Assembly (NCBI GenBank): GCA_017464565.1
Contig: JAFTZH010000035.1
Location: 62,001 to 126,000 of the forward strand
Reading direction: 5' to 3'
From: Clostridia bacterium
Lineage (GTDB): Bacteria > Bacillota > Clostridia > Oscillospirales > CAG-272
DNA: 64,000 nucleotides
Shown here: positions 1 to 64,000 of the stretch, piece by piece
Numbering within the stretch: the stretch's first letter is position 1
Layout: every line of letters begins with the position of its first letter
Translations under genes and position numbers: made by a program
Notes under the pieces: generated by a model
Databases searched by the model: none
Told to the model about the DNA's origin: nothing
What the model saw: the letters and a program-made list of their open reading frames with translations, nothing else

Positions 1-1
1 G

Positions 2-439
2 TACGGCGTATACATCGCGGGACTTTTCTGTATTCTCGGACATATGTTCCCCGTATACTATAAGTTCAAGGGCGGAAAAGGCGTAGTTACCGCGGCGATA
101 TCCATACTTATGTGCAACCCGCTCGTGTTCCTTATACTTTTCGTGATATTCGTGCTTATCGTGCTCGCGACCAGATATATATCTCTCGCGTCGGTTATGT
201 GTATGCTCCTTTATCCCGTCGTTCTTGACCGTATCGAAAAGCTGCTCAACGGAGCTACCGGCGCTTACGTTATAATAGCGCTTATAAACGCCGTTCTCGT
301 TATATTTATGCATAGAGAAAATATCAAGCGTCTGATACAAGGAAAGGAGAATAAATTTTCCTTTAAAAAGAGCGTGAAAGCCGAAGACAAAAAAGCGGAA
401 AATACTGCCGACGTAAAGGTAAACGATAAAGATGAATAA
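2..439 (+). CDS. plsY: Glycerol-3-phosphate acyltransferase PlsY, 5'-truncated by window edge
   Basis: Membrane acyltransferase that transfers the acyl group of acyl-phosphate to glycerol-3-phosphate, giving lysophosphatidic acid; it works downstream of PlsX (also in this window). The reading frame is already open at base 2 and runs through GHMFPVYYKFKGGKGV, which contains the family's conserved GGKG phosphate-binding motif, so the first ATG at 44 is internal. Two hydrophobic segments follow, then the family's last conserved motif (HRENIKRL). The tail of about 30 residues is unusually Lys/Asp/Glu-rich. The 3' end overlaps the next gene by 8 bp, so the two are probably translationally coupled. 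The N-terminal membrane segments lie outside the window. Confidence 0.93.
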   Translation, partial: YGVYIAGLFCILGHMFPVYYKFKGGKGVVTAAISILMCNPLVFLILFVIFVLIVLATRYISLASVMCMLLYPVVLDRIEKLLNGATGAYVIIALINAVLVIFMHRENIKRLIQGKENKFSFKKSVKAEDKKAENTADVKVNDKDE

Positions 440-1628
440 TAACTCCACCTCAAATCCCGTAAACACGGAAAAGCTCGCGTCGCTGATACTTCTCGCCGCC
501 GAAAAGCAGTCGCTGAAAAAAGCCGTTTTTTCAAAGCCCGCCGATAAAACGATAGTCCGTATGGTAATGACAGTAAGAAATATTTCTTCAAAAAATCTTC
601 TTCAAGCAGAATACTTTCACACCGACAACAAGGCAAAGCACAAAAATATCTCTTTTGAGGACGCGGAAATAGAGCTTTCGAAAATAATATCGGGCTTTTC
701 ACAGATAAATCTCATTTGTACCGCAGGAAGCTGTGAATATAAGCTTTCAAAATCGGGAAGCTCGGTAATAATCGGAGAGAGCAAGCTCCGCCGGGCTCTG
801 CTTGCCGACGGTATAGATAAGGTAAGCATTCAGAAAAATAATATCGAAAAAAAGCACGTTCTCGACGGCTCCGAGCCTTTTTTGAAGCTCCTCGGCATTT
901 CCGACGAAAACGGACGAATATACGACAAAAAACAGCTCAAATTCCGTCAGATAAACCGCTTTGTAGAAATGATTCGGGATATCGAGGGCGAGCTTCCGAA
1001 GGGCGAAATATCCATATGCGACCTGTGCTGCGGAAAAAGCTATCTCTCGTTTGCCGTTTATCATTATTTCGCAAACGTTCTTAATTATAAGGTAACTATG
1101 GTGGGGGTAGACCTCAAATCAGACGTTATCGAATACTGCTCCGAGGTAGCCGAGAAGCTCGGCTTTGACGGCTTGCGCTTCGTATGCGGAAACGTACTCG
1201 ACTTTCAGGCTGAAGTTTTGCCCGATCTCGTCGTCTCTCTTCACGCCTGCGACACCGCGACCGATATCGTGCTCGACAAGGCGATAGAATGGAACACAAA
1301 AGTAATTCTCGCCACTCCCTGCTGTCATCACGAGCTTAACCATACGCTGAATTGCGGAAAGCTTTCCTTTATCGCGGAGCACTCTATGCTGAAGCAAAAA
1401 TTCTGCGACGCGGCAACCGACGCCCTGCGCCTTAAACGGCTTCAGTCCCGCGGATACCGCACGGCGGCACTTGAGCTTGTCGAAAGCGCTCCTAAAAACA
1501 TTATGCTACGCGCCGTAAAGACCTCAAGCGCCGATTCTCCGAGCGCGAAACGCGCAAAAGAAGAATACGAACTCGCCAAGGCTTTCCTGCTCGGCGCCGA
1601 TATTCCCACAAGCAGAGGTAACGAATGA
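432..1628 (+). CDS. SAM-dependent methyltransferase (Methyltransf_32-like)
   Basis: A 398-residue class I methyltransferase; substrate unknown. The SAM-binding motif I is DLCCGKSYLSF at about residues 195-205, followed by a motif II acidic strand (VGVDLKSD) and a VVSLHACDTATD stretch, then ATPCCHHEL near residue 297. The HACD and PCCHH elements match the METTL25-like / PF13679 group, in which some members are suggested to act on RNA. The N-terminal 190 residues resemble no domain I can name. It overlaps plsY by 8 bp and the next gene by 4 bp (ATGA), so the three form one transcription unit. The family call is firm; the substrate is open. Confidence 0.8.
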   Translation: MNNNSTSNPVNTEKLASLILLAAEKQSLKKAVFSKPADKTIVRMVMTVRNISSKNLLQAEYFHTDNKAKHKNISFEDAEIELSKIISGFSQINLICTAGSCEYKLSKSGSSVIIGESKLRRALLADGIDKVSIQKNNIEKKHVLDGSEPFLKLLGISDENGRIYDKKQLKFRQINRFVEMIRDIEGELPKGEISICDLCCGKSYLSFAVYHYFANVLNYKVTMVGVDLKSDVIEYCSEVAEKLGFDGLRFVCGNVLDFQAEVLPDLVVSLHACDTATDIVLDKAIEWNTKVILATPCCHHELNHTLNCGKLSFIAEHSMLKQKFCDAATDALRLKRLQSRGYRTAALELVESAPKNIMLRAVKTSSADSPSAKRAKEEYELAKAFLLGADIPTSRGNE

Positions 1629-2980
1629 CCTATCATAACGCAGAAAAATATATAAGCTCCGCGCCGAAGGAAACGAGCGGAAAACACTCCTTTGACAGAA
1701 CGGAATACCTATGTACGCTTCTGAATATCCCCTACAAAAAGATAAATTACGTTCGCCTTGCGGGAAGCAACGGAAAAACCATTTGCTCGGCGCTTCTCTC
1801 CTCCGTGCTTTCAAAAGCGGGTTATAACGTCTGCACTCTTAATATGTCGGATTTGAGCGACCCAAAGGAAAACGTTCGCCGCAACACTCTGCCTATGACC
1901 GTATCGGAATTCAGCGAGACCGTCTCGGAAATATCCGCGGCGTGTACCCTGATGAAGCGAAATATAGAAGCCGCGCAAGCTTCGGTATCCGATACCGAGG
2001 ATATACCCGAGGAATACCGCGGTATTCCCCTCGCGCTTATAAAGGGAGATATTTCCGCAGAGCTTACGAGAAGCGAAATTCTTCTTGCCGCGGCACTCCT
2101 TTTTTACAAAAAGCAAGGTTCAAATCTGCTCATAATAGAGAGCGCTCATAACAGCATCGACCCTTCTCTTTTTATGAAGGCTCCGTTTGCCGCGGTCATC
2201 TGCGGAACTATCCCGAACGGCGATAACAAACAAATATCCAAAATAAAAAACTATATACGCAAGGGTACGGGAGACGTCGTAAGCGCTCCGCAGGACTCAT
2301 ACGCTTATAAAATAATATCCGACACCTGTGCCTCGGTAAACTGCCGTCTCACAGTTCCGATACGCTCCTCTCTCACGATAAAGCAGTTATCCCTTACCGG
2401 AACGAGATTTTTATATCAAGGCGAGGAATACAAGCTGAGCCTGTGCGGACGTTTCCAGACGACCAACGCGATAACCGTTATAGAAACGCTTAAGGTTCTC
2501 AGGCGGCACGGATATAAAATATCCGACGAGGCGGAAAAGCAAGGAATTTCCGCCGTAAGAATAAGGTCAAGATTTGAAGTCCTTTCGGTTCATCCCACCA
2601 TTATCGCAGACAGCACGTATAAGGAAGAGGCGGTAGAAACTATGTGCGAATCCCTTTTTGATTTTTCCGAATTTACGGGACGCTCCCTGCGCCTCTGCCT
2701 GCCCGACGACGCAAGCCTTACAGAAAGCTATCTCTCAATGCTATCGAGCAGAGGCTATACCGTCGCGAGCATATATACCGTCGCAAATCCCGAACAAAAA
2801 AGCCGCGAAAAAGACGAAGCTTCACGATACAATCCCCCGCTCTCCCGCTTTGCCACGCCAAAAGCCGCGGCAAAGCATATGATAGGCGAGCTCGGAGAGA
2901 ATGATACTCTTCTGATATCGGGAAAATATTCCTTTACAGACCCGATAAGGCTTGAAATTATGCGTTATCTTGAATTTTGA
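1625..2980 (+). CDS. Divergent Mur-ligase / FolC-like protein
   Basis: A 451-residue protein built like folylpolyglutamate/dihydrofolate synthase. It has an N-terminal helix region, the P-loop RLAGSNGKT at about residues 44-52, a central ATPase domain and a C-terminal ligase domain. The FolC signature that should read like EVGLGGRLDATN is replaced by IESAHNSIDPS, and the C-terminal DGAHN-type motif is replaced by ADSTYKEEA. The fold is therefore recognisable but two substrate/metal motifs are altered. It may be a FolC with relaxed motifs, a paralogue using another amino-acid or glutamyl substrate, or inactive. Its ATG overlaps the stop of the methyltransferase gene (ATGA). Its 3' end overlaps the convergent gene by 16 bp. 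Confidence 0.65.
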   Translation: MTYHNAEKYISSAPKETSGKHSFDRTEYLCTLLNIPYKKINYVRLAGSNGKTICSALLSSVLSKAGYNVCTLNMSDLSDPKENVRRNTLPMTVSEFSETVSEISAACTLMKRNIEAAQASVSDTEDIPEEYRGIPLALIKGDISAELTRSEILLAAALLFYKKQGSNLLIIESAHNSIDPSLFMKAPFAAVICGTIPNGDNKQISKIKNYIRKGTGDVVSAPQDSYAYKIISDTCASVNCRLTVPIRSSLTIKQLSLTGTRFLYQGEEYKLSLCGRFQTTNAITVIETLKVLRRHGYKISDEAEKQGISAVRIRSRFEVLSVHPTIIADSTYKEEAVETMCESLFDFSEFTGRSLRLCLPDDASLTESYLSMLSSRGYTVASIYTVANPEQKSREKDEASRYNPPLSRFATPKAAAKHMIGELGENDTLLISGKYSFTDPIRLEIMRYLEF

Positions 2981-3408
2981 CGCTTACCGCTCTTACCGCA
3001 AAATCGGCTGCATACGGCGCATACGGGAAAACATAATCCAAACCATAGAAGCGTAAACGGCAGGCATATCTGTCCGAGAATATTCATCGGAAGATGAGAG
3101 TAATCCCACACCCGCCAGCCAAGCATAAGGTTTACGATACAGCCGCATATAAGCTCTACCGTAGTTATTATTCCCGCGCCCGCCAAAGCGCGTATCCCTA
3201 TATTTTTGTTTTTCATTCTTTTATTGACGTGAAATATCGAACAGAGACATATTCCCCCGCAAAGAGCCATACTCCAGTGAGAATATCCTCTGAAAATCAC
3301 CTCCATACCGTAATATCCCAAACCGCCGACGAGAAACAGCGTCGCCTCTCTTACAGGGTGCCGCTCCGCTCTCGGCGTTTTTTTATTTTCCTTCACGGTT
3401 GTATCCAT
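2965..3408 (-). CDS. CmpB-type (putative ABC-transporter type IV) membrane protein
   Basis: A small integral membrane protein of about 147 residues with four hydrophobic segments. It matches the Clostridia family PF06541, loosely named putative ABC-transporter type IV. Characteristic pieces are GLGYYGMEVIFRGYSHWSM near the N-terminus and the central ELICGCIVN followed by RVWDYSHLPMNILGQICL. Function is not established for the family. I chose the internal Met at 3408 because AAGGAG lies 11 bases upstream, whereas the Met at 3444 has no ribosome binding site. Its last 16 bp overlap the 3' end of the convergent FolC-like gene, so the two transcripts are antisense to each other there. Confidence 0.75.
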   Translation of the reverse strand: MDTTVKENKKTPRAERHPVREATLFLVGGLGYYGMEVIFRGYSHWSMALCGGICLCSIFHVNKRMKNKNIGIRALAGAGIITTVELICGCIVNLMLGWRVWDYSHLPMNILGQICLPFTLLWFGLCFPVCAVCSRFCGKSGKRQNSR

Positions 3409-3532
3409 ACTTTTATGCACTCCTTGGAAAGCTATTGTTTCCATATAAGTGTGTCCGTGTAAAAAGAACTAAAAACAAGGGAATATTTACATATAAAAGC
3501 TTCATAAACACTAACGGCATAAAAAATGAAAA

Positions 3533-3562
3533 AGCACAGAACTCGTTTCCAAGTTCCGTGCT
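3533..3562 (-). terminator. Rho-independent terminator of the SPFH/RHH operon
   Basis: An 11-bp stem (AGCACAGAACT pairing with AGTTCCGTGCT, one mismatch) lies 11 bases past the stop of the small RHH gene. It is followed on the minus strand by a T-run (the AAAAA at 3528-3532 on the plus strand). Confidence 0.75.
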
Positions 3563-3572
3563 TTTATAATTA

Positions 3573-3827
3573 TCACTTACCTTTTCGTTTTTTCACCGCT
3601 TCGCTCAAAAGGAACTCTATCTGTCCGTTTATAGACCTGAAATCGTCCTCTGCCCAAGCCGCGATATCGTTCCAAAGCGTCGGAGACAGCCTCAGCAATA
3701 TCTGCTTTTTGGCGTTCTCACGATTTTTCAGATTTTTCTCCCGCTCAAGTATTTCCTTCTCCAAGGCTTTGATTTTTTCAAGACGGGCTTCGAGTAATTT
3801 TTCTCGGCTTTCATTATTATTTTCCAT
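3573..3827 (-). CDS. Small coiled-coil plus ribbon-helix-helix (Arc-like) protein
   Basis: 84 residues. Residues 1-40 are a highly charged Glu/Lys/Arg coiled coil. Residues 41-84 (KKQILLRLSPTLWNDIAAW, then FRSINGQIEFLLSEAV) fit the Arc-type ribbon-helix-helix fold: a short beta strand with Arg and Leu, then two helices with the loop SINGQIE. RHH proteins usually bind DNA as dimers. The gene starts 12 bp after the SPFH stop, with GGAGGGG as ribosome binding site, and shares its promoter, so it probably belongs functionally with the SPFH protein. It may repress the operon (see the repeats over the promoter at 4893-4911). DNA binding is inferred from fold resemblance only. Confidence 0.7.
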   Translation of the reverse strand: MENNNESREKLLEARLEKIKALEKEILEREKNLKNRENAKKQILLRLSPTLWNDIAAWAEDDFRSINGQIEFLLSEAVKKRKGK

Positions 3828-3839
3828 TACCCCTCCGTC

Positions 3840-4871
3840 TTAATAAATGCTTCCGCTGTTTACAACGGGCTGTGCGTCCTTGTTTCCGCAAAGAACCACG
3901 AGCAGATTGGAGACCATAACAGCTTTTCTCTCATCGTCAAGAACCACTACCTCGTCCTCGCTCAGCCTATCAATAGCCATCTTTACCATTCCAACGGCTC
4001 CGTCAACTATCTTCTGACGTGCCGCTATTATAGCCGCCGCCTGCTGACGCTGAAGCATAGCCGCCGCAATCTCCTCCGAGTACGCAAGATGCGTAATTCT
4101 TACCTCTTCTATCTCAAGTCCCGCATCCTTTACTCTCGATTGCAGCTCGTTTTTCATATTGTCGGCTATCTCAAGAGCGCTTCCGCGAAGCGATTTTTCA
4201 CCCGCGTTCGTTTCGCCGTCATCATCGTCGTCAAATATATCGTAGGGATAAAGTCTTGCGGTATTTCTGACTATCGAATCGGTCTGAATACTCAAATATT
4301 CTTTATAATTCTCCACCGCGAATACTGCCTGCGTGGGATCGGCAACGTGCCATATGACTATCGCGCCTATGATTATAGGATTTCCGAGAATATCGTTTAC
4401 CTTCTGCTTTCCGTTGTTAAGCGTCTGCGTTTTTAAAGAGACCGAACGAGCCCCGCCTCCGAGAGATACCGAAAGAGCCTGCTCCTGACTCGACGCCTTC
4501 GCTTTAATCGCGGGAGTTCCCTCGCCCGTATTGTCAACGGGAGCTATCGTCTTGCTGAAGGGATTTACGTAAAAAAATCCCGACGTGCTTATCGTTCCGT
4601 GATATTTTCCGAAAAGCGTGAATACCTTCGCCTCGTTGGGCTGAACGACCTTAAGTCCTCCGAACATAATACAGAAAACCGTCATAAGCACGACCGATAA
4701 AACGAGCAGAACTACGCCTGCCGCCAAAAGCAAATCCGTTTCCATACTAACCATTATCGCTCCCGCCACCATAAGTCCTATGCTTAAGATAAGTCCTGTG
4801 ATTATCGCGAAAAGCATCAGTATACCGTTTGCCGCTTTAAGTTCTTTTGCAGTTATTTTTTTAATTTCCAT
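3840..4871 (-). CDS. SPFH / band 7 domain membrane protein (stomatin-flotillin class)
   Basis: 343 residues. Two N-terminal transmembrane segments (about 16-39 and 47-70) are followed directly by an SPFH domain beginning LKVVQPNEAKVFTLFGKYHGTI. A helical region with AEEIAAAMLQRQQA-type repeats (AAAMLQRQQAAAIIAARQKIV) follows, then a short C-terminal tail. SPFH proteins form large membrane-associated rings or scaffolds and often regulate membrane proteases; here no NfeD or protease partner is adjacent. It is first in a two-gene operon with the RHH protein. Start supported by AAGGAG 6 bases upstream. An Asp-rich insert (FDDDDDGE) sits at about residues 213-220. Confidence 0.9.
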   Translation of the reverse strand: MEIKKITAKELKAANGILMLFAIITGLILSIGLMVAGAIMVSMETDLLLAAGVVLLVLSVVLMTVFCIMFGGLKVVQPNEAKVFTLFGKYHGTISTSGFFYVNPFSKTIAPVDNTGEGTPAIKAKASSQEQALSVSLGGGARSVSLKTQTLNNGKQKVNDILGNPIIIGAIVIWHVADPTQAVFAVENYKEYLSIQTDSIVRNTARLYPYDIFDDDDDGETNAGEKSLRGSALEIADNMKNELQSRVKDAGLEIEEVRITHLAYSEEIAAAMLQRQQAAAIIAARQKIVDGAVGMVKMAIDRLSEDEVVVLDDERKAVMVSNLLVVLCGNKDAQPVVNSGSIY

Positions 4872-4892
4872 AACAAGCTCCTTGTGTATTAA

Positions 4893-4911
4893 TATGATAT
4901 CATAATGATAT
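4893..4911. promoter_or_regulatory. Palindrome and direct repeat over SPFH promoter (candidate operator)
   Basis: TATGATATCATA (4893-4904) is a perfect 12-bp palindrome. ATGATAT occurs twice, at 4894 and 4905, offset by 11 bp, close to one helical turn. The second copy covers the -10 box of the minus-strand promoter. This arrangement is typical of ribbon-helix-helix operators. It is a candidate only. Confidence 0.35.
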
Positions 4912-4933
4912 TATACATTCCCTGGTTTGTCAA
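4905..4933 (-). promoter_or_regulatory. Sigma-A promoter of the SPFH operon
   Basis: On the minus strand TTGACA (4933-4928) and TATCAT (4910-4905) are 17 bp apart, about 35 bp ahead of the SPFH start codon. Confidence 0.65.
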
Positions 4934-4962
4934 GTACTTTTTTTATTTTTAATAAACGCTTA

Positions 4963-4991
4963 TTGACATACGGCAAAAAAAGTCGTATAAT
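4963..4991 (+). promoter_or_regulatory. Sigma-A promoter of queT
   Basis: Consensus TTGACA (4963-4968) and TATAAT (4986-4991) with a 17-bp spacer. The expected transcription start, near 4998, falls at the 5' edge of the riboswitch aptamer. Confidence 0.85.
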
Positions 4992-4999
4992 ATTCCGCA

Positions 5000-5040
5000 G
5001 TGAGTTCGTAACCATCCTCACTATAATAAAAACTAAGGAG
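5000..5040 (+). ncRNA. preQ1-I riboswitch
   Basis: A compact aptamer: stem P1 GTGAG (5000-5004) pairs with CTCAC (5017-5021) around the loop TTCGTAACCATC. An A-rich tail with AAAAACTAAGGAG follows. The CC of the loop can pair with the GG of the tail to make the pseudoknot. This is the preQ1 class I layout; the GTAACC loop and AAGG tail resemble the short translational type. It lies between a consensus promoter and a queuosine-precursor transporter gene, which is the expected context. Ligand binding would tie up the GGAG at 5037-5040. That GGAG is about 38 bases from the annotated ATG, farther than a normal ribosome binding site, so the control mode (translation or transcription) is not clear. 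Confidence 0.88.
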
Positions 5041-5077
5041 CTTTCCGTAGCTTTCACGCGCGGAATCGAAACTGAAA

Positions 5078-5590
5078 ATGAAAGAACAAAATCCGTCTGC
5101 TCGTATGCACCGCCGTACACTCTATCTGTGCCGCGCGGCACTCATCGCCGCTCTGTACGTTGCGCTTACGTGGGTCTCGTCAATGCTGGGACTTTCCTCG
5201 GGGGTTATCCAGATACGTTTTTCCGAAATGCTTTGCATTCTACCCGTCTTTACCTCTGCCGCGATACCGGGGCTCACCCTCGGCTGTCTGTGCGCCAATC
5301 TTTTTACAGGGGCCATATGGCAGGACATAGTGTTCGGAACGCTTGCTACGCTCTTGGGTGCCATCGGTACTTACTCGCTTAAAAGCTTCAAATGGCTCGC
5401 CCCCATACCGCCCGTCGCCGCAAACAGCGTCATAGTTCCGCTCGTGCTCGCTTACGGGTATAAATTCGAGGGCGGTCTGCCTTACTTTATGCTTACGGTA
5501 TTCATCGGGGAGATAATATCGGTATACCTGCTCGGACTGCTTCTTCGTACCGCTCTTTCAAAAAGAAAAAATTTCTTTTCGGAGATATAA
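5078..5590 (+). CDS. queT: QueT-family queuosine precursor (preQ1) transporter
   Basis: 170 residues, about five to six transmembrane segments, matching the QueT S-component family (PF06177) of energy-coupling-factor transporters. Conserved stretches include VTWVSSM-like ALTWVSSMLGLSSG, then IQIRFSEMLCILP and GLTLGCLCANLFTGA. It should bind preQ1 or a related queuine precursor in the membrane and work with shared EcfAAT subunits encoded elsewhere. The preQ1-I aptamer upstream supports this strongly. The start is not certain: no good ribosome binding site precedes the ATG at 5078, and the frame is open only back to a TAG at 5048. Confidence 0.92.
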   Translation: MKEQNPSARMHRRTLYLCRAALIAALYVALTWVSSMLGLSSGVIQIRFSEMLCILPVFTSAAIPGLTLGCLCANLFTGAIWQDIVFGTLATLLGAIGTYSLKSFKWLAPIPPVAANSVIVPLVLAYGYKFEGGLPYFMLTVFIGEIISVYLLGLLLRTALSKRKNFFSEI

Positions 5591-5605
5591 TAAAGCTTAA
5601 TTTTT

Positions 5606-5800
5606 AAGGGGAGAAACTTTTTATAAAAAGTTTCTCCCCTTTTACCCCTCTTCAAAAATTTTTAAACGTTTTGATATTCTTGATTTTTTGTTTTGCTTCA
5701 ACCGAAAAGTAAATCAAAAAAATCAAACGATACCAAAGTTTTAAAGTTTTTGCGGAGGGGGGTGGGGGGAGGAGCTTTTTGCAAAAAGCTCCTCCCCCCA
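5606..5800. repeat. Hairpin-capped intergenic repeat, copy A
   Basis: A 195-bp near-palindrome between converging queT and the F420 ligase gene. The left end is a 17-bp perfect stem (5606-5622 / 5625-5641, tip AT). The right end is an 18-bp perfect stem (5763-5780 / 5783-5800, tip GC). Inside, CCCCTCTTCAAAAATTTTTAAAC on the left matches the reverse complement of the right segment ending GCGGAGGGG at 19 of 23 positions. No open frame crosses it. The right hairpin ends 14 bases from the stop of the minus-strand gene and the left begins 16 bases after the queT stop, so it can terminate both. Related copies: 29758-29950, 47685-47843, 60691-60884. Confidence 0.85.
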
Positions 5801-5813
5801 TAAAGCACATATC

Positions 5814-7013
5814 TTAATTTGTATAATTATCAAAATAGCCCTGAACGAGAACTACCGGAGTTCCCTTATCGCCCGAACCGCTCGTAAGGTCGCAAAGCGA
5901 ACCGATAAGGTCGGTAAGCTGTCTGGGAGTAGTTCCCTGCGACGCCATATTGCCCACGAGATCGTTCTTCTTTGAACGAATGCTTTCGGATATAGCGTTT
6001 TTGAGCGCCTCGCCCGAAAGATCCTTAAAATCGTTATCGGCAAGATATTTCAGCTTAAGCTCGCTGGGCGTTCCTATAAGTCCGTCGGTAAAGGCGGGAG
6101 AAACGACCGGGTCCGCAAGCTCCCAAATCTTACCCTTGGGATCCTTAAATGCGCCGTCTCCGTACACCATAACCTCAACGTGCTTTCCCGTAGCCGCAAG
6201 CATTCTTGCCTGAACGTCAAGAACGAGATTCTTGCATTCTCTGGGGAAAAGCTTTATCTTATCCTCGGTAGACTTGTTGGAACCGAGAAGACCGTATTTT
6301 TCATTGCATCCGCTTCCGTTTACGGGAGCGGTAAGAATATCGTCAAGTCCGCAAACCACTTTAGCGCCTGCCTCAAGAAGTATTCTCTTAGTGCGCGCGC
6401 GGGTGTGTATATCACAGTTAAGAACACAGTCGGTATAGTTGAGTATCGTTTTAGCCTGATTTGCGAAGATTATCTCAACCTCCGCGCCGCAGGAACGAAC
6501 GATATTTCCGTAATACTCAACGTAATCAACGCCGGTAAACTCGTGAAGATTCTGTCCAAACAGCTCACGGTAACGCTCAAGCGTCAGCACGTCGGAATAA
6601 GGATTGATTCCCGCCGCGTCTATTTTGTCAAGGCTTACGAGCTCGTTTCCGACCTCATCGGAGGGATAACTGAGCATAAGAACGACCTTCTTACAGCCCA
6701 TAGCGATACCGCGCAGACAAATAGCAAAACGGTTTCTTGAAAGTATCGGGAAGATAACGCCGACGGTTCCGCCGCCGAGCTTTGCGCGAACGTCAGCCGC
6801 AATATCCTCAACGGACGCATAGTTTCCTTGCGCACGCGCCACAACCGACTCGGTTATCGAAATAACGTCTCTGTCGCGTATTTCAAAGCCCTCGGACTCT
6901 GCCGCTTCAAGCACGCTTTTCGTAACGATAGCTCCCAAATCGTCTCCCTCACGGAAAATGGGACAACGGATTCCCCTTGACACCGTTCCGACTTTTCTTG
7001 TGTTCTGTTCCAT
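5814..7013 (-). CDS. Coenzyme F420-0:L-glutamate ligase family protein (single domain, orphan)
   Basis: 399 residues. The N-terminal ~240 residues match the CofE / F420-0:gamma-glutamyl ligase fold (PF01996): RGIRCPIFREGDDL, then VISITESVVARAQGNY and ADVRAKLGGGTVGVIFPILSRNRF. The C-terminal ~150 residues are a family extension carrying TAPVNGSGCNEKYGLLG and GDGAFKDPKGKIWELADPV. No other F420 gene is in the window, and F420 is not expected in such Clostridia, so the real substrate is unknown; this single-domain form is widespread in gut Firmicutes. Start supported by AGGAG 9 bases upstream. Monocistronic, closed by the right hairpin of repeat A. Confidence 0.8.
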   Translation of the reverse strand: MEQNTRKVGTVSRGIRCPIFREGDDLGAIVTKSVLEAAESEGFEIRDRDVISITESVVARAQGNYASVEDIAADVRAKLGGGTVGVIFPILSRNRFAICLRGIAMGCKKVVLMLSYPSDEVGNELVSLDKIDAAGINPYSDVLTLERYRELFGQNLHEFTGVDYVEYYGNIVRSCGAEVEIIFANQAKTILNYTDCVLNCDIHTRARTKRILLEAGAKVVCGLDDILTAPVNGSGCNEKYGLLGSNKSTEDKIKLFPRECKNLVLDVQARMLAATGKHVEVMVYGDGAFKDPKGKIWELADPVVSPAFTDGLIGTPSELKLKYLADNDFKDLSGEALKNAISESIRSKKNDLVGNMASQGTTPRQLTDLIGSLCDLTSGSGDKGTPVVLVQGYFDNYTN

Positions 7014-7191
7014 AGATTCTATCTCCTAAAAAATCAAATTAGAAACAACACGTATGATGAAAAAAACAACCTTTACGCGCTTTTTTACATCCGTATCATA
7101 TCATCTCAAACAACTGTAAAGTATATCATTATAATGCGTTTTTGTCAATAGATTTATTAAAATTTTAATCTTTTGAAATATGAATTTTTAT

Positions 7192-8097
7192 TTAATCGGC
7201 ACAAGCGCTTGCCGACGAGCGGGCGCCTGAAGTATCGCACGCCGCGCTTCTGACGCTGTATTCGGTAACTCCCGTGATAGTTTCCCCGTCTATCTGAATT
7301 GCCGCGGGTCTGTCAAACTTGACTGTAATTTCCTTACCTACGTGAACCTTCGTCATATCGGTATGAGCCAGCATCTCGCCTTTAAATAAAGACGGGAACG
7401 CCATAAGCGTTTTGAGCTTGCCCGAGCCGTAAAGCAGCATAAGCGAGACCGTGCGCTCCTTGTTTAGTCTGTCCTGCTCGGGAGTAGGCATCATTCCTCC
7501 TCCGTAATAGCGTCCGTTCATCGTCGGAGCTATCCACACCTTTTTGTAAGAGTATTCCTTTCCGTCAACAACGACGGCAGCGTTCGTCGGACGGTATGAG
7601 AAAAGCAATCCCTTGATAGCTATGGTAGTATAGTTTATATTCTTTTTATTTTCAGCCCTGAGCTTATCTCCGACCTCACAGCAGTATCCGTCTATGCCAA
7701 AGCCGACGTTATTAAGAAATTTATAGCTCTTTCCGTTCACCGTTACCGTAGGCAGAGCTACCGTATATTTTTTAATTGAGAAAGGCTCCGCTCCTTTTTC
7801 CTTACCTATATCCCTCAGAAAATCGTTTCCCGTTCCCATTCCGTAAAAAAGAAGGTCGTTATCATACTCTATTCCCTGCGTGTTGTTGACGAATACGTTA
7901 AGCGTTCCGTCTCCGCCGCAAAGAATGATATCATCCTCCGCGGAGATTGACGCGAAAAATTCACGGTAATCGGTAATCTCACAGATATTTTTCAATTCAA
8001 AAGCTTTGTCCGAATACAACTCACACAGCTTATCGGTTCCTTCTTTTCCGATGTTATTACCCGAGACCGGATTATAAAGAATATACGTTTTTTTCAT
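7192..8097 (-). CDS. Diacylglycerol / lipid kinase family protein (YegS/DagK-like)
   Basis: 301 residues. ATP-dependent lipid kinase of the DAGK catalytic family: NPVSGN at residues 9-14, GGDGTLN at 61-67 (nucleotide-binding loop) and GMGTGNDF at 87-94, then a beta-sandwich C-terminal domain ending in IQIDGETI. Likely substrate is diacylglycerol or an undecaprenol-type lipid at the inner membrane surface; which one cannot be told. I chose the Met at 8097 because AAGGAAAAGGG precedes it at normal spacing and the upstream in-frame Met codons lie in or before that site. 178 bp to the next gene hold only AT-rich sequence with no clear terminator. Confidence 0.85.
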   Translation of the reverse strand: MKKTYILYNPVSGNNIGKEGTDKLCELYSDKAFELKNICEITDYREFFASISAEDDIILCGGDGTLNVFVNNTQGIEYDNDLLFYGMGTGNDFLRDIGKEKGAEPFSIKKYTVALPTVTVNGKSYKFLNNVGFGIDGYCCEVGDKLRAENKKNINYTTIAIKGLLFSYRPTNAAVVVDGKEYSYKKVWIAPTMNGRYYGGGMMPTPEQDRLNKERTVSLMLLYGSGKLKTLMAFPSLFKGEMLAHTDMTKVHVGKEITVKFDRPAAIQIDGETITGVTEYSVRSAACDTSGARSSASACAD

Positions 8098-8235
8098 AAA
8101 TTTTCCCTTTTCCTTCATAAAATCAAATTGAGAGTGCAAGTATAAAAAGGCTTATGTCAAGCCGTCGAAAAACGGCGGCTATTATTAATTATAAAATAAT
8201 ATATAACGTTTGTCAAGAAAAAGCTTTTGGCAAAG

Positions 8236-8267
8236 AAAAAAGTCCCGAATTTATTTCGGGACTTTTT
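8236..8267 (-). terminator. Terminator of the nagA-ROK operon
   Basis: AGTCCCG (8241-8247) pairs with CGGGACT (8257-8263) around an AT-rich loop. A-tracts on one side and T-tracts on the other make it usable in both directions. It lies 9 bases after the ROK stop. Confidence 0.85.
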
Positions 8268-8275
8268 GTTTATTA

Positions 8276-9652
8276 TCAGTTGAGCTTGGGGAGACTTGCC
8301 GCCGCAACCGACTGTCCTACGCGGCGGGATTTTTCATCGGGAATATGGAGCTGTATCTTTTTCGCAAGCTCGGGGAATTCCTTGTCAAGAACCTCCTGCG
8401 CGCGCTCAAGAAGGATAACGCCTCCCTCACCCGAGGTAACGCGTCCCATAATAAGAACGTGCTTGATATCGTAAAACTCGGTATAGTACGCGATAGCGTA
8501 TCCGAAATACGCGCCTATGGTATCGTAAATAGCCGCCGCACGCTCGTCTCCGTCCTTCATAAGACCCTGAACAACCTTGAGCTTTTCAGCGGGAGAAAGG
8601 CTCTCGTCAAGCTCTATTCCCGCGTAAGGAGCGAGCTTTATAACTCCGTCCTGCGAGAAATATTTAACTCCGCAGCCGTAGTCTCCCGACCACTCGTCAA
8701 CCATTGCCTCCTCGCAATAGTCAACGGGAACGAACGCAAGCTCGTTGAGCCAGCCCGTTATATTACCCTGCGGGTCAACGTAGCCGCCCGCCTCGGAGGT
8801 ACCCATAGCCACGCCGAGAACCGAATCGTCCTCAAGGTCCATAGCTCCCGCGAGTGCCGTAACGTCGCCGTCGTTGGCTACTTCTATCGGAATATTCTCG
8901 CCTATCTCCTTGGCGACGTCGATATACATATTCTTTACTTTCTTGTCAAAGTCCTCGTCGCTTACCTTGAGGAACAAAGACGCGACCATTATGCGATTGT
9001 CAACGTAAACTCCCGCGCTCGATACGCCGATAGCGTCAACGCGAGGCATATGAGACGCCGCGGTTTTCATAGCGTCGAGTATTCCCTGATAGTGATAGTT
9101 CGGGTCGGAATTGGTCTTCGGGAACCATACTACCTCCTCGGAATACACGCTCTCGCCGTTTACTACCGCGCTAACCTTGCGGTCGCTTCCGCCCGCGTCA
9201 AAGCCGATACGGCATCCGTCGAGATGGCGTCCTATGGGAGCGGCGGCAGACTTGTCCTTCGGCGCGTCCTCAATAGCTCTTATCTCAACGGTGAACGGCT
9301 GCTCGTAAACTCTCTCCATAAAATGAACGTCAAAATCACGGAGTCCTCCGTCGGTATAAGCATCTTTTATCTTATTTCCAACCGTATCACTGCCCGCGAT
9401 TATTATTTTATATCCGCCCGCAACCCAAAGCAAAGACTTTGCTATACGCTCGACGAATCTGAAATTTTCCTCGTCGTGTCCCGTGCCGTCGGGGAATATA
9501 CGGGTTTTGTAGGTAGTGGTGTAGCCTTTGTTTCTTTCGACCGCGATAACGATATCCTGACCGTTCTCACGCGTCGCCTCTCTCATATCACGGCATATAA
9601 CCGAGAGCGGCTGAAATTTGGGGTCGAGTTTTGCGTTTACTTTAAGCTTCAT
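8276..9652 (-). CDS. ROK-family sugar kinase-like protein with N-terminal extension
   Basis: 458 residues. A ROK/actin-fold kinase core begins only at about residue 147 (GCRIGFDAGGSDRK, the phosphate-1 motif), followed by VDAIGVSSAGVYVDN, VANDGDVTALAG (residues 258-269, with the likely catalytic Asp) and GVAMGTSEAGGYVD. The first ~140 residues form an extra domain I do not recognise. The zinc-binding CxCGxxGC motif of classical ROK proteins is absent; EWSGDYGCGVK stands near its place. The ATG at 9652 lies 11 bp inside nagA, so the two are coupled. Context suggests it phosphorylates N-acetylglucosamine or another amino sugar ahead of NagA; this is inference. Confidence 0.75.
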   Translation of the reverse strand: MKLKVNAKLDPKFQPLSVICRDMREATRENGQDIVIAVERNKGYTTTYKTRIFPDGTGHDEENFRFVERIAKSLLWVAGGYKIIIAGSDTVGNKIKDAYTDGGLRDFDVHFMERVYEQPFTVEIRAIEDAPKDKSAAAPIGRHLDGCRIGFDAGGSDRKVSAVVNGESVYSEEVVWFPKTNSDPNYHYQGILDAMKTAASHMPRVDAIGVSSAGVYVDNRIMVASLFLKVSDEDFDKKVKNMYIDVAKEIGENIPIEVANDGDVTALAGAMDLEDDSVLGVAMGTSEAGGYVDPQGNITGWLNELAFVPVDYCEEAMVDEWSGDYGCGVKYFSQDGVIKLAPYAGIELDESLSPAEKLKVVQGLMKDGDERAAAIYDTIGAYFGYAIAYYTEFYDIKHVLIMGRVTSGEGGVILLERAQEVLDKEFPELAKKIQLHIPDEKSRRVGQSVAAASLPKLN

Positions 9653-10784
9653 ATTTGATTTCTCCTCCGATAATGGTTTTCTTTACGTCAAAAGTTTCGT
9701 CGGTAATAATAATATCAGCGTCCTTGCCTACCTCGATAGAGCCCTTGGTCTTTTCGACTCCGATAGCTGCCGCAGGATTGAGAGACGCGCCGTTTACACA
9801 TTCGTGAAGCGGTATGGACGAATTGGAATATACGTTCCATACGCCCTTATTAAGATGAAGAACGCTTCCCGCTACCGTACCGTCCTCAAGACGGCAGACT
9901 ATACCGCGGTAGATTATCTTCGCTCCTCCGAGAGTGTATTCTCCGTAAGGCAGACCTCCCGCGGGCAGACAGTCGGTAATAAAGCAAAGCTTTCTTCCCT
10001 TCAGCTTCCAGAGTATATCGTAGAAGCATTTGTCAACGTGAAAGGTATCTACGATAAGCTCACAGCTTACGTCGGTATTAAGCGCAGCGGTTACGACGCC
10101 GGGCGCACGGTGCGCAAGAGGAGTCATAGCGTTGAACAGATGCGTCGCGTGCTTAACTCCCGCCGCGGTACTGCGTACGGCAGTATCGTAGTCCGAAGAC
10201 GTATGTCCCATAGAAACGACCACGTCCGTATCCCTGCATATCTCGCGTATAGCCGCGAAATCCTCTGTGTCGGTCTCGGGAGCCAAGGTTATTATCTTTA
10301 TAATATCGGCGTACTCCTTTACGAGCTTTGCGTCGGGCTTGAGTATGTACTTCGCGTCCTGCGCGCCTTTTTTGCTCTCGCTTATAAATGGTCCCTCCGC
10401 GTGGCAGCCGAGTATCGCGCTTCCCTCCCAGGTCTTGCTTTCCTCCTTGAGAGAACGGCAGACCTCAAGCGCCTTGCGTATAACCTTTATATCCACCGTC
10501 ATCGTCGTGGGCAGATATCCCGTAACGCCGTTGGCAAGAAGTCCCTTGGATATAGTGCGTATCGAGCTTTCCTCTCCGTCGCACACGTCGCAGCCGAGAT
10601 AGCCGTGTATATGCAAATCAATAAGACCGGGCGAGACGTATCCGCCTTCCGCATCTATAATTTCGGCGTCTGCGGGGACACTATCTGCGGGAACAATCCC
10701 CTCGATAACATCGGTAAAAAGCAGAGCGAATCCGTCGATTACACGGTCCTTTAAAATAATTTTTCCGTTTACAATCGCTTTCAT
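9642..10784 (-). CDS. nagA: N-acetylglucosamine-6-phosphate deacetylase
   Basis: 380 residues. Cytoplasmic amidohydrolase that deacetylates GlcNAc-6-phosphate to glucosamine-6-phosphate in amino-sugar and peptidoglycan salvage. All key residues are visible: DLHIHG (H58, H60), the metal-binding Glu in GCHAEGPF (E130), MGHTSSD (H194), ATHLFNAM (H215) and the catalytic Asp in FITDCLPAGG (D271), matching the known E. coli spacing closely. It is first in a two-gene operon with the ROK-type kinase. nagB is not in the window. Confidence 0.95.
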   Translation of the reverse strand: MKAIVNGKIILKDRVIDGFALLFTDVIEGIVPADSVPADAEIIDAEGGYVSPGLIDLHIHGYLGCDVCDGEESSIRTISKGLLANGVTGYLPTTMTVDIKVIRKALEVCRSLKEESKTWEGSAILGCHAEGPFISESKKGAQDAKYILKPDAKLVKEYADIIKIITLAPETDTEDFAAIREICRDTDVVVSMGHTSSDYDTAVRSTAAGVKHATHLFNAMTPLAHRAPGVVTAALNTDVSCELIVDTFHVDKCFYDILWKLKGRKLCFITDCLPAGGLPYGEYTLGGAKIIYRGIVCRLEDGTVAGSVLHLNKGVWNVYSNSSIPLHECVNGASLNPAAAIGVEKTKGSIEVGKDADIIITDETFDVKKTIIGGEIKYEA

Positions 10785-11136
10785 TTTTATCTCCGTTAAA
10801 TTGAAATTGTTTGAAACATTATTTTAGCAGATTAAGGTATAAAAAGCAACTGTTTTTTACAAAATTTACACTTGTTTAATATTTGCTTTTGAAACGAAAG
10901 ATTATAAAAAATCAAGCAAAAATCAAACGTCATAATTAACAAAAGAGATTGATTAAAAAATCAATAAAGTTTTAATAAAATTTAATAAAGCCTTTTGTGT
11001 TTTTTAGACAATTTTCCAAAACCCCTCTTGACTTATTTCCATTAATAGTTATAATAGACTTATTAATTTCGAGTAATTTTCGTATAAATTTGTGCGAAAA
11101 CTAACGTAACGGTTATAGATAAAAAGGATTAAAAAA
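10785..11136. other. AT-rich divergent intergenic region between nagA and the phosphoesterase gene
   Basis: 352 bp without a gene. The left part can hold the nagA promoter (minus strand TTGCTT, 17 bp, TAAAAT). The right part holds the phosphoesterase promoter at 11028-11055. Between them are runs of A and T with short inverted repeats (TTGATT / AATCAA near 10950). No conserved RNA structure is recognised. Confidence 0.5.
11028..11055 (+). promoter_or_regulatory. Sigma-A promoter of the phosphoesterase gene
   Basis: TTGACT (11028-11033), 16-bp spacer, TATAAT (11050-11055), about 80 bp before the start codon. Confidence 0.6.
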
Positions 11137-12999
11137 ATGAAATTTTTCAAAAAGAAAACAGCTTTTATCTCTCTCATTTTAATTTTTGCCTTATTGAACG
11201 CAGCGTTCACTTCCTGCTCCTCTCCCGACGAATCCGCCATTGAAACGACCACGGAAGTAACCACGTCGGCACCCGAGGAAATACCGATAATACAGGAAGA
11301 AGACATCGGGCTTACCGAGCTTCTTACGCTGAAAAAAGAGCTTCGCTTCAAAGAGGACGGCAATTTCAGAATTTTAGTTCTTTCGGACGTGCAGTCCTCG
11401 GCGGTTCCTCTTCAGGAAAACGTGCAAAACAACATAAAAACGCTCGTCGACAGAGAGAATCCCGACCTCGTGCTCTTCTGCGGGGATAATTCACTCAATA
11501 TGACCTCCGCCGAAAGCTTACGCATATATCTTCAAGGTATGGTTGGATATATTGAAGAAAAGAATATCCCTTGGGCTCACGTTTACGGCAATCACGACGA
11601 CGAGACATTAAGCTATCAAACTTCTCCCACGCTCTCAAAGGAAGAACAGCAAAAGGTTTACGAAAGCTTTGAGTGGTGTGTTTCAAAGGCAGGAGACGAA
11701 GAACTTTCGGGTGTTGGAAATTTCGTTCTTCCGATACTGCGCTCCGACTCGGATAAAATCGGATTCAACGTTTGGTGCTTGGATTCGGGAAGTTATTTGA
11801 GCGGAAAGGAAAATTCAGATATGTTCCCTTACGCAAGCTCCTACGCGGGATATGGAAGCACAGCGTACGACTATATACGCCCCGACCAGATAGCTTGGTA
11901 TTACACGACCTCACAAAAGCTTGAGGAATATAATCAGGAGACAATCCCCTCGATTATGAGCTTTCATATTCCCCTGCAGGAATTTTATACCGCTTGGATA
12001 AACCGAAAAAGTCTTTCCTACAACGGAGAGTTCAGCGACAGCGGAATAGGCGCCTCTGCGGTAAACTCGGGAATGTTCTCCGCCGTTCTGGCGCGCGGAG
12101 ACGTCAAGGCTATCGTATGCGGACACGACCACAGGAACGATTTTATGATAGAATACTGCGGCATAAAGCTCTGCGCCAGCTCCACTCCCTCCAACGCTTC
12201 GTATTGCTACGAGGATATGCTCGGCGCAAGAGTTTTGGTAATAAATGAAAACGACACCGAGAATATAACTACCTATATGTCGTATATAAACAAGGATACG
12301 CTTGATTATAACGAGCTTGATACTATAAGCTCCGATACTCTGATAGATTTTGAAAACGACGATTTTGCAACGAGAATAAGCGGATATAACGGAAATACCG
12401 ACGGATACGTAAAGCTTCACGAAATATCACTTCTCTTCTCGGAGGAAAAAGGCACCTCCGAATCCGACGCTTTTGCTATCACCAGAAGCAAATATAACGA
12501 GGACGAGGCGGCTAACGATATAGAAATATCGTTTTTGCTGAACGGCGACTCCATAGGCAAGCTCGGAGAAAAGAAATATCTGACCGTGTACGTAGATCTC
12601 TCAAACAACGGAGAGGCGATAGATTTCGGGCGTGCCTGCCTCGGACTTATAACGACCGACGGCGCCTCGGCTATCTACCGAACCTCCGAAAATACCTCCT
12701 CTGCCGACTCTCCGCTTCCATTTTATTATCTTGCAGACGGAGCAACGGAATGGAGCGTAGCGTATCACAGCGAGAACGGCTTCTTCGGCGCAAACGAGGG
12801 TGCCTCGGCAGAGGGCTTTAAGGGTCTGCTTGCCTTTCCGATAGAGGATATGCTTCAAAAAGGTACCGGTGACACGCTCAAGGACAGCGACGTGATAACG
12901 GGATTTTATCTGTACTGTACATTGCTTGATGAAGATATGGCGGAAAATTATTTTTATATCGACGACTTTTCTCTCGTTGAGGATATCTTTACAGCCTGA
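11137..12999 (+). CDS. Secreted calcineurin-like metallophosphoesterase lipoprotein
   Basis: 620 residues. A lipoprotein signal peptide with lipobox FTSC (Cys27) is followed by a Thr/Glu-rich linker. Residues ~80-370 are a calcineurin-type phosphoesterase: FRILVLSDVQ, VLFCGDNS, VYGNHDDE, MSFHIP and CGHDHRND give the metal-binding series; the usual DxH of the first motif is DxQ. The last ~220 residues (from about 400) read as a beta-rich domain, perhaps carbohydrate- or surface-binding, with no family I can name. It should act outside the membrane; substrate unknown (phosphomonoester, phosphodiester or nucleotide). Monocistronic, with its own promoter and terminator. Confidence 0.85.
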   Translation: MKFFKKKTAFISLILIFALLNAAFTSCSSPDESAIETTTEVTTSAPEEIPIIQEEDIGLTELLTLKKELRFKEDGNFRILVLSDVQSSAVPLQENVQNNIKTLVDRENPDLVLFCGDNSLNMTSAESLRIYLQGMVGYIEEKNIPWAHVYGNHDDETLSYQTSPTLSKEEQQKVYESFEWCVSKAGDEELSGVGNFVLPILRSDSDKIGFNVWCLDSGSYLSGKENSDMFPYASSYAGYGSTAYDYIRPDQIAWYYTTSQKLEEYNQETIPSIMSFHIPLQEFYTAWINRKSLSYNGEFSDSGIGASAVNSGMFSAVLARGDVKAIVCGHDHRNDFMIEYCGIKLCASSTPSNASYCYEDMLGARVLVINENDTENITTYMSYINKDTLDYNELDTISSDTLIDFENDDFATRISGYNGNTDGYVKLHEISLLFSEEKGTSESDAFAITRSKYNEDEAANDIEISFLLNGDSIGKLGEKKYLTVYVDLSNNGEAIDFGRACLGLITTDGASAIYRTSENTSSADSPLPFYYLADGATEWSVAYHSENGFFGANEGASAEGFKGLLAFPIEDMLQKGTGDTLKDSDVITGFYLYCTLLDEDMAENYFYIDDFSLVEDIFTA

Positions 13000-13008
13000 A
13001 CGCAGACC

Positions 13009-13045
13009 GCGCCCGATTGGCACAAGCCAATCGGGCGCATTTTTT
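13009..13045. terminator. Bidirectional terminator between phosphoesterase and SulP genes
   Basis: A perfect 12-bp GC-rich stem, GCGCCCGATTGG (13009-13020) with CCAATCGGGCGC (13027-13038), followed by ATTTTTTATT. It closes the plus-strand gene and can serve the converging sulP. Confidence 0.9.
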
Positions 13046-13059
13046 ATTGTTTTTCATAT

Positions 13060-14733
13060 TTAACCGCGGCATATATTTTCTGCTGCGGCAAGAGCGTCGT
13101 CTATGGTAGCGGCGAAATTCTCGCCCCCGACTCTTTCGTAAAATCCCGATTTTTTCATAACCGACATAGGCTCACTGCAAACGTGCGAAAATATCAGCGT
13201 AATTCCCTTATTGCGGCAAACGGTGAGAAGAAGCTCTAAATTTTTCATAGCCGTTGCGTCTATTGACGGAACGTTGCTCATACGTATAACGAGTACCCTA
13301 GTATCCTCATCAAGAGAAAAATCCAAAAACTTATCGGCGTCGGCAAAAAACATAGGTCCGTTTATTTCGTATACGACGGCTCCCGAGGGAATCTCCTTTG
13401 CCTTCGCGTCAGCGCTCTCGCCCTTTCCGTCCCAGCGGCGAACCGTGGTAACGTCTGACATTCTCTTCATAAAGAGAATAGCCGCGAGTACGAGTCCTAC
13501 CGCTATGGCTACCACGAGGTCAAACACAACGGTAAGCACGAAGGTAACGACGAGAACGAGAACCTCGCTCAATTTTGAAGAACGGCATATATTTGCGAAG
13601 CGTCTCCACTCACTCATATTGTAGGCTACCATAAAGAGAATTGCCGCTATAATGGGCATAGGTATCATTTTAGCGAGAGGCATAAGCACGAGCAGGAAAG
13701 CAAGAAGCACCACGGCGTGTACCATTCCGGCTATGGGAGAGCGTCCGCCGTTCTTGACGTTAGCGGCGGTTCTCGCTATCGCTCCCGTCGCGGGTATTCC
13801 TCCGAATATACCCGAACATACGTTTCCGAGACCCTGAGCTATAAGCTCGGTATTGGAGTTGTGCCTGTCGCCTATCATTCCGTCGGACACCACGCAGGAA
13901 AGCAGGGATTCAATGGCCGCAAGCACCGCTATCGTAAAGGCGCTCGGAAGCACCGCTTTTACGGTATCAAAGCTGAACGACGGCAAAGACGGTGTGGGAA
14001 ATCCCGATGACAAGGTGGGATAAAGCGTGCCTATCGTATTGACTTCAAGAGGCGTAAAACGCACAAGCAGAATACCGGCTATGACCGCTATGATAGAAGC
14101 GGGTATCTTCGAGCATATTTTTGAGAAAACTCCGAGCTTGGTTTTTGCGAGCAGAGGCCAAAGGATAAGTATAGCCATACCGACGCATCCCACGAGAAGC
14201 GCGTGAAGGTTTACGGTACCGATAGAACGCGCGATAGCCTCCACCTTCTCGGAGGTCTCTATTGCGTTAGTTCCCTCCGCGAAAGTAAGCCCCAGAAAGT
14301 CTTTTATCTGACCTATTACTATCGTAACGGCGATACCCGCGGTAAAGCCCGTGGTAATCGTCATAGGTATGTATTTTATAAGCGAGCCGAAATGAAATAC
14401 TCCCATAAGAATCAGCAGTATTCCCGCGATTATGGTAGCGATTATAAGCCCCGACAGTCCGTGGGTTGCCACAACGCCCGCTACTATGGTCGCAAAAGCC
14501 GCCGTAGGTCCCGATATATTTACACTGCTTCCGCCGAACAAGGCGATAACGAAGCCCGCTATTATAGCGGTATAGAGTCCCTGCTCGGGAGACACGCCGG
14601 AGGCGATGGCGAGAGCTATCGACAGCGGAAGCGCGATAATGGCTACTATAACGCCCGCTACGATATCGTTGATAAGCTTGTTTTTTCCGTAATTTTTAAG
14701 TGAACTGAAAAGCTTTGGCTGAAAAGTCTTCAT
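13060..14733 (-). CDS. SulP-family anion permease with STAS domain
   Basis: 557 residues. An SLC26/SulP transporter with about 10-12 membrane segments. The N-terminal region has the family pattern AGVIVAIIALPLSIALAIASG and GLYTAIIAGFVIALFGGS; NISGPTAAFATIVAG and CSGIFGGIPATGAIART follow. The C-terminal ~110 residues form a cytoplasmic STAS domain (VVYEINGPMFFADADK, then VLVIRMSNVPSIDATAM). Substrate may be sulfate, bicarbonate or another anion; the sequence does not decide. No strong ribosome binding site precedes the ATG; GGAGGAGA lies about 28 bases upstream, before a small hairpin (CGGATGCTCCG). Confidence 0.9.
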   Translation of the reverse strand: MKTFQPKLFSSLKNYGKNKLINDIVAGVIVAIIALPLSIALAIASGVSPEQGLYTAIIAGFVIALFGGSSVNISGPTAAFATIVAGVVATHGLSGLIIATIIAGILLILMGVFHFGSLIKYIPMTITTGFTAGIAVTIVIGQIKDFLGLTFAEGTNAIETSEKVEAIARSIGTVNLHALLVGCVGMAILILWPLLAKTKLGVFSKICSKIPASIIAVIAGILLVRFTPLEVNTIGTLYPTLSSGFPTPSLPSFSFDTVKAVLPSAFTIAVLAAIESLLSCVVSDGMIGDRHNSNTELIAQGLGNVCSGIFGGIPATGAIARTAANVKNGGRSPIAGMVHAVVLLAFLLVLMPLAKMIPMPIIAAILFMVAYNMSEWRRFANICRSSKLSEVLVLVVTFVLTVVFDLVVAIAVGLVLAAILFMKRMSDVTTVRRWDGKGESADAKAKEIPSGAVVYEINGPMFFADADKFLDFSLDEDTRVLVIRMSNVPSIDATAMKNLELLLTVCRNKGITLIFSHVCSEPMSVMKKSGFYERVGGENFAATIDDALAAAENICRG

Positions 14734-14860
14734 AGATAACGGAGCATCCGATAAGATGTTCTCTCCTCCTTAATAGTTTAATAGAAACGACTCCGTATAA
14801 TTATACAACTATCCATTGGAATTTTCAATCCCCAAAATAAAAAAAGTAAAATTGAGATAT

Positions 14861-14899
14861 AAAAAATCAGGCGGCAGAAAATCTGCCGCCTGATTTTTT
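14861..14899. terminator. Strong bidirectional terminator-like hairpin with no obvious gene
   Basis: An 18-bp perfect stem (14861-14878 with 14882-14899), GC core GGCGGCAG, and a T-run in both directions. It faces the back of sulP and no annotated gene ends at it. Confidence 0.7.
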
Positions 14900-14989
14900 T
14901 AACCTCTACTCCTACTCCGTTCTCATCCACCTCGTTCAATAGCACTGCCAACGCAACTCTCTTTTTATGAGAAAAACCTCAAAATGATA

Positions 14990-15018
14990 TTGACAAAAAA
15001 ACAAATCTGTGATATAAT
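14990..15018 (+). promoter_or_regulatory. Consensus sigma-A promoter of tRNA-Leu(CAG)
   Basis: Perfect TTGACA (14990-14995) and TATAAT (15013-15018) with a 17-bp spacer. The tRNA starts about 130 bases after the expected transcription start. Confidence 0.85.
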
Positions 15019-15024
15019 ACCATT

Positions 15025-15157
15025 CGTGCCTGTACGGGTACGGCGAACTGTCCAACGGACAGTTGTAACAATTTAATATGCGGGTATCTTTGTGCTTGGC
15101 ACAAGTAAAGAACGCAGAGCGTTCTTTAGGCATCGCCATACCACGCTCATTTCATTC
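15025..15157 (+). ncRNA. Structured leader preceding tRNA-Leu(CAG)
   Basis: About 130 nt between promoter and tRNA contain successive hairpins: AACTGTCC/GGACAGTT (15046-15064), TTGTGC/GCACAA, AAAGAACGC/GCGTTCTTT (15108-15128), and CCATACC, which can pair with GGTATGG at the 5' end of the tRNA itself. GCGGGTAT, the tRNA's first eight bases, occurs also in the leader near 15078. It may be a processed leader, a separate small RNA or a decayed tRNA-like remnant. I know no family for it. Confidence 0.4.
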
Positions 15158-15244
15158 GCGGGTATGGCGGAATTGGCAGACGCGCTAGATTCAGGTTCTA
15201 GTGGGGGCGACTTCGTGCAGGTTCAAGTCCTGTTACCCGCACCA
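15158..15244 (+). tRNA. tRNA-Leu(CAG)
   Basis: Acceptor stem GCGGGTA pairs with TACCCGC. The D arm has GCGGAATTGGCAGACGC. Anticodon stem CTAGA/TCTAG holds loop TTCAGGT, anticodon CAG. A long variable arm (class II) and TTCAAGTC in the T loop follow. 3' CCA is encoded. It reads CUG. Confidence 0.97.
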
Positions 15245-15250
15245 ATATAA

Positions 15251-15290
15251 ATGCCGAAACCATATGTAATTTAGTTTCGGCATATTTTTA
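15251..15290 (+). terminator. Terminator of tRNA-Leu(CAG)
   Basis: ATGCCGAAAC (15251-15260) pairs with GTTTCGGCAT (15274-15283), followed by ATTTTTA. Confidence 0.85.
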
Positions 15291-15367
15291 GGAGAATTGT
15301 TATGGGATTTCCAATATCTACCATATTTATGTTTTTTACGATTTGTTTTAATTAAACAATAATAAAT

Positions 15368-15400
15368 AAAAAAATCCGAAGCAGAGCTTCGGATTTTTTT
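15368..15400 (-). terminator. Terminator of the restriction-modification operon
   Basis: ATCCGAAGC/GCTTCGGAT stem with a three-base loop and poly-A/poly-T arms. It begins at the stop codon of the methyltransferase gene. Confidence 0.88.
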
Positions 15401-16478
15401 ATTTAAACGTTACGTTATATTTCTTTAATCTCTCCCTCATAAGCTCTACGGCGGAGGAGGAGGAATCTATTCCTATAAATCTGCGCCCCAATTTAGCCGC
15501 GGCCAGAAGCGTCGTACCGCTGCCCGCGAAGCAATCCATAACCACGCTGTCCTTGTTTGACGACTGCTTAATTATAAGCTCGAGCATTTCCATATTTTTT
15601 TGAGTCGGATATACGGGATTCTGCGGGTCCTTATATTTCCATATATCCTGAATTTTTTTGCCCTTATGCTCGTCGGCGTACTTCTTTATTCTCGGATTTC
15701 CGGTTTTAGACCATTCTATAAGTCCGAGAGCGTCCATTCTTTCAAACTCATCGGGGCTCGTTCTCCAGTGTCTCCCTGCGGGCGGCAGCATTCCCCTCCA
15801 TGCTTTTCCCGTTATTCCGTTATCGGTCTCACCCGGCGCGTGCAGAGGAATAGTGGTGTATCTTCTTCCGTCCTCGTCAACCTTTGAAAACTTCTCCACT
15901 ATCTCTTCTCTGCCAAGCGGTATCTTTACCTCGTTCCAGATATTCTTTTTTGAATTTTTGGAATAAAAAAGTATAATATCCTTTTCGTTTCCGTATGCGC
16001 TTCGGTCAAAATTTTTAGGATTTGATTTTATTCTCGATATATCGTTTTTAAAGTTTTTCTCTCCGAAAATCTCGTCCAATATGATTTTCAAATAATGCCC
16101 CGTCTTAACGTCAATATGCACGTAAAGACTTCCCTCGTCCGACAGCAGCTCGTATATCAGAACGAATCTTTCATACATAAATTTCATATACTCGTCGTCA
16201 GACATAAAATCGCTGTAAGCCACGTCGCCGATTTTTTTACGGCTCACCGTATTCGCGCGCTCCTTGCTGAACGAAAAAGTCTGATTAGTATTGAACGGCG
16301 GGTCGATATATACCAAATCCACAAATCCCCGCCGCGCGCCAAGCAGGCTTGACATAACGCCAAAGTTATCTCCGCAAAACAGGTAAGATTTATCATCGTC
16401 AACGGTAACGGGAGGGGTATTCCGAGCTTTTGACAGTATAGAATTCCGTCCCTCTTTACCCTCAAAAAATAATTCCAT
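15399..16478 (-). CDS. Type II DNA methyltransferase (N6/N4, beta class)
   Basis: 359 residues. Amino-methyltransferase of the N6_N4_Mtase family (PF01555). The catalytic motif DPPF is at residues 59-62, preceded by FVDLVYI. The SAM-binding motif FAGSGTT is at about 317-323, followed by GRRFIGIDSS. The motif order (catalytic before SAM-binding) defines the beta class. The target-recognition region lies between, around residues 100-290, and includes IPLHAPGETDNGITGKAW. It should protect host DNA from the neighbouring nuclease by methylating adenine or N4-cytosine; the recognition site cannot be read from sequence. It is second in the operon, 8 bp after the nuclease stop, with AAGGAG inside the nuclease gene's end. 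Confidence 0.92.
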   Translation of the reverse strand: MELFFEGKEGRNSILSKARNTPPVTVDDDKSYLFCGDNFGVMSSLLGARRGFVDLVYIDPPFNTNQTFSFSKERANTVSRKKIGDVAYSDFMSDDEYMKFMYERFVLIYELLSDEGSLYVHIDVKTGHYLKIILDEIFGEKNFKNDISRIKSNPKNFDRSAYGNEKDIILFYSKNSKKNIWNEVKIPLGREEIVEKFSKVDEDGRRYTTIPLHAPGETDNGITGKAWRGMLPPAGRHWRTSPDEFERMDALGLIEWSKTGNPRIKKYADEHKGKKIQDIWKYKDPQNPVYPTQKNMEMLELIIKQSSNKDSVVMDCFAGSGTTLLAAAKLGRRFIGIDSSSSAVELMRERLKKYNVTFK

Positions 16479-16486
16479 AAAGCTCC

Positions 16487-17290
16487 TTACAATGAATATA
16501 AAAATTCTCTGAGCAAAAGTCCCGAAAAGATAATTTGCTCATCGTGTTTTTCCAAATACCTATACATTTTGGTATTTCCCCTTATGTATAGAACACCGTC
16601 CATTATTGCAACGGGAATGACCGCGGCGTTTAAAACGTTTGAACGAAACGGAGCGGTTATAGTCGAAACGGCATCGTCGAACTGCGCGTTTTGATGTCCG
16701 CCGGAATCAGTTAAAAATTTCGCCTCGCCAACGACATATTTATTATTAAAGCGAGCCAGAAAATCCAAGCCCTTTTCTCTGTTGTAGCCTAAATATCTGA
16801 CTGCAAAATCCGCCGCTTCCGCATCAGAAACGTTCAAAACCGCGTTTTCGTCAGGATTGCGCAAAAAATCCCGGACGTTCCTGTAAACGTTAACTCCCAA
16901 AGTCCCTCTGTTTAACCAATTTTTAAACATAGGTCCTATCTGACGGTTGCTTTCCTTCGGTTCGGTGCATTTTTCAATCACCGCGTCATATCCCATAGCG
17001 TAAATCGTCTCGGCTATTCTGTTTATCATCTGCGGATTGCGTGTAATTGCCGAAGGGTCTTTGCGCAAATAAGCCACGTAAGAATCTTTTATTGGAAAAA
17101 GCTCCGCCTCGAGTAAATTTTTAACAAGACGCTCGTTATCTCGGCTAATAAAAGCATCTTCTATATTCCGTTGTATTTCGGAAGAAAGCTCTCTCCGCGA
17201 ATTCGGAGAGATAGGATAAATCTCGTACAGAGCGTCCAGATAATTTTCCCGAGCGGCCAATTCAACGCTCTTCCTGGTCCAAATATTCAT
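16487..17290 (-). CDS. Type II restriction endonuclease (PD-(D/E)xK)
   Basis: 267 residues. Partner of the methyltransferase by position. A PD-(D/E)xK-type active site is visible: D176 in KGLDFLARF, then E189 and K191 in VVGEAKFLTDSGGHQNAQFDDA; the GG-QN-QFDDA stretch after the EAK is typical of several type II nucleases. The helical N-terminal half probably binds DNA or mediates dimerisation. It is transcribed first; the nuclease-before-methyltransferase order is less common than the reverse and would need control of timing, but no C-protein gene is present. Start supported by AAAGGGGA. Specificity unknown. Confidence 0.85.
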   Translation of the reverse strand: MNIWTRKSVELAARENYLDALYEIYPISPNSRRELSSEIQRNIEDAFISRDNERLVKNLLEAELFPIKDSYVAYLRKDPSAITRNPQMINRIAETIYAMGYDAVIEKCTEPKESNRQIGPMFKNWLNRGTLGVNVYRNVRDFLRNPDENAVLNVSDAEAADFAVRYLGYNREKGLDFLARFNNKYVVGEAKFLTDSGGHQNAQFDDAVSTITAPFRSNVLNAAVIPVAIMDGVLYIRGNTKMYRYLEKHDEQIIFSGLLLREFLYSL

Positions 17291-17305
17291 AAAATCCCCT
17301 TTCGT

Positions 17306-18022
17306 TCACACGGCAAATCCGCCGTCTACGCCAATTATCTGACCTGTGATGAAATCAGCCTTATCCGAGGCGAGAAATTCCGCAAGATAGGCTATCTCGC
17401 AAGGCTTTCCTATCCTTCCGAGCGGAGTCGCGCCGCAAAGAGATGCCATATCGTCTTCTCCAAGCTCGGAATTCATATCGGTATCTATCACACCCGGCTC
17501 AATACAGTTCACCGTTATTCCCGAGGGTCCCAGCTCCTTGGCGAGCGCCATAGTCATTCCGCGTATTCCCGCCTTTGCCGCCGAGTAATGCACCTCGCAG
17601 GAGGCTCCGCATTTTCCCCACATAGAGCCGATATTTATTATCCTTCCGCTTTTCTGTGAAATCATAGCTTTTACTGCTTCGCGGGTTGCGTAAAAAGCCC
17701 CCGACAGATTCACCGACGTCATTCTCTCCCAATCCTCGTCGGTGATATCTCCGAACAGCCTTATCTGTGATATTCCCGCGTTATTTATAAGAACGTCTAT
17801 CCCGCCGAGATATTCTATCGCTTCGCGCACCGCGCCGCAAGCCTCGTCGGGACGCGAGATATCCGCTCTCACCGCAAAAGCCCCGCAAGAGAGAGAAAGC
17901 TCATTTGCCGCGTCTGCGCTGTTATTATATATAAAAGCCACCCGATATCCAAGCTCCGCAAAATACTCGGCGCAGGCTCTGCCTATTCCCCGCGAGCCGC
18001 CCGTTATAAGTACTTTTTTCAC
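17306..18022 (-). CDS. SDR-family oxidoreductase (FabG-like)
   Basis: 238 residues. NAD(P)H-dependent short-chain dehydrogenase. The cofactor loop GGSRGIG is at residues 8-14, NNAGIS at about 85-90, the catalytic Ser in INIGSMWG, and YSAAKAG supplies Tyr and Lys. The C-terminus ends GQIIGVDGGFAV as in FabG. It could be a 3-oxoacyl-ACP reductase or another hydroxysteroid/sugar dehydrogenase; no fatty-acid synthesis genes are adjacent. The start is GTG at 18022 with GGAG 9 bases upstream. It stops 15 bp before the restriction genes, which may be read through from its transcript. Confidence 0.88.
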   Translation of the reverse strand: MKKVLITGGSRGIGRACAEYFAELGYRVAFIYNNSADAANELSLSCGAFAVRADISRPDEACGAVREAIEYLGGIDVLINNAGISQIRLFGDITDEDWERMTSVNLSGAFYATREAVKAMISQKSGRIINIGSMWGKCGASCEVHYSAAKAGIRGMTMALAKELGPSGITVNCIEPGVIDTDMNSELGEDDMASLCGATPLGRIGKPCEIAYLAEFLASDKADFITGQIIGVDGGFAV

Positions 18023-18122
18023 AGCGTTTATCTCCGTTTCCCTTTAGTTTGATAATATTATAGCACATATACGTTCCTTTTTCAAGAAAAAAAGAATATA
18101 TAAGAAATATTTGTAAAAATCA

Positions 18123-18151
18123 TTGACAATGAAAATAAGTTATGATATAAT
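18123..18151 (+). promoter_or_regulatory. Consensus promoter of rpsF-ssb-rpsR
   Basis: TTGACA (18123-18128), 17-bp spacer, TATAAT (18146-18151). Confidence 0.88.
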
Positions 18152-18162
18152 ATTTATTCAGT

Positions 18163-18220
18163 ACGGGCAAATTCTGTCCGTCTCTCTACCGCGTACAAAT
18201 TCTATTTTACGGTATGCGGT
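18163..18220 (+). promoter_or_regulatory. Structured rpsF leader (possible S6:S18 autoregulatory element)
   Basis: Two hairpins precede rpsF: ACGGGC/GTCCGT (18163-18181) and ACCGCGTAC/GTATGCGGT (18188-18220, with one G-T pair). Leaders of rpsF operons often carry an RNA that binds the S6:S18 dimer. Position and a CCG in the stem agree, but I could not match the full motif. Confidence 0.45.
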
Positions 18221-18245
18221 CTTAAGTCCATAGGGAGGTGTAAAA

Positions 18246-18659
18246 ATGGATAAGGTTTTAAATTCTTACGAAGTTATGTTCATTACCGACGTTTCCAAGG
18301 GTGACGAAGCTACGGAAGCTACCGTAAGCAAGTTCGTTTCTATCATTGAGAACAACGCAGAAGTAATCGACGTAGCAAAATGGGGTAAGAGACGTCTTGC
18401 ATATCTCATCAACGATATGCCCGAAGGCTTCTACACTGTAGTTACCTTCAAGGCTGAATCTGCTTTCCCGAACGAGCTTGAGCGTCTTATGAACATCGAC
18501 GAGACCGTTATGCGTTCTCTTGTCACAAAGCTCGAGTACGACGCAGCCGAGAAGAAAGCTAAGCTCGCTGAAGTTTCCGAGCCCGCAACCGAAGACGCAG
18601 CTGCGGAAGCATCGTCCGAAACCGTTGCTGAAGAAGCCGTTTCCGACGTTGAGGAGTAA
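18246..18659 (+). CDS. rpsF: 30S ribosomal protein S6
   Basis: 137 residues. S6 core (about residues 5-97) with SYEVMFITDV, WGKRRLAYLINDMPEGFYTVVTF and DETVMRSLVTK. It binds S18 and 16S rRNA in the platform of the small subunit. The last ~40 residues are an Ala/Glu-rich acidic tail (SEPATEDAAAEASSE...), longer than the ~95-residue family norm. First gene of the rpsF-ssb-rpsR operon, with GGGAGGTG as ribosome binding site. Confidence 0.97.
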   Translation: MDKVLNSYEVMFITDVSKGDEATEATVSKFVSIIENNAEVIDVAKWGKRRLAYLINDMPEGFYTVVTFKAESAFPNELERLMNIDETVMRSLVTKLEYDAAEKKAKLAEVSEPATEDAAAEASSETVAEEAVSDVEE

Positions 18660-18686
18660 TCCTTAATTTTCAGAGGAGGCGTAATA

Positions 18687-19148
18687 ATGGCAAATTTCAA
18701 TTTAAACAAGGTTATTATGGGCGGTCGTCTGACTGCCGATCCTGAATTGAAGCAGACTCCCTCGGGTGTTTCGGTTTCTACCTTCAGCATCGCCGTCAAC
18801 CGCAGATACAGCTCAAAGGATTCATCACAGCAGACTCAGGCTGACTTTTTCAACGTTACCGCTTGGAGAGCAACTGCTGAATTCGTTTCCAAGTATTTCA
18901 GAAAAGGATCTTCCATATGCGTTATCGGATCTCTCCAGAACCGCACTTGGACCGATCAACAGGGTGTAAAGCATTACGCTACCGATATCATTGCGGACGA
19001 GGTCAATTTCGTTGACAGCAGAAGCGATTCTCAGTCGGCTCAAGCATCCTACACGCCTGACGCCTACACTTCGCCTTCATTCTCGTCGGACAACGCGTCC
19101 GCTCCGAAGTTTGAAGAGCTTCAAACAGACGACGACCTTCCCTTCTAA
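18687..19148 (+). CDS. ssb: Single-stranded DNA-binding protein
   Basis: 153 residues. OB-fold domain in the first ~105 residues (NKVIMGGRLTADPELKQTPSG, then FFNVTAWRATAEFVSKYFRKG), a Ser/Ala-rich linker, and the acidic tip DDDLPF that recruits replication and repair partners. Lies between rpsF and rpsR as in most Bacillota. Ribosome binding site GAGGAGG. Confidence 0.97.
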   Translation: MANFNLNKVIMGGRLTADPELKQTPSGVSVSTFSIAVNRRYSSKDSSQQTQADFFNVTAWRATAEFVSKYFRKGSSICVIGSLQNRTWTDQQGVKHYATDIIADEVNFVDSRSDSQSAQASYTPDAYTSPSFSSDNASAPKFEELQTDDDLPF

Positions 19149-19196
19149 TAAAGGTCCGTCGTTCCACTTAATTGATTATAACAGGAGGATTTCATA

Positions 19197-19451
19197 ATGG
19201 ATAGAACCGAAAACACTGCGCGTTCACCGAAGCCGATGATGCGCAGAAAGAAAAAAGTCTGCATCTTCTGCGTTGATAAAGTTGATTTCATCGACTACAA
19301 GGATTCCGCAAAGCTCAGAAAGTTCATCAGTGAGCGCGGAAAAATCCTTCCCAGAAGAGTTTCGGGAACCTGCGCGAAGCATCAGCGCGAGCTCAACACC
19401 GCTATCAAGCGTGCAAGACAGGTCGCTCTGCTTCCTTACGTTACGGACTGA
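19197..19451 (+). CDS. rpsR: 30S ribosomal protein S18 (Cys-containing, probable zinc form)
   Basis: 84 residues. The basic N-terminus is followed by KVCIFCVDK (CxxC) and later [12 protein letters not shown], giving a C-C...C-x-x-H pattern consistent with a zinc-binding S18. Such forms are often paired with zinc-free paralogues under Zur control; no paralogue is visible here. It heterodimerises with S6, encoded two genes upstream. RBS AGGAGG. Confidence 0.96.
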
Positions 19452-19488
19452 TTAATATTCATTACCGCAAGGAAATATATCCAAGCAC

Positions 19489-19528
19489 TGAAAAGCGCTT
19501 ATGGCTTTGCTGCCATAAGCGCTTTTCA
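19489..19528. terminator. Bidirectional terminator between rpsR and spoIVA
   Basis: A 17-bp perfect stem (19489-19505 / 19512-19528) with a six-base loop, lying between two converging genes. Its A- and T-rich ends suit both strands. Confidence 0.9.
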
Positions 19529-19529
19529 T

Positions 19530-21008
19530 TTACAATATTATACAGATAAGACCGCCGCTGCCCTCGTTTATGATGCGTTCGAGAGTTTCTGAAAGCTTGA
19601 GTCTCGACTCCTCCGGCATATGCTCCAGCTTCGTGTGAAGCCCCTCGTTGACAAGCTCGTAAAGGCTTTTGCCGAAAACGTTGGACTCCCATATCCTGCC
19701 AGGCTCTTCCTCAAATTCCTTAAGCATATATTTTACGAGGTCCTCGGACTGCTGTTCGGTTCCGACGATAGGATTTATCTCGGTCTCGATATTCGCGCGT
19801 ATCATATGGATTGACTGCGCGGAGGCACAGAGCTTTACGCCGTATCCACCCGATTGCTTTACTATCTCCGGCTCCTCAAGATGAAGCTCATCTACCGTAG
19901 GCATAACTATTCCGTATCCCTTTTCCTCCGCCATAGTCAACGCTTCAGATACCCTGTCGTAACGGCTCTTCATCTCGGACAGCTCGCCAAGAAGGGATAT
20001 AAGCTCCCTCTCGTTTCCTATCTCAAAGCCGCTCAGTTCACTCAGAACCGAATAATACAAATCGTTCTCAAAGCTTACGTTTACCACCGCTTTTCCCGTT
20101 CCGAGATCGATATCCTCAATAACGCTCGACGCGATATACTCGTTGTTTCCAAGCTCCGAAAAAGCATCCTTGATATCTCCCGTCTTACGGATTTTATCGG
20201 CGCAAGCGCATACCGAAGAATTTACCGAAGCGCGTATTTTATGCTCACCGTCAAGAGCCGACATCCACGACGGCATTTTTACTCTTATCTCGGTAACGGG
20301 AAATTCGTGAAGAACAAGCTCAAGAATATGTCTTATATCCTCTGCGTCAAGGTCTATACAACTGACGAGAGCCACCGGAACATCGTATTTTGCTTCCAGC
20401 TCGTAAGCCAAGGCGATAGAGGTCTCCGACGACGGATCGGCGGAATTGAGTACCATAGCAAACGGCTTTCCAATAGCCTTAAGCTCTCCTACTATTCTCT
20501 CCTCCGCCGCCACGTAGCATTCCCTCGGTATCTCGCCTATCGTGCCGTCAGTCGTTATCAGCATTCCTATCGTGGAGTGCTCCTTTATAACCTTCTCGGT
20601 TCCCATCTCAGCCGCCTCAACGAAGGGCATAGGCTCCTCCTGCCAAGGTGTATGCACCATTCTCGGCTGACCGTTTTCAATAGTTCCAAGCGCCTCGGAC
20701 ACTATGTATCCCACGCAGTCTATCATCTTCACGCGGAGAGAAGCGCAATCGTCAAGGCTTATCGTTACCGCTTCGTCGGGAACGAACTTCGGCTCGGTTG
20801 TCATAACCGTTTTTCCCGCCGCCGACTGAGGCATCTCATCTCTGGCGCGGTCCCTCGAATATCCGTCGTCTATGTTCGGAAGCACGAGAGACTCCATAAA
20901 TCTTTTGATAAAAGTAGATTTTCCCGTTCTTACGGGACCTACGACGCCGATATAGATATCGCCTCCCGTGCGCTCCGCAATATCTCGGTAAATAGAATGT
21001 TCTGCCAT
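19530..21008 (-). CDS. spoIVA: Stage IV sporulation protein A (coat morphogenetic ATPase)
   Basis: 492 residues, exactly the usual family length. SpoIVA polymerises on the forespore surface using ATP to build the basement layer of the spore coat. The Walker A loop GPVRTGKST is at residues 24-32, followed by DEMPQSAAGKTVMTTEPKFVP and the typical C-terminus ending GGLICIIL. I chose the Met at 21008 because GGGAGG lies 8 bases upstream; the longer frame to 21035 adds nine unlikely residues. It follows coaD with an 89-bp gap. Good evidence that the organism makes endospores. Confidence 0.97.
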   Translation of the reverse strand: MAEHSIYRDIAERTGGDIYIGVVGPVRTGKSTFIKRFMESLVLPNIDDGYSRDRARDEMPQSAAGKTVMTTEPKFVPDEAVTISLDDCASLRVKMIDCVGYIVSEALGTIENGQPRMVHTPWQEEPMPFVEAAEMGTEKVIKEHSTIGMLITTDGTIGEIPRECYVAAEERIVGELKAIGKPFAMVLNSADPSSETSIALAYELEAKYDVPVALVSCIDLDAEDIRHILELVLHEFPVTEIRVKMPSWMSALDGEHKIRASVNSSVCACADKIRKTGDIKDAFSELGNNEYIASSVIEDIDLGTGKAVVNVSFENDLYYSVLSELSGFEIGNERELISLLGELSEMKSRYDRVSEALTMAEEKGYGIVMPTVDELHLEEPEIVKQSGGYGVKLCASAQSIHMIRANIETEINPIVGTEQQSEDLVKYMLKEFEEEPGRIWESNVFGKSLYELVNEGLHTKLEHMPEESRLKLSETLERIINEGSGGLICIIL

Positions 21009-21097
21009 AAAAAAATCCTCCCGTTTATTTGTCAATAAAATATATGGGAGGATATTCGTATTTAGAACGTGCTTGTTTATTTTTTGTGCGGACGCGC

Positions 21098-21598
21098 TTA
21101 TCGTCTGCCCGCCAATATAGCGGATATCTCGGCTATCGCCGCCTCGGGAAGATATTCGGAAATATCCTCTCCTGCCAAAAGTTTCTCTCTGACGAGCGTT
21201 GAGCTGACCTCTTCAAGTCCCTTCTCGGTTTCAAGCAATATAGTTTTCGCGTCGGGATTACGCTCCTCGTTATACCGCGCCATTTTCATCTCGTATTCTC
21301 TGTCGGTCTCGTTTCTGACACCCTTCACTATGGCGCAGACTCCAAGCTCTTCCGCAAGTTTCCATAAATATCCGTCGGAGGATATTACCTCAACCCCTTC
21401 AAGTCCCCTCAAAGCCGCCTCGGCTATCCGCCGGCGCTCCTCAAGCGAAAAGGTATACCTCTTCTCCGCGTTTATCATGACGGCAAGATAAACCTTATCA
21501 TAGCTTTCAAGCGCGCGCTTAACTATATTTATATGCCCGTTTGTAATTGGGTCAAAGCTTCCGGGTACTATCGCCGCCCCCCGTACTTTTTTATCCAT
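21098..21598 (-). CDS. coaD: Phosphopantetheine adenylyltransferase
   Basis: 166 residues. Cytoplasmic nucleotidyltransferase making dephospho-CoA from 4'-phosphopantetheine and ATP. Residues 12-22 (PGSFDPITNGH) hold the HxGH-class T/HxxH motif, and KGVRNETDREYEMKMARYN and SSTLVREKL are typical. Seven bp downstream of rsmD, the usual neighbour; member of uvrC-rsmD-coaD-spoIVA. Confidence 0.96.
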   Translation of the reverse strand: MDKKVRGAAIVPGSFDPITNGHINIVKRALESYDKVYLAVMINAEKRYTFSLEERRRIAEAALRGLEGVEVISSDGYLWKLAEELGVCAIVKGVRNETDREYEMKMARYNEERNPDAKTILLETEKGLEEVSSTLVREKLLAGEDISEYLPEAAIAEISAILAGRR

Positions 21599-21605
21599 AT
21601 ATACC

Positions 21606-22166
21606 TCATTTCCCCGGAGTAAGCACGGTTATATAGGACCTTCCGTATCTTACAGCCTTCAGCTTTTCAAACTTATTCTCCAACTCTGCGTTTCCGAGAA
21701 AAACGTCCTCATTTCCCGTCTCGCATATTATGAGGGTTGAGGTCTTCAGCATATCAGCCGAAACGAGCTCCGAGAGTGCTTTTACGCAAAGATTTGAAGC
21801 GTACGGCGGATCGATAAAAACTATATCAAAGCGCTTCCCTTGATTTTTTCTGATATATTCTCCGTATTCGCAGTTATATATCTCGCAATTTTCCGAAAGT
21901 CTCGTTTTCTCGGCGTTGGTCTTTATTATTTTTACCGCGTCCTTGGATTTATCCGTCATAACGGCGCTCGCCGCTCCTCTGCTCAACGCCTCAAGAGACA
22001 TCTGTCCGCTGCCCGCAAAAAGCTCCAGAACGCTTCTTCCCTCTATATCGAACTGAAGCATCGAAAAGACGGCTTCCTTCGTTCTTTCGGTCGTAGGGCG
22101 GGTCGCCTCTCCCTCAAGCGTCAAAAGGCGCACGCCCTTTGCCTTTCCGGTTATTATTCTCATCAT
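21606..22166 (-). CDS. rsmD: 16S rRNA (guanine(966)-N(2))-methyltransferase
   Basis: 186 residues. Motif I VLELFAGSG is at residues 46-54, followed by the family-typical SLEALSRGA; the catalytic DPPY is at 119-122. Methylates G966 of 16S rRNA near the P site. The N-terminal MRIITGKAKGVRL is diagnostic. AGGTGAT serves as ribosome binding site. 7 bp ahead of coaD, 17 bp after uvrC. Confidence 0.95.
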   Translation of the reverse strand: MMRIITGKAKGVRLLTLEGEATRPTTERTKEAVFSMLQFDIEGRSVLELFAGSGQMSLEALSRGAASAVMTDKSKDAVKIIKTNAEKTRLSENCEIYNCEYGEYIRKNQGKRFDIVFIDPPYASNLCVKALSELVSADMLKTSTLIICETGNEDVFLGNAELENKFEKLKAVRYGRSYITVLTPGK

Positions 22167-22183
22167 AGCTTTATCACCTGAAA

Positions 22184-24025
22184 TTATTCCCTTCCTTTAA
22201 AATACGAAACTATATTTTCCGCGTCCGTACGGCTTATTCCCTTTATCGCCGAAAGCTCATCGACATCCGCTCGCTTTACCGCCGCAAGCCCGCCAAGCTC
22301 TTTCAGGAGCAACGCCGCCTTTGACGGCCCTATTCCTTTTATCTTTTCAAGAGAGGAATGCTTCAGCGTCGAACGCTTCGCGTCGGTCGTTCTCTTGACT
22401 GAAAAACGGTGTACCTCCTCCTGAATACCGTATATCAGCATAAATACCGACTTGTTTTTAGCGATATTTATCTCCTCGGTATCGGTACACAGCGCCCTCG
22501 TTTTGTGAAAATCGTCCTTTACCATTCCGAAAACGGGTATCTCTATGCCCTTTTCCCTCATAAGCTGTTTTACGACCGATATATGTCCGCGTCCTCCGTC
22601 GATGAGAAGCAGGTCGGGATATTTGGCAAAAGAGCCTTGATTGTCGCTGTTTAGCCTGTCAAAACGGCGGCTCAGCGCCTCGCGCATAGAAGCGTAATCG
22701 TCGGTTCCCGAAACGCTCTTGATATTGAAGGTTCTGTAATCCGCCTTGTTAAATTTTCCATTCTCGCAGACTATCATTCCGCAGGTCTTGTTATCCGACC
22801 CTATATTCGAAATATCGTACGCCTCTATTCTCTCGGGAAGCGTTTCAAGGCGCAGAAGCTCGGCAAGCTCAAACAGAACGTACTCGTCCTTCTTGGCGTC
22901 AAGCGCGTTTTGCCTTACCTTCTCCGCCGCGTTCTCGTTAACCGTCTCGCAGAGTCTGTGCAAATCTCCCCTCTCGGGTGTGCGGACGCTTATCTTTCTT
23001 CCGGCGCGCTCGGATAAATAATCGGTAAGCGCCAGCACGTCTTCCTCCTCAAGCTCAAAGGAAAGCAAGACGCTTTTAGGTATATAATCGTATATTTTAT
23101 AATGCTCCGCGATAAACGACGAAAGAGTGCCGCTGTCCACGATAGTGTTGGCGCCGAACACGAAATCCGCCTTATCGGTAACGACTCCGTCACGCACGTA
23201 CATAACCGAAATACAAGTGGAAATATCGTCGGAACAGATGCCGAAAATATCCTGCTCCGTTCCCGGAGCCGCCACCATATGCTGTTTTTCATTCAGCTTT
23301 CCGAGGGCGTTTATCGTATCCCTGCACCGTGCCGCCGCCTCAAATTTTTCAGCCTCGGCAAATTCAAGCATTTGTGTTTCAAGCGTACTCACGGCTTCCG
23401 CCGTATTTCCCTTGAGTATGTCGGAAGCGCACCTTACGAGAGAGCCGTATTCCTCCGCGCTCACCTTTCCCGTACACACGCCGCAGCATTGGTTTATCTG
23501 ATAATATATACACGGACGCTCCTTGCCTATATCCTGCGGAAAGCGTCTCTTGCAGGTCGGTATGCCGAGCGTTTTTCTTATAACGTCAAGCACGGTAAAT
23601 ACGGTAGAGGTACCCGTAAACGGCCCGAAATATTTCGCCTTGTCTGAGAGACGGGTCCTCGTGTAAACGAGACGCGGATACTCCTCCGCCGTTATCTTTA
23701 TATACGGATAGGATTTCGCGTCTTTAAGTCTTATATTATATTTCGGAGAATACTGCTTTATCAGCGTATTTTCAAGCGTCAGAGCCTCTATCTCGCTTGA
23801 ACAGACGATATACTCAAAATCCTCCGCCGTTCTTACCATCTTATCTGTCTTGAGGTTTTTTCTGCCGTTCTGAAAATACTGCGACACCCTGTTCTTGAGC
23901 TTTGCGGATTTACCGACGTATATCACCTTCTGATTTTTGTCCCTCATTATATAAACGCCGGGACACAAAGGCAGAGAATTAGCTTTTTCGAGCAATTCCT
24001 GCGTTCTCTTTTCGGTTTGCGGCAT
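22184..24025 (-). CDS. uvrC: Excinuclease ABC subunit C
   Basis: 613 residues. Nucleotide-excision repair nuclease that makes the 3' and 5' incisions in complex with UvrB. In order: GIY-YIG domain (about 16-95, GVYIMRDKNQKVIYVGKSAKLKNR), cysteine cluster (near CKRRFPQ..CCGVC), UVR motif (EAEKFEAAARCRDTI), RNase H-like endonuclase domain (AYDISNIGSDNKTCGMIV, DLLLIDGGRGH) and C-terminal helix-hairpin-helix pair. Strong RBS AAGGAGGGAG. First gene of uvrC-rsmD-coaD-spoIVA. Confidence 0.97.
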   Translation of the reverse strand: MPQTEKRTQELLEKANSLPLCPGVYIMRDKNQKVIYVGKSAKLKNRVSQYFQNGRKNLKTDKMVRTAEDFEYIVCSSEIEALTLENTLIKQYSPKYNIRLKDAKSYPYIKITAEEYPRLVYTRTRLSDKAKYFGPFTGTSTVFTVLDVIRKTLGIPTCKRRFPQDIGKERPCIYYQINQCCGVCTGKVSAEEYGSLVRCASDILKGNTAEAVSTLETQMLEFAEAEKFEAAARCRDTINALGKLNEKQHMVAAPGTEQDIFGICSDDISTCISVMYVRDGVVTDKADFVFGANTIVDSGTLSSFIAEHYKIYDYIPKSVLLSFELEEEDVLALTDYLSERAGRKISVRTPERGDLHRLCETVNENAAEKVRQNALDAKKDEYVLFELAELLRLETLPERIEAYDISNIGSDNKTCGMIVCENGKFNKADYRTFNIKSVSGTDDYASMREALSRRFDRLNSDNQGSFAKYPDLLLIDGGRGHISVVKQLMREKGIEIPVFGMVKDDFHKTRALCTDTEEINIAKNKSVFMLIYGIQEEVHRFSVKRTTDAKRSTLKHSSLEKIKGIGPSKAALLLKELGGLAAVKRADVDELSAIKGISRTDAENIVSYFKGRE

Positions 24026-24103
24026 AATTCTCCCTCCTTTACGTTAACCTTATCCGAGTCATAACGCCGACTTTTAGTATTAGGACTCAGCTGACTTAAA
24101 AGC

Positions 24104-24132
24104 AAAAACGGAGCTGTCGCAAAGACAGCTCC
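24104..24132 (-). terminator. Terminator of the HPr gene
   Basis: GGAGCTGTC (24110-24118) pairs with GACAGCTCC (24124-24132). On the minus strand it is followed by GTTTTTGCT. Confidence 0.85.
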
Positions 24133-24142
24133 TTATGATTGA

Positions 24143-24406
24143 TTATTCTGCGAACCCCGTTAATATAAGCTCAACCAAAGCGTTTATCGCCAATTCCTCG
24201 TCCTGACCGTCAGCTATCAAGGTAACGGTCATTCCCTTTGCGATACCCAGCGAAAGAACTCCGAGCAAGCTCTTCGCGTTGACCTTGCGTTCATCTTTTT
24301 CAACCCATATCGAGCTCTTATAACAATTTGCCTTCTGGATAAAAAATGTTGCCGGTCTTGCGTGCAAGCCGATATTGTTAGTAATAGTTACTTCTTTTCT
24401 TAACAT
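24143..24406 (-). CDS. HPr-family phosphocarrier protein
   Basis: 87 residues. The PTS phosphoryl carrier fold with the active-site His15 in NIGLHARPAT and the regulatory Ser46 in NAKSLLGVLSLG. Both sites being present suggests a true HPr that can take phosphate from enzyme I and be phosphorylated by HPr kinase, rather than a Crh (which lacks His15). No enzyme I gene is adjacent; the gene is monocistronic. 230 bp of AT-rich sequence upstream (24407-24636) hold no other gene. Confidence 0.93.
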   Translation of the reverse strand: MLRKEVTITNNIGLHARPATFFIQKANCYKSSIWVEKDERKVNAKSLLGVLSLGIAKGMTVTLIADGQDEELAINALVELILTGFAE

Positions 24407-24636
24407 AAAAATACTGCTCCTGTTCTTCGGGATATTTCCCGTGGCTACCGAAATTCACGTCATTTCTTTAGCTTGATTCTATATACAATAGTATATCAAA
24501 AAAAGAGTATAAAATCAATAGCTAAACATTGGTGATATTTTATAAACTTTTTCATTTTTATCAAACAAAAAATTCACAAAATCAACATAAAACCATAAAT
24601 TTGACGGGATAATAAGCTTTTTTTCGCAAAAAGACC

Positions 24637-25182
24637 TTATTCTTCCTCGTATATTTCGATAGACGTAACGGTTATATTTACGCTGACGAATTCGGTATAT
24701 ACTTCTATCGACTGCCCCGCCGCAATATAGGTGCTTCCGTCAATACAAAAGCCGCCTTCCTCGTTATAGCTTCCCACGCAAAGCAATCTGCCTCTCGCGT
24801 TGACGCGGGACTCCTCGTTGGGATAGAATATCTCGTGAACCTCTCCGTTGGAGTCGGTAAAATACTTTGAGGCGGGAGTGATATTCAAAGCGCCCTGATT
24901 TTCCGACTCGCTCATCAGCGTTCCGAGCAGCTCCCCGTCAGATGAAAAATATACCGAGTCTCCAACGTTCATATAGTTTGGAGTCGTATACCTTATATCC
25001 TCTATCGCGAATGAAACGACGTATTCATCGTCATTTCGGTCGTCGGTAAGAAATTCTATTATATTGTGTCTGAAATAAATACCGACTATCGCAACGATAA
25101 CGAGAATGATTATCATAGCGTCGACAGCGTTAAAATGAGGCGCCGTCTTTCTGTCCGCTTTAGAGCGTTTTATTTTATTCAT
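24637..25182 (-). CDS. DUF4330-type membrane-anchored protein (second of pair)
   Basis: 181 residues. One N-terminal transmembrane helix (about 20-40, AVDAMIIILVIVAIVGIYF), short cytoplasmic basic N-terminus, and a beta-rich extracellular remainder: YVVSFAIEDIRYTTPNYMNVGDSV and a C-terminal VNITVTSIEIYEEE. It resembles the preceding gene product in layout and in the pattern of a strand about conducting values (SFAIEDI / YTVEFIGVDEEYI), consistent with DUF4330. Function unknown. Last gene of the rimM operon, 12 bp after its partner, with AAGGAGG as ribosome binding site. Confidence 0.7.
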   Translation of the reverse strand: MNKIKRSKADRKTAPHFNAVDAMIIILVIVAIVGIYFRHNIIEFLTDDRNDDEYVVSFAIEDIRYTTPNYMNVGDSVYFSSDGELLGTLMSESENQGALNITPASKYFTDSNGEVHEIFYPNEESRVNARGRLLCVGSYNEEGGFCIDGSTYIAAGQSIEVYTEFVSVNITVTSIEIYEEE

Positions 25183-25194
25183 AGCCGTGCCTCC

Positions 25195-25728
25195 TTAAGA
25201 CTCTACCGAAAAGCTGATGCAGTGTCCTTCGCCAACGTAGTTGGGAAAGCGGAGAGACAGCTTCTCTCCCACAGCTATTCTGGTATTGTTTACGCTGTAT
25301 CCGTAGCCCTCGGTATAGGAAGCCTCGGCGGTAATAGTTACCGTAACGTTGTATTTGTCCTTATATTCGGTAAGCACACCCGCCTGAGCCGATTCGCTGT
25401 ATTCGAGTGCCGAATATCTCGTATTGTAATCCGCTACCGTAACGCTTCCCATATTGCTTTTCGATACCGAATCAACCACGATATCCTCTTCCTTGATACT
25501 GTCTATATACTCCTCGTCAACTCCGATAAATTCAACCGTATACTGTATTGTATGCGTGCTGTCGGATTTAAGTTTATCTATGAACGACATAGGAGACACG
25601 ATATTTACCGCTATCAGAACAACGGCAATCACGAACAATATCAGAAACAGGTCTATAAAATTAAAACCTCGGCGAATTTTCTTTGAAGCGCCTGCATCAG
25701 TCGGCGTTTGACTCATTTTTCTTTTCAT
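25195..25728 (-). CDS. DUF4330-type membrane-anchored protein (first of pair)
   Basis: 177 residues. Basic, Ser-rich cytoplasmic N-terminus, one transmembrane helix (about 23-45, FIDLFLILFVIAVVLIAVNIV), then a beta-rich outer domain with IQYTVEFIGVDEEYIDSI. Its shared architecture with the next gene suggests tandem duplication. It follows the O-antigen-ligase-like gene by 34 bp. These proteins may form a surface or assembly complex with that polymerase, but this is inference from context. Confidence 0.7.
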   Translation of the reverse strand: MKRKMSQTPTDAGASKKIRRGFNFIDLFLILFVIAVVLIAVNIVSPMSFIDKLKSDSTHTIQYTVEFIGVDEEYIDSIKEEDIVVDSVSKSNMGSVTVADYNTRYSALEYSESAQAGVLTEYKDKYNVTVTITAEASYTEGYGYSVNNTRIAVGEKLSLRFPNYVGEGHCISFSVES

Positions 25729-25762
25729 CTGCCGGTCTCATTCCTTTCTATCATTATCATTC

Positions 25763-27766
25763 TCAAATATCTATCGAGGCGCTGTCCGGCCCGCAAAGAC
25801 CGACACCCCGTTTTCTCTCTTCCTCTTTATTTCCGACTCTGACAGCCGCGCAGGACACAGCCATCAAGACCCAGAACATAAAGAATATTCTAAAGCTATA
25901 CCATACGTAATCAAAAAGTCCGATTATCAGCGCCGCGCATATCGCGGCGAAAGCAGACGACGCGGCAAGCTTCAGCGAGGCGTCCTGCGCGTTTTTAAAA
26001 TACTCAAAGTTCTTCTGCGCGAAAAGGAAGAGAACGACCATAAATACGAGCAGTCCGAAAATACCAAGCCCGAGCAATATCTGCAAAAACAGACTGTGGC
26101 TGTGCTCAGCCGCCTCGATTCCCGCGTAAGCGTACTGCGGATATATTTCGGCGTAAGCCGAGGAACCGTATCCGATACCGCTGAAAAAGTAATCCTTTAT
26201 TGCCCTGAGAGTTCCGCGCCACGTATAAACCCGATAATAGCTTGAGGAGTCCGCGAGGTCGCCTATACTCATAAACCTTTTAACGACCGAATCGGGCAGA
26301 ACGAACGGGAGCGCGGGTATCGCAAGCGCAAAAACGAAAAGTCCCTTGAAGGTCTTTCTCGAATTTATAAGCCCCATCAGAATAACGCTGATTATCATAG
26401 CTATCCACGCCGCGCGCGACCAAGTAAGTATCGCGCAGGCGACGACCGTTATCACCGAAAGTAAGCCGAGAAGCTTTCCTCTCCTCGTATCCGCTCCCGA
26501 GGTTTTGGCGAGAAGCAAAGGAAAGGACATTGCGAGATAAGCGGCAAGCACGTTCGGGTTATCAAAGAGCGAGACTACCCTTCCCTCGATATCCGAAAAA
26601 TATGAGGTATCGAGCCAGCCCGCCTCGGCGTAACCGAATACGTATTGAAGAACGCCTATCGCCGCCACTATCACCGACGAGCCTACGATAGCGCTGACAC
26701 ATCGGTTTACCCATTTTTCCGTCCTCATAAGGTTTACCACGAGGAAAAAGCCTACCATTAACACGCAGGACATTACCGCCGACCAGAAGGAAGCTTCCCC
26801 TCCCGCCGTTATAATTCCCGACATAAAAACGACTACCGCGAAAAATATCACGAAAAGATCAAGTATCTCAATTTTAAAAACCCGCTTTCCGCGCACGAGC
26901 TTTATCAGATATCCGAAAGCCGAAACCAGCACGAATATACCGAGCGTCAGCGACGGCATTTCAAAAAGCGAGCAGAAAGGTATCAGAAAAATAGTGGATA
27001 TAACCCCTATCTCGGGAGTTACTATAACCACCGCCACGACCGCTACGAAAACTATCGTCATAACGACGTATATCGGGTGTATAACGAAGGTAAGCAATCC
27101 GAACACCATTCCGAGTAAGATAGAAAGGTTTGCTTTTCCTCTCTGTTTTTTTACGGGAACGTCAAAATCCTCGTCCTTAAAGCCGAACGCCTCCGCGAAT
27201 ATAAGCCGCGTTATCCTTCCGTGTCCTACCGCGAAGGCAAGGCTTTCGCGCGAGAGAAGCAGAGGAATCGAGGCAAGTATCGCCACGGCACTGACTACAA
27301 GAAAGCTTCCGTCGGGAGCGGCAAGCCCCGGAACAAGCTCACGGGTAAAATACGCAAGTATAGAATAGAGTCCGAACGAAAGGAAAAAGTTTCCGTAAAG
27401 CCTTAACGACGACGAGAGCACGCAGCGCATTATATCGCCAAGCGTTCCAAGCAGAAAGCTCGTTTCAAACGCCTTTGAAAGCCTTTCTCTGATCTTTCTG
27501 AAATTTTTTTCAAGCTTACCCGGTCCCACGAAATAATTTTTCACGAATCCGTTCTCAAACGCCTTCTGCTCTGACGAATACGCGGTAAATATTTTACCGA
27601 AAAATCCGTTCATAAGCGCGTTATACACGGCGCACGTAAGCTTATCCAGCAAATGAAATATTATACTTAGCGAGAAAAGCCTCGACAGCCCTCCTCTCTT
27701 CGCTTTTTCCGCCCTTGGAGATGCGTCTTTCGCGAATCCCGCGGGTCTTTTTTCCTTATTTTTCAA
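25763..27766 (-). CDS. O-antigen ligase / Wzy-like polytopic membrane protein
   Basis: 667 residues with ten or more membrane segments. The C-terminal half carries the Wzy_C/O-antigen ligase pattern: WSRAAWIAMIISVILMG, then the large outer loop with YRVYTWRGTLRAIKDYFFSGIGYGSSAY and AEHSHSLFLQILLGLG (His and Arg residues typical of the family). The first ~130 residues are a basic region with an amphipathic stretch seen in Clostridia homologues. It probably polymerises or ligates a lipid-linked glycan at the membrane. The start is TTG at 27766, 2 bp after the trmD stop, with the ribosome binding site inside trmD, so translation is coupled. Confidence 0.82.
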   Translation of the reverse strand: MKNKEKRPAGFAKDASPRAEKAKRGGLSRLFSLSIIFHLLDKLTCAVYNALMNGFFGKIFTAYSSEQKAFENGFVKNYFVGPGKLEKNFRKIRERLSKAFETSFLLGTLGDIMRCVLSSSLRLYGNFFLSFGLYSILAYFTRELVPGLAAPDGSFLVVSAVAILASIPLLLSRESLAFAVGHGRITRLIFAEAFGFKDEDFDVPVKKQRGKANLSILLGMVFGLLTFVIHPIYVVMTIVFVAVVAVVIVTPEIGVISTIFLIPFCSLFEMPSLTLGIFVLVSAFGYLIKLVRGKRVFKIEILDLFVIFFAVVVFMSGIITAGGEASFWSAVMSCVLMVGFFLVVNLMRTEKWVNRCVSAIVGSSVIVAAIGVLQYVFGYAEAGWLDTSYFSDIEGRVVSLFDNPNVLAAYLAMSFPLLLAKTSGADTRRGKLLGLLSVITVVACAILTWSRAAWIAMIISVILMGLINSRKTFKGLFVFALAIPALPFVLPDSVVKRFMSIGDLADSSSYYRVYTWRGTLRAIKDYFFSGIGYGSSAYAEIYPQYAYAGIEAAEHSHSLFLQILLGLGIFGLLVFMVVLFLFAQKNFEYFKNAQDASLKLAASSAFAAICAALIIGLFDYVWYSFRIFFMFWVLMAVSCAAVRVGNKEEERKRGVGLCGPDSASIDI

Positions 27767-27768
27767 AA

Positions 27769-28476
27769 TTACTGCTCCTTTTGGAATTGTTCCAGCAAAT
27801 CGGGGCGTCTGCGCTCCGTCTTGATTAAAGCCTGCTCACGCCTCCAGCGGTCAATATTGGCGTGATTTCCCGATATCAGCACGTCGGGAACGCTCACTCC
27901 GTGAAATTCAAAGGGTCTGGTATACTGCGGATATTCAAGGAGTCCGCTTGAAATACTCTCCTCGGTATAGCATTCGGAATCGGACAGCACGCCGTCAAGC
28001 AGCCTTGCGACGCTGTCGGTAACGATACAGGCGGGAATCTCCCCTCCCGTAAGCACGAAGTCCCCTATGGATATCTCCTCGTCCACTATCTCGTCGATTA
28101 TTCTCTGATCCACTCCCTCGTAATGTCCGCAAAGGATTATCAGATTATCGTAGCCCGCAAGCTCCTCAGCTTTTTTCTGATTGAAGAGCGTTCCCGCGGG
28201 AGACATATATATAACTCTTCTGCTAAAAGCCCCCGAACTCTCCTGAGAGTCTATCACTGCGCGGTAGCAATTGTATATCGGAGGTGCCGCCATAAGCATT
28301 CCCCGTCCGCCTCCGTAAGGAGTGTCGTCCACACGCCTGTGCTTGTCCTCCGAGTAATCTCTGATATTATGACATCTCACGTCAATTGCCCCGCTCTTTC
28401 TCGCGCGTCCGATGATACTCTCATTCAAAATTCCGTCCACAAATTCGGGAAAAAGCGTCATAATATCAAATCTCAT
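27769..28476 (-). CDS. trmD: tRNA (guanine(37)-N1)-methyltransferase
   Basis: 235 residues. SPOUT-family knotted methyltransferase making m1G37 in tRNAs, which prevents frameshifting. Diagnostic regions: [31 protein letters not shown] and [12 protein letters not shown], then [11 protein letters not shown]. Downstream of rimM with a 36-bp gap. Usually this pair sits behind rpsP-khpA; here that block lies 28 kb away. Confidence 0.97.
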
Positions 28477-28512
28477 AAAAAATCATCTCCAAGTATGAAT
28501 TCCGCGGCGGGG

Positions 28513-29025
28513 TCAGTCGTCAAACATTCCCGCGATGGGTCTTATATATATACCCTTTTCAATATCTATTCTGTCGATAAACTCGTCTACCGCGGGTATC
28601 ATTCTCTCTCCCAACTCGGTACTGACGACGTATATATCGGAAGCGCCTCGGTTTATCGTTTCGGAAAGCCTTCCGTATACCTTTCCGCTGTCTGCGTCTA
28701 TCACGGGGAGTCCCACGAGATCGCTTATAAAAAACTCTCCGTCCTCAAGCGAAAAATCCTCGCGCGCGGCGTATATAACCGTGTTTTTGAGCGCCATAGC
28801 GGCGTCCATATCGGACACACCTTCAAGCTCGGCAATAACGAATTGCTTAAATACCGACGCCTTGATGACCTTTTTTTCGGCATAGCCTCCGTTCTCGATT
28901 ATAAATATTCGTCCGAGAGAAGCAAGATCAGACGGAGTATTGCACCAGGATTCAAGCTTCACACCGCCGCGAAAGCCGTGGGTGTTTATAATTTTACCAC
29001 ATTCAATATATACTTTTTTCTCCAT
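28513..29025 (-). CDS. rimM: Ribosome maturation factor RimM
   Basis: 170 residues. 16S rRNA processing factor for the 30S head, with an N-terminal beta-barrel (CGKIINTHGFRGGVKLESW) and a C-terminal PRC barrel (EFFISDLVGLPVIDADSGKVYG, ERMIPAVDEFIDRIDIEKGIYI). First gene of a five-gene operon. GAGGAG is the ribosome binding site. Confidence 0.96.
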   Translation of the reverse strand: MEKKVYIECGKIINTHGFRGGVKLESWCNTPSDLASLGRIFIIENGGYAEKKVIKASVFKQFVIAELEGVSDMDAAMALKNTVIYAAREDFSLEDGEFFISDLVGLPVIDADSGKVYGRLSETINRGASDIYVVSTELGERMIPAVDEFIDRIDIEKGIYIRPIAGMFDD

Positions 29026-29055
29026 ATCCGCTCCTCAAACACTTATCGGCTTGTC

Positions 29056-29072
29056 CGCGCAAAAGCGCGGAG
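29056..29072 (-). other. Short GC-rich hairpin in the rimM leader
   Basis: TCCGCGC/GCGCGGA with an AAAA loop (TTTT on the transcript), just after the predicted start of rimM transcription. No T-run follows. Confidence 0.35.
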
Positions 29073-29091
29073 CATATAAAAATACAGGATA

Positions 29092-29120
29092 ATTATACCA
29101 CACACACGGAATATTTTCAA
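29092..29120 (-). promoter_or_regulatory. Sigma-A promoter of the rimM operon
   Basis: On the minus strand TTGAAA (29120-29115), 17-bp spacer, TATAAT (29097-29092). Confidence 0.78.
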
Positions 29121-29191
29121 CCTTTTTGTAATATTTTATTAGCAAGTATTCCCATTTATAAAAAATCGTTTCCTCTTGCGGCGGTTATTTA

Positions 29192-29220
29192 TTGAAAAAA
29201 AGGTCGTTTCGTGTTAAAAT
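29192..29220 (+). promoter_or_regulatory. Sigma-A promoter of the GNAT gene
   Basis: TTGAAA (29192-29197), 17-bp spacer, TAAAAT (29215-29220). Confidence 0.55.
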
Positions 29221-29272
29221 AATATATATAGGACATACTAATAAAAATCTATTTTCAAAAAGGAAAACGAAT

Positions 29273-29743
29273 ATGAACAATATAACCTTCAGAAAGGCAG
29301 AGCGCAGAGACTGCGCGCTTATTCTTCGATTTATAAAAGAGCTTGCCGAATACGAAAAGCTGGAGCAAGAGGTGGTAGCGACCGAGGATCTGCTTTCCGA
29401 TTGGCTGTTCGACAAGGAAAAGGCAGAGGTCATCTTTTGTATGTACGACGGACGAGAAGTCGGCTTTGCCCTTTTCTTTCACAATTTTTCCACCTTTCTC
29501 GGAAAGTGCGGAATATATCTTGAGGACCTGTACGTTGCTCCCGAATACCGCGGAAAAGGCTGCGGCAAAGCCCTTCTTCGCAAGCTTGCCGAAATAACGA
29601 GAGAACGCAGGTGCGGAAGACTTGATTGGTGCTGCCTCGATTGGAACCGTCCGAGCATTGATTTTTACCTCTCTCTCGGAGCCGTTCCTATGAACGGCTG
29701 GACGACTTACAGACTCTCTGGCGAAGCACTTGAAAAGTTATGA
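29273..29743 (+). CDS. GNAT acetyltransferase of the SAT/thialysine (diamine) type
   Basis: 156 residues. The sequence follows the spermidine/spermine- or thialysine-acetyltransferase branch of GNAT: NFSTFLGKCGIYLEDLYV, the acetyl-CoA loop PEYRGKGCGKALL (R/QxxGxG/A form), and CCLDWNRPSIDFYLSLGA. It likely acetylates a polyamine or small amine in the cytoplasm; a polyamine importer (potABCD) is in the same window. The ATG at 29273 has AAGGAAAAC upstream; the longer frame from 29192 starts in the promoter. Closed by repeat B. Confidence 0.85.
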   Translation: MNNITFRKAERRDCALILRFIKELAEYEKLEQEVVATEDLLSDWLFDKEKAEVIFCMYDGREVGFALFFHNFSTFLGKCGIYLEDLYVAPEYRGKGCGKALLRKLAEITRERRCGRLDWCCLDWNRPSIDFYLSLGAVPMNGWTTYRLSGEALEKL

Positions 29744-29757
29744 TTGATTGGTGCTTA

Positions 29758-29950
29758 AGGGGAGAAACTTTTTATAAAAAGTTTCTCCCCTAACCCCTCT
29801 TCAAAAATTTTTAAACGGTTTGGATTTAATTTTGATTTTTGCCTTATTTTCAACAGAGAGCAAGATAAAAATCAAAAAACATACCCAACACTTAAGATTT
29901 TTGCGGAGAGGGTATGGGGGAGGAGCTTTTTGCAAAAAGCTCCTCCCCCA
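29758..29950. repeat. Hairpin-capped intergenic repeat, copy B
   Basis: 193 bp between the converging GNAT and ACP genes. Left stem of 16 bp (29758-29773 / 29776-29791) nearly identical to copy A's left stem; right stem of 17 bp (29915-29931 / 29934-29950), close to copy A's right stem with one G fewer. The inner arms CCCCTCTTCAAAAATTTTTAAAC and AAGATTTTTGCGGAGAGGG again form an imperfect inverted repeat; the middle is diverged. Ends lie 14 and 11 bases from the flanking stop codons. Confidence 0.85.
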
Positions 29951-29961
29951 TTATACACACA

Positions 29962-30183
29962 TTAATTTCTCTTCTCCAAAAACTCGCAAACGTCGCCTAC
30001 GGTAACGAACTTTACGGGCTCGGTAAATCTGAAGCCGAACGCCGCCTCTATCTCCATAGCGAAAAGCATAATCGAAAGCGAGTCAAGTCCGAGGTCGTCT
30101 ATAAGCCTCGTTTCCTCGGTTACGCTGTCCATATCAATATCCTTATTTACCTTTGACAATATAGCCTTAAGCTCATCAAGCAT
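29962..30183 (-). CDS. Acyl carrier protein
   Basis: 73 residues. Four-helix ACP with the phosphopantetheine-attachment motif LGLDSLS (Ser35). It carries acyl groups as thioesters. It is the last gene of the tetR-fakA-plsX-fakB-GNAT operon, which suggests a dedicated carrier in fatty-acid recycling (PlsX interconverts acyl-ACP and acyl-phosphate) rather than the main AcpP of synthesis. RBS AAAGGAT. Confidence 0.93.
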   Translation of the reverse strand: MLDELKAILSKVNKDIDMDSVTEETRLIDDLGLDSLSIMLFAMEIEAAFGFRFTEPVKFVTVGDVCEFLEKRN

Positions 30184-30212
30184 AACTTTTATCCTTTCTT
30201 AATCAATTTTTA

Positions 30213-31346
30213 TCATTTATCTATCTTTTTTACGTAAGCGCGGCGGCGCTTGTGCTGTTCCGAATCGAAATATTTCCACTGCGCCATAACCTGCGTGTTG
30301 GTCTCGAGATTCAGATTGGTCTCGAAATAATCTATCTCCCCGCTCTCAAGATACTCGGTCATTTTTTGAAGCATAACCGCGTTGATTCCCGCCGATTGAT
30401 ATTCGGGCAGTACCGCAACGAGAGCAAGGTCAACGGTGCGCGGCTTCTTTACCGCGCGCAGAAGCTTCAAGAGCGCCGAGGGCGTCAAGCGTCCCCCGCT
30501 TTTTTGAAGCGCCTCGCCAATACCGGGAATACACAAGGCAAAGGAGACCACTCGCTCGTTTTCGTCGCAGATGATTATAAGATACTTCTTGTTTATCACG
30601 AGCATAAACTGCTCGACGAGCTGTTCCTTCATACTCTCGGTAAACGGAACGGTTCCGTAAAGCTTTCCGTAACAGAGGTCAAGGCACTCGAAAAAGCCGT
30701 CCTTATACCTTGCTATATATTCCTTTTTTGAGAGAGCGTCGGAATCAACCACGTGCAGCTTGCTGAGTTCAAGCGCTCGTTCCGCCACCCTCGCGAGCAT
30801 AATATTCTTCTCTTTCGGAGCGCGCAGACGAAATTCAAGCCAATCTATTTCCTTTTGATATCCGCACTTTTCTATAAGCTTGGCGTAATACTCGTAATTA
30901 TACTGCTCCTCGAAGGTGGAAAGCTTGTCAAAGCCCTCTATGAGCAGTCCCTCACGCTCGAGGTCGCTGTATCCGAGAGGACCGCAAACGGTATCAAGTC
31001 CTTTTTCGAGTCCCCACGCTTCAAGCGCATCAAAAAGTGCCCTTGCCGCCTCTTCGTCGTTTATCGAATCGAACCTTGAAAAACGGAGTCTCCTCTCGCC
31101 GTGAAGCTCGTTTGACTGCCTTTGTATTATTCCCTGAATACGACCAACCGTCCTTCCCTCTCGCCGCGCGAGAAAGAACGCCGATTCGCAGGTATCGGAA
31201 TATGCGTTTTTGTCGGTAAATATCTTCATCTCGTCGCTGTAAAGAGGCGGAACGAAATAAGGCGAGTCTCTATAAAGTCGAAGCGGAAAGTTCACGAATT
31301 CGCGTCTTTGTGCTCCGGTTTCAACCTTGATGACGGTTACGGACAT
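30213..31346 (-). CDS. GNAT-fold protein of unknown substrate
   Basis: 377 residues. The family is found mostly as an uncharacterised N-acetyltransferase: an N-terminal domain with FPLRLYRDSPYFVPPLYSDE and GFDKLSTFEEQYNYEYYAKLIEKCGYQKEIDWLEFR, and a C-terminal GNAT-like part with VALVAVLPEYQSAGINAVMLQKM and NLETNTQVMAQWKYFD. It may use acyl-ACP instead of acetyl-CoA, since it lies between the fatty-acid-binding DegV gene and an ACP gene; this is inference only. Its start overlaps the DegV end region (GGAGG inside that gene), so the two are coupled. Confidence 0.72.
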   Translation of the reverse strand: MSVTVIKVETGAQRREFVNFPLRLYRDSPYFVPPLYSDEMKIFTDKNAYSDTCESAFFLARREGRTVGRIQGIIQRQSNELHGERRLRFSRFDSINDEEAARALFDALEAWGLEKGLDTVCGPLGYSDLEREGLLIEGFDKLSTFEEQYNYEYYAKLIEKCGYQKEIDWLEFRLRAPKEKNIMLARVAERALELSKLHVVDSDALSKKEYIARYKDGFFECLDLCYGKLYGTVPFTESMKEQLVEQFMLVINKKYLIIICDENERVVSFALCIPGIGEALQKSGGRLTPSALLKLLRAVKKPRTVDLALVAVLPEYQSAGINAVMLQKMTEYLESGEIDYFETNLNLETNTQVMAQWKYFDSEQHKRRRAYVKKIDK

Positions 31347-31348
31347 TA

Positions 31349-32266
31349 TTATTCCTCCGTATTCTCATCGAGCGGCTCGTCGTCCCGACGCAGAAAAGCA
31401 AGACCGTAGCCCGCAAGCCACGGACCGTTATGACAACCGCTGACGGGAGACATTATCACGGACTCGTGATTGGTCTTTATTCCGTACCCTTTCTCTATCT
31501 CGACGAGCTGTTCGAGAAGAGACGGACCCGTGTAAACGTGCCAGAGCAGATAGTCCTCGGGCGAGCGGTCGCCTATAATTCCTTTAAGTATCTCGCAGGT
31601 CTGATTGAGCGCCTTTTTGGGCGTTCTGACGCTTTGCAGTGAGCACAGCTCGCCCTCACGCGTGAAATGAACGACGGGACATATACTGAGCATCTTGCCC
31701 ATAAGCGCCTTGCCGCCTTTGAGTCTGCCGTTATATATAAGATAATCCAGCTTTCCGTCAACTCCGATAAATTCCTGACGCTTCATCATCCAGCGTATCT
31801 CTTTTATTATCGTGTCGGTCGGGATTCCCTTTTCTATCATCTCCGCCGCCTTGATTGCAAGCAGTCCCTCTCCGAAGCAGGTTATCTTGGAATCTATCAC
31901 ATATATCTTCATTTTCTCCGCGAACTCCTCGGCAACGAGACGAATGAGATTATACGTACCGCCGAGATACGAGCTGAGCGCTATAACTATGATCTCTCGG
32001 TATCCCTCGTTATACGCCTTCTCAAAATGCCCGATTATAGTCTCTCGCGAGGGCATCGCCGTGGAAGGAAGATTGTTTTTGGGGTCCTCCAGAGTCTCAA
32101 GCTCCTTGTAAAACGCCACAGGGTCAAGGTCAAGACCTTCAAGATATTCCTTTCCATTGAAATTGACGTATATGCGGATTATGTCTATATCGTATTTTTT
32201 GTAACGCTCGGGAGCGTATTCTATACAGCCCGTCGAGGTACACATTACCTTTCTCTTTATATCCAT
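31349..32266 (-). CDS. DegV-family fatty-acid-binding protein (FakB-like)
   Basis: 305 residues. DegV fold: VMCTSTGCIEYAPERYKKYDIDIIRIYVNFNG at the start (split here by an insertion-free strand), SSYLGGTYNLIRL in the fatty-acid pocket loop and GRLKGGKALMGKMLSICPVV near the middle. In the Fak system FakB holds the fatty acid while FakA phosphorylates it. It sits next to plsX and fakA in one operon, strongly supporting the role. Residues after ~280 (a short acidic tail) are extra. Confidence 0.9.
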   Translation of the reverse strand: MDIKRKVMCTSTGCIEYAPERYKKYDIDIIRIYVNFNGKEYLEGLDLDPVAFYKELETLEDPKNNLPSTAMPSRETIIGHFEKAYNEGYREIIVIALSSYLGGTYNLIRLVAEEFAEKMKIYVIDSKITCFGEGLLAIKAAEMIEKGIPTDTIIKEIRWMMKRQEFIGVDGKLDYLIYNGRLKGGKALMGKMLSICPVVHFTREGELCSLQSVRTPKKALNQTCEILKGIIGDRSPEDYLLWHVYTGPSLLEQLVEIEKGYGIKTNHESVIMSPVSGCHNGPWLAGYGLAFLRRDDEPLDENTEE

Positions 32267-32268
32267 AG

Positions 32269-33255
32269 TTATCTGTTGTCCTTTCCGTAAAACAAATCTC
32301 TATTCTTTGCCATATTCAAAAGCATAGCCGAAGTATTTTTAATCGAATCGGCGTTTGCCGAGCCGCGCGCTTTGATGATAGGCTTGCCCGCACCGAGAAC
32401 TATTCCTCCGCCGAGCGAACTGAAATCGTATATACTCATAAGATACGACACGAGCTTCATAATTTCGGGATTGTTATTGGTCTTTGCGTACCTTACTATA
32501 TCGGTGATTATCCTTCTTGCTATTCCCTCGGAGTTTTTGAAAACCTGATTTCCCGCAAATCCGTCGGCAACGAGAACGTCGCAGTCGCCCGAAAGCGCGT
32601 TGCTGCCCTCTATATTTCCGACGAAATTAAGACCGCTCTCCTTTTTGAGAAGCGCGTGAGTCTCTTTTACGAGCTTGTTTCCCTTCGTCTCCTCCGCTCC
32701 GTTTGAGAGAAGTCCTACCCTCGGGTTGCCGAGACCGTAATATTCCTTCATAAAATCAGAGCCCATATGAGCGAATTCCACAAGCTGCGATGCCGTGCAG
32801 TCAATATTCGCGCCCGTATCGACGAGACAGGTGTATCCCCCTTTCTGCGCGGGAAGGATAGCCGCGAGCGCGGGTCTTTTAAGAACCTTCGCGGGAACGT
32901 AGCGAAGTGAGCCAGCAAGAAGCGCTCCCGTACTGCCGGCATTGATAAGTCCTATCATATCGTCTCTTTCGGCAAGCGCCGTAAGTGCCTTAACGAGCGA
33001 TGAGTCGGTCTTTCTGAAAATAGCCTCCATAGGATTGTCGTAATTGGTTATCACTTCGGAAGCCGGCACCACCTCTACTCTGTCCGCCTCGTGCTCTAGC
33101 TCGGAGAGCTTTTGGTTTATCACGCTCCCGTCTCCAAACAGAACGACGCCAAGCTCCTCGTTTTCTCCAAGCGCCTTTACGGCTCCTTCTATAAGCGTCT
33201 CGGGTCCGTTGTCGCTCCCCATTACGTCTATCGCTATCTTTAATAATTTACTCAT
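32269..33255 (-). CDS. plsX: Phosphate acyltransferase PlsX
   Basis: 328 residues. Interconverts acyl-ACP and acyl-phosphate. Signature pieces: IAIDVMGSDNGPE at residues 7-19, LGRKT-equivalent, GSTGALLAGS, PALAAILP and VADGFAGNQVFKNSEG. Feeds PlsY (start of the window). Its stop is 2 bp before the DegV ATG. RBS AAGGAGATATAG. Confidence 0.97.
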   Translation of the reverse strand: MSKLLKIAIDVMGSDNGPETLIEGAVKALGENEELGVVLFGDGSVINQKLSELEHEADRVEVVPASEVITNYDNPMEAIFRKTDSSLVKALTALAERDDMIGLINAGSTGALLAGSLRYVPAKVLKRPALAAILPAQKGGYTCLVDTGANIDCTASQLVEFAHMGSDFMKEYYGLGNPRVGLLSNGAEETKGNKLVKETHALLKKESGLNFVGNIEGSNALSGDCDVLVADGFAGNQVFKNSEGIARRIITDIVRYAKTNNNPEIMKLVSYLMSIYDFSSLGGGIVLGAGKPIIKARGSANADSIKNTSAMLLNMAKNRDLFYGKDNR

Positions 33256-33291
33256 TATATCTATATCTCCTTATCTCTAATTGCGTTCGGC

Positions 33292-34947
33292 TCATTCCAG
33301 CGCTATCAAATAATCGTATATCTGCTGTCCGCCGATATATACCTCAAGCGCGTGGTCGGGAAAGCGTTTCTCCAGAGTCTCGGTAAGCTCTGTTCTGTCG
33401 GATTCTGATACTCCCTCGCCCACGAAAAGCGTTATCAGCTCGCGTCCGTCAATATCCTCAACCGCCGAAAGCGTCTCGCATACCGCGTCTGCCGCGCACT
33501 GCTTTGAGGTAACGAGCTTACCTCCGAGAATACCCACGTACTCGCCTTTTCTTACCTCTACTCCGCCGCATACAGAATCTCTCACAGCCGCGGTTATCTC
33601 TCCCGATACCACCGAGTCTTTGGCGGCGTTAAGGTCTGCCACCTGCTCGTCAAGGTCGGAGACCGACGCGTTGAATACCGACAGAGCCGCATAGCCCTCG
33701 GGAATGGTTTCGGTTGGAATGACGGTAACCTTTCCGTCCTTCCAAAGCTCTGCCGCCTGCGCTGCGGTAAGCAGAATGTTTTTGTTGTTGGGCAGTACGA
33801 GGATATCGTCCGCGTTAAGCTCCTCGAAAGCGGACAGAAACTGCTCGGCAGACGGATTTCCCGTCTGACCGCCGCTTACTACCGCATCCGCGCCGAGAGT
33901 TTTAAAGAGGGCGATCATTCCCTCTCCCGTAGCTACGGTAACGACTCCGTATCTCTTGCGGGGCTTTTTCTTTTTTTTCGATTCCGAAAGCTTTTCCGAG
34001 TGCTGAAGCGACATATTTTCTATTTTGACGTTGAGAAACTCGCCGTATCTCTGGCAAAGCGTAAGCACACCGCTCGGAACCGCCGTATGAGCGTGAACCT
34101 TTAGTATATCTCCGTCCTTCAGAGCGACGATAGATTCACACCCCATTCTCTCAAGCTCGGCTTTAAAGTCCTTCTCGTCAAACGCGGACGGCTCTCCCTT
34201 CGCGCGCTGAAGCCTAACGAGACATTCGGTACAGTATCCGTATTCGAGAACCGACTCGCTCGTAAACAAATCGTAATCTATTTTCGCCGCGGTATCGTTC
34301 ATATTCTCCGCTTCAAACACCACCTCGGCACCGTCACGCAAAGATTCGTACATTCCTTTCACTATACAGAGATATCCCGCTCCTCCGCTGTCTACGACGT
34401 CAGCCTCGGTAAGCACGGGAAGTATCTCCTTCGTCCGTTTCAGAGAGCGTTCCGCCTCCTCTGCGTTAAAGCACAAAAGCTCCTCCAGCGTTCCGTTTTC
34501 TCCGATTTTCTTCTTTGCGTACTCGGCGCTCTCTCTGAACACTGTAAGTATCGTTCCCTCCACGGGATTCAGAACCGCCGCGTAAGAGCGCTCCACGCCC
34601 GCCATATAAGCGTCGGCAAGCTCACTTGGCGTAGCCGTCTCTTTGTCGGAGAGGGCTCCGCACATACCCGCGAAAAACTGCGAGAGTATGACTCCCGAAT
34701 TTCCCCGCGCACCGAGAAGCGAGCCCTTGGCAAATTCGCTTGCCACGTCTCCGAGCGTCGCGCCGTCGTCATTCGATATCTTGGCAATACCGCTCTCTAT
34801 CGTTCTGCTCATATTCGTTCCCGTATCTCCGTCGGGGACGGGAAAAACGTTCAGATCGTTTATAGCCTTTACGTTAGTTCTTATTCCTTTCGCTCCGCCT
34901 ATAAGTATTCGCCTGAGTGTACTTCCGTCAAGTTGTCTCGTTTCCAT
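33292..34947 (-). CDS. fakA: Fatty acid kinase catalytic subunit FakA (DAK2/DhaL domain)
   Basis: 551 residues. The DhaL/DAK2 kinase domain is N-terminal with VFPVPDGDTGTNMS (metal/ATP site at residues 35-47) and SLLGARGNSGVILSQ. A middle domain follows with VDSGGAGYLCIVKGMYE and CTECLVRL; the C-terminal DegV-like half begins YGVVTVATGEGMIALFKTLGADAVVSGGQTGNPS. It phosphorylates fatty acids presented by FakB. I chose the Met at 34947 because GGAG precedes it; the Met at 34962 overlaps that site. 14-30 bp after tetR. Confidence 0.93.
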   Translation of the reverse strand: METRQLDGSTLRRILIGGAKGIRTNVKAINDLNVFPVPDGDTGTNMSRTIESGIAKISNDDGATLGDVASEFAKGSLLGARGNSGVILSQFFAGMCGALSDKETATPSELADAYMAGVERSYAAVLNPVEGTILTVFRESAEYAKKKIGENGTLEELLCFNAEEAERSLKRTKEILPVLTEADVVDSGGAGYLCIVKGMYESLRDGAEVVFEAENMNDTAAKIDYDLFTSESVLEYGYCTECLVRLQRAKGEPSAFDEKDFKAELERMGCESIVALKDGDILKVHAHTAVPSGVLTLCQRYGEFLNVKIENMSLQHSEKLSESKKKKKPRKRYGVVTVATGEGMIALFKTLGADAVVSGGQTGNPSAEQFLSAFEELNADDILVLPNNKNILLTAAQAAELWKDGKVTVIPTETIPEGYAALSVFNASVSDLDEQVADLNAAKDSVVSGEITAAVRDSVCGGVEVRKGEYVGILGGKLVTSKQCAADAVCETLSAVEDIDGRELITLFVGEGVSESDRTELTETLEKRFPDHALEVYIGGQQIYDYLIALE

Positions 34948-34976
34948 AAAATCTCCGTTCAAGCAGTTTACAATTT

Positions 34977-35519
34977 TTATTTCAGCGCGGGTCGGCTTCG
35001 GTCTACGATGGACTCTATCATATTCATCGTATACTCGCTGACTTTGTCCGCGTCGTATTTTTTATCGGTAAGAACGTAATCTTTCACTACGCGTACAAAT
35101 CCTCCGATTATAAAGGAAAGCTTTACTCCGTCCTCAAGACTGCTTACCATATCGTCGTAAAATCCGTGAAGCCTTTCTTCAAGCTTAGCGCAAAGTACGT
35201 CGTGCTTTCCGCGGAATATTATCTTCAAATCCGAGGACTCGCGGTCAAGCGCGCCGAGAAGCCCCGCTATATAGGCTTTGGGGTCCTCAAATATCTTGTC
35301 CTTTGCCGAAAATCCCGACACTACCCTTTCAACAGCGTAATCGTCTATTTCGTTGGACAGCTCGGCAGAATCGGTATAGTGGTTATAGAAGGTGGTTTTG
35401 TTTATCATAGCCACCTCGCAGATATCCTTAACCTTTATCTTATCGGGCATAAGCTTTTCACGCAGCTTTAGAAACGCCGATTTTATCTGATTTCGAGTTT
35501 TTACCATTCGCAAATCCAT
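34977..35519 (-). CDS. TetR-family regulator (DhaS-like)
   Basis: 180 residues. N-terminal helix-turn-helix of TetR type with KVKDICEVAMINKTTFYNHY (residues 29-48), and a C-terminal ligand domain with the TetR_C region (SEYTMNMIESIVD). It heads the fakA operon, so probably regulates it, perhaps responding to fatty acid or acyl-CoA level; homologues near dhaL-type kinases are often called DhaS. Start at 35519 has GGAGG five bases upstream. No terminator lies between it and fakA. Confidence 0.85.
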   Translation of the reverse strand: MDLRMVKTRNQIKSAFLKLREKLMPDKIKVKDICEVAMINKTTFYNHYTDSAELSNEIDDYAVERVVSGFSAKDKIFEDPKAYIAGLLGALDRESSDLKIIFRGKHDVLCAKLEERLHGFYDDMVSSLEDGVKLSFIIGGFVRVVKDYVLTDKKYDADKVSEYTMNMIESIVDRSRPALK

Positions 35520-35640
35520 AACTACCTCCAAAACTAATTTTATGAACGATATCCAAAAAAAATAATCAACTTTAGTTGCATAAATGTATTATAGTCGATT
35601 TTTGTCGTATTGTCAAGGATAGTTTTAAAAAAAGTAAAAA

Positions 35641-35680
35641 AACCGCTTTTACTATCAGTAAACCGATAGTAAAAGCGGTT
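35641..35680 (-). terminator. Terminator of pckG
   Basis: A 16-bp perfect stem, AACCGCTTTTACTATC with GATAGTAAAAGCGGTT, eight-base loop, T-rich tract on the minus-strand 3' side. Confidence 0.88.
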
Positions 35681-35741
35681 ATTTTAATACCGTCCCGCAT
35701 ATTCGGGTTTTGCGCTAAACGGGACAGCCGATGTTTTTATC

Positions 35742-37523
35742 TTACGCCTTAAGTCTTGCTTCAAGAGCCGCAAGCTCGTCGTAAAGAGCCTGAGGAACTC
35801 TGTCTCCGACCTGTGCGTAGAACGCCTTGATATTCTCAACGTCCTCAAGCCACGACGCGGTATCTACCGTGAGAAGCTCCTTGATGGTGTCCACGGTAAC
35901 GTCCTTCAGTCCTTCGATATTGATATCCTCGGCGTTCGGAACGTATCCGATAGGAGTAATCTTTGCGTCTACCTTGCCTTCGCAGCGGTCAAGTATCCAC
36001 ATAAGAACTCTCATATTATCTCCGAATCCGGGCCAGATGAAGTTTCCTTCGTCGTCGGTACGGAACCAGTTAACGTGGAATATCTTCGGAGGATTGGGTA
36101 TCATAGTACCCATCTTGAGCCAATGTGCGAAATAATCGCCCATATCGTAGCCTACGAAGGGTCTCATAGCCATAGGATCGCGGCGAACTACGCCGACAGC
36201 TCCCGCTGCGGCGGCAGTCGTCTCGGACGCCATAATCGAACCGACGAAAGCACCGTTCTGCCAGCTCGTTGACTGATATACCAGCGGAGCGGTCTTAGCT
36301 CTGCGTCCGCCGAATACGATAGCGGAAAGAGGAACTCCCGCGGGATTATTGAATTCCTTGGAGATACAAGGACAATTGATTGCTTTAGCGGTGAAACGGC
36401 TGTTGGGATGAGCGCCGCAGGTAGACTTGTCAGCCTTGTTGTACTTCGTGTAATCCCATACGTTACCCTTCCAGTCGATTGCGTTTGCGGGAGGATTCTT
36501 GTCGAGTCCTTCCCACCAAACGGTATTGTTCTCAAGGTTGTGAACAACGTTGGTGAAGATAGTATCTCTCATAGTAGTGTGAAGAGCGTTGGGGTTGGAC
36601 TGCTCGTTGGTTCCGGGAGCAACGCCGAAGAATCCGTTCTCGGGGTTAACCGCCCAGAGTCTTCCGTCCTCGCCTACTCGGATCCAAGCGATATCGTCGC
36701 CTACGCACCAAACCTTATATCCCTTCTTGGAATAGAATTCCGGAGGAATGAGCATTGCGAGGTTGGTCTTACCGCAAGCGGACGGGAAAGCCGCGGAGAT
36801 ATACTTGGTTTCTCCGTCGGGATACTCAACGCCGAGAATGAGCATATGCTCCGCCATCCAGCCCTCGCTGCGTCCGATATAGGAAGCGATACGAAGCGCA
36901 AAGCACTTCTTTCCGAGAAGAACGTTTCCGCCGTAGCCCGAGTTTACCGACCAAATGGTGTTATCCTCGGGGAAATGGCAGATATAACGGTTCTCTTCGT
37001 CTATATCCGCTCTCGCGTGAAGTCCCTTGATAAAGTCGCCGCTCTCTCCGAGCGCGTCAAGAACGTCGGTTCCCACGCGGGTCATAATAAGCATATTGAG
37101 TACGACGTAAATAGAGTCGGTAAGCTCTATTCCGTATTTAGCGAAGGGCGAGCCTACGATACTCATCGAATAAGGAATAACGTACATAGTTCTTCCCTTC
37201 ATTGAACCCTTGTAAAGCTTTCCGAGCTTTTCGTAGCACTCTTTGGGATCCATCCAGTTGTTGATGTTTCCCGCGTCCTCCTTCTTGGACGTACAGATGA
37301 AGGTTCTGCCCTCGACTCTCGCAACGTCGTTTACCGCCGTTCTGTGAAGATAGCAGTTGGGAAGAAGCTCTTCGTTGAGCTTGATCATCTCGCCCGTCGA
37401 ACAAGCCTCCGCGCGAAGCGCCTCCGCCTGCTCCTCGGAGCCGTCAATCCAAACTACTTTGTCAGGCTGTGTCATAGCCTTCATCTCTTCAATCCAGCTA
37501 AGAACATACTTGTTTTTGGTCAT
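35742..37523 (-). CDS. pckG: Phosphoenolpyruvate carboxykinase (GTP)
   Basis: 593 residues. Converts oxaloacetate and GTP to PEP, CO2 and GDP, or the reverse. GTP-type features: NSGYGGNVLLGKKCFALRIAS, the kinase loop AFPSACGKTNLAML near residue 250, WCVGDDIAWIR and RSTAKAINCPCIS-like TAKAINCPCISKEFNNPAGVP. In anaerobes the enzyme may act in the carboxylating direction toward succinate. The Met at 37523 is preceded by GAGGAG; nine upstream codons lack support. Single gene between two long AT-rich regions. Confidence 0.96.
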   Translation of the reverse strand: MTKNKYVLSWIEEMKAMTQPDKVVWIDGSEEQAEALRAEACSTGEMIKLNEELLPNCYLHRTAVNDVARVEGRTFICTSKKEDAGNINNWMDPKECYEKLGKLYKGSMKGRTMYVIPYSMSIVGSPFAKYGIELTDSIYVVLNMLIMTRVGTDVLDALGESGDFIKGLHARADIDEENRYICHFPEDNTIWSVNSGYGGNVLLGKKCFALRIASYIGRSEGWMAEHMLILGVEYPDGETKYISAAFPSACGKTNLAMLIPPEFYSKKGYKVWCVGDDIAWIRVGEDGRLWAVNPENGFFGVAPGTNEQSNPNALHTTMRDTIFTNVVHNLENNTVWWEGLDKNPPANAIDWKGNVWDYTKYNKADKSTCGAHPNSRFTAKAINCPCISKEFNNPAGVPLSAIVFGGRRAKTAPLVYQSTSWQNGAFVGSIMASETTAAAAGAVGVVRRDPMAMRPFVGYDMGDYFAHWLKMGTMIPNPPKIFHVNWFRTDDEGNFIWPGFGDNMRVLMWILDRCEGKVDAKITPIGYVPNAEDINIEGLKDVTVDTIKELLTVDTASWLEDVENIKAFYAQVGDRVPQALYDELAALEARLKA

Positions 37524-37613
37524 AATTTTTCTCCTCTTTTCTATGTTCAATTAAAAAATTTGAAACATTTTTAAGGCAGGTCCGTATAAATTCCAAACCG
37601 TAACCCATTTTAT

Positions 37614-37642
37614 ATTTTATCACTAATGAGTTGTTTTTACAA
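37614..37642 (-). promoter_or_regulatory. Likely promoter of pckG
   Basis: On the minus strand TTGTAA (37642-37637), 17-bp spacer, TAAAAT (37619-37614). A 4+3+4 palindrome GTAATGGTTAC (37653-37663) sits just upstream. Confidence 0.5.
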
Positions 37643-37766
37643 GAGAAATTTTGTAATGGTTACATTTATTTAACAATTTCAATATACTTTATATACTATT
37701 TTTTATTAAAATGGTAACAGAATATGATTTAACCGATAAATCGCAAATATTAGTGGGATAACTGTT

Positions 37767-40088
37767 ATGGAATATTTGTTTGAGTACGTAAAAAGAAACA
37801 CGAAATACGCCGCAAAAAGTGTATTCCTTAATTTCAAGGGATACATACCTTTTTTTGCGGCGCTGTTTATTATTCAATGCGTATTTTTTACCCTTTTTAT
37901 AACCACCGCCACAAACGTAAGAAACACCGAGAACCAAATCACCGAAAATTTCGATTACGACGTGGTAATAAGCGGCTTGGACTATAATCAGAGCATTGAG
38001 GTAGAAAGAAATCTTTATATACAATCCTTTATGAAAAAAAGGACGTTTGAAAGCTACCGTATAGAACAGGCCTCACTTGAGGAAGGCGGAGATTACAGGA
38101 TTTACGTTCTTATGCGCGAGGACTCCGATTTAGAGGTGTTTATAGAGTACTATATAAACAATCCCCTCGGAGATGCGAAGAACGTGCGCGTCAGCACTAC
38201 CCCGCTTTACAGCTACAAAAGCTCAAGCAATTCGTTTTCAGAATCCCCGCCGTTTATTCTGATTGCCGCCATATGCGCGGTCTCCGTCGCAGCAGTAATC
38301 GCCATATATTCGGTGCGTATAAATAACCAGAAATTTATGTACGGAATATACATAACCTTCGGCGCCGACCTCAAAAAGCTGATATCCACCGCGGTGTTCG
38401 AAATGATGCTTTTAGCTCTGCTCGCATTTCTCCCGTCCGCCGCGCTCACCTATCTGTTCGCGTATCTCGCCTACTCTCCCTTCGGAATAGCCCCCGTCGT
38501 AAAGGCAGAAATATTCATCAAGGTTCTCGCAAGCGTTCTCGTCGTATCGATCGCGGGCGCCTACCTTCCTATGAAAATGGTGTCGAGAAAAACGCCTCTG
38601 TCCCTTCTCTCCGCCGACGACAACTCTAACCTTTGCTCCTCCCCGGCGAAATCCGCGAAGATACTCGGCAAGGTATTTCCCAAAAATTACGAAATGCTAT
38701 CTCTTTGGAGATTCAGAAAATATTACGTCAAGCTGCTGCTCAGCTCGGTAATATTCACGTCGGTCTTTATATGCGGATTTTATATTTCCGATATGTTCAC
38801 GATGAATATCGAAGAGCCGGTAAAGGAATTCGTTATCACGAACTCTTCGGAGGCAAGCGAGGAAGAACAAGCTGACGATATAGATTTTCTCTACGGAAAA
38901 ATTTCCGAATACGACTTTGCGGACGGAATAACGTGGGACGTAAGCACTCCCGCTTCTCTTCTTAACTCCTTCGTTCTTACGTCGAACGACAGCACCCGCA
39001 AAGCGTCGGGGCTTATAGCCTCTACCGTCAATATATCCTGTATCTCCGAGGAGATGCAAAGCGCGTACGAAGCATACGGAAGCGAGAATATCACGAGCGT
39101 TACCAACAGTATGAAATACGCGGCGTTCAACGAGACCTCTCTCTCGTATATCGAAAAGAATTTCGATATAGAAGGCGACCTTTACTCGATACTCGAGAAT
39201 GAAAACACCGTTATCGTAAGCGAGGACGTATATAACTCGCAGAAATTCAGCTTCAAGGTCGGTGATAAGATAATAGTCGCAAAGCACCTTGAGGCTTACG
39301 CCGTTTACGACGGGGATTATTTTGATACCGTTGGCGTGCTTCAGCATTTGCTTGAAAAGCATTCTTATGAGTTTTACGAGTTTACCGTCGGAGCGGTCGT
39401 CAAGAACTACGGCGACAGTGAAGGATATTTCACCGTCGGATTCAGCGAGAGCGATTACTCGTCGGTAACGGGTGCCTCTTATATACCGAAAACTATGAGT
39501 ATACTCCTCTCTTCCGACGCCGACTCGGCGGACGCGGAAAAGCTTAACGACGAGCTTGTGTCCCTCTTCTATTATATGGGAAGCGATTACAGGCTTTCAA
39601 GAACCTACGAGATACTCGACAGGGATATCGTAAAACAGGAAAATCAGCGTGTTTTCGCGATACTTATTTCGTCTCTCGTGGTCGTTATGTCCCCCGTAGT
39701 CTGGTTCTTCTCGCAGACTATGTTTTTCAATAAACGAAAGAAAGAGCTTTTCGTGCTTCGGGCATTCGGCGCCAAGGAGGAAAGCATTTCGGGAATGTTC
39801 AAATATTCGGGTATAGTTATGTCCGCCGCGGGCTTTTTGCTCGCGACACTTATGAGTCTTCCCGCAAGCTATCTGATATATATGACTATGAACACCTGGC
39901 TCCCCTCGCTGGGATTCTTCAATTCGGGTATCTATTATAAATTTTACCTGTCCCCCGCCGCTGTCACTATATGCGCTCTGCTCTCGGCTTCCGCGGGATT
40001 TTTGGCGGCTTGGATACCTTACAAATTAAGCGTAAGAAAAATGAACAAGGCTTATATCAAAAACGAATACGAAGGAAGTGATGAATGA
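37767..40088 (+). CDS. ABC transporter permease, FtsX-like (MacB/BceB class)
   Basis: 773 residues. Membrane helices near the N-terminus (about 28-50) and in an FtsX block at about 152-285, a large outer domain (roughly 345-625), and a second FtsX block near 630-770 with SPVVWFFSQTMFFNKRKKELFVLRAFGAKEESISGMF. The protein pairs with the downstream ATPase, whose ATG lies 4 bp inside. Such exporters move lipoproteins, peptides or signals; this could be antimicrobial peptide resistance but no two-component genes are near. RBS weak (GGGAT). Confidence 0.85.
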   Translation: MEYLFEYVKRNTKYAAKSVFLNFKGYIPFFAALFIIQCVFFTLFITTATNVRNTENQITENFDYDVVISGLDYNQSIEVERNLYIQSFMKKRTFESYRIEQASLEEGGDYRIYVLMREDSDLEVFIEYYINNPLGDAKNVRVSTTPLYSYKSSSNSFSESPPFILIAAICAVSVAAVIAIYSVRINNQKFMYGIYITFGADLKKLISTAVFEMMLLALLAFLPSAALTYLFAYLAYSPFGIAPVVKAEIFIKVLASVLVVSIAGAYLPMKMVSRKTPLSLLSADDNSNLCSSPAKSAKILGKVFPKNYEMLSLWRFRKYYVKLLLSSVIFTSVFICGFYISDMFTMNIEEPVKEFVITNSSEASEEEQADDIDFLYGKISEYDFADGITWDVSTPASLLNSFVLTSNDSTRKASGLIASTVNISCISEEMQSAYEAYGSENITSVTNSMKYAAFNETSLSYIEKNFDIEGDLYSILENENTVIVSEDVYNSQKFSFKVGDKIIVAKHLEAYAVYDGDYFDTVGVLQHLLEKHSYEFYEFTVGAVVKNYGDSEGYFTVGFSESDYSSVTGASYIPKTMSILLSSDADSADAEKLNDELVSLFYYMGSDYRLSRTYEILDRDIVKQENQRVFAILISSLVVVMSPVVWFFSQTMFFNKRKKELFVLRAFGAKEESISGMFKYSGIVMSAAGFLLATLMSLPASYLIYMTMNTWLPSLGFFNSGIYYKFYLSPAAVTICALLSASAGFLAAWIPYKLSVRKMNKAYIKNEYEGSDE

Positions 40089-40792
40089 TGGATTACAGAA
40101 GAACCGTACTTACCGTCTCGGACGTTATCAAGCAATATAAGCAATACGACTGCGTGGTAACGGCGGTAGACCGCGCCACCTTCAGCATATACGAGGGTGA
40201 GTTCGTGGCGATAATCGGAGCGTCGGGTTCGGGAAAAAGCACTCTGCTTCATATATGCGCGGGGCTTGACAAGCCAAATTCTGGCAAGATATCGGTGCGC
40301 GGCACCGACATAACTTCCCTCTCCTCCAACGATCTGGCACAGTTTCGCGGAAAGCATATGGGAATGATATTTCAAAATCACAACCTGATCCCACAGTTTA
40401 CCGCGCTTGAAAATATCCTCGTACCTGCCCTTATGACGGACAAGCACGAAATAGCCTACGAGGAGACCTTGAAAAAGCTGGTTGAAACGCTCGATATAGG
40501 AGACAGGCTTCACCATCTTCCGAGCGAGCTGTCGGGCGGTCAGCAGCAGAGGGTCGCGATAGCGCGCGCGCTTATAAATATGCCTCTTATAATTTTCGCG
40601 GACGAGCCAACGGGAAATCTTGACAGAGCCAACGCCGACGAGGTGCTGGAGCTGCTTCTCAAAACGCAGAAGCTTATGGGGCAAACGCTGATAATGGTAA
40701 CGCACGATATATCAATAGCGGCAAAAGCCGACAGGATATTCAAAATGGATAACGGAAAGCTCTCGCCCGAGAGCAAAGCTTCGCTTAAATAG
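40085..40792 (+). CDS. ABC transporter ATPase (MacB/LolD class)
   Basis: 235 residues. Walker A GASGSGKST at residues 45-53, Q-loop FQNHNLIPQFTALENIL, signature LSGGQQQR and Walker B LIIFADEPTGNLD, H-loop MVTHD. The NLD after Walker B and the GASGSGKST loop are typical of ATPases serving FtsX-like permeases. Translationally coupled to the permease (4-bp overlap). Confidence 0.94.
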   Translation: MMDYRRTVLTVSDVIKQYKQYDCVVTAVDRATFSIYEGEFVAIIGASGSGKSTLLHICAGLDKPNSGKISVRGTDITSLSSNDLAQFRGKHMGMIFQNHNLIPQFTALENILVPALMTDKHEIAYEETLKKLVETLDIGDRLHHLPSELSGGQQQRVAIARALINMPLIIFADEPTGNLDRANADEVLELLLKTQKLMGQTLIMVTHDISIAAKADRIFKMDNGKLSPESKASLK

Positions 40793-40797
40793 ACGGT

Positions 40798-40836
40798 AAC
40801 CGCCGATGCCCGTAAGCATCGGCGGTTTCTTGTTTT
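40798..40836. terminator. Bidirectional terminator between ABC ATPase and malQ
   Basis: AACCGCCGATGC (40798-40809) pairs with GCATCGGCGGTT (40816-40827), followed by TCTTGTTTTT; it lies between two converging genes. Confidence 0.85.
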
Positions 40837-42272
40837 TATATTCTTCCGTAAAGCTCGTTGAGCGTCCTCATCTCGCCTCTGTCAATAGAATTTATCTGCT
40901 CCGAGGTAAATCTTATCTGCCAATTTCCCTTTGCGCTGCCGGGTATATTCATACGGGTATCCTTTCCGTATCCCAAAATATCCTGTATCGGAAAAATAAC
41001 CGTTCCCGCGTGGCTGGCGAGCATAGTTTTTATTACGTATCGGCAAGCCTCGTCCTTGTCGCTGCCGCGGTAATTGCAGTAGTCGAAAACGCGGCGCAGA
41101 GTATGCTCGTCAAGCTCCCAAAGATAGCCAAGCAAGGTGTTGTTGTCGTGCGTACCCGTATAAGCCACGCAGTTCTCGACATAATTGTGAGGCAGATGAG
41201 GAGAGGAGGTATCCCCGAGAAAGGCGAACTGAAAAACTCTCATTCCGGGGAAACCGCTGTACCTTACAAGCTCGCTGACGGCGGGAGTTATCTCACCGAG
41301 GTCCTCTGCAATAACGAGCGAGTTCCCCGACACCTTGCGTATCTCGTCGATAAAGCGTTTTCCGCCGCCCTTTCGCCATTTACCCTCCTTTGCGCTCTCC
41401 GCGCCCGCGGGAACGCTCCAAAATGACTCAAAGCCTCTGAAATGGTCTATTCTTACGCCGTCAAAAATATCGAGATTATGCTTTACCCGTTCCTTCCACC
41501 AAGCGTAAGAATTCTCTTTCATTTTTTTCCAGTCGTAAAGAGGATTGCCCCAAAGCTGACCGTCCTCGCTGAAATAATCGGGAGGTACGCCCGCTGCGTT
41601 TTTAAGCCTGCCCTTTGCGTCAAGGTCGAATATTTCCCTGTCCGAAACGACGTCCGCGCTGTCGGAGGAAACGTATATCGGAATATCGCCTATTATAAAT
41701 ATTCCGCGTCGGTTGGCGTATTCTTTTATCTCTTTCCACTGTAAGAAAAACTCGTACTGAATGAACTTCCACGTAAAAAGCAGAGCTTCGTCGCACGCCT
41801 CCGCGTCAAGCGAGTCAGCCGAGCGGTCTCCTCTTTCCTTAAGCGTCATAAAAACGCAAAAATCACGAAGCTTCGGATTATCCTCTATAAACGCTTCTAT
41901 CTTTTTCCGCATATCTTCTCCGACACGCGACGACGCCTTTTTCAATATCGGAAGCCTCGTTTCCCGCAAAAAGTCAAACTCACAGACGTATGGGGTTTTC
42001 TGGCGCAGCGAGTCAAGCTCTCCGCGCGTTATCAAGCCGTCCTCAAAAAGTATTTCGAGGTCGATAAAATACGGGTTTCCCGCGAATGCCGAATAAGATT
42101 TATACGGTGAGTTGCAATCGTCTGTAACACCGAAAGGAAGTACCTGCCAATAGGTAAAGCCCGCGTCTGCCAAAAAATCCACAAACTGCTTCGCGCTCTC
42201 GCCGAAGCCGCCTATCGAGTAGTCTCCCCACAAGGTAGAGACGTGCATAAGGATACCGCTGGAACGTTTCAT
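40836..42272 (-). CDS. malQ: 4-alpha-glucanotransferase
   Basis: 478 residues. GH77 amylomaltase that transfers glucan units in glycogen and maltodextrin metabolism. Recognised by GFTYWQVLPFG, CNSPYKSYSAFAGNPYFIDLE-type N-terminal stretch, GDIPIYVSSDSADVV, VRIDHFRGFESFW (catalytic Asp), VIAEDLG (catalytic Glu) and AYTGTHDNNTLLGYL. The Met at 42272 has GGAG 9 bases upstream; an upstream extension of 26 residues in frame overlaps polA and is discarded. 20 bp after polA, so probably co-transcribed. Confidence 0.96.
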   Translation of the reverse strand: MKRSSGILMHVSTLWGDYSIGGFGESAKQFVDFLADAGFTYWQVLPFGVTDDCNSPYKSYSAFAGNPYFIDLEILFEDGLITRGELDSLRQKTPYVCEFDFLRETRLPILKKASSRVGEDMRKKIEAFIEDNPKLRDFCVFMTLKERGDRSADSLDAEACDEALLFTWKFIQYEFFLQWKEIKEYANRRGIFIIGDIPIYVSSDSADVVSDREIFDLDAKGRLKNAAGVPPDYFSEDGQLWGNPLYDWKKMKENSYAWWKERVKHNLDIFDGVRIDHFRGFESFWSVPAGAESAKEGKWRKGGGKRFIDEIRKVSGNSLVIAEDLGEITPAVSELVRYSGFPGMRVFQFAFLGDTSSPHLPHNYVENCVAYTGTHDNNTLLGYLWELDEHTLRRVFDYCNYRGSDKDEACRYVIKTMLASHAGTVIFPIQDILGYGKDTRMNIPGSAKGNWQIRFTSEQINSIDRGEMRTLNELYGRI

Positions 42273-42291
42273 AAATAAATCTCCGAAATAA

Positions 42292-44826
42292 TTATTTTGC
42301 TTCAAGCCAATTTTCTCCGGCGTTCGCCTCAACGTCAAGAGGAACACCAAGTTTTACCGCATTCTCCATTTCAAATACGAGTATTTCTTTCGCGGCCTCC
42401 GCGCAGTCTCTGTGCGCCTCTATAAGCAATTCGTCGTGTATCTGAAGGATAAGCTTTGCGTCTATTCCCGCCTCAATCAGCTTTTTGTGCGTATTTATCA
42501 TCGCTATCTTTATAATATCCGCGGCGGTTCCCTGTATCGGGCTGTTCATAGCTACTCTTTCTCCGAAATTGCGGATATTCTTATTTGACGCGGACAACTC
42601 GGGAATATATCTCCTTCTGCCGAACAAAGTGGACACGTATCCGTCGCGCTTTGCCTGCTCCTTGATATTTTCCCTGTATTCGTTCACCTTCGGAAATCCC
42701 TCAAGATAGGAGTCTATATATTTTTTCGCCTGCGCCCTCGATATTCCGAGGTCCTCGGAAAGCGAATATTCTCCCATTCCGTACATTATGCCGAAATTTA
42801 CCGCCTTGGCGCGCTTTCGTAAATCGGGAGTAACCTCCCTCTCGTCCACCTCGAATACCTTTGCCGCCGTCGAGGTGTGTATATCCGCGCCGTCAGCGAA
42901 AGCCGATATCATAGTTTCGTCCCCCGATACGTCGGCAAGAAGTCTGAGCTCTATCTGCGAGTAATCGGCGTCTATTATAACGTAATCCTCGTTCTTAGGA
43001 ACGAAATATCTTCTGAACCTGCTGCCGAGCTCGGTACGGACGGGAATGTTCTGCAAATTGGGCTCGGATGAGGAAAGTCTGCCCGTGGCGGTTCCCGTCT
43101 GATTGAGAACGGTGTGTATGCGCCCGTTTTCGTCCGCGAGCCTTACGAGTCCGTCGGTATAGGTAGACCTGAGCTTCGAAACCTGTCTGTAATCCAGAAT
43201 ATCTTCAATAATATCGTGCTTGCCGCGAAGCTTGCCTAACACCTCGGCATCGGTGGAATATCCCGTTTTCGTCTTTTTCTGAACGGGAAGTCCAAGCTTG
43301 TCGAAAAGAATATTGCCAAGCTGCTTCGTGGAATCTATATTAAACTCCTCTCCCGCGGCACAGTATATCCTTTCCTTCAGAACGCTTTCAAGCTCCGCAA
43401 GCTCGTTTCCGTATTCCGTTATACCGTCGGTATCTATTTTTATTCCCGTTATCTCCATATCGGCAAGAACGAGAGCGAGAGGCAGCTCCACATCAAACAA
43501 AAGATGCTCCGCCCCGATATTTTTTATCTCCGTAAGCATAGGACGGTACAGAGAGTACACAGCGGCGGGCGCGGAAATATCCTCTCCAAGACTTTTTCCC
43601 GAGTATTCAAGATAGACCTCGGGTAAGGAATATCCTCGGCGCGAGGAGTTCAGCACGTAAGCGGCAAGCATAGTGTCAAAGCAACAAGAGATACATTCTA
43701 TATCTGCCCGTATAAGTGCCTTGTAAAGCTCCTTTGAGTTGTGCGTTATCGTCTTTTCACTTCGGAACAGCTTTTCTATCGCTTCTTTATTTGAGATATC
43801 AAGGTCGTAAACCGCGGTGTCCTTTCCGTCGTATACCGTAAGCTTACCGTCAGACACGTATACCGCGCTCACTCTATCGAAGCATACTTCATCGGCTTCT
43901 TCTCTTTGAGACTGTTCGTTCGCTTTTTCTTCGGTGCTTTGCGGTTCGGCGCTTACCGTCTGCACCGCGTCAAGTCCGAGCTTCTTGATAAAAGCGAAAA
44001 ATTCAAGCTTCTCAAACAAAGCCTTGAGCTCCGGCTTTTTTATTCCATTATACTCGTAGGCGGAAAGGTCAAAATCTATCGGGGCGTCTTTGTCAATGGT
44101 AACCAGCTTTTTGGAAAGCTTCGCGCTCTCACTTCCCGCCTCAAGCTTCTGCTTTACCGACGGAGAAAGCTTTGACTCCATATACTTTTCGTAAACGCCG
44201 TCAAGAGAACCGAAGTCGGAAATAAGCTTAAACGCCGTTTTCTCTCCTATGCCGAGAACTCCGGGTATATTGTCGGAGCTGTCTCCCATAAGCGCCTTTA
44301 CGTCGGCAAACTGCGACGGGTCGATTCCGTAGGTCTCGGTAAAATGCCGTCTGTCAAAATTCACCGTCTCCTTATTCGTGGTGAGAAGAACGGTGACATC
44401 GTCGTTTATAAGCTGGAGCGAATCCCTGTCCCCCGTGAGAAGATAGGATCGTACCCCCTCCCTGGAAGCCTTGTCGGATACGGTGCCGAGAATATCGTCA
44501 GCCTCGTAGCCCTCAAGCTCAAGCACCGTAAATCCCATATCTCTCATACATTCCTTGGCGTAAGGAAGCTGAACGGCAAGCTCCTCGGGCATTCCGTGCC
44601 TGTTAGCCTTGTATCCGTCGTACATTTTATGCCGAAAGGTCGGCGCTTTAAGGTCGAAAGCCACCACGCAGTAATCGGGCTTGACGAGGTTTATGTTTTT
44701 AGTTAAAATAGTATACATTCCGTAAACGGCGTTCGTGTGAAGACCGTCCTTCGTGGTAAGAGGTCTGACTCCGTAAAAGGCTCTGTTGAGAATACTGTTG
44801 CCGTCTACTATAAGTATCTTTTTCAT
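42292..44826 (-). CDS. polA: DNA polymerase I
   Basis: 844 residues. In order: 5'-3' exonuclease domain (MKKILIVDGNSILNRAFYG, LTGDRDSLQLI), a degenerate 3'-5' exonuclease domain (about 330-480), and the polymerase domain with DADYSQIELRLLADVSGD (motif A), RAKAVNFGIMYGMG (motif B) and LILQIHDELLIEA (motif C). The proofreading DxE motif is absent in the exonuclease region (VCFDRVSAVYV), as in Bacillus polymerases. Used for Okazaki-fragment maturation and repair. Its promoter faces that of the LytM-like gene. Confidence 0.96.
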   Translation of the reverse strand: MKKILIVDGNSILNRAFYGVRPLTTKDGLHTNAVYGMYTILTKNINLVKPDYCVVAFDLKAPTFRHKMYDGYKANRHGMPEELAVQLPYAKECMRDMGFTVLELEGYEADDILGTVSDKASREGVRSYLLTGDRDSLQLINDDVTVLLTTNKETVNFDRRHFTETYGIDPSQFADVKALMGDSSDNIPGVLGIGEKTAFKLISDFGSLDGVYEKYMESKLSPSVKQKLEAGSESAKLSKKLVTIDKDAPIDFDLSAYEYNGIKKPELKALFEKLEFFAFIKKLGLDAVQTVSAEPQSTEEKANEQSQREEADEVCFDRVSAVYVSDGKLTVYDGKDTAVYDLDISNKEAIEKLFRSEKTITHNSKELYKALIRADIECISCCFDTMLAAYVLNSSRRGYSLPEVYLEYSGKSLGEDISAPAAVYSLYRPMLTEIKNIGAEHLLFDVELPLALVLADMEITGIKIDTDGITEYGNELAELESVLKERIYCAAGEEFNIDSTKQLGNILFDKLGLPVQKKTKTGYSTDAEVLGKLRGKHDIIEDILDYRQVSKLRSTYTDGLVRLADENGRIHTVLNQTGTATGRLSSSEPNLQNIPVRTELGSRFRRYFVPKNEDYVIIDADYSQIELRLLADVSGDETMISAFADGADIHTSTAAKVFEVDEREVTPDLRKRAKAVNFGIMYGMGEYSLSEDLGISRAQAKKYIDSYLEGFPKVNEYRENIKEQAKRDGYVSTLFGRRRYIPELSASNKNIRNFGERVAMNSPIQGTAADIIKIAMINTHKKLIEAGIDAKLILQIHDELLIEAHRDCAEAAKEILVFEMENAVKLGVPLDVEANAGENWLEAK

Positions 44827-44880
44827 AAAAATCTCCGTGAAATTTAAACTACAAGTATATATGTATAATTTTTACTCTTT

Positions 44881-44910
44881 AGTATAACATTTATTCCGTA
44901 CCATTGTCAA
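44881..44910 (-). promoter_or_regulatory. polA promoter
   Basis: On the minus strand TTGACA (44910-44905), 18-bp spacer containing TACGGAATAAAT, TATACT (44886-44881). Confidence 0.7.
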
Positions 44911-44969
44911 GTAAATTGAGCTCTTAATTTTATCTTTTGTTCAAAACTGCTTGACCTTACGGAATAAAT
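44889..44969. repeat. 12-bp inverted repeat within divergent promoters
   Basis: ATTTATTCCGTA (44889-44900) and its exact reverse complement TACGGAATAAAT (44958-44969) fill the -35/-10 spacers of the polA and LytM-like promoters. This may be a regulator's binding site or a coincidence of promoter sequence. See findings. Confidence 0.45.
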
Positions 44970-44979
44970 ATTGTATAAT
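44951..44979 (+). promoter_or_regulatory. Promoter of the LytM-like gene
   Basis: TTGACC (44951-44956), 17-bp spacer, TATAAT (44974-44979). Confidence 0.75.
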
Positions 44980-45014
44980 AGTTAATAACACCTTAAATTT
45001 CAAGAGGCTTATAA

Positions 45015-46700
45015 ATGAAAAACAAAGGATATTTTCTGGGAAATAAGACCGCAAAAAAGAATAAGCTCTACCTGCTCGTCATAATTGCGGTGCTCGTATT
45101 CATTCCCGCAATATTGGCATTTATAAATTACTCGATAGAATCAAACAAAAGCACGCCGCTTACGGATAAGGCAGTAAAGGTATCGCTGTACGACGGAGAC
45201 GCTCTTCTCTTTGAGGAGACCGAGGATCCCGAAAGAGCCTTGCCCGAAAGCCTCGTTTATATATTCGATTCGGTAATAAAAAATCTTACCGAGGCGAGCG
45301 AGACGCCGCGTAATTTATACGGCGAAAAAATGCTTCTTGCCGTCGTTGCCAAGAGTGATACCGAAGCAAGCTACAAGTGCTTCTTTTCCGAGAACAGCGG
45401 TTCAAGCTACTGCGTTGACGGAGCAAACAAAATATATCTTATCTCCGACGACGACGCTCTCGCGTTTATGTCATCCTCTTATTCCGAGACGCTGTACGAC
45501 TCTTCGGTACCGCCAAAGCTCTACACTACATCAAACGACGTGGTCCTTCCGCTTAATGCGGAATGGAAATATAAAAATATAGCGGGAGAGGTTTGCTCCT
45601 CCGCTATGATAGATACTACCGATGATATCGAAACGGTATACGATATGGCGGGCATTTTAGGTCTTGAATTTGAGAACGAGCCCGACGAATGCTCAGTCAA
45701 GGTGTATAAAAGCGGAATAATCACGCTCGATATATCGCATACCGCTCTCTCGACAGTCAAGGTAGACCCCGGAACTACCCTGCGCTTCGTGGTCTCTGCC
45801 GTCTGGAACGAGGACGCGGACGCGCAGTTTTACGGAAAGGTAAATTACGACTTCAAGGTGCTTCTACGCGATCGCTCGGAATTTATACTCGATAAAACCG
45901 AGCTTGAGCTTGGAGACTTCGTCACCGTCGCCTGTACGAATATTCTCGATATAAACAAGATAAATTTCCACACCGAGCCGGATATAGAGTTTTCTCCCGT
46001 CTTTTTTGAGGACGGAGATATAGTAAGAGCGGCAATTCCCTTCAGCCAAGAGCTTAAAGCGGGAGAGTACAAGCTTACCTTCTCCTACGGCGCTACGCAG
46101 GAGGTCATAACGCTGAACGTATCCGAAAGCTCCGATACGCCTCCCGCCGTTACCGTTGACGAAAAAAATCATTCGATATTCAACGCCTCCGTAAACTCAC
46201 TCTCGACGAACGCTCTTCAACGTATTATGTCGGAGCTTGACGCGTCGTATTCGGGATATATCTTCTGCCGCGGCGCATTCGGCGATTACGCGTCGGACGA
46301 GGCAAGTATTCTCTATTCTTACGGAACGGAATTTTCAACGAAAAATATATCGTATATTCTTGACGGAACTATGTATACCTACGCGCAAAGCGGTGGCGTT
46401 CCCGTAAAGGCGCTCAACGCGGGAGCCGTTCTTTACAGCGGAAGCTGTGATTATCTCGGAAAGTTCGTAGTTATTGAGCACGGTCTCGGAATACGCACGG
46501 TATACGGACACCTCGGCAGCATTAACGTCAGTGTCGGAGATATCGTAAAGGAGGGCGAGAGCATAGGACGCACGGGAACGCTCAACAGCCTTACCTCCGA
46601 GGGAGTATTCGTACAGTGCTACGTCTACAATACTCTCGTCGATTATACGAATATTGCGGGAAAAGCTCTTGATTTTTATTATACTCCCGAAGCGGAATAA
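45015..46700 (+). CDS. Membrane-anchored protein with degenerate M23/LytM domain
   Basis: 561 residues. Cytoplasmic N-terminus, one transmembrane helix (about 17-38), a long beta-rich outer region, and a C-terminal LytM-like fold with PVKALNAGAVLYSG, KFVVIEHGLGIRTVYGHLGS and VSVGDIVKEGESIGRTG. The fold pattern of peptidoglycan DD-endopeptidases is clear, but the HxxxD zinc motif and the final HxH are missing (GVFVQC occupies the HLH position); only the His in GHL remains. It is thus probably non-catalytic, like SpoIIQ or EnvC, which act by binding partners. A sporulation role is possible but not shown. Monocistronic. Confidence 0.75.
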   Translation: MKNKGYFLGNKTAKKNKLYLLVIIAVLVFIPAILAFINYSIESNKSTPLTDKAVKVSLYDGDALLFEETEDPERALPESLVYIFDSVIKNLTEASETPRNLYGEKMLLAVVAKSDTEASYKCFFSENSGSSYCVDGANKIYLISDDDALAFMSSSYSETLYDSSVPPKLYTTSNDVVLPLNAEWKYKNIAGEVCSSAMIDTTDDIETVYDMAGILGLEFENEPDECSVKVYKSGIITLDISHTALSTVKVDPGTTLRFVVSAVWNEDADAQFYGKVNYDFKVLLRDRSEFILDKTELELGDFVTVACTNILDINKINFHTEPDIEFSPVFFEDGDIVRAAIPFSQELKAGEYKLTFSYGATQEVITLNVSESSDTPPAVTVDEKNHSIFNASVNSLSTNALQRIMSELDASYSGYIFCRGAFGDYASDEASILYSYGTEFSTKNISYILDGTMYTYAQSGGVPVKALNAGAVLYSGSCDYLGKFVVIEHGLGIRTVYGHLGSINVSVGDIVKEGESIGRTGTLNSLTSEGVFVQCYVYNTLVDYTNIAGKALDFYYTPEAE

Positions 46701-46719
46701 ACCATTATAAAAGCGGCAA

Positions 46720-46751
46720 AGCGGCGAATCTGCGATTCGCCGCTTTTTTTC
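46720..46751 (+). terminator. Terminator of the LytM-like gene
   Basis: GCGGCGAATC (46721-46730) pairs with GATTCGCCGC (46734-46743), followed by TTTTTTTC. Confidence 0.9.
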
Positions 46752-46785
46752 GTAAAACGAAAAGCAACAATTTTTGACTATTCTG

Positions 46786-46814
46786 TTGACACAGCGTAAG
46801 AAAAATGCTATACT
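46786..46814 (+). promoter_or_regulatory. Promoter of pnuC
   Basis: TTGACA (46786-46791), 17-bp spacer, TATACT (46809-46814). Confidence 0.8.
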
Positions 46815-46824
46815 TATGAAAAAC

Positions 46825-46905
46825 AAACAACTGCCACCGGGTAGCATTCGTTGCGTATCGTTAGGTCTTTGAAGATGCGCTATACGAGTGCTTATTTTTT
46901 GGAGT
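46825..46905 (+). promoter_or_regulatory. Structured pnuC leader, candidate riboswitch of unassigned class
   Basis: In the ~92-nt leader AGCATTCG (46843-46850) pairs with CGAGTGCT (46885-46892). Within it GCGTAT pairs with ATGCGC around the loop CGTTAGGTCTTTGAAG. A T-run (TTATTTTTT) follows the outer stem, then the GGAG of pnuC. The features fit a regulatory RNA that could end transcription or mask the ribosome binding site. I could not match it to the NAD-II (pnuC) class or to TPP. Confidence 0.5.
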
Positions 46906-46912
46906 AAATAGT

Positions 46913-47593
46913 ATGAAGCTTTATAAATATTTTTCAAAATACGAGATAATTTTGTGGTGCTCTTCCGTCATATTTATATTCCTCGCTTTTTTGCTTTTTG
47001 ACAAAGAAAATTATCTTACGCTTATAGCCTCGCTGATAGGAGCCACCGCGTTGATATTTAACGCCAAGGGTAATCCGTTCGGACAATTTCTGATAATTAT
47101 ATTCAGTATTCTGTACGGCATAATATCCTTCGGCTTTGCCTATTACGGAGAAATGATAACCTATCTCGGAATGAGTATGCCTATGGCTGTGCTGGCTTTG
47201 ATATCCTGGATAAAAAATCCATACAATGAGAATAAGGCTGAAGTCAAGGTCAACAGAATCAAGCACCGTGAAATTATTTTTATGCTTGTTCTCACCGTAA
47301 TAGTGAGCGTCATTTTCTATTTCATCTTGGCTTTTTTCAACACCGCGAATCTTTTACCGAGCACACTCTCGGTAGCCACAAGTTTTATCGCCGTATATCT
47401 GACATTCAGGAGAAGTCCGTATTTTGCGCTGGCTTACGCCGCAAACGACGTCGTTCTTATAATACTGTGGACGCTGGCATCCGTTGAGAACATATCCTAC
47501 CTGTCTGTCGTTATATGCTTTTTGGTTTTTCTGATAAACGATATGTACGGATTTTCAAGCTGGCTAAAAATGCAAAAAAGACAAAGCCCTTAA
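46913..47593 (+). CDS. pnuC: PnuC-type vitamin transporter
   Basis: 226 residues, seven membrane segments, matching the PnuC/SWEET-like family (PF04973): ASLIGATALIFNAKGNPFGQ, IIIFSILYGIISF, PYFALAYAANDVVLIILWTLAS, and FLINDMYGF near the C-terminus. Members import nicotinamide riboside (PnuC), thiamine (PnuT) or riboflavin (PnuX). The substrate cannot be fixed without the leader class or a neighbouring kinase, and none is near. GGAG serves as ribosome binding site. Confidence 0.88.
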   Translation: MKLYKYFSKYEIILWCSSVIFIFLAFLLFDKENYLTLIASLIGATALIFNAKGNPFGQFLIIIFSILYGIISFGFAYYGEMITYLGMSMPMAVLALISWIKNPYNENKAEVKVNRIKHREIIFMLVLTVIVSVIFYFILAFFNTANLLPSTLSVATSFIAVYLTFRRSPYFALAYAANDVVLIILWTLASVENISYLSVVICFLVFLINDMYGFSSWLKMQKRQSP

Positions 47594-47684
47594 GCATTTC
47601 ATCCCCTCGGTGATTTCAAAGTCTTTCTAAATCAACGCATATAACCTAAGTTCGCCCCTGCGAAGTATATTTATATAAATGAAA

Positions 47685-47843
47685 CGGCGGGAGGAGCAAG
47701 CCCCTCCCCTGCCGAGTATAACGAAAACCTAAAACAATCTTCCCATAGAAAGCAAGACAAAAAATTAAAACTATACCCAGCGTTTAAAGTTTTTTGAGGT
47801 GGGGGTTTGGGGGAGGGACTTTTTGCAAAAAGTCCCTCCCCCA
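47685..47843. repeat. Hairpin-capped intergenic repeat, copy C (diverged left end)
   Basis: 159 bp between converging pnuC and the GDPD gene. The right stem of 17 bp (47808-47824 / 47827-47843, tip GC) corresponds to those of copies A and B with swapped paired bases (GGGAC/GTCCC for GGAGC/GCTCC). The inner segment AAAGCAAGACAAAAA followed by GCGTTTAAAGTTTTTTGAGG is shared with copy D. The left stem is unrelated in sequence (CGGCGGGAGG with CCTCCC..GCCG, 47685-47714) but also GC-rich. Confidence 0.75.
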
Positions 47844-47860
47844 TTATTATTTATCATATA

Positions 47861-48763
47861 TTATGTATCGTGAGTAAACGAAACGAAATCCACGTACAAG
47901 GCATCTGCGCCCATATCTATCGCTTCCCTAATCTCGCTCTCGGTAGTAACCGAAAATACGCAAAGGTATTTGCTCTCCTTAACTCTGTAAAGCTGATTTT
48001 TGAGCGACTCGTCGCAATACAGTGAAACCGAAACTCCAACGATACGCTCGTCGTCAAAGTATTCCAATATTTGCTCCATATCGTAATCCACCTTATAGAG
48101 AGAAAATAAATAACGATTGAAGCTCAGCGTTTCCTTTGCCTCGTCCCACATCTCCTTACTGAATATTTCGGGAATTATTCTGTCTGAAATATCCAAACCG
48201 TCCGCCTCGGCAAGCTCCTCAAGACGCCGAAGAACGCGAAGGTCGTCTTCGTCCGTATCCATCTTTGAATCAATAACGAATATTACGTCCTCATATTGAG
48301 CTATGGTCTGCATAAGCCATTCTTCGTTTATCGGCGTATAGCCGTTTACGAGCGTAAGGGAGATAAAATCATCGTAGGTAAGTCTGAACACCTCGTCCAC
48401 GTCAAGATATTCCCAATTATGCGTCCCCACAACTCTTCCGTTGCACAGCAGCTTTAGGTCGTATTCAAAATATCTGTACCCCATATCGTAATAACGATAA
48501 AAGGTCTCCTGCGAATTAAGATACGTAAGGTCGTCTCCTCCGCCCGCGTGGAGAATCAAGCCGACGTTTTCAGCCTCATCTGAAATAAGTATCTCTATAA
48601 ACGCACCGCTGTCATCCTCTTCAAGAATATTTTCAAGCTCCGCTTCGGTATATTCTTCATAACAGGCGTCGTCGTAAGATACGCGCGCCGTACAGCCCGT
48701 CATCAGCACTATAAGAAACAAAAACAAAAACAAAAGCGATAAGCGCTTTAAATATTTTGGCAT
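47861..48763 (-). CDS. Glycerophosphodiester phosphodiesterase-like lipoprotein
   Basis: 300 residues. Signal peptide with lipobox MTGC (Cys24), then a TIM-barrel GDPD-type core: LILHAGGGDDLTYLNSQET in place of the classical HRG, EYDLKLLCNGRVVGTHNW (metal-binding Glu/Asp and the second His), VIFVIDSKM, and a closing AIDMGADALYVDF. It likely cleaves glycerophosphodiesters or a related phosphodiester at the outer membrane face. The HAGGG variant and the short length make the exact substrate uncertain. RBS GGAAGG. Closed by repeat C. Confidence 0.8.
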   Translation of the reverse strand: MPKYLKRLSLLFLFLFLIVLMTGCTARVSYDDACYEEYTEAELENILEEDDSGAFIEILISDEAENVGLILHAGGGDDLTYLNSQETFYRYYDMGYRYFEYDLKLLCNGRVVGTHNWEYLDVDEVFRLTYDDFISLTLVNGYTPINEEWLMQTIAQYEDVIFVIDSKMDTDEDDLRVLRRLEELAEADGLDISDRIIPEIFSKEMWDEAKETLSFNRYLFSLYKVDYDMEQILEYFDDERIVGVSVSLYCDESLKNQLYRVKESKYLCVFSVTTESEIREAIDMGADALYVDFVSFTHDT

Positions 48764-48820
48764 TTTTACCTTCCTTCCGTATCTGATATACGAAAAATCA
48801 ACGTATTACTCGTCTAACGT

Positions 48821-48856
48821 AAAAAAAGGCAGTACTAACACGCTGTCAGTACTGCC
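48821..48856 (-). terminator. Terminator of tRNA-Leu(GAG)
   Basis: GGCAGTACT (48828-48836) pairs with AGTACTGCC (48848-48856); a seven-base T-run follows on the minus strand. Confidence 0.85.
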
Positions 48857-48858
48857 GA

Positions 48859-48943
48859 TGGTGCGAGAAACGGGACTTGAACCCGTACGGTGTGAACCAC
48901 ACGCCCCTCAAACGTGCGCGTCTGCCAGTTCCGCCACTCTCGC
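48859..48943 (-). tRNA. tRNA-Leu(GAG)
   Basis: Read on the minus strand: GCGAGAG acceptor pairs with TTCTCGC (one G-T), D arm GCGGAACTGGCAGACGC, anticodon stem CACGT/GCGTG with loop TTGAGGG (anticodon GAG), long variable arm, TTCAAGTCC in the T loop, and an encoded CCA. Reads CUU and CUC, abundant in these genes. Confidence 0.95.
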
Positions 48944-48977
48944 GTATTTCGTCGCCGTTTTATCGGCAACAGATTAT

Positions 48978-49005
48978 ATTATACTCATTTTTTTAAAAAT
49001 GTCAA
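48978..49005 (-). promoter_or_regulatory. Promoter of tRNA-Leu(GAG)
   Basis: Minus strand TTGACA (49005-49000), 16-bp spacer, TATAAT (48983-48978). Confidence 0.7.
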
Positions 49006-49196
49006 TACTTTTCGGAAATTTTTTAATTTATTTTTTTAATGTCCCTCAATTTCACAAATTTATAAAAGCAATAAGGATAAATATGGTAAAATTTCACAAC
49101 GAATTTTCTCTTTAAAGGAAAAATACCGAAATAAAAAGATTTTAAATATCATATTATTCAACGTAAAGCTCAATAACGAAACACGGGTATAAGATA

Positions 49197-49832
49197 ATGA
49201 AAATAAAAATAAGCTTTTTCGCCGTTATGCTTTTTCTCTCCCTGTTCCTCTCAAGCGGATATTACGCGCTCATACCTCTCACAAGCGCCACTCTGCACGA
49301 GGCGGGTCATATCGCCGCCGCAAAATTCAGAGGAGTAAGCTTCTGCCGATTGAATGTCGGAATACTCGGCGCGAGACTTTCGGCATCGACAGGCGTATGC
49401 TCATATAAGGATGAAATAGTAATTTGTGCCGCAGGTCCCGCAGTAAATTTCATATGCGCCGCTGTCGGAGAAGCTCTGCGCGGACTGTATAATTTTGAAT
49501 CGGAAGCCTACTCGCTCTTTTTTCTCTCCTCCCTGTGCCTCGGTATTCTAAATCTTCTTCCGATAAAATCGTTCGACGGCGGAAGAATATTATCCTCCCT
49601 GCTATCCCATATCTTCGGAATATCGGCGGCCGAAAAAGCGCTTGGCGTTCTTTCCTTTCTGTCCCTTTTCGCACTCTGGTCGATATCCTTATATCTTCTT
49701 TTAAAGACCGCCGCCTCTCTTTCTCTGTTCGTTTTTTCTCTCTCTTTATTCGCCTCTCTTTTCTCCGATACCTTTGAAAACGAAAGCCAGGACGAAACGA
49801 AAGCTTTCGGAAGAATAAAAAAGCAAAAGTAA
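49197..49832 (+). CDS. SpoIVFB-like intramembrane M50 metalloprotease
   Basis: 211 residues, about five to six membrane segments. Zinc motif HEAGH (residues 34-38) lies in a membrane helix and the third ligand in NLLPIKSFDGGRIL (Asp near 127), the site-2 protease pattern. Length and layout agree with the SpoIVFB class that cleaves pro-sigma-K in the mother cell. Usually its inhibitor SpoIVFA is encoded just upstream; it is not here (only a tRNA and an AT-rich gap). A housekeeping site-2 protease is the alternative. The ribosome binding site is weak (GGGTATAAGA). Confidence 0.75.
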   Translation: MKIKISFFAVMLFLSLFLSSGYYALIPLTSATLHEAGHIAAAKFRGVSFCRLNVGILGARLSASTGVCSYKDEIVICAAGPAVNFICAAVGEALRGLYNFESEAYSLFFLSSLCLGILNLLPIKSFDGGRILSSLLSHIFGISAAEKALGVLSFLSLFALWSISLYLLLKTAASLSLFVFSLSLFASLFSDTFENESQDETKAFGRIKKQK

Positions 49833-49932
49833 GAAAATACGTATTTTTAGGGAAATAAACGCCATTCTTCCCGATTTTTTGAGAATAATTAAAAATATTG
49901 ACGATTTTTCAAAAATATTTTATATAAATATA

Positions 49933-49961
49933 TTGCAATTGAGTACAATATCTGTTACAAT
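49933..49961 (+). promoter_or_regulatory. Promoter of potABCD
   Basis: TTGCAA (49933-49938), 17-bp spacer, TACAAT (49956-49961), about 90 bases before potA. Confidence 0.6.
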
Positions 49962-50058
49962 ATTCGCAAGGATTTTATAGGCGAAGCCATACGCACTTTT
50001 CGTATTCTAATCTGCCTTTCATCCTGTATTTTTATCCCTGAAGGAGTATTTATGCGGA

Positions 50059-51279
50059 ATGAAAAAAGAACTTGCTCAAAACCAAGAACTTTCAGAGGTT
50101 GCTGAAAACGAGCAGCCGCCCGATGCGCCGGCATCGAACAACGAAAAAGGCTCTAAGAAAAGAACGAAGCTTATAGAGCTTAAAAATATTTCAAAGGCTT
50201 ACGACGGAGAAACCGTGCTTGATGAAATCAATCTGTATATAAACGACAAGGAATTCATCACGCTTCTCGGTCCCTCGGGCTGCGGAAAAACGACGACGCT
50301 CAGAATAATCGGCGGATTCGAGTCCCCCGATATCGGAGATATCTTTTTTAATGGAAAAAGAATAAACGACCTTCCCCCGCACAAGCGTCAGGTCAATACG
50401 GTTTTCCAGAAATACGCTCTCTTCCCTCATCTCAACGTTTACGATAATATCGCGTTCGGTCTTCGTATAGCCAAGGTAAAGGAAGACGAGATAAAGGTCA
50501 GAGTTACCGAAATGCTCAAGCTCGTAAACCTTTCGGGTTTTGAAAAAAGAAACGTAAATCTTCTCTCGGGCGGACAGCAGCAGAGAGTTGCCATAGCGCG
50601 CGCGCTTATAAATAAGCCGAAGGTGCTTCTCCTTGACGAACCGCTCGGCGCGCTTGATCTCAAGCTGCGCAAGGATATGCAGGTAGAGCTGAAAAATATA
50701 CAGGCTCAGACGGGTATAACTTTTATATACGTTACACACGACCAGGAGGAAGCCCTCTCAATGTCCGATACGGTAGTCGTTATGGCTAACGGAAAGATAC
50801 AGCAGATAGGCACTCCGATTGATATATACAATGAACCGGTCAACGCCTTCGTCGCGGACTTCATAGGCGAATCGAATATAATAGACGGAGTTATGCTTGA
50901 GGATTTCAAGGTCAGATTCGCGGGACACACCTTTGAGTGTCTCGACAAGGGCTTTGAGAAAAACGAGCAGATAGACGCGGTCATACGTCCCGAGGACGTT
51001 GACGTAGTTTCCGCCGACAAGGGAATGCTTACGGGAGTCGTATCATCGGTTACCTTCAAGGGAGTTCACTACGAAATAATAGTCGATATAGACGGCTTCA
51101 AGTGGATGATACAGACCACCGACTACGTTGCTCCTGACGAAACCATCGGTCTTTATATCGAACCCGACGCAATACATATAATGAAAAAATCCGAATATTC
51201 GGATATGTTCGGAGATTACTCTTCCTTCTCGGATGAAATGGATCATTTGTCCGACATTGTAGAGGAGGACGAAGTATAA
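50059..51279 (+). CDS. potA: Spermidine/putrescine ABC transporter ATPase PotA
   Basis: 406 residues. Import ATPase of the PotABCD system. A polar N-terminal extension of ~36 residues precedes the ATPase. Walker [10 protein letters not shown] at 71-79, [21 protein letters not shown], signature [23 protein letters not shown], and a TOBE-type C-terminal domain ([20 protein letters not shown]). Start: AAGGAG ends 12 bases before this ATG; an ATG at 50052 is nearer but opens another frame of 17 codons. 1-bp-scale overlap with potB (TAATG). Confidence 0.94.
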
Positions 51280-52100
51280 TGAAGCACCGTTCTCTTTTTT
51301 ATAAATTCGCGGGTTCTCCATACCTCGTATGGTCGATAATGTTTATTATCGCTCCGCTTATTTTCGTGGTATATTTCGCTTTTACCGACAGAAACGGAAG
51401 CTTCACGCTTGAAAATATCACCTCCCTTTCCTCCTATTCGGAAACCTTCGTAATGTCTCTCGGCTTTTCGCTGATAGCAACGACCATATGTCTGCTTATA
51501 GGATATCCCCTGGCGTACTGTATGTCCCGTACCTCAGAGCGCACGAGAAATATACTCGTCGTCCTGCTTATGCTCCCTATGTGGATAAGTCTGCTCATAC
51601 GCACCTATTCGCTTATGGCGCTTCTCGACAACGGCGGTCTCGTAAGTACCTTTCTGACCAAGCTCGGATTTCAGAAGCTTACCTTTATAGGTACCGACGC
51701 GGCGGTAATCCTCGGTATGATATACGACTTCCTGCCGTATATGGTACTTCCGATATACACCTCGCTCACAAAGCTCGACAAAAGATATCTCGAGGCGGCG
51801 TCAGACCTTGGATGTAACGGAGTGCAGGTGCTTGGCAAGGTAATACTTCCCCTCACCGTTCCGGGTATAATTTCGGGTGTGACTATGGTATTCGTGCCCT
51901 CCATAAGCACCTTCTATATCTCACAGAAGCTCGGAGGAGGATCGTTCGACCTAATCGGAGATACTATCGAGAGGCAGTTTCAGAATTCCGTTACATATCA
52001 TACGGGAGCGGCAATATCTCTGGTTATGATGATACTCATTCTCATCTCTCTTGCTATTATGAATAAATTTTCGGATAACGAGGGGGATATGATAGTATGA
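51279..52100 (+). CDS. potB: Spermidine/putrescine ABC transporter permease PotB
   Basis: 273 residues, six membrane helices. The EAA loop is EAASDLGCNGVQVLGKVILPLTVPGI (seen in pieces). N-terminal SPYLVWSIMFIIAPLIFVVYFAFTD is typical of PotB. Start codon overlaps the potA stop; RBS GAGGA lies in the potA end. Confidence 0.93.
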   Translation: MKHRSLFYKFAGSPYLVWSIMFIIAPLIFVVYFAFTDRNGSFTLENITSLSSYSETFVMSLGFSLIATTICLLIGYPLAYCMSRTSERTRNILVVLLMLPMWISLLIRTYSLMALLDNGGLVSTFLTKLGFQKLTFIGTDAAVILGMIYDFLPYMVLPIYTSLTKLDKRYLEAASDLGCNGVQVLGKVILPLTVPGIISGVTMVFVPSISTFYISQKLGGGSFDLIGDTIERQFQNSVTYHTGAAISLVMMILILISLAIMNKFSDNEGDMIV

Positions 52101-52924
52101 AATTTTTATCAAGATTTTATATCGCCATTATATTCCTTATACTCTACGCCCCCATTCTCGTCGTCGTTTTGTTTTCCTTCAACGAGTCGGGAAACCTCAG
52201 CAGCTTTTCGGGCTTTTCTCTCTATTGGTATAAGGACCTTTTCCGAAACAGCGAGGCGATAACCGCGCTGAAAAACTCGCTTTTCCTCGCGGTAACCTCC
52301 TCTCTTCTGGCTACCGTTATCGGAACGCTTGCGGCGTCAAGCATAGCTCATTCAAAAAACAAATTTTACAAAAAAACTATGAAAACCGTGTCCAATATTC
52401 CTATGATGAATCCCGATATCGTAACAGGTGTATCTATGATGCTTTTGTTCGTAGGCGTCGCGACTATTCTCGGAATCAGCGATTCTCTCGGAATGTGGAC
52501 TATGCTTCTGGCTCATACCACCTTTAACCTGCCCTACGTTATACTGTCGGTTCTGCCGAAATTCAATCAGATGGATAAGCATCTTATAGAAGCGGCGCTC
52601 GACCTTGGGTGTACGCCCACGCAGACCTTTTTCAAGGTAGAGCTTCCCTGTATACTTCCGGGTATCGTATCGGGACTTATGATGGGCTTTACCCTCTCGC
52701 TCGACGACTTCGTAATAAGCCATTTCGTAAGCTCGCCCGACTTCAAAACCCTTCCGCTTTATATCTACAACCAGACGGCGCACGAGGTCAAATTCAGTAT
52801 GTACGCGCTTTGCACGCTTATGATAGTGGCTATCTTGATTCTCCTTATCGCAGTCAACGTCGCGAATAACAAGAAGGACAGACGCAAGCCCGCAAAGGCT
52901 TTGAGGGGAGGAGGTGCGAGATGA
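52097..52924 (+). CDS. potC: Spermidine/putrescine ABC transporter permease PotC
   Basis: 275 residues, six membrane helices. EAA loop EAALDLGCTPTQTFFKVELPCI; SLDDFVISHFVSSPDF matches the PotC signature. Starts 4 bp inside potB (ATGA) and ends 4 bp inside potD, so the set is strongly coupled. Confidence 0.93.
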   Translation: MKFLSRFYIAIIFLILYAPILVVVLFSFNESGNLSSFSGFSLYWYKDLFRNSEAITALKNSLFLAVTSSLLATVIGTLAASSIAHSKNKFYKKTMKTVSNIPMMNPDIVTGVSMMLLFVGVATILGISDSLGMWTMLLAHTTFNLPYVILSVLPKFNQMDKHLIEAALDLGCTPTQTFFKVELPCILPGIVSGLMMGFTLSLDDFVISHFVSSPDFKTLPLYIYNQTAHEVKFSMYALCTLMIVAILILLIAVNVANNKKDRRKPAKALRGGGAR

Positions 52925-54165
52925 AGAAAAAATTTCTTTTTCTGCTCGTCCTCTCACTTCTTCTTTCGGTTTCTGCGCCTATGCTGTCCGGCTGTGCTTC
53001 CGAAAGAGACGTTACGACGCTGTACGTCTATAATTGGGGCGAATATATTTCCGACGGCTCCGACGGAACCCTTGACGTAAACGCCGAGTTTGAAAAATAC
53101 TGCAAGGACGAGCTTGGTATGAACGTCGAGGTAAACTATTCCACCTTTTCGAGCAACGAGAGTATGTACGCAAAGATAAGCAGCGGCTCTGCGGTATACG
53201 ACGTTATCATTCCCTCTGACTATATGATACAGAGAATGGTGTCAGAGAACCTGCTTGCCCCGCTTGATATATCAAAGATACCCAACTATCAGTATATAGA
53301 CGATAAATTCAAAGGGGATAACGTATATTACGAGGACGACACCGACGATATCTATTCGGTTCCCTATTTTTACGGTATGGTCGGCATTATATATAATACC
53401 GAGATAGTAAGCGAGGAGGACGCCGCGATAGAGAGCTGGGAGCTTATGTGGAACGAAGCCTACGCCCGCGATATTCTTCAGTTCAACAACAGCCGAGATG
53501 CGTTCGGCACGGCTTTGTATTATCTCGGATACGACGTAAACGAGGCTACCGACGAGGAATGGAACGAGGCGCTTGAGCTTCTCAGAACGCAAAAAGATCT
53601 GGTTCAGGGCTACGTTATGGACGAGATATTCAATAAAATGATGAGTGGCTCCGCGGCTATCGCGTCGTATTACGCGGGCGACTACATATCTATGTACGAG
53701 GATAACGACTCGCTTTCCTTCTATTATCCGAAGGAAGGAACAAACTCCTACGTTGACGCTATGTGTATTCCCGCAAACTCGAAGAATTACGACCTTGCTT
53801 CCGAGTACATAAATTTTATGTGCAGTGAGGAAATAGCCGTCGCGAACGCCGAATACACCTATTACGCGTCCCCATTGACCACGGTTGCCCACAACCCCGA
53901 ATATCAGGAATATATGCTTGACGTACACCCCGATTCTATCGATATACTCTACGGCGAGAAAACCGATTCTGTGCCTACTCAAGCGTATCTTAATCTTTCT
54001 CCCGAGCGTCTTACTCTTCTCAATTCCTTATGGGAGGAGCTTAAGATAGAGAGCAGTATCGGAAACGGCATATATATTTGCTGCGGAGTCATTCTCGGAG
54101 GGCTTATCACCCTTGGAATAGTACATACCGTCAAAAAGCGCAGACGCGCGAAATATTACGATTGA
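52921..54165 (+). CDS. potD: Spermidine/putrescine-binding protein PotD with C-terminal membrane anchor
   Basis: 414 residues. Signal peptide with lipobox LSGC (Cys25), then the binding domain: LYVYNWGEYISDGSDG, YDVIIPSDYMIQRM, VPYFYGMVGIIYN and AIASYYAGDYISMYE, typical of PotD. Unusually, after the domain a hydrophobic helix (about 383-404, GIYICCGVILGGLITLGIV) and a basic tail KKRRRAKYYD follow. So the protein could be anchored at both ends. Start overlaps potC by 4 bp; RBS GGAGGTG in the potC end. Confidence 0.92.
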   Translation: MKKKFLFLLVLSLLLSVSAPMLSGCASERDVTTLYVYNWGEYISDGSDGTLDVNAEFEKYCKDELGMNVEVNYSTFSSNESMYAKISSGSAVYDVIIPSDYMIQRMVSENLLAPLDISKIPNYQYIDDKFKGDNVYYEDDTDDIYSVPYFYGMVGIIYNTEIVSEEDAAIESWELMWNEAYARDILQFNNSRDAFGTALYYLGYDVNEATDEEWNEALELLRTQKDLVQGYVMDEIFNKMMSGSAAIASYYAGDYISMYEDNDSLSFYYPKEGTNSYVDAMCIPANSKNYDLASEYINFMCSEEIAVANAEYTYYASPLTTVAHNPEYQEYMLDVHPDSIDILYGEKTDSVPTQAYLNLSPERLTLLNSLWEELKIESSIGNGIYICCGVILGGLITLGIVHTVKKRRRAKYYD

Positions 54166-54177
54166 TATAGACCTCAG

Positions 54178-54212
54178 AAGCGGTGCGGCAGAATTCGCCG
54201 TACCGCTTAATT
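54178..54212 (+). terminator. Possible terminator or attenuator after potD
   Basis: AAGCGGTGCGG pairs with CCGTACCGCTT (one G-T), loop of nine bases; the T-run that follows is weak (TTAATTT). Confidence 0.5.
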
Positions 54213-54225
54213 TCAGGAGGAAATT

Positions 54226-55104
54226 ATGGAAAATACGCGTGATAAATTAAAGCTGATATCCGCTATGCTTATTTTCGGAACTATAGGCATATTCAGAAAT
54301 CATATTCCCCTTTCGTCAAGCCTCGTAGCTTGCATAAGGGGTGCCGTCGGAGCGCTTTTTCTGCTTATAGTTATCCTCTGTAAGCGGCAAAAATTAAATC
54401 TCTCGGGTATAAAGAAAAATTTTCCTCTGCTCTGCCTTTCGGGTATATTTATAGGAATAAATTGGATACTTTTGTTTGAAGCCTACCGATACACGGCCGT
54501 TTCCACGGCTACTTTGTGCTATTATATGGCTCCTGTATTCGTAATCATCGTATCTCCTTTTCTTCTCAAAGAAAAGGTTACGGCGAAGAAATGGATATGC
54601 GCGGGCGTATCGGTAATAGGTATGACGATAATATCGGGCGTCTTTTCCGACGCTTCCTCCGATATACGAGGCATATTACTCGCTCTCGGTGCCGCCCTTC
54701 TTTACGCCGCCGTAATAATAATCAACAAATTCATCAGCGGCATCTCGAATTATGAAAAAACGCTTATACAGCTCGCTGCGGCGGCACTTGCGATACTTCC
54801 CTACGTAATACTTAACGAGGATATCTCGTCCGTATCCGCCGGCATATCCGAAATAATTCTTCTCGCCGCAGTCGGCGTCGTTCATACGGGAATAGCGTAT
54901 ACGCTCTACTTCGGAAGCATAGAAAAGCTTGAGGCTCATACCGCAGCTATATTCAGTTATATCGATCCCGTAACGGCACTCGTCCTCTCCACCGTACTTC
55001 TCCGCGAGCCTTTCACCGCCGCCAAGCTCGTAGGAAGTATATTGATTTTGGGAGCCTCTTTGGTGAGTGAGCTTCCAAGCAGGAAACATTCTAAAGAAAA
55101 ATAA
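54226..55104 (+). CDS. EamA/DMT-family transporter
   Basis: 292 residues, ten membrane helices in two EamA repeats. First repeat: LISAMLIFGTIGIFRNHIPLSSSLVACIRG. Second: DIRGILLALGAALLYAAVIIINKF, with GVVHTGIAYTLYFGSIEKLEAHTAAIFSYIDPVTAL. Possibly a metabolite exporter; substrate cannot be told. RBS AGGAGG. It follows potD by 60 bp with a hairpin between, so it may be separate from the pot operon. Confidence 0.85.
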   Translation: MENTRDKLKLISAMLIFGTIGIFRNHIPLSSSLVACIRGAVGALFLLIVILCKRQKLNLSGIKKNFPLLCLSGIFIGINWILLFEAYRYTAVSTATLCYYMAPVFVIIVSPFLLKEKVTAKKWICAGVSVIGMTIISGVFSDASSDIRGILLALGAALLYAAVIIINKFISGISNYEKTLIQLAAAALAILPYVILNEDISSVSAGISEIILLAAVGVVHTGIAYTLYFGSIEKLEAHTAAIFSYIDPVTALVLSTVLLREPFTAAKLVGSILILGASLVSELPSRKHSKEK

Positions 55105-55113
55105 AAAAAGCTA

Positions 55114-55142
55114 TTGACAAATATATATTTGTATGTTATACT
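55114..55142 (+). promoter_or_regulatory. Promoter of ylxM-ffh
   Basis: TTGACA (55114-55119), 17-bp spacer, TATACT (55137-55142). Confidence 0.78.
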
Positions 55143-55177
55143 TGTAAAGTATTTTGCTTTACACGCGAGGCGGTAAA

Positions 55178-55513
55178 ATGTTTGAAAAAAATCTCAACGT
55201 AGGATATTTGCTCGACTTTTACGGTGATATCCTCTCGGAAAGAAAGCGCTCGGTTATGGATATGTATTATAACGAGGATCTGTCTCTCGCCGAAATAGCC
55301 GCGGAGATAGGTATATCCCGACAGGGTGTGAGAGATATAATAAAAAAATCCGAGGAGGAACTGAATTTTTACGAGCAGAAGCTCGGACTTGCGCAAAAGC
55401 TCCGCTCTACCGAGGAGCAGGTAAACAGGCTTCTCTGCCTCGCCGATAGGCTCGACGTCTCGGATGAGTTCGTCTCGGAGCTTCATAAATTAACTAAAAT
55501 AATCAAGGAATAA
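55178..55513 (+). CDS. ylxM: YlxM family DNA-binding protein (SRP-operon regulator)
   Basis: 111 residues. Sigma-factor-like helix-turn-helix: DFYGDILSERKRSVMDMYYNEDLSLAEIA, then ISRQGVRDIIKKSEEEL. Sits directly upstream of ffh, as in most Bacillota. The Met at 55178 is preceded by GAGGCGG; the longer frame from 55154 overlaps this site. Confidence 0.92.
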   Translation: MFEKNLNVGYLLDFYGDILSERKRSVMDMYYNEDLSLAEIAAEIGISRQGVRDIIKKSEEELNFYEQKLGLAQKLRSTEEQVNRLLCLADRLDVSDEFVSELHKLTKIIKE

Positions 55514-55553
55514 AAATCCTTTACCGTATTAAATCGAAAGGAAGGTGTCGCTT

Positions 55554-56894
55554 ATGTTTCAAAGCTTGAGTGAAAAACTCGAAAATGCCTTCAAGAAATT
55601 CAGAAACAAGGGTAAGCTTACCGAAGCCGACGTAAAGGCGGGTATGCGCGAAATAAAGCTTGCTCTTCTTGAAGCAGACGTCAACTTCAAGGTCGTCCGC
55701 GATTTTATAAAGGTGGTTTCCGAAAGAGCCGTGGGCGCCGAGGTGCTTGAATCCCTGCTCCCCGCTCAACAGATAGTAAAGATAGTAAACGAAGAGCTTA
55801 CCAACCTTATGGGCGGCACGCAGTCAAAGCTCGTCATATCCTCAAAGCCCCCTACCGTCGTTATGATGGTCGGACTTCAAGGCGCGGGAAAAACCACGCA
55901 CGCGGGCAAGCTCGCGGGCCTTTACAAGAAGCAAGGAAAGAAACCGCTTCTCGTCGCCTGCGATATCTATCGCCCCGCCGCTATAAAGCAGCTTCAGATA
56001 GTCGGTGAAAAGCTTGATATCCCCGTATTCACTATGGGGGACAAAACCTCCCCCGTAACGATTGCCGAGGAAGGCGTAAAATACGCTCTCTCCAAAGGAT
56101 ACGATATGGTATTTATCGATACGGCGGGACGCTTGCATATCGACGAGGAGCTTATGAACGAGCTTCGAAGGATAAAGGAAAAGGTCTCCCCCACAGAGAT
56201 ACTTCTCACGATAGACGCGATGATAGGTCAGGACGCGGTAAACGTTGCCGAGACCTTCAACGATATGCTCGATATAACGGGCGTTATCCTCACGAAGCTT
56301 GACGGCGATACGAGAGGCGGTGCCGCGCTGTCAGTAAGGCACGTTACGGGCAAGCCGATAAAATTTGTGGGTACAGGTGAAAAACTCGATACAATAGAGC
56401 CGTTCCACCCCGATCGAATGGCGTCGAGAATACTCGGTATGGGCGACGTTCTCTCGCTCATTGAAAAAGCCGAGCAAGCCTACGACGAGAAAAAAGCGGT
56501 CGAGCTTGAAAAGAAGCTTCGTGAATCCACCTTCACGCTTGACGATTATCTCGAGCAATTCTCGCAGATAAAAAATATGGGCAACCTCGATCAGCTTATG
56601 GGAATGATGCCGGGTATGAAGCCGGGCGCGCTTAAGGACGCGAAAATAGACGAAAAGGCTATCGCGCGAACGGAGGCAATAATCAAATCTATGACGAAGC
56701 GCGAGCGTGAAAAGCCCGATATTCTCAACGCTTCGAGAAAGAAAAGAATTGCCGCGGGAAGCGGAACTACGGTTGAGGAGGTCAACAAGCTCCTCCGTCA
56801 GTTCGAACAGACCACCCGCCTTATGAAGCAGTTCTCTAACCCCAAGAGCTTGTCAAAATTCGGCAAGCGCAATAAAATGAAAATCCCATTCTAA
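55554..56894 (+). CDS. ffh: Signal recognition particle protein Ffh
   Basis: 446 residues. NG domain (GTPase; G1 [13 protein letters not shown] at about 107-119, then [27 protein letters not shown]) and C-terminal M domain with methionine-rich helices ([25 protein letters not shown]). It targets nascent membrane proteins with 4.5S RNA. Start at ATG 55554 with AAGGAAGG; a GTG three codons upstream is possible. Confidence 0.97.
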
Positions 56895-56944
56895 TCAATG
56901 GATTTTATATAATCATATTTTTCATATTTTTGGAGGAATTAAAA

Positions 56945-57190
56945 ATGTCAGTTAAAATCAGACTCAGAAGAACGGGCGCAAAGAAGGCTCCCACCTACCG
57001 CGTTATCGTTGCAGACAGCCGCTCGCCCAGAGACGGACGTTTCATCGAGGAAATAGGACACTACAACCCCCGCACCGAGCCCGTTGAAATAGTTATCAAC
57101 GAGGAGAAAGCTAAGGTTTGGCTCAAGAACGGAGCTCAGCCCACCGAAACCGTAAAAGCATTGCTCAAGAAATCAGGCATTGTTGACTGA
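56945..57190 (+). CDS. rpsP: 30S ribosomal protein S16
   Basis: 81 residues. [21 protein letters not shown] and [19 protein letters not shown] are diagnostic. Ribosome binding site GGAGG decides this ATG against the longer frame. Third gene of ylxM-ffh-rpsP-khpA. Confidence 0.97.
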
Positions 57191-57209
57191 TCTTTCAAGG
57201 TGATGTAAT

Positions 57210-57446
57210 ATGGCAGATTTGAAGGAAACATTATACGATATTGCCCGCGCCATCGTTGACAATCCCGAAGAGGTTACCATTCTCGATACCGAGGACGGAA
57301 AAGATGTAAAGCTCGTTTTAAGCGTAGCCGAAGGTGATATGGGAAAAGTCATCGGAAGAAACGGAAAGAACGCAAAGGCAATAAGAACCGTTATGAAAGC
57401 GGTTGCCGCCTCTGATGGAAAACGAGTAACGGTAGACATCAGATAA
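57210..57446 (+). CDS. khpA: KH-domain RNA-binding protein KhpA
   Basis: 78 residues. One KH domain with the GxxG loop GRNG in MGKVIGRNGKNAKAIRTVMKA. In Bacillota it pairs with KhpB/Jag and affects cell division and mRNA stability. Follows rpsP by 19 bp. rimM would come next in most relatives; here a terminator follows. Confidence 0.95.
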   Translation: MADLKETLYDIARAIVDNPEEVTILDTEDGKDVKLVLSVAEGDMGKVIGRNGKNAKAIRTVMKAVAASDGKRVTVDIR

Positions 57447-57460
57447 TTTTATTTTGAAAT

Positions 57461-57514
57461 AAAGGAAGCTTGCCGACAAAACGACATCGTTACCGTCGCG
57501 GGCTTCCTTTTTCA
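57461..57514 (+). terminator. Terminator after khpA
   Basis: AAAGGAAGC (57461-57469) pairs with GCTTCCTTT (57502-57510), with additional pairing inside (GCCGAC/GTCG..GGC). A T-run (TTTTTC) follows. Confidence 0.75.
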
Positions 57515-57525
57515 TAGTAACGGAT

Positions 57526-57990
57526 ATGAATAATTCAGATATAAAAAACGATATTCTCGCGCTGAAAAAGAGCGCGGACGCAACGGCGTTTGCTTGCGGA
57601 AGCTACGCCGCCTCAATAGATACCTATTCCCTTTTCTCTTTTGCGGCAGACGAGAAAAACGTAAAAAGAATATATTACGACTATCGAAGGCTGACCTCAC
57701 TTATCATAAAGGAAAAAGAAATGAGCGACGCCTCAAACGCAAGGGTTGCCGCTCTCGTTTGCCAAGCCGATAAGGAGCAAAACTCGGAGATAGTAAAGGA
57801 ATACTATGAAATTTTTGAGCGGTACCGCGTATGGTGCGCTTCTGCTTCCTCTTTTATGCAAAGCTCCGACAAGGAATTTAAAAAAGACGCAAAGGATTTG
57901 AAATTATCCGCGCTTCTTTCTTACGCTCAAATATTTTTAATTTCCACAAAAAATTTAATCGGATTTTTGAACGAAAAAGCTTCGGATTAA
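57526..57990 (+). CDS. Small hypothetical helical protein
   Basis: 154 residues, not recognised. Predicted to be almost wholly helical, with many Lys/Glu/Asp and Ala residues and no signal peptide or membrane segment except a mildly hydrophobic stretch near the end (LSYAQIFLISTKNLIGFL). Start ATG has only GGAT upstream; it lies between a strong terminator and the ldh gene, so it may be co-transcribed with ldh. Codon use agrees with neighbours, which supports a real gene. Confidence 0.65.
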   Translation: MNNSDIKNDILALKKSADATAFACGSYAASIDTYSLFSFAADEKNVKRIYYDYRRLTSLIIKEKEMSDASNARVAALVCQADKEQNSEIVKEYYEIFERYRVWCASASSFMQSSDKEFKKDAKDLKLSALLSYAQIFLISTKNLIGFLNEKASD

Positions 57991-58062
57991 TATTTTACAA
58001 AAAAACGCGCAAAATAAGCCTGAACGATATTTTATCATATAAAAATATCAGGAGGGCTTATT

Positions 58063-59010
58063 TTGATTAATATTAGAAAATGCGCGGTAATAGGCTGCGG
58101 CTTCGTCGGGGCAACGACCGCTTTTTCGCTGGCTCTCAGCCGCCTGTTTTCCGAAATGGTGCTTATAGACATAGACCACAAAAAAGCCGAGGGCGAGGCG
58201 GCGGATATAAGCCACGCGCTTCCTTTCGTATCTCCTATGGATATATACGCTGGAAATTACGCCGACGTATCCGACGCAAATATCATAATTATAACGGCGG
58301 GCGGTCCGCAGCGTCCGGGGCAGACGAGAACCGACCTCGTAAAGAGCAACGCGAAAATATTTCAGTCGATAGTGAGAAATATTTCTATCTACAACACCAA
58401 AGGAATAATAATAGTCGTCAGCAATCCCGTTGACGTTCTCTCATATCTGACCTTAAAGATATCGGACTTTCCCGCTTCAAGAGTGATAGGCTCGGGAACG
58501 GTTCTCGATACTTCAAGGCTCAAATATCTCGTGGGAAGACACCTCGGAGTTGACCCTCGAAACGTTCACTCCTTCATTATAGGTGAGCACGGAGACAGCG
58601 AGCTTCCCGTATGGTCGAGCGCAAACGTATCAGGCGTAGACCTTAACAAATTCTGCGAAAGCTGTAACAGAGGATGTAATATGGCGTCTCTTCACGAGCT
58701 CTTCGACGACGTTAAAATGAGTGCGTACAAGATAATCGAAGCAAAGGGGGCTACCTATTACGCTATCGCGGAAGCTGTAAGAAAGATAGTCTCCGCTATA
58801 ATGCGCGACGAAAACACGATACTTCCCGTCTCGACTCTCGTGGACGGTCATTACGGTATTGAAAATATATGTCTCGGGCTTCCCTGTATTGTCGGAGCGT
58901 CGGGAATAAAGCAGGTGCTTGAAATTCCGCTCAACGACGAGGAGCTTTCCCTGCTCGTAAAATCGGCAAACAAGCTGAGGCAGATAGTAAACTCGCTTAA
59001 TATGATTTGA
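58063..59010 (+). CDS. ldh: L-lactate dehydrogenase
   Basis: 315 residues. NAD-binding GCGFVGAT at 11-18; catalytic loop PQRPGQTRTDLV with Gln83 (the lactate-specific residue; malate dehydrogenases have Arg) and Arg89; catalytic His176 in IIGEHGDSELPVWS. Reduces pyruvate to L-lactate in fermentation. Start is TTG at 58063 with AGGAGGG six bases upstream. The 72-bp gap before it contains no promoter that I can call. Confidence 0.94.
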   Translation: MINIRKCAVIGCGFVGATTAFSLALSRLFSEMVLIDIDHKKAEGEAADISHALPFVSPMDIYAGNYADVSDANIIIITAGGPQRPGQTRTDLVKSNAKIFQSIVRNISIYNTKGIIIVVSNPVDVLSYLTLKISDFPASRVIGSGTVLDTSRLKYLVGRHLGVDPRNVHSFIIGEHGDSELPVWSSANVSGVDLNKFCESCNRGCNMASLHELFDDVKMSAYKIIEAKGATYYAIAEAVRKIVSAIMRDENTILPVSTLVDGHYGIENICLGLPCIVGASGIKQVLEIPLNDEELSLLVKSANKLRQIVNSLNMI

Positions 59011-59032
59011 TATTAAATCCTCGCGGCATTTG

Positions 59033-59066
59033 AAAACGGGAGAAAAGATATTCTCTCCCGTTTTAA
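59033..59066 (+). terminator. Terminator of ldh
   Basis: AAAACGGGAGA (59033-59043) pairs with TCTCCCGTTTT (59054-59064), then AATAAT. Confidence 0.78.
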
Positions 59067-59083
59067 TAATATTCGGCAAGCTA

Positions 59084-59112
59084 TTGAAAAAAGGGGGAAA
59101 ATATGATATAAT
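59084..59112 (+). promoter_or_regulatory. Promoter of the UDG gene
   Basis: TTGAAA (59084-59089), 17-bp spacer, TATAAT (59107-59112). Confidence 0.7.
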
Positions 59113-59145
59113 TTTTTAAATTGCAGCTTTCGGAGGTATAATAAT

Positions 59146-59715
59146 ATGAACGATTCTTGGGACAAATTATACGAAGACGCTTCTTCCTGTCAAGCCTGTG
59201 AGCTTTGTAAAACGAGAACCAACTGCGTTTTCGGAGTCGGAAACCGCGAAGCAGACGTTATGTTTATCGGAGAAGCTCCGGGGGAGAACGAGGACAAGAC
59301 GGGAGTTCCATTCGTCGGCAAGGCGGGACAGCTTCTCGACAAGTATCTTTACGCCGTAGATATACCGCGCGAAAACGTATACATAGCCAATATCCTGAAA
59401 TGCCGTCCGCCGAAAAACCGCGATCCCCTTCCCGCCGAAGAGGACGCCTGCATAAATTTTCTGCGCCGTCAGGTGTTGCTTATAAAGCCAAAAATAATCG
59501 TATGCCTCGGCAGAATATCCGCAATGCGGCTTATCAAGCCCGATTTCAAAATAACGAAGGAGCACGGAGCGTGGTTCGCCAAGGGCAATTATCTGATAAC
59601 CGCCGTATATCATCCCGCTCTGCTTCTGCGCGATCCGAGGCGCAAGGAAGAAATGCTTGAGGATATGAAGCAAATAAAGAAGAAGCTCGACGAGCTTGAT
59701 TTGAAAATAAATTAA
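59146..59715 (+). CDS. Family 4 uracil-DNA glycosylase
   Basis: 189 residues. [4Fe-4S] cysteines in the N-terminus (CQACELC, Cys15/18/21) and later Cys86 and Cys102, matching the family-4 pattern. Motif [23 protein letters not shown], the DNA-intercalating YHPALLL near the end. Removes uracil from DNA; it is a common replacement of the family-1 UDG in anaerobes. RBS GGAGG. Confidence 0.94.
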
Positions 59716-59738
59716 TATTCTTCAAAGAAAGGCAAAAT

Positions 59739-60677
59739 ATGAATTTTGACGCGCTGCTAAGCACTATTACTACTCTTTTTATCCTGCTTATCGCGGGATT
59801 TATCGCGGGTAAGCTCAACATTATAGACGAGATAGCTTCCAAAAAGCTTTCCAAGCTTATAATAAGCATCGGTCAGCCCTTCCTCATCATATCTTCTCTC
59901 TTGGGTGCGGAATACTCCAAAGAGAACCTCATTCTCGGAGGAAAGACCTTTATCGTAGGTATCGTCGTTCACGGCATTATGGCTCTGATAGCATACTTCT
60001 GCTGTATCGGATTTAAGAATCTTGACGAGCGTAAGATATCCGAATTTTCAATGGTATTCGGAAACGTGGGCTTTCTCGGATTTCCAATTCTCAATTCCCT
60101 GTTCGGAGCGAAGGGACTTTTTATGGGCACCTTCTTTATGGTCAGCTTCCAGATAGTACTCTGGACTTGGGGTATCGCGATACTCGCGAGAAAAAGAACC
60201 GACATCAAGCTTACCGTAAAAAAGATACTCTTTAATTACGCCACGGTTCCCGCTATGATAGGTATAATCGTCTATTCGCTGAATCTCGATCTCCCCGATT
60301 TCGTTTACTCAAGCTCTTCGTATCTTTCATCGCTTTGTACTCCGATATCAATGCTTATCACGGGTGCTCTGCTTTCAAGAAGAACGATGAAGCAAATATT
60401 TCTTACCCCTAAAATATACTACGTCTCTCTTATCAAGCTTATCGTTATTCCCTTGGCAATATGCGGTCTGACGAAGCTTATAGGTATGGGTTACGAATGG
60501 ATAGTGTTTTTGACTGCCGTTTGCGCTATGCCCTCCGCGTCTACGGTGTCTATGCTTTCGGATATATACGATATATCTCCCGAATACGCGGCGCAATCGG
60601 TCGGAACAACCTCGCTTATCTCAATACTCTCTATGCCCTGCGTACTTTGGGTGGCACAGCATATAGCAAATCTTTAA
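59739..60677 (+). CDS. AEC-family transporter
   Basis: 312 residues, about ten membrane helices. The auxin-efflux-carrier fold with an N-terminal IAGFIAGKLNIIDEIASKKLSKLIISIGQPFLI and a C-terminal SASTVSMLSDIYDISPEYAAQSVGTTSLISIL. Often moves malate, citrulline or other organic anions in bacteria. Follows the UDG gene by 23 bp and may share its promoter; substrate unknown. Closed by repeat D. Confidence 0.88.
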   Translation: MNFDALLSTITTLFILLIAGFIAGKLNIIDEIASKKLSKLIISIGQPFLIISSLLGAEYSKENLILGGKTFIVGIVVHGIMALIAYFCCIGFKNLDERKISEFSMVFGNVGFLGFPILNSLFGAKGLFMGTFFMVSFQIVLWTWGIAILARKRTDIKLTVKKILFNYATVPAMIGIIVYSLNLDLPDFVYSSSSYLSSLCTPISMLITGALLSRRTMKQIFLTPKIYYVSLIKLIVIPLAICGLTKLIGMGYEWIVFLTAVCAMPSASTVSMLSDIYDISPEYAAQSVGTTSLISILSMPCVLWVAQHIANL

Positions 60678-60690
60678 AAATTTTTATATG

Positions 60691-60884
60691 TGGGTGAGAA
60701 GCTTGTTTGCGGGAGATGAAGACCAATCGTGTTCTTCATCTCTCGCAAGCCCATTCCATACCGAGTATGGTGGAATCCCAAATAAGCTTTCGTAGGAAGC
60801 AAGACAAAAATTCAAAATTAATCCCAAGTTTTAAAGTTTTTGAAGAGGGGTTAGGGGAGAAACTTTTGCAAAAGTTTCTCCCCT
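60691..60884. repeat. Hairpin-capped intergenic repeat, copy D
   Basis: 194 bp between converging AEC and phosphohexomutase genes. The right stem of 15 bp (60853-60867 / 60870-60884, tip GC) has the GGGGAGAAAC sequence that copies A and B carry at their left end. The inner right arm TTTAAAGTTTTTGAAGAGGGGTTAGGGG is the reverse complement of copy B's left side. The left end is another strong hairpin, TTGCGGGAGATGAAGA with TCTTCATCTCTCGCAA (one G-T), followed by a short inverted repeat ATTCCA/TGGAAT. Confidence 0.78.
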
Positions 60885-60902
60885 TTTTTATATACCATTT
60901 AT

Positions 60903-62573
60903 TCAATTTCTTTCAAACGCTTTACGCATAAGCTCGAGCTTCTTTTCGGCTTCGGCGCGGTTTTCCGCAACTACGCTGAAATAGAATTTACATTTTGGCT
61001 CGGTACCGCTCGGACGAACCGCTACCCAGCTTCCATCGCTCAAGATAAATTTGAGCACGTTGGATTTCGGGAAGCCCGCGTTCATCATTTTTTCGGTTTC
61101 ATAGTCCTCAATCTCGACGACGCTTGCGGTTCCTACCGCAGCGGGCGGGTCGTTTCTGAGCGAGGTTAGAAGCGATGCTATTTTCTCGGTTCCGTCTATA
61201 CCCTTGAAAGCGAAATTATCAAGAGCGTCAAGGAAATAGCCGTACTCATCGTAAAGAGAATAAAGCACGTCAAGAAGCGTCCTACCCTGCTCCATATAAT
61301 AAGCCGCCGCCTCACAGAGCATAAGAGAAGCTTGAACCGCGTCCTTGTCTCTTACAAAATCGCCTATAAGACAACCATAGCTCTCCTCATATCCGAAAAC
61401 GAAGGTGTCGCCCTTCGCATTATGAGTATATATCTTATCGCCTATAAACTTAAAGCCCGTCAAGGTCTTTTCAACCGCCACGCCGTAGGAGTCGCATATC
61501 CTGTCTCCAAGGTCGGATGTAACTATGGTATTGAACATTATACCGTTTTCGGCAAGCGTTCCTTTTTCCTTTTTCTGCGAAAGTATATATTTCAGCAGAA
61601 CTGCCGCCGACTGATTTCCCGTCATACGAAGGTATTCGCCGTTCTGCTTCACCGCGACTCCGAGTCTGTCGCAATCGGGGTCGGTGGTGATAACTATATC
61701 GGCATCGCGGCGTTTTGCGTACTCAAGAGCGAGCGTATACGCTCCGTCGGTTTCGGGATTGGGGTTGTCGGTCTTGCTGAATTCGGTATCGGGAACGCAC
61801 TGCTCCTCAACGGGTATAACGTTATATCCGAGACGCGAGAGCACCGTTCTTACGGGAACGTTACCCGTACCGTGCTGAGGAGAATACACTACCTTCAAGC
61901 CGTCCTTTTTTACGTCGTTTATCGAGACCGACATTACGGCTGAATAATATTTTTCGTCCATATCCGAGTCTATGACCTCGATAAGACCGTCCGCCTCCTC
62001 AAATGAAAGCGACTTCACCGCGAGAGGATCGGATACCTTGTCAATATAGCCTACCACGATATCGTTTACGTCAGGGACGAGCTGACAGCCCTGCGCGTCG
62101 TATATTTTATATCCGTTGTATTCGGGAGGATTGTGCGAAGCCGTTATCATAACTCCGCCAAAAGCGCCAAGCTCCCTTACCGCGAAGGAAAGCTCGGGGG
62201 TGGGACGGAGCGAATCGAATACGTAAGCCTTTATACCGTTAGCCGCAAGCACTCCCGCAGTCTCCTTGCAGAATTCAACGCTGAAGCGTCTGTTGTCGTG
62301 AGCGATAGCCACGCCCGCCGCACAAGCATCCTTGCCAGCCGCCTTTATATAGTCGGCAAAGCCTTGAGTAACCTTTCTCACCATATATTTATTTATTCTG
62401 TTGGTTCCCATTCCGAGAACGCCGCGAAGCCCGCCCGTACCAAACTCTACCTCACGGATAAAGCGCTCCTTTATTTCCGCGTCGTTATTTCCGATAGCCT
62501 GAAGCTCTCTTTTTTCTTCCTCGCTGATATACGGACTTTCGAGCCAATAACGGTATACGTCATTATAATTCAT
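60903..62573 (-). CDS. Phosphohexomutase (phosphoglucomutase / phosphomannomutase)
   Basis: 556 residues. Alpha-D-phosphohexomutase family, PgcA-like. Phosphoserine loop TASHNP (Ser146), FGTGGLRGVLG near residue 44, the metal-binding TDPDCDRLG, the substrate loop FGYEESYGCLIG, and phosphate-binding RPSGTEPKCKFY. Converts glucose-1-P and glucose-6-P, possibly also mannose. The Met at 62573 has GAGAGGTG upstream; 36 further residues on the frame are discarded. Monocistronic; closed by the right stem of repeat D. Confidence 0.94.
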   Translation of the reverse strand: MNYNDVYRYWLESPYISEEEKRELQAIGNNDAEIKERFIREVEFGTGGLRGVLGMGTNRINKYMVRKVTQGFADYIKAAGKDACAAGVAIAHDNRRFSVEFCKETAGVLAANGIKAYVFDSLRPTPELSFAVRELGAFGGVMITASHNPPEYNGYKIYDAQGCQLVPDVNDIVVGYIDKVSDPLAVKSLSFEEADGLIEVIDSDMDEKYYSAVMSVSINDVKKDGLKVVYSPQHGTGNVPVRTVLSRLGYNVIPVEEQCVPDTEFSKTDNPNPETDGAYTLALEYAKRRDADIVITTDPDCDRLGVAVKQNGEYLRMTGNQSAAVLLKYILSQKKEKGTLAENGIMFNTIVTSDLGDRICDSYGVAVEKTLTGFKFIGDKIYTHNAKGDTFVFGYEESYGCLIGDFVRDKDAVQASLMLCEAAAYYMEQGRTLLDVLYSLYDEYGYFLDALDNFAFKGIDGTEKIASLLTSLRNDPPAAVGTASVVEIEDYETEKMMNAGFPKSNVLKFILSDGSWVAVRPSGTEPKCKFYFSVVAENRAEAEKKLELMRKAFERN

Positions 62574-62700
62574 ACTGAAAACACCTCTCTTAAATTTATA
62601 TCTGAATATTATTATAAAGCAAATATAGGAATTTTTCAATAGATAAATCCAACATTTTTCTTTTTTGCCCGCTTTTCTCACGACAAAATCAGTCAGAGTA

Positions 62701-62729
62701 TTGACAAATCACAAAAAATATGGTATCAT
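62701..62729 (+). promoter_or_regulatory. Promoter of the amino-acid ABC transporter operon
   Basis: TTGACA (62701-62706), 17-bp spacer, TATCAT (62724-62729). Confidence 0.75.
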
Positions 62730-62803
62730 ATTATTGCTTTATCAAAGTAAAGTGATAAAACGCTAATATTTTATCCGTCTGTGTACGGAAGGAGGACATT
62801 ATT

Positions 62804-63589
62804 ATGAAAAAAATTCTTTGTTTGGTGCTTGCCGCGCTGATGTGCGTGCTAGTTTTCGCTTCTTGTAAAAAAGAAGATAACACCCTCACCTGCGGAGTTA
62901 CTATTTTTGAAAATATGAACGAGCAGGACGAAAACGGAAACTGGACGGGCTTTGAGTCTGAATTCGCTATGGAAGTCGGAAAGCTCCTCGATATGGAAGT
63001 AGAGTTCCAGATAATCGATTGGTCGCAGAAATATTCCGAACTCAATTCCGGCAAGATAGATTGCATTTGGAACGGATTTACCGCAAACTCATCCGACGAC
63101 GGAGTTGAGAGAAAAGACCTCGTTGACTTCTCTTACACCTATATGCTCAACCAACAGTGCATCGTCGTAAAGAAGGATAATCTCGGCGCTTACAAGACCG
63201 AGGCTGATCTTGCGGGCAAAAAGGCGGTTGCCGAGGGCGGAAGCGCGGGAGCGGCTTACGCGAAGGAAGCTATCGGAGACAACGGAAGTCTTATAACCAC
63301 CACGGCGCAGATAAACGCTTTCACCGAAATTAAAGCGGGTACGTCCGATTTTGCGGTAGTCGATATTCTTCTCGCACAGAATATATGCGGTACGGGCGAC
63401 TACACCGACCTTGCGATAGTTGAAAGCATCGTTCTCGACGCAGAATACTACGCTATCGGATTTAAGAAAGGCAGCGAGCTGACCGCAAAAGTAAACGAGG
63501 CTATAAAGACGCTCAACGACAACGGCAAGCTCCTTGAGATTGCGAAGAAATACGGTCTTGAAAACAGCCTTAAGGTTACTATTGAATAA
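62804..63589 (+). CDS. Amino-acid ABC transporter substrate-binding lipoprotein
   Basis: 261 residues. Signal peptide with lipobox FASC (Cys21). Bacterial solute-binding family 3 fold: GFESEFAMEVGKLLDMEVEFQIIDWSQK, VDFSYTYMLNQQCIVVKK, LAGKKAVAEGGSAGAAY, and SDFAVVDILLAQNI. Short polar amino acids or glutamine/cystine are likely ligands; not decidable here. Followed after 25 bp by a permease gene. Confidence 0.94.
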   Translation: MKKILCLVLAALMCVLVFASCKKEDNTLTCGVTIFENMNEQDENGNWTGFESEFAMEVGKLLDMEVEFQIIDWSQKYSELNSGKIDCIWNGFTANSSDDGVERKDLVDFSYTYMLNQQCIVVKKDNLGAYKTEADLAGKKAVAEGGSAGAAYAKEAIGDNGSLITTTAQINAFTEIKAGTSDFAVVDILLAQNICGTGDYTDLAIVESIVLDAEYYAIGFKKGSELTAKVNEAIKTLNDNGKLLEIAKKYGLENSLKVTIE

Positions 63590-63614
63590 TTATTTATAAA
63601 CAAAGGAAAATACA

Positions 63615-64000
63615 ATGGGTTTTTGGGAAATCACGTTAAGCCTGATTAACGGACTTGAAATGACCTGCCTGATTTTTGCGCTAACACTCGTGTTAGCGCT
63701 TCCTTTGGGTTTGGTGATAGCTTTCGGCTCTATGTCGAAATTCAAGCCCTTGGCGTACGTTACGAAAGTATTCGTCTGGATAATACGCGGCATTCCGCTT
63801 ATGCTCCAGATATTCGTCGTTTTCTACGTTCCGGGTCTTGTATTCAACGCGACCGGATTATCGAGATTCACCTCGGTAATAATCGCGTTCGTAATAAATT
63901 ACGCCTGCTATTTCTCGGAAATATACCGCGGAGGAATAGAGAGCATATCAAAGGGTCAATACGAGGCGGGAGCCGTTCTCGGGATGACTAAATCACAGGT
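63615..64000 (+). CDS. Amino-acid ABC transporter permease (3' truncated by window edge)
   Basis: The frame opens at ATG 63615 with AAAGGA upstream and continues past the end (at least 128 codons). MGFWEITLSLINGLEMTCLI starts the protein; IIRGIPLMLQIFVVFYV and YFSEIYRGGIESISKGQYEAG (part of the EAA loop) identify a His/Glu/Gln/Arg-type permease. The cognate ATPase gene should follow outside the window. Confidence 0.95.
   Translation, partial: MGFWEITLSLINGLEMTCLIFALTLVLALPLGLVIAFGSMSKFKPLAYVTKVFVWIIRGIPLMLQIFVVFYVPGLVFNATGLSRFTSVIIAFVINYACYFSEIYRGGIESISKGQYEAGAVLGMTKSQ

Follow-up and report, generated by a model that had tools for sequence, protein, structure and literature searches.

The window, as the whole stretch of 64,000 nucleotides that was analysed is called here, carries on its minus strand a compact operon in which genes for fatty acid activation are combined with those for an acyl carrier protein (ACP) and a tandem-GNAT acyltransferase. 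The first-pass annotation had described a tightly spaced, one-strand cluster tetR-fakA-plsX-fakB-GNAT-acp, and this arrangement is borne out: the genes occupy positions 29962-35519 with gaps of 2-36 bases (29, 36, 2, 2, and 29 bases in operon order). The features are as follows.

29962..30183, minus strand: dedicated ACP of 73 aa (PF00550, 35.5 bits; phosphopantetheine Ser in DSL)
30213..31346, minus strand: tandem-GNAT acyltransferase of 377 aa, assigned to the YghO/bacterial ceramide synthase (bCerS) group by predicted fold and full-length homology
31349..32266, minus strand: FakB/DegV subunit that binds fatty acids, one of two in the genome (PF02645; TIGR00762, 201 bits)
32269..33255, minus strand: PlsX acyl-ACP:phosphate acyltransferase, likewise one of two in the genome (TIGR00182)
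33292..34947, minus strand: FakA-like fatty acid kinase, catalytic subunit (PF02734, PF21645, PF13684; TIGR03599, 553 bits)
34977..35519, minus strand: TetR-type regulator heading the operon (family assignment weak; ATG at 35519 behind GGAGG)
35567..35578, minus strand: candidate operator, the palindrome CAACTAAAGTTG, 9 bases beyond the -10 box and ahead of the regulator gene
35588..35616, minus strand: putative sigma-70 promoter TTGACA-17-TATAAT (12/12 matches, as a consensus match only)
35641..35680, minus strand: terminator-like hairpin that separates the operon from the PEPCK gene (18-pair stem, then a T run)

The presence of a regulator gene at the head of the operon is confirmed, while its assignment to the TetR family is the weakest of the gene labels: the sole Pfam match, TetR_C_8, scores 17.9 bits, below the cut-off of 26.1, and the N-terminus is DhaS-like at 26.2 bits against an NCBIfam cut-off of 129. 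Homologues of this protein also come first in the operon at loci L016-L019, L041, and L108. At all seven loci where the regulator match exceeds 235 bits the gene lies on the same strand as that of the GNAT, and the motif CAAC(N4)GTTG occurs close to the regulator start in each of them, as against none of the ten remaining regulator matches.

The identity of the fatty acid activation genes is better defined. FakA has the three-domain architecture of the family and keeps the kinase and Cys-His-His motifs when aligned with 7w7h, a solved FakA relative, and with solved FakA N-domains; it scores 460.6 on the FakA/VfrB equivalog model NF038248, under the cut-off of 975. The called ORF opens at TTG 34962, and an ATG at 34947 sits behind GGAG. 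The available text of PMC9136124 names the kinase-site and Cys/His residues of FakA as well as Arg173 of FakB, which lies over the fatty acid carboxyl. The Arg of the GR motif, equated with Arg173 by motif and not by structure, is conserved in all 73 module FakBs. The FakB of the window falls below the FakB1 cut-off of NF038249 (125.9 vs. 350) and is among the 22 of 75 aligned rows in which Gly takes the place of the serine in the SGT motif; pocket residues vary across the module with no clear signal. PlsX exceeds its equivalog cut-off (TIGR00182, 256.9 vs. 243.4 bits). The operon ACP has a PP-binding domain with the phosphopantetheine Ser, the DS motif being present in 52/52 module ACPs, and scores 38.3 on TIGR00517, below the cut-off of 70.45.

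These genes are paralogs of a housekeeping set. The genome of the window (G000) encodes two PlsX and two FakB proteins, and the operon adds a second copy each of fakA, fakB, and plsX, together with a further acp, to a run of fatty acid synthesis genes that includes an ACP (contig C17), a plsX between trmFO and rnc (C49), and fakAB (C45). The operon ACP is distinct both from the ACP on C17 and from a lone ACP on C31. Since the housekeeping set is present, the operon is not the sole Fak/PlsX set of the organism, and an ordinary single set was rejected. Among the genomes compared, the extra plsX tracks the GNAT, as at least two PlsX matches occur in 10 of 14 GNAT genomes vs. 1 of 45 others (p = 1.6e-7; G006, with a 28% partial GNAT match, was left out of the GNAT-positives). 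The sole PlsX found in G016, G029, and G030 is of the module type, and neither PlsX of G038 adjoins the GNAT. A single clade of module PlsX proteins is not rejected (p = 0.156), yet it is absent from the best tree.

The first-pass annotation considered the additional ACP to lie outside the known pathway, a view that does not stand, as Enterococcus AcpB is a known case of an auxiliary ACP that acts together with Fak and PlsX. According to the available portions of the reports on Enterococcus faecalis, the kinase, PlsX and auxiliary ACP make acyl-ACP from free fatty acid (PMC6509188, PMC12594616), the auxiliary ACP gene adjoins plsX (PMC6509188), and FakA, FakB, PlsX, and AcpB together yield acyl-AcpB in vitro (PMC12594616). 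The window differs from the Enterococcus system in that one operon combines such parts, a second FakA and FakB among them, with a YghO/bCerS-type GNAT and that the housekeeping set is retained. In AcpB-type systems the acyl-ACP that PlsX makes from acyl-phosphate is the ligand of a repressor; possible counterparts here are the candidate regulator and the conserved palindrome. The operon might handle exogenous fatty acids as in Enterococcus, with a second FakAB-PlsX-ACP set serving phospholipid synthesis and regulator signaling and the GNAT as an accessory or passenger. The shared parts, the adjacency of acpB and plsX in Enterococcus, and the position of the regulator with its palindrome in the window agree with this reading, but it is rather improbable given the housekeeping set already encoded and the position of the GNAT gene, which lies inside the operon, flanked by fakB/acp or fakB/plsX, in 37 of 39 complete clusters. 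Because the gene persists inside the operon in both gene orders, a passenger role is unlikely.

Examination of GNAT neighborhoods for acp, fakA, and plsX, as proposed earlier, showed that the set recurs in many Clostridia, where two gene orders predominate; the gene order of the window is found in other Clostridia and hence is not unique to this genome. Once near-identical proteins had been collapsed, which reduced 154 GNATs to 146, all four partners adjoin the GNAT in 39 of 146 distinct proteins and at least two partners in 69, a conservation that excludes chance clustering; a contig end lies too close for a judgment on 22 partnerless GNATs and on 4 of the 10 single-partner GNATs. Incomplete neighborhoods, with plsX and/or acp missing nearby, include FakA-FakB-GNAT (5) and FakA-FakB-GNAT-PlsX (4). 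It had also been asked whether the GNAT occurs mostly without fak or ACP genes. This is true of the family as a whole in an even sample of the class, where at least two partners were found at 7 and one partner at 1 of 52 loci (L157-L208, 51 genomes), and false in the clade of the window: among 11 class genomes with a GNAT of at least 500 bits, G000 included, 8 are linked, 1 has FakB only, and 2 are unlinked. No same-strand partner lies within 6 kb of 60 of the 111 GNATs of known SPT (serine palmitoyltransferase) status, some of them near contig ends. The family being often alone, the enzyme can do without the module. No description of the five-gene cluster appeared in the paper listings of the PMC open library. 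By their record titles, many named relatives are of ruminant-gut origin.

The GNAT itself was placed by structure prediction and profile comparison. The AF2 model (pLDDT 87.7) matches tandem GNATs in the PDB, whereas a sequence search of the PDB with the single protein as query gave no relative and a profile search gave only weak GNAT-type matches (best E 0.063). Along its entire length the protein is homologous to E. coli YghO: hhalign gives E 1e-38 for 364 columns, with 29% identity in the profile alignment, and tblastn searches of three E. coli records give E 2e-36 to 7e-36 with 99% covered. Full-length homology also extends to a Sphingomonas protein (E 2e-34, 362 columns), the gene of which lies some 6 kb away from adjoining ACP and SPT genes, and on this sequence basis the window protein is a member of the bCerS/YghO group. 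Acetyltransf_5 (PF13444), the domain of N-acyl amino acid synthases, is not among its three Pfam matches up to E 0.01. Many of the tandem GNATs among the PDB matches are titled acetyltransferases and the C-terminal half of the protein has a Q-x-x-G loop within its PF00583 match, so that the GNAT could be envisaged as controlling the Fak enzymes by protein acetylation or through some other activity dependent on acetyl-CoA. This reading is very improbable: a single-domain GNAT taken as control aligns over no more than 85 columns, whereas homology to YghO/bCerS proteins spans the full length, an ACP gene is adjacent, and the family co-occurs with SPT.

The reaction expected of the bCerS/YghO group is N-acylation of 3-ketosphinganine or sphinganine. 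As given in the accessible part of PMC9386255, Caulobacter CC_1154 is a predicted acyl-CoA N-acyltransferase needed for dihydroceramide and YghO is listed as its homologue; the likeness of the window GNAT to CC_1154 comes through YghO and the Sphingomonas relative, and the protein is divergent, with an SPT partner undetected in the genome of the window. The Rhodobacterial AasR-AcpR-SPT-CerR-CerS system likewise couples a dedicated acyl-ACP supply to a homologous GNAT N-acyltransferase, with acyl-AcpR as the substrate of SPT, according to the available text of PMC9386255 and PMC11324152. In the window, by contrast, FakAB and PlsX replace the acyl-ACP synthetase AasR, and the operon lacks SPT and CerR.

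No SPT match was obtained in G000 with the Sphingomonas SPT or a Clostridial SPT-like protein, the genome being 97.3% complete, so that a gap is possible; E. coli Kbl gave a best E of 6e-4. The SPT expected in the same genome for members of the bCerS group is thus not seen, and complete sphingolipid synthesis in this genome was rejected. For an SPT search, 50 loci were hand-chosen out of a set of 80. SPT was not found at 15 of 16 tested loci with the gene order of the window (the window included), nor at 8 of the 13 that show the second main order; a complete module and SPT share a genome at L042, L026, L065, L076, L080, and L096. Because SPT was undetected at most tested module loci, the ceramide analogy fixes the type of reaction only. 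Across Clostridia, an SPT-like gene occurs in 30 of 42 genomes within the stand-alone GNAT score band vs. 21 of 349 others (p = 9e-22), and is not associated with the module-type band (2 of 11 vs. 49 of 380, p = 0.43). These counts used the 64 genomes, out of 80 matching ones, whose GNAT match reached 100 bits or more. As SPT-like they took 51 genomes (at least 380 bits, with a 313-bit fragment of 63% identity also included), and other matches of about 320 bits or less were treated as Kbl/BioF-like. On the tree, linkage and SPT show no association, with three well-supported independent pairs and no power. In the hand-chosen neighborhoods inspected (20 regions and L284-L286), SPT-like genes are often near KdsR-like genes, and the SPT-like/KdsR-like/GNAT pattern suggests sphingolipid synthesis in the class, a subject on which the paper listings searched, mostly of open-access articles, showed no title or abstract.

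Taken with the recurrence of the module, its paralogy and the group to which the GNAT belongs, an acyl-ACP-fed second output besides phospholipid, as the first-pass annotation had proposed, is the best reading; the part of that proposal that treated the ACP as a novelty is not retained. We consider it somewhat more probable than not that the operon is a regulated, duplicated acyl-ACP-making module serving one acyltransferase, the GNAT, which N-acylates an amine. FakB would bind a fatty acid and FakA phosphorylate it; the operon PlsX, running toward thioester formation, would transfer the acyl group from phosphate to the operon ACP, from which the tandem GNAT would place it in amide linkage on the amine. 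The sequence data establish the genes present, their paralogy, the conserved module, the homologies and the failure to detect SPT; from these we infer the direction of PlsX, acyl-ACP as donor, N-acylation, and the acceptor. As the bacterial ceramide papers, PMC9386255 among them, mention acyl-ACP for SPT only in their accessible parts, it is the operon ACP that points to an acyl-ACP donor. Given the group of the GNAT, the acceptor in SPT-bearing relatives is probably a long-chain base; in the organism of the window, where SPT is undetected, it would be another amine or an imported base.

An imported base is the core of a further explanation, in which the GNAT acylates a sphingoid base from food or host (sphinganine or similar) with a FakAB-activated fatty acid and ceramide is formed without SPT. 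The bCerS-type GNAT, the co-occurrence of its Clostridial family with SPT-like genes often near KdsR-like ones, the SPT of some complete-module genomes, the ruminant-gut origin of many named relatives, and the conversion of a sphinganine analogue to ceramides by Bacteroides (PMC7910519, available text) are all compatible with it. However, no sphingoid-base uptake gene recurs with the module in neighborhood clustering, acceptor specificity can drift, and in the same portion of PMC7910519 Firmicutes fall within the label-negative fraction and Bifidobacterium made no such ceramides, so that salvage appears unlikely. More broadly, and as a tentative proposal with less than an even chance, in SPT-less gut Clostridia a private FakAB-PlsX-ACP set may feed a ceramide-synthase-type GNAT and give rise to a new class of N-acyl membrane or signaling lipids, or to ceramide from a salvaged base. 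The compact five-gene set joins two systems studied apart, the fatty acid kinase and bacterial ceramide-type N-acylation, and occurs in many uncultured gut Clostridia; the kinship of its GNAT to bacterial ceramide synthases hints that these make an unrecognized amide-linked lipid.

Clustering of the genes around the module gave no acceptor-making enzyme and no further family with a constant position in the operon. The neighbors of stand-alone GNATs are lineage-specific, and when their surroundings were searched by motif for a diverged ACP, the one match does not look like an ACP. The next commonest neighbor family around the module comprises ABC-type ATPases, which lie at scattered distances on either strand in 16 loci; four loci have a small HTH-like ORF some 2.8 kb upstream of the GNAT.

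The minus strand from 35519 to 29962 carries six open reading frames (ORFs) encoding a TetR-type regulator, FakA, PlsX, FakB/DegV, a GNAT-like protein (377 aa) and an acyl carrier protein (ACP, 73 aa), with ATG starts at 35519 (regulator) and 34947 (FakA). The intergenic gaps in operon order are 29, 36, 2, 2 and 29 bases, bearing out the tight same-strand layout described in the first-pass annotation. The family match of the regulator is weak (TetR_C_8, 17.9 bits, cut-off 26.1; DhaS, 26.2 bits). The upstream region contains the following elements:

35680-35641 (minus): terminator-like hairpin between the PEPCK gene and the operon
35616-35588 (minus): promoter ahead of the operon, 12/12 consensus match
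35578-35567 (minus): palindrome CAACTAAAGTTG ahead of the regulator

The motif CAAC(N4)GTTG lies close to the regulator gene start in 7/7 loci whose regulator scores above 235 bits (the window, L016, L017, L018, L019, L041 and L108; for L017 and L041 it falls on or just inside the ORF start as used) and in 0/10 of the remaining regulator hits. Since L108 has the other of the two main gene orders (below), the motif is not confined to the closest relatives. A separate single-domain GNAT gene (29264-29743, plus strand), convergent with the operon, shows weak likeness solely to the C-terminal half of the operon GNAT.

On the structural matches of a confident AlphaFold2 model (pLDDT 87.7, pTM 0.85), the operon GNAT is a tandem GNAT: its top neighbours are proteins of this kind (7q3a, Z 21.6, rmsd 3.7 over 304; 5kf2, Z 21.1), with N-myristoyltransferases further down the list (Z about 14), and its C-terminal half has a PF00583 match and a Q-x-x-G loop. 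It shows full-length homology to Escherichia coli YghO (29% over 364 columns, hhalign E 1e-38; tblastn against three E. coli records, 2e-36 to 7e-36) and to a Sphingomonas protein encoded about 6 kb from ACP and serine palmitoyltransferase (SPT) genes, this SPT being identified by NCBIfam (833 bits, cut-off 670); alignment with a control GNAT from the window spans just 85 columns. Twenty-one columns, including G68-R69, G122-P123, G138-F139, G231 and E342, are invariant across 11 proteins (from the window, its relatives and the other homologues named here). The YghO protein of Pseudomonas veronii is encoded near an oxononanoate-synthase-type gene, and small and ligase-sized ORFs nearby are read, from their sizes and one annotation, as ACP and ligase.

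PMC9386255 lists yghO as the homologue of CC_1154, a Caulobacter gene required to make dihydroceramide; SPT in that system is supplied by an acyl-ACP synthetase and an ACP of its own. The paper names CC_1154 an acyl-CoA N-acyltransferase, which disfavours an ACP donor unless the enzyme of the window differs. A solved FakA relative aligns with the FakA motifs LNVFPVPDGDTGTNM, GARGNSGV, VVDSGG, GYCTE and KVHAHT, which agree with the residues described for Staphylococcus aureus FakA in PMC9136124 (Asn32, Asp38, Asp40, Thr41, Asn82, Asp185 and a Cys-His-His triad); the Arg motif is retained in 73/73 module FakBs and the serine in 52/52 ACPs. In Enterococcus faecalis, according to PMC12594616, FakA, a FakB, PlsX and AcpB yield acyl-AcpB in vitro, the PlsX step being freely reversible with AcpB the preferred acceptor. 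Four of the five module enzymes therefore match a known way of making acyl-ACP. The rhodobacterial AasR-AcpR line has a parallel anatomy, the place of AasR being taken here by FakAB and PlsX. The most likely reaction type is one in which an ACP-bound acyl group is passed to some amine.

Searching named genomes with a profile from 14 GNATs gave at least 579 relatives, and the best 80 were kept; named genomes, relatives and an even class sample together gave 154 GNATs (146 distinct), a set skewed to close relatives. FakA, FakB, PlsX and ACP all lie on the same strand with the GNAT in 39/146. The order FakA-FakB-GNAT-PlsX-ACP accounts for 21 of these complete clusters and that of the window (FakA-PlsX-FakB-GNAT-ACP) for 16, window counted, so that it is not unique to this genome; two have other orders. 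Two or three partners accompany a further 30 GNATs (16 near contig ends) and one partner 10; none adjoins 45 with full flanks and 22 more near a contig end. In the even class sample 80/391 genomes match the GNAT at E <= 0.001; among the loci taken from this sample, L157-L208 (52 loci, 51 genomes, 280 bits or more) include seven with at least two partners and one with a single partner. The GNAT is thus mostly stand-alone and the module a trait of the wider clade of the window; the objection that the GNAT occurs mostly without fak or ACP genes holds across the family in this sample and fails for that clade. Module linkage requires 7 changes on the GNAT tree vs 49 in shuffles. A gene-family count around module loci gave no further family at a fixed operon place, the next commonest neighbours being ABC-type ATPases (16 loci, scattered distances). 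One cluster (L025) has two FakB genes around a GNAT-PlsX-ACP core.

In the genome of the window (1.67 Mb, 97.3% complete) PlsX, FakA and DegV each occur in two copies, alongside four PP-binding proteins. The second PlsX sits among dprA-, topA-, trmFO-, rnc- and smc-like ORFs; other contigs carry a run of fatty acid synthesis genes (ACP, FabK-like, FabD, FabG, FabF, biotin carrier, FabZ; C17), fakA-fakB (C45), a DltA/DltC-like pair (C33) and a lone ACP (C31), the names of these neighbours and contig genes being read off the sequences alone. Among 59 relatives, two or more PlsX matches occur in 10/14 genomes with a full-length GNAT vs 1/45 others (p 1.6e-7), counts of three in G018 and G019 taking in contig-end fragments. 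The one case among these others (G020) has module-type PlsX and FakA adjoining near a contig end. Four GNAT genomes have a single PlsX: G012 lacks the module, and in G016, G029 and G030 only the module copy was found, reflecting either assembly gaps or takeover by that copy. Both PlsX copies of G038 lie apart from its GNAT; a further PlsX-FakA pair (C22:161151-163708) stands apart from its GNAT-FakA-FakB cluster. In the PlsX tree module copies are largely separate from housekeeping ones (4 label changes vs 26 in shuffles); a single module clade is not rejected (p 0.156), and the best tree does not show it.

SPT-like proteins occur in three order-level relatives. Their best NCBIfam match is SerpalmtaseCFB at 484-550 bits, short of its 640-bit cut-off; on this model the control, E. 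coli Kbl, reaches 348 bits, against 747 on its own. Within the 391-genome class sample, SPT is found in 30/42 genomes with a GNAT of 280-500 bits vs 21/349 others (p 9e-22, the genomes not being independent). By family, 7/14 with a GNAT of 280 bits or more have SPT vs 9 of the remaining families (p 0.001 if the families total 101 and 0.005 if they total 82, the limits of that total). Sixteen class genomes have SPT without a GNAT of 100 bits. Of the 11 genomes whose GNAT falls in the module-type band (500 bits or more), two have SPT, both unlinked. By arrangement (111 GNATs), SPT accompanies 36/60 stand-alone GNATs, 1/16 with the order of the window, 5/13 with FakA-FakB-GNAT-PlsX-ACP and 3/5 with FakA-FakB-GNAT; queries were from Sphingomonas for relatives and clostridial for the rest, and differ in sensitivity. 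No SPT was found in the genome of the window. What is new is a private FakAB-PlsX-ACP set joined to a ceramide-synthase-type GNAT where SPT is not detected; no description of a fakA-plsX-fakB-GNAT-acp cluster was found in the open-access literature.

A KdsR-like reductase gene lies within 3 kb of the SPT-like gene in 13/23 SPT loci (two on the opposite strand), drawn mostly from GNAT genomes, which suggests sphingolipid synthesis in the class Clostridia; one such reductase has KdsR as best NCBIfam match (221 bits, cut-off 400). Individual SPT-like loci are:

L284, 2958-4941: SPT-like locus
L285, 4432-5610: SPT-like locus

In L344 (G234) a DegV/FakB-like gene is directly upstream of the SPT-like gene, and the GNAT of that genome has no adjoining partner. 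In L286 (467-3420; G033, no GNAT match) the gene ahead of the SPT-like one encodes 578 residues and resembles an AMP-forming acyl ligase.

Directly after the ACP gene lies an imperfect-palindrome intergenic repeat of about 220 bases, whose two hairpins are separated by 158 bases. The window contains two near-full and two partial copies:

29741-29960: intergenic repeat
5591-5810: intergenic repeat
47747-47847: intergenic repeat
60788-60903: intergenic repeat

The hairpins are absent from L016-L019 and recur in three other loci of the same genome (L123, L124 and L125); the repeat looks like a MITE-type element.
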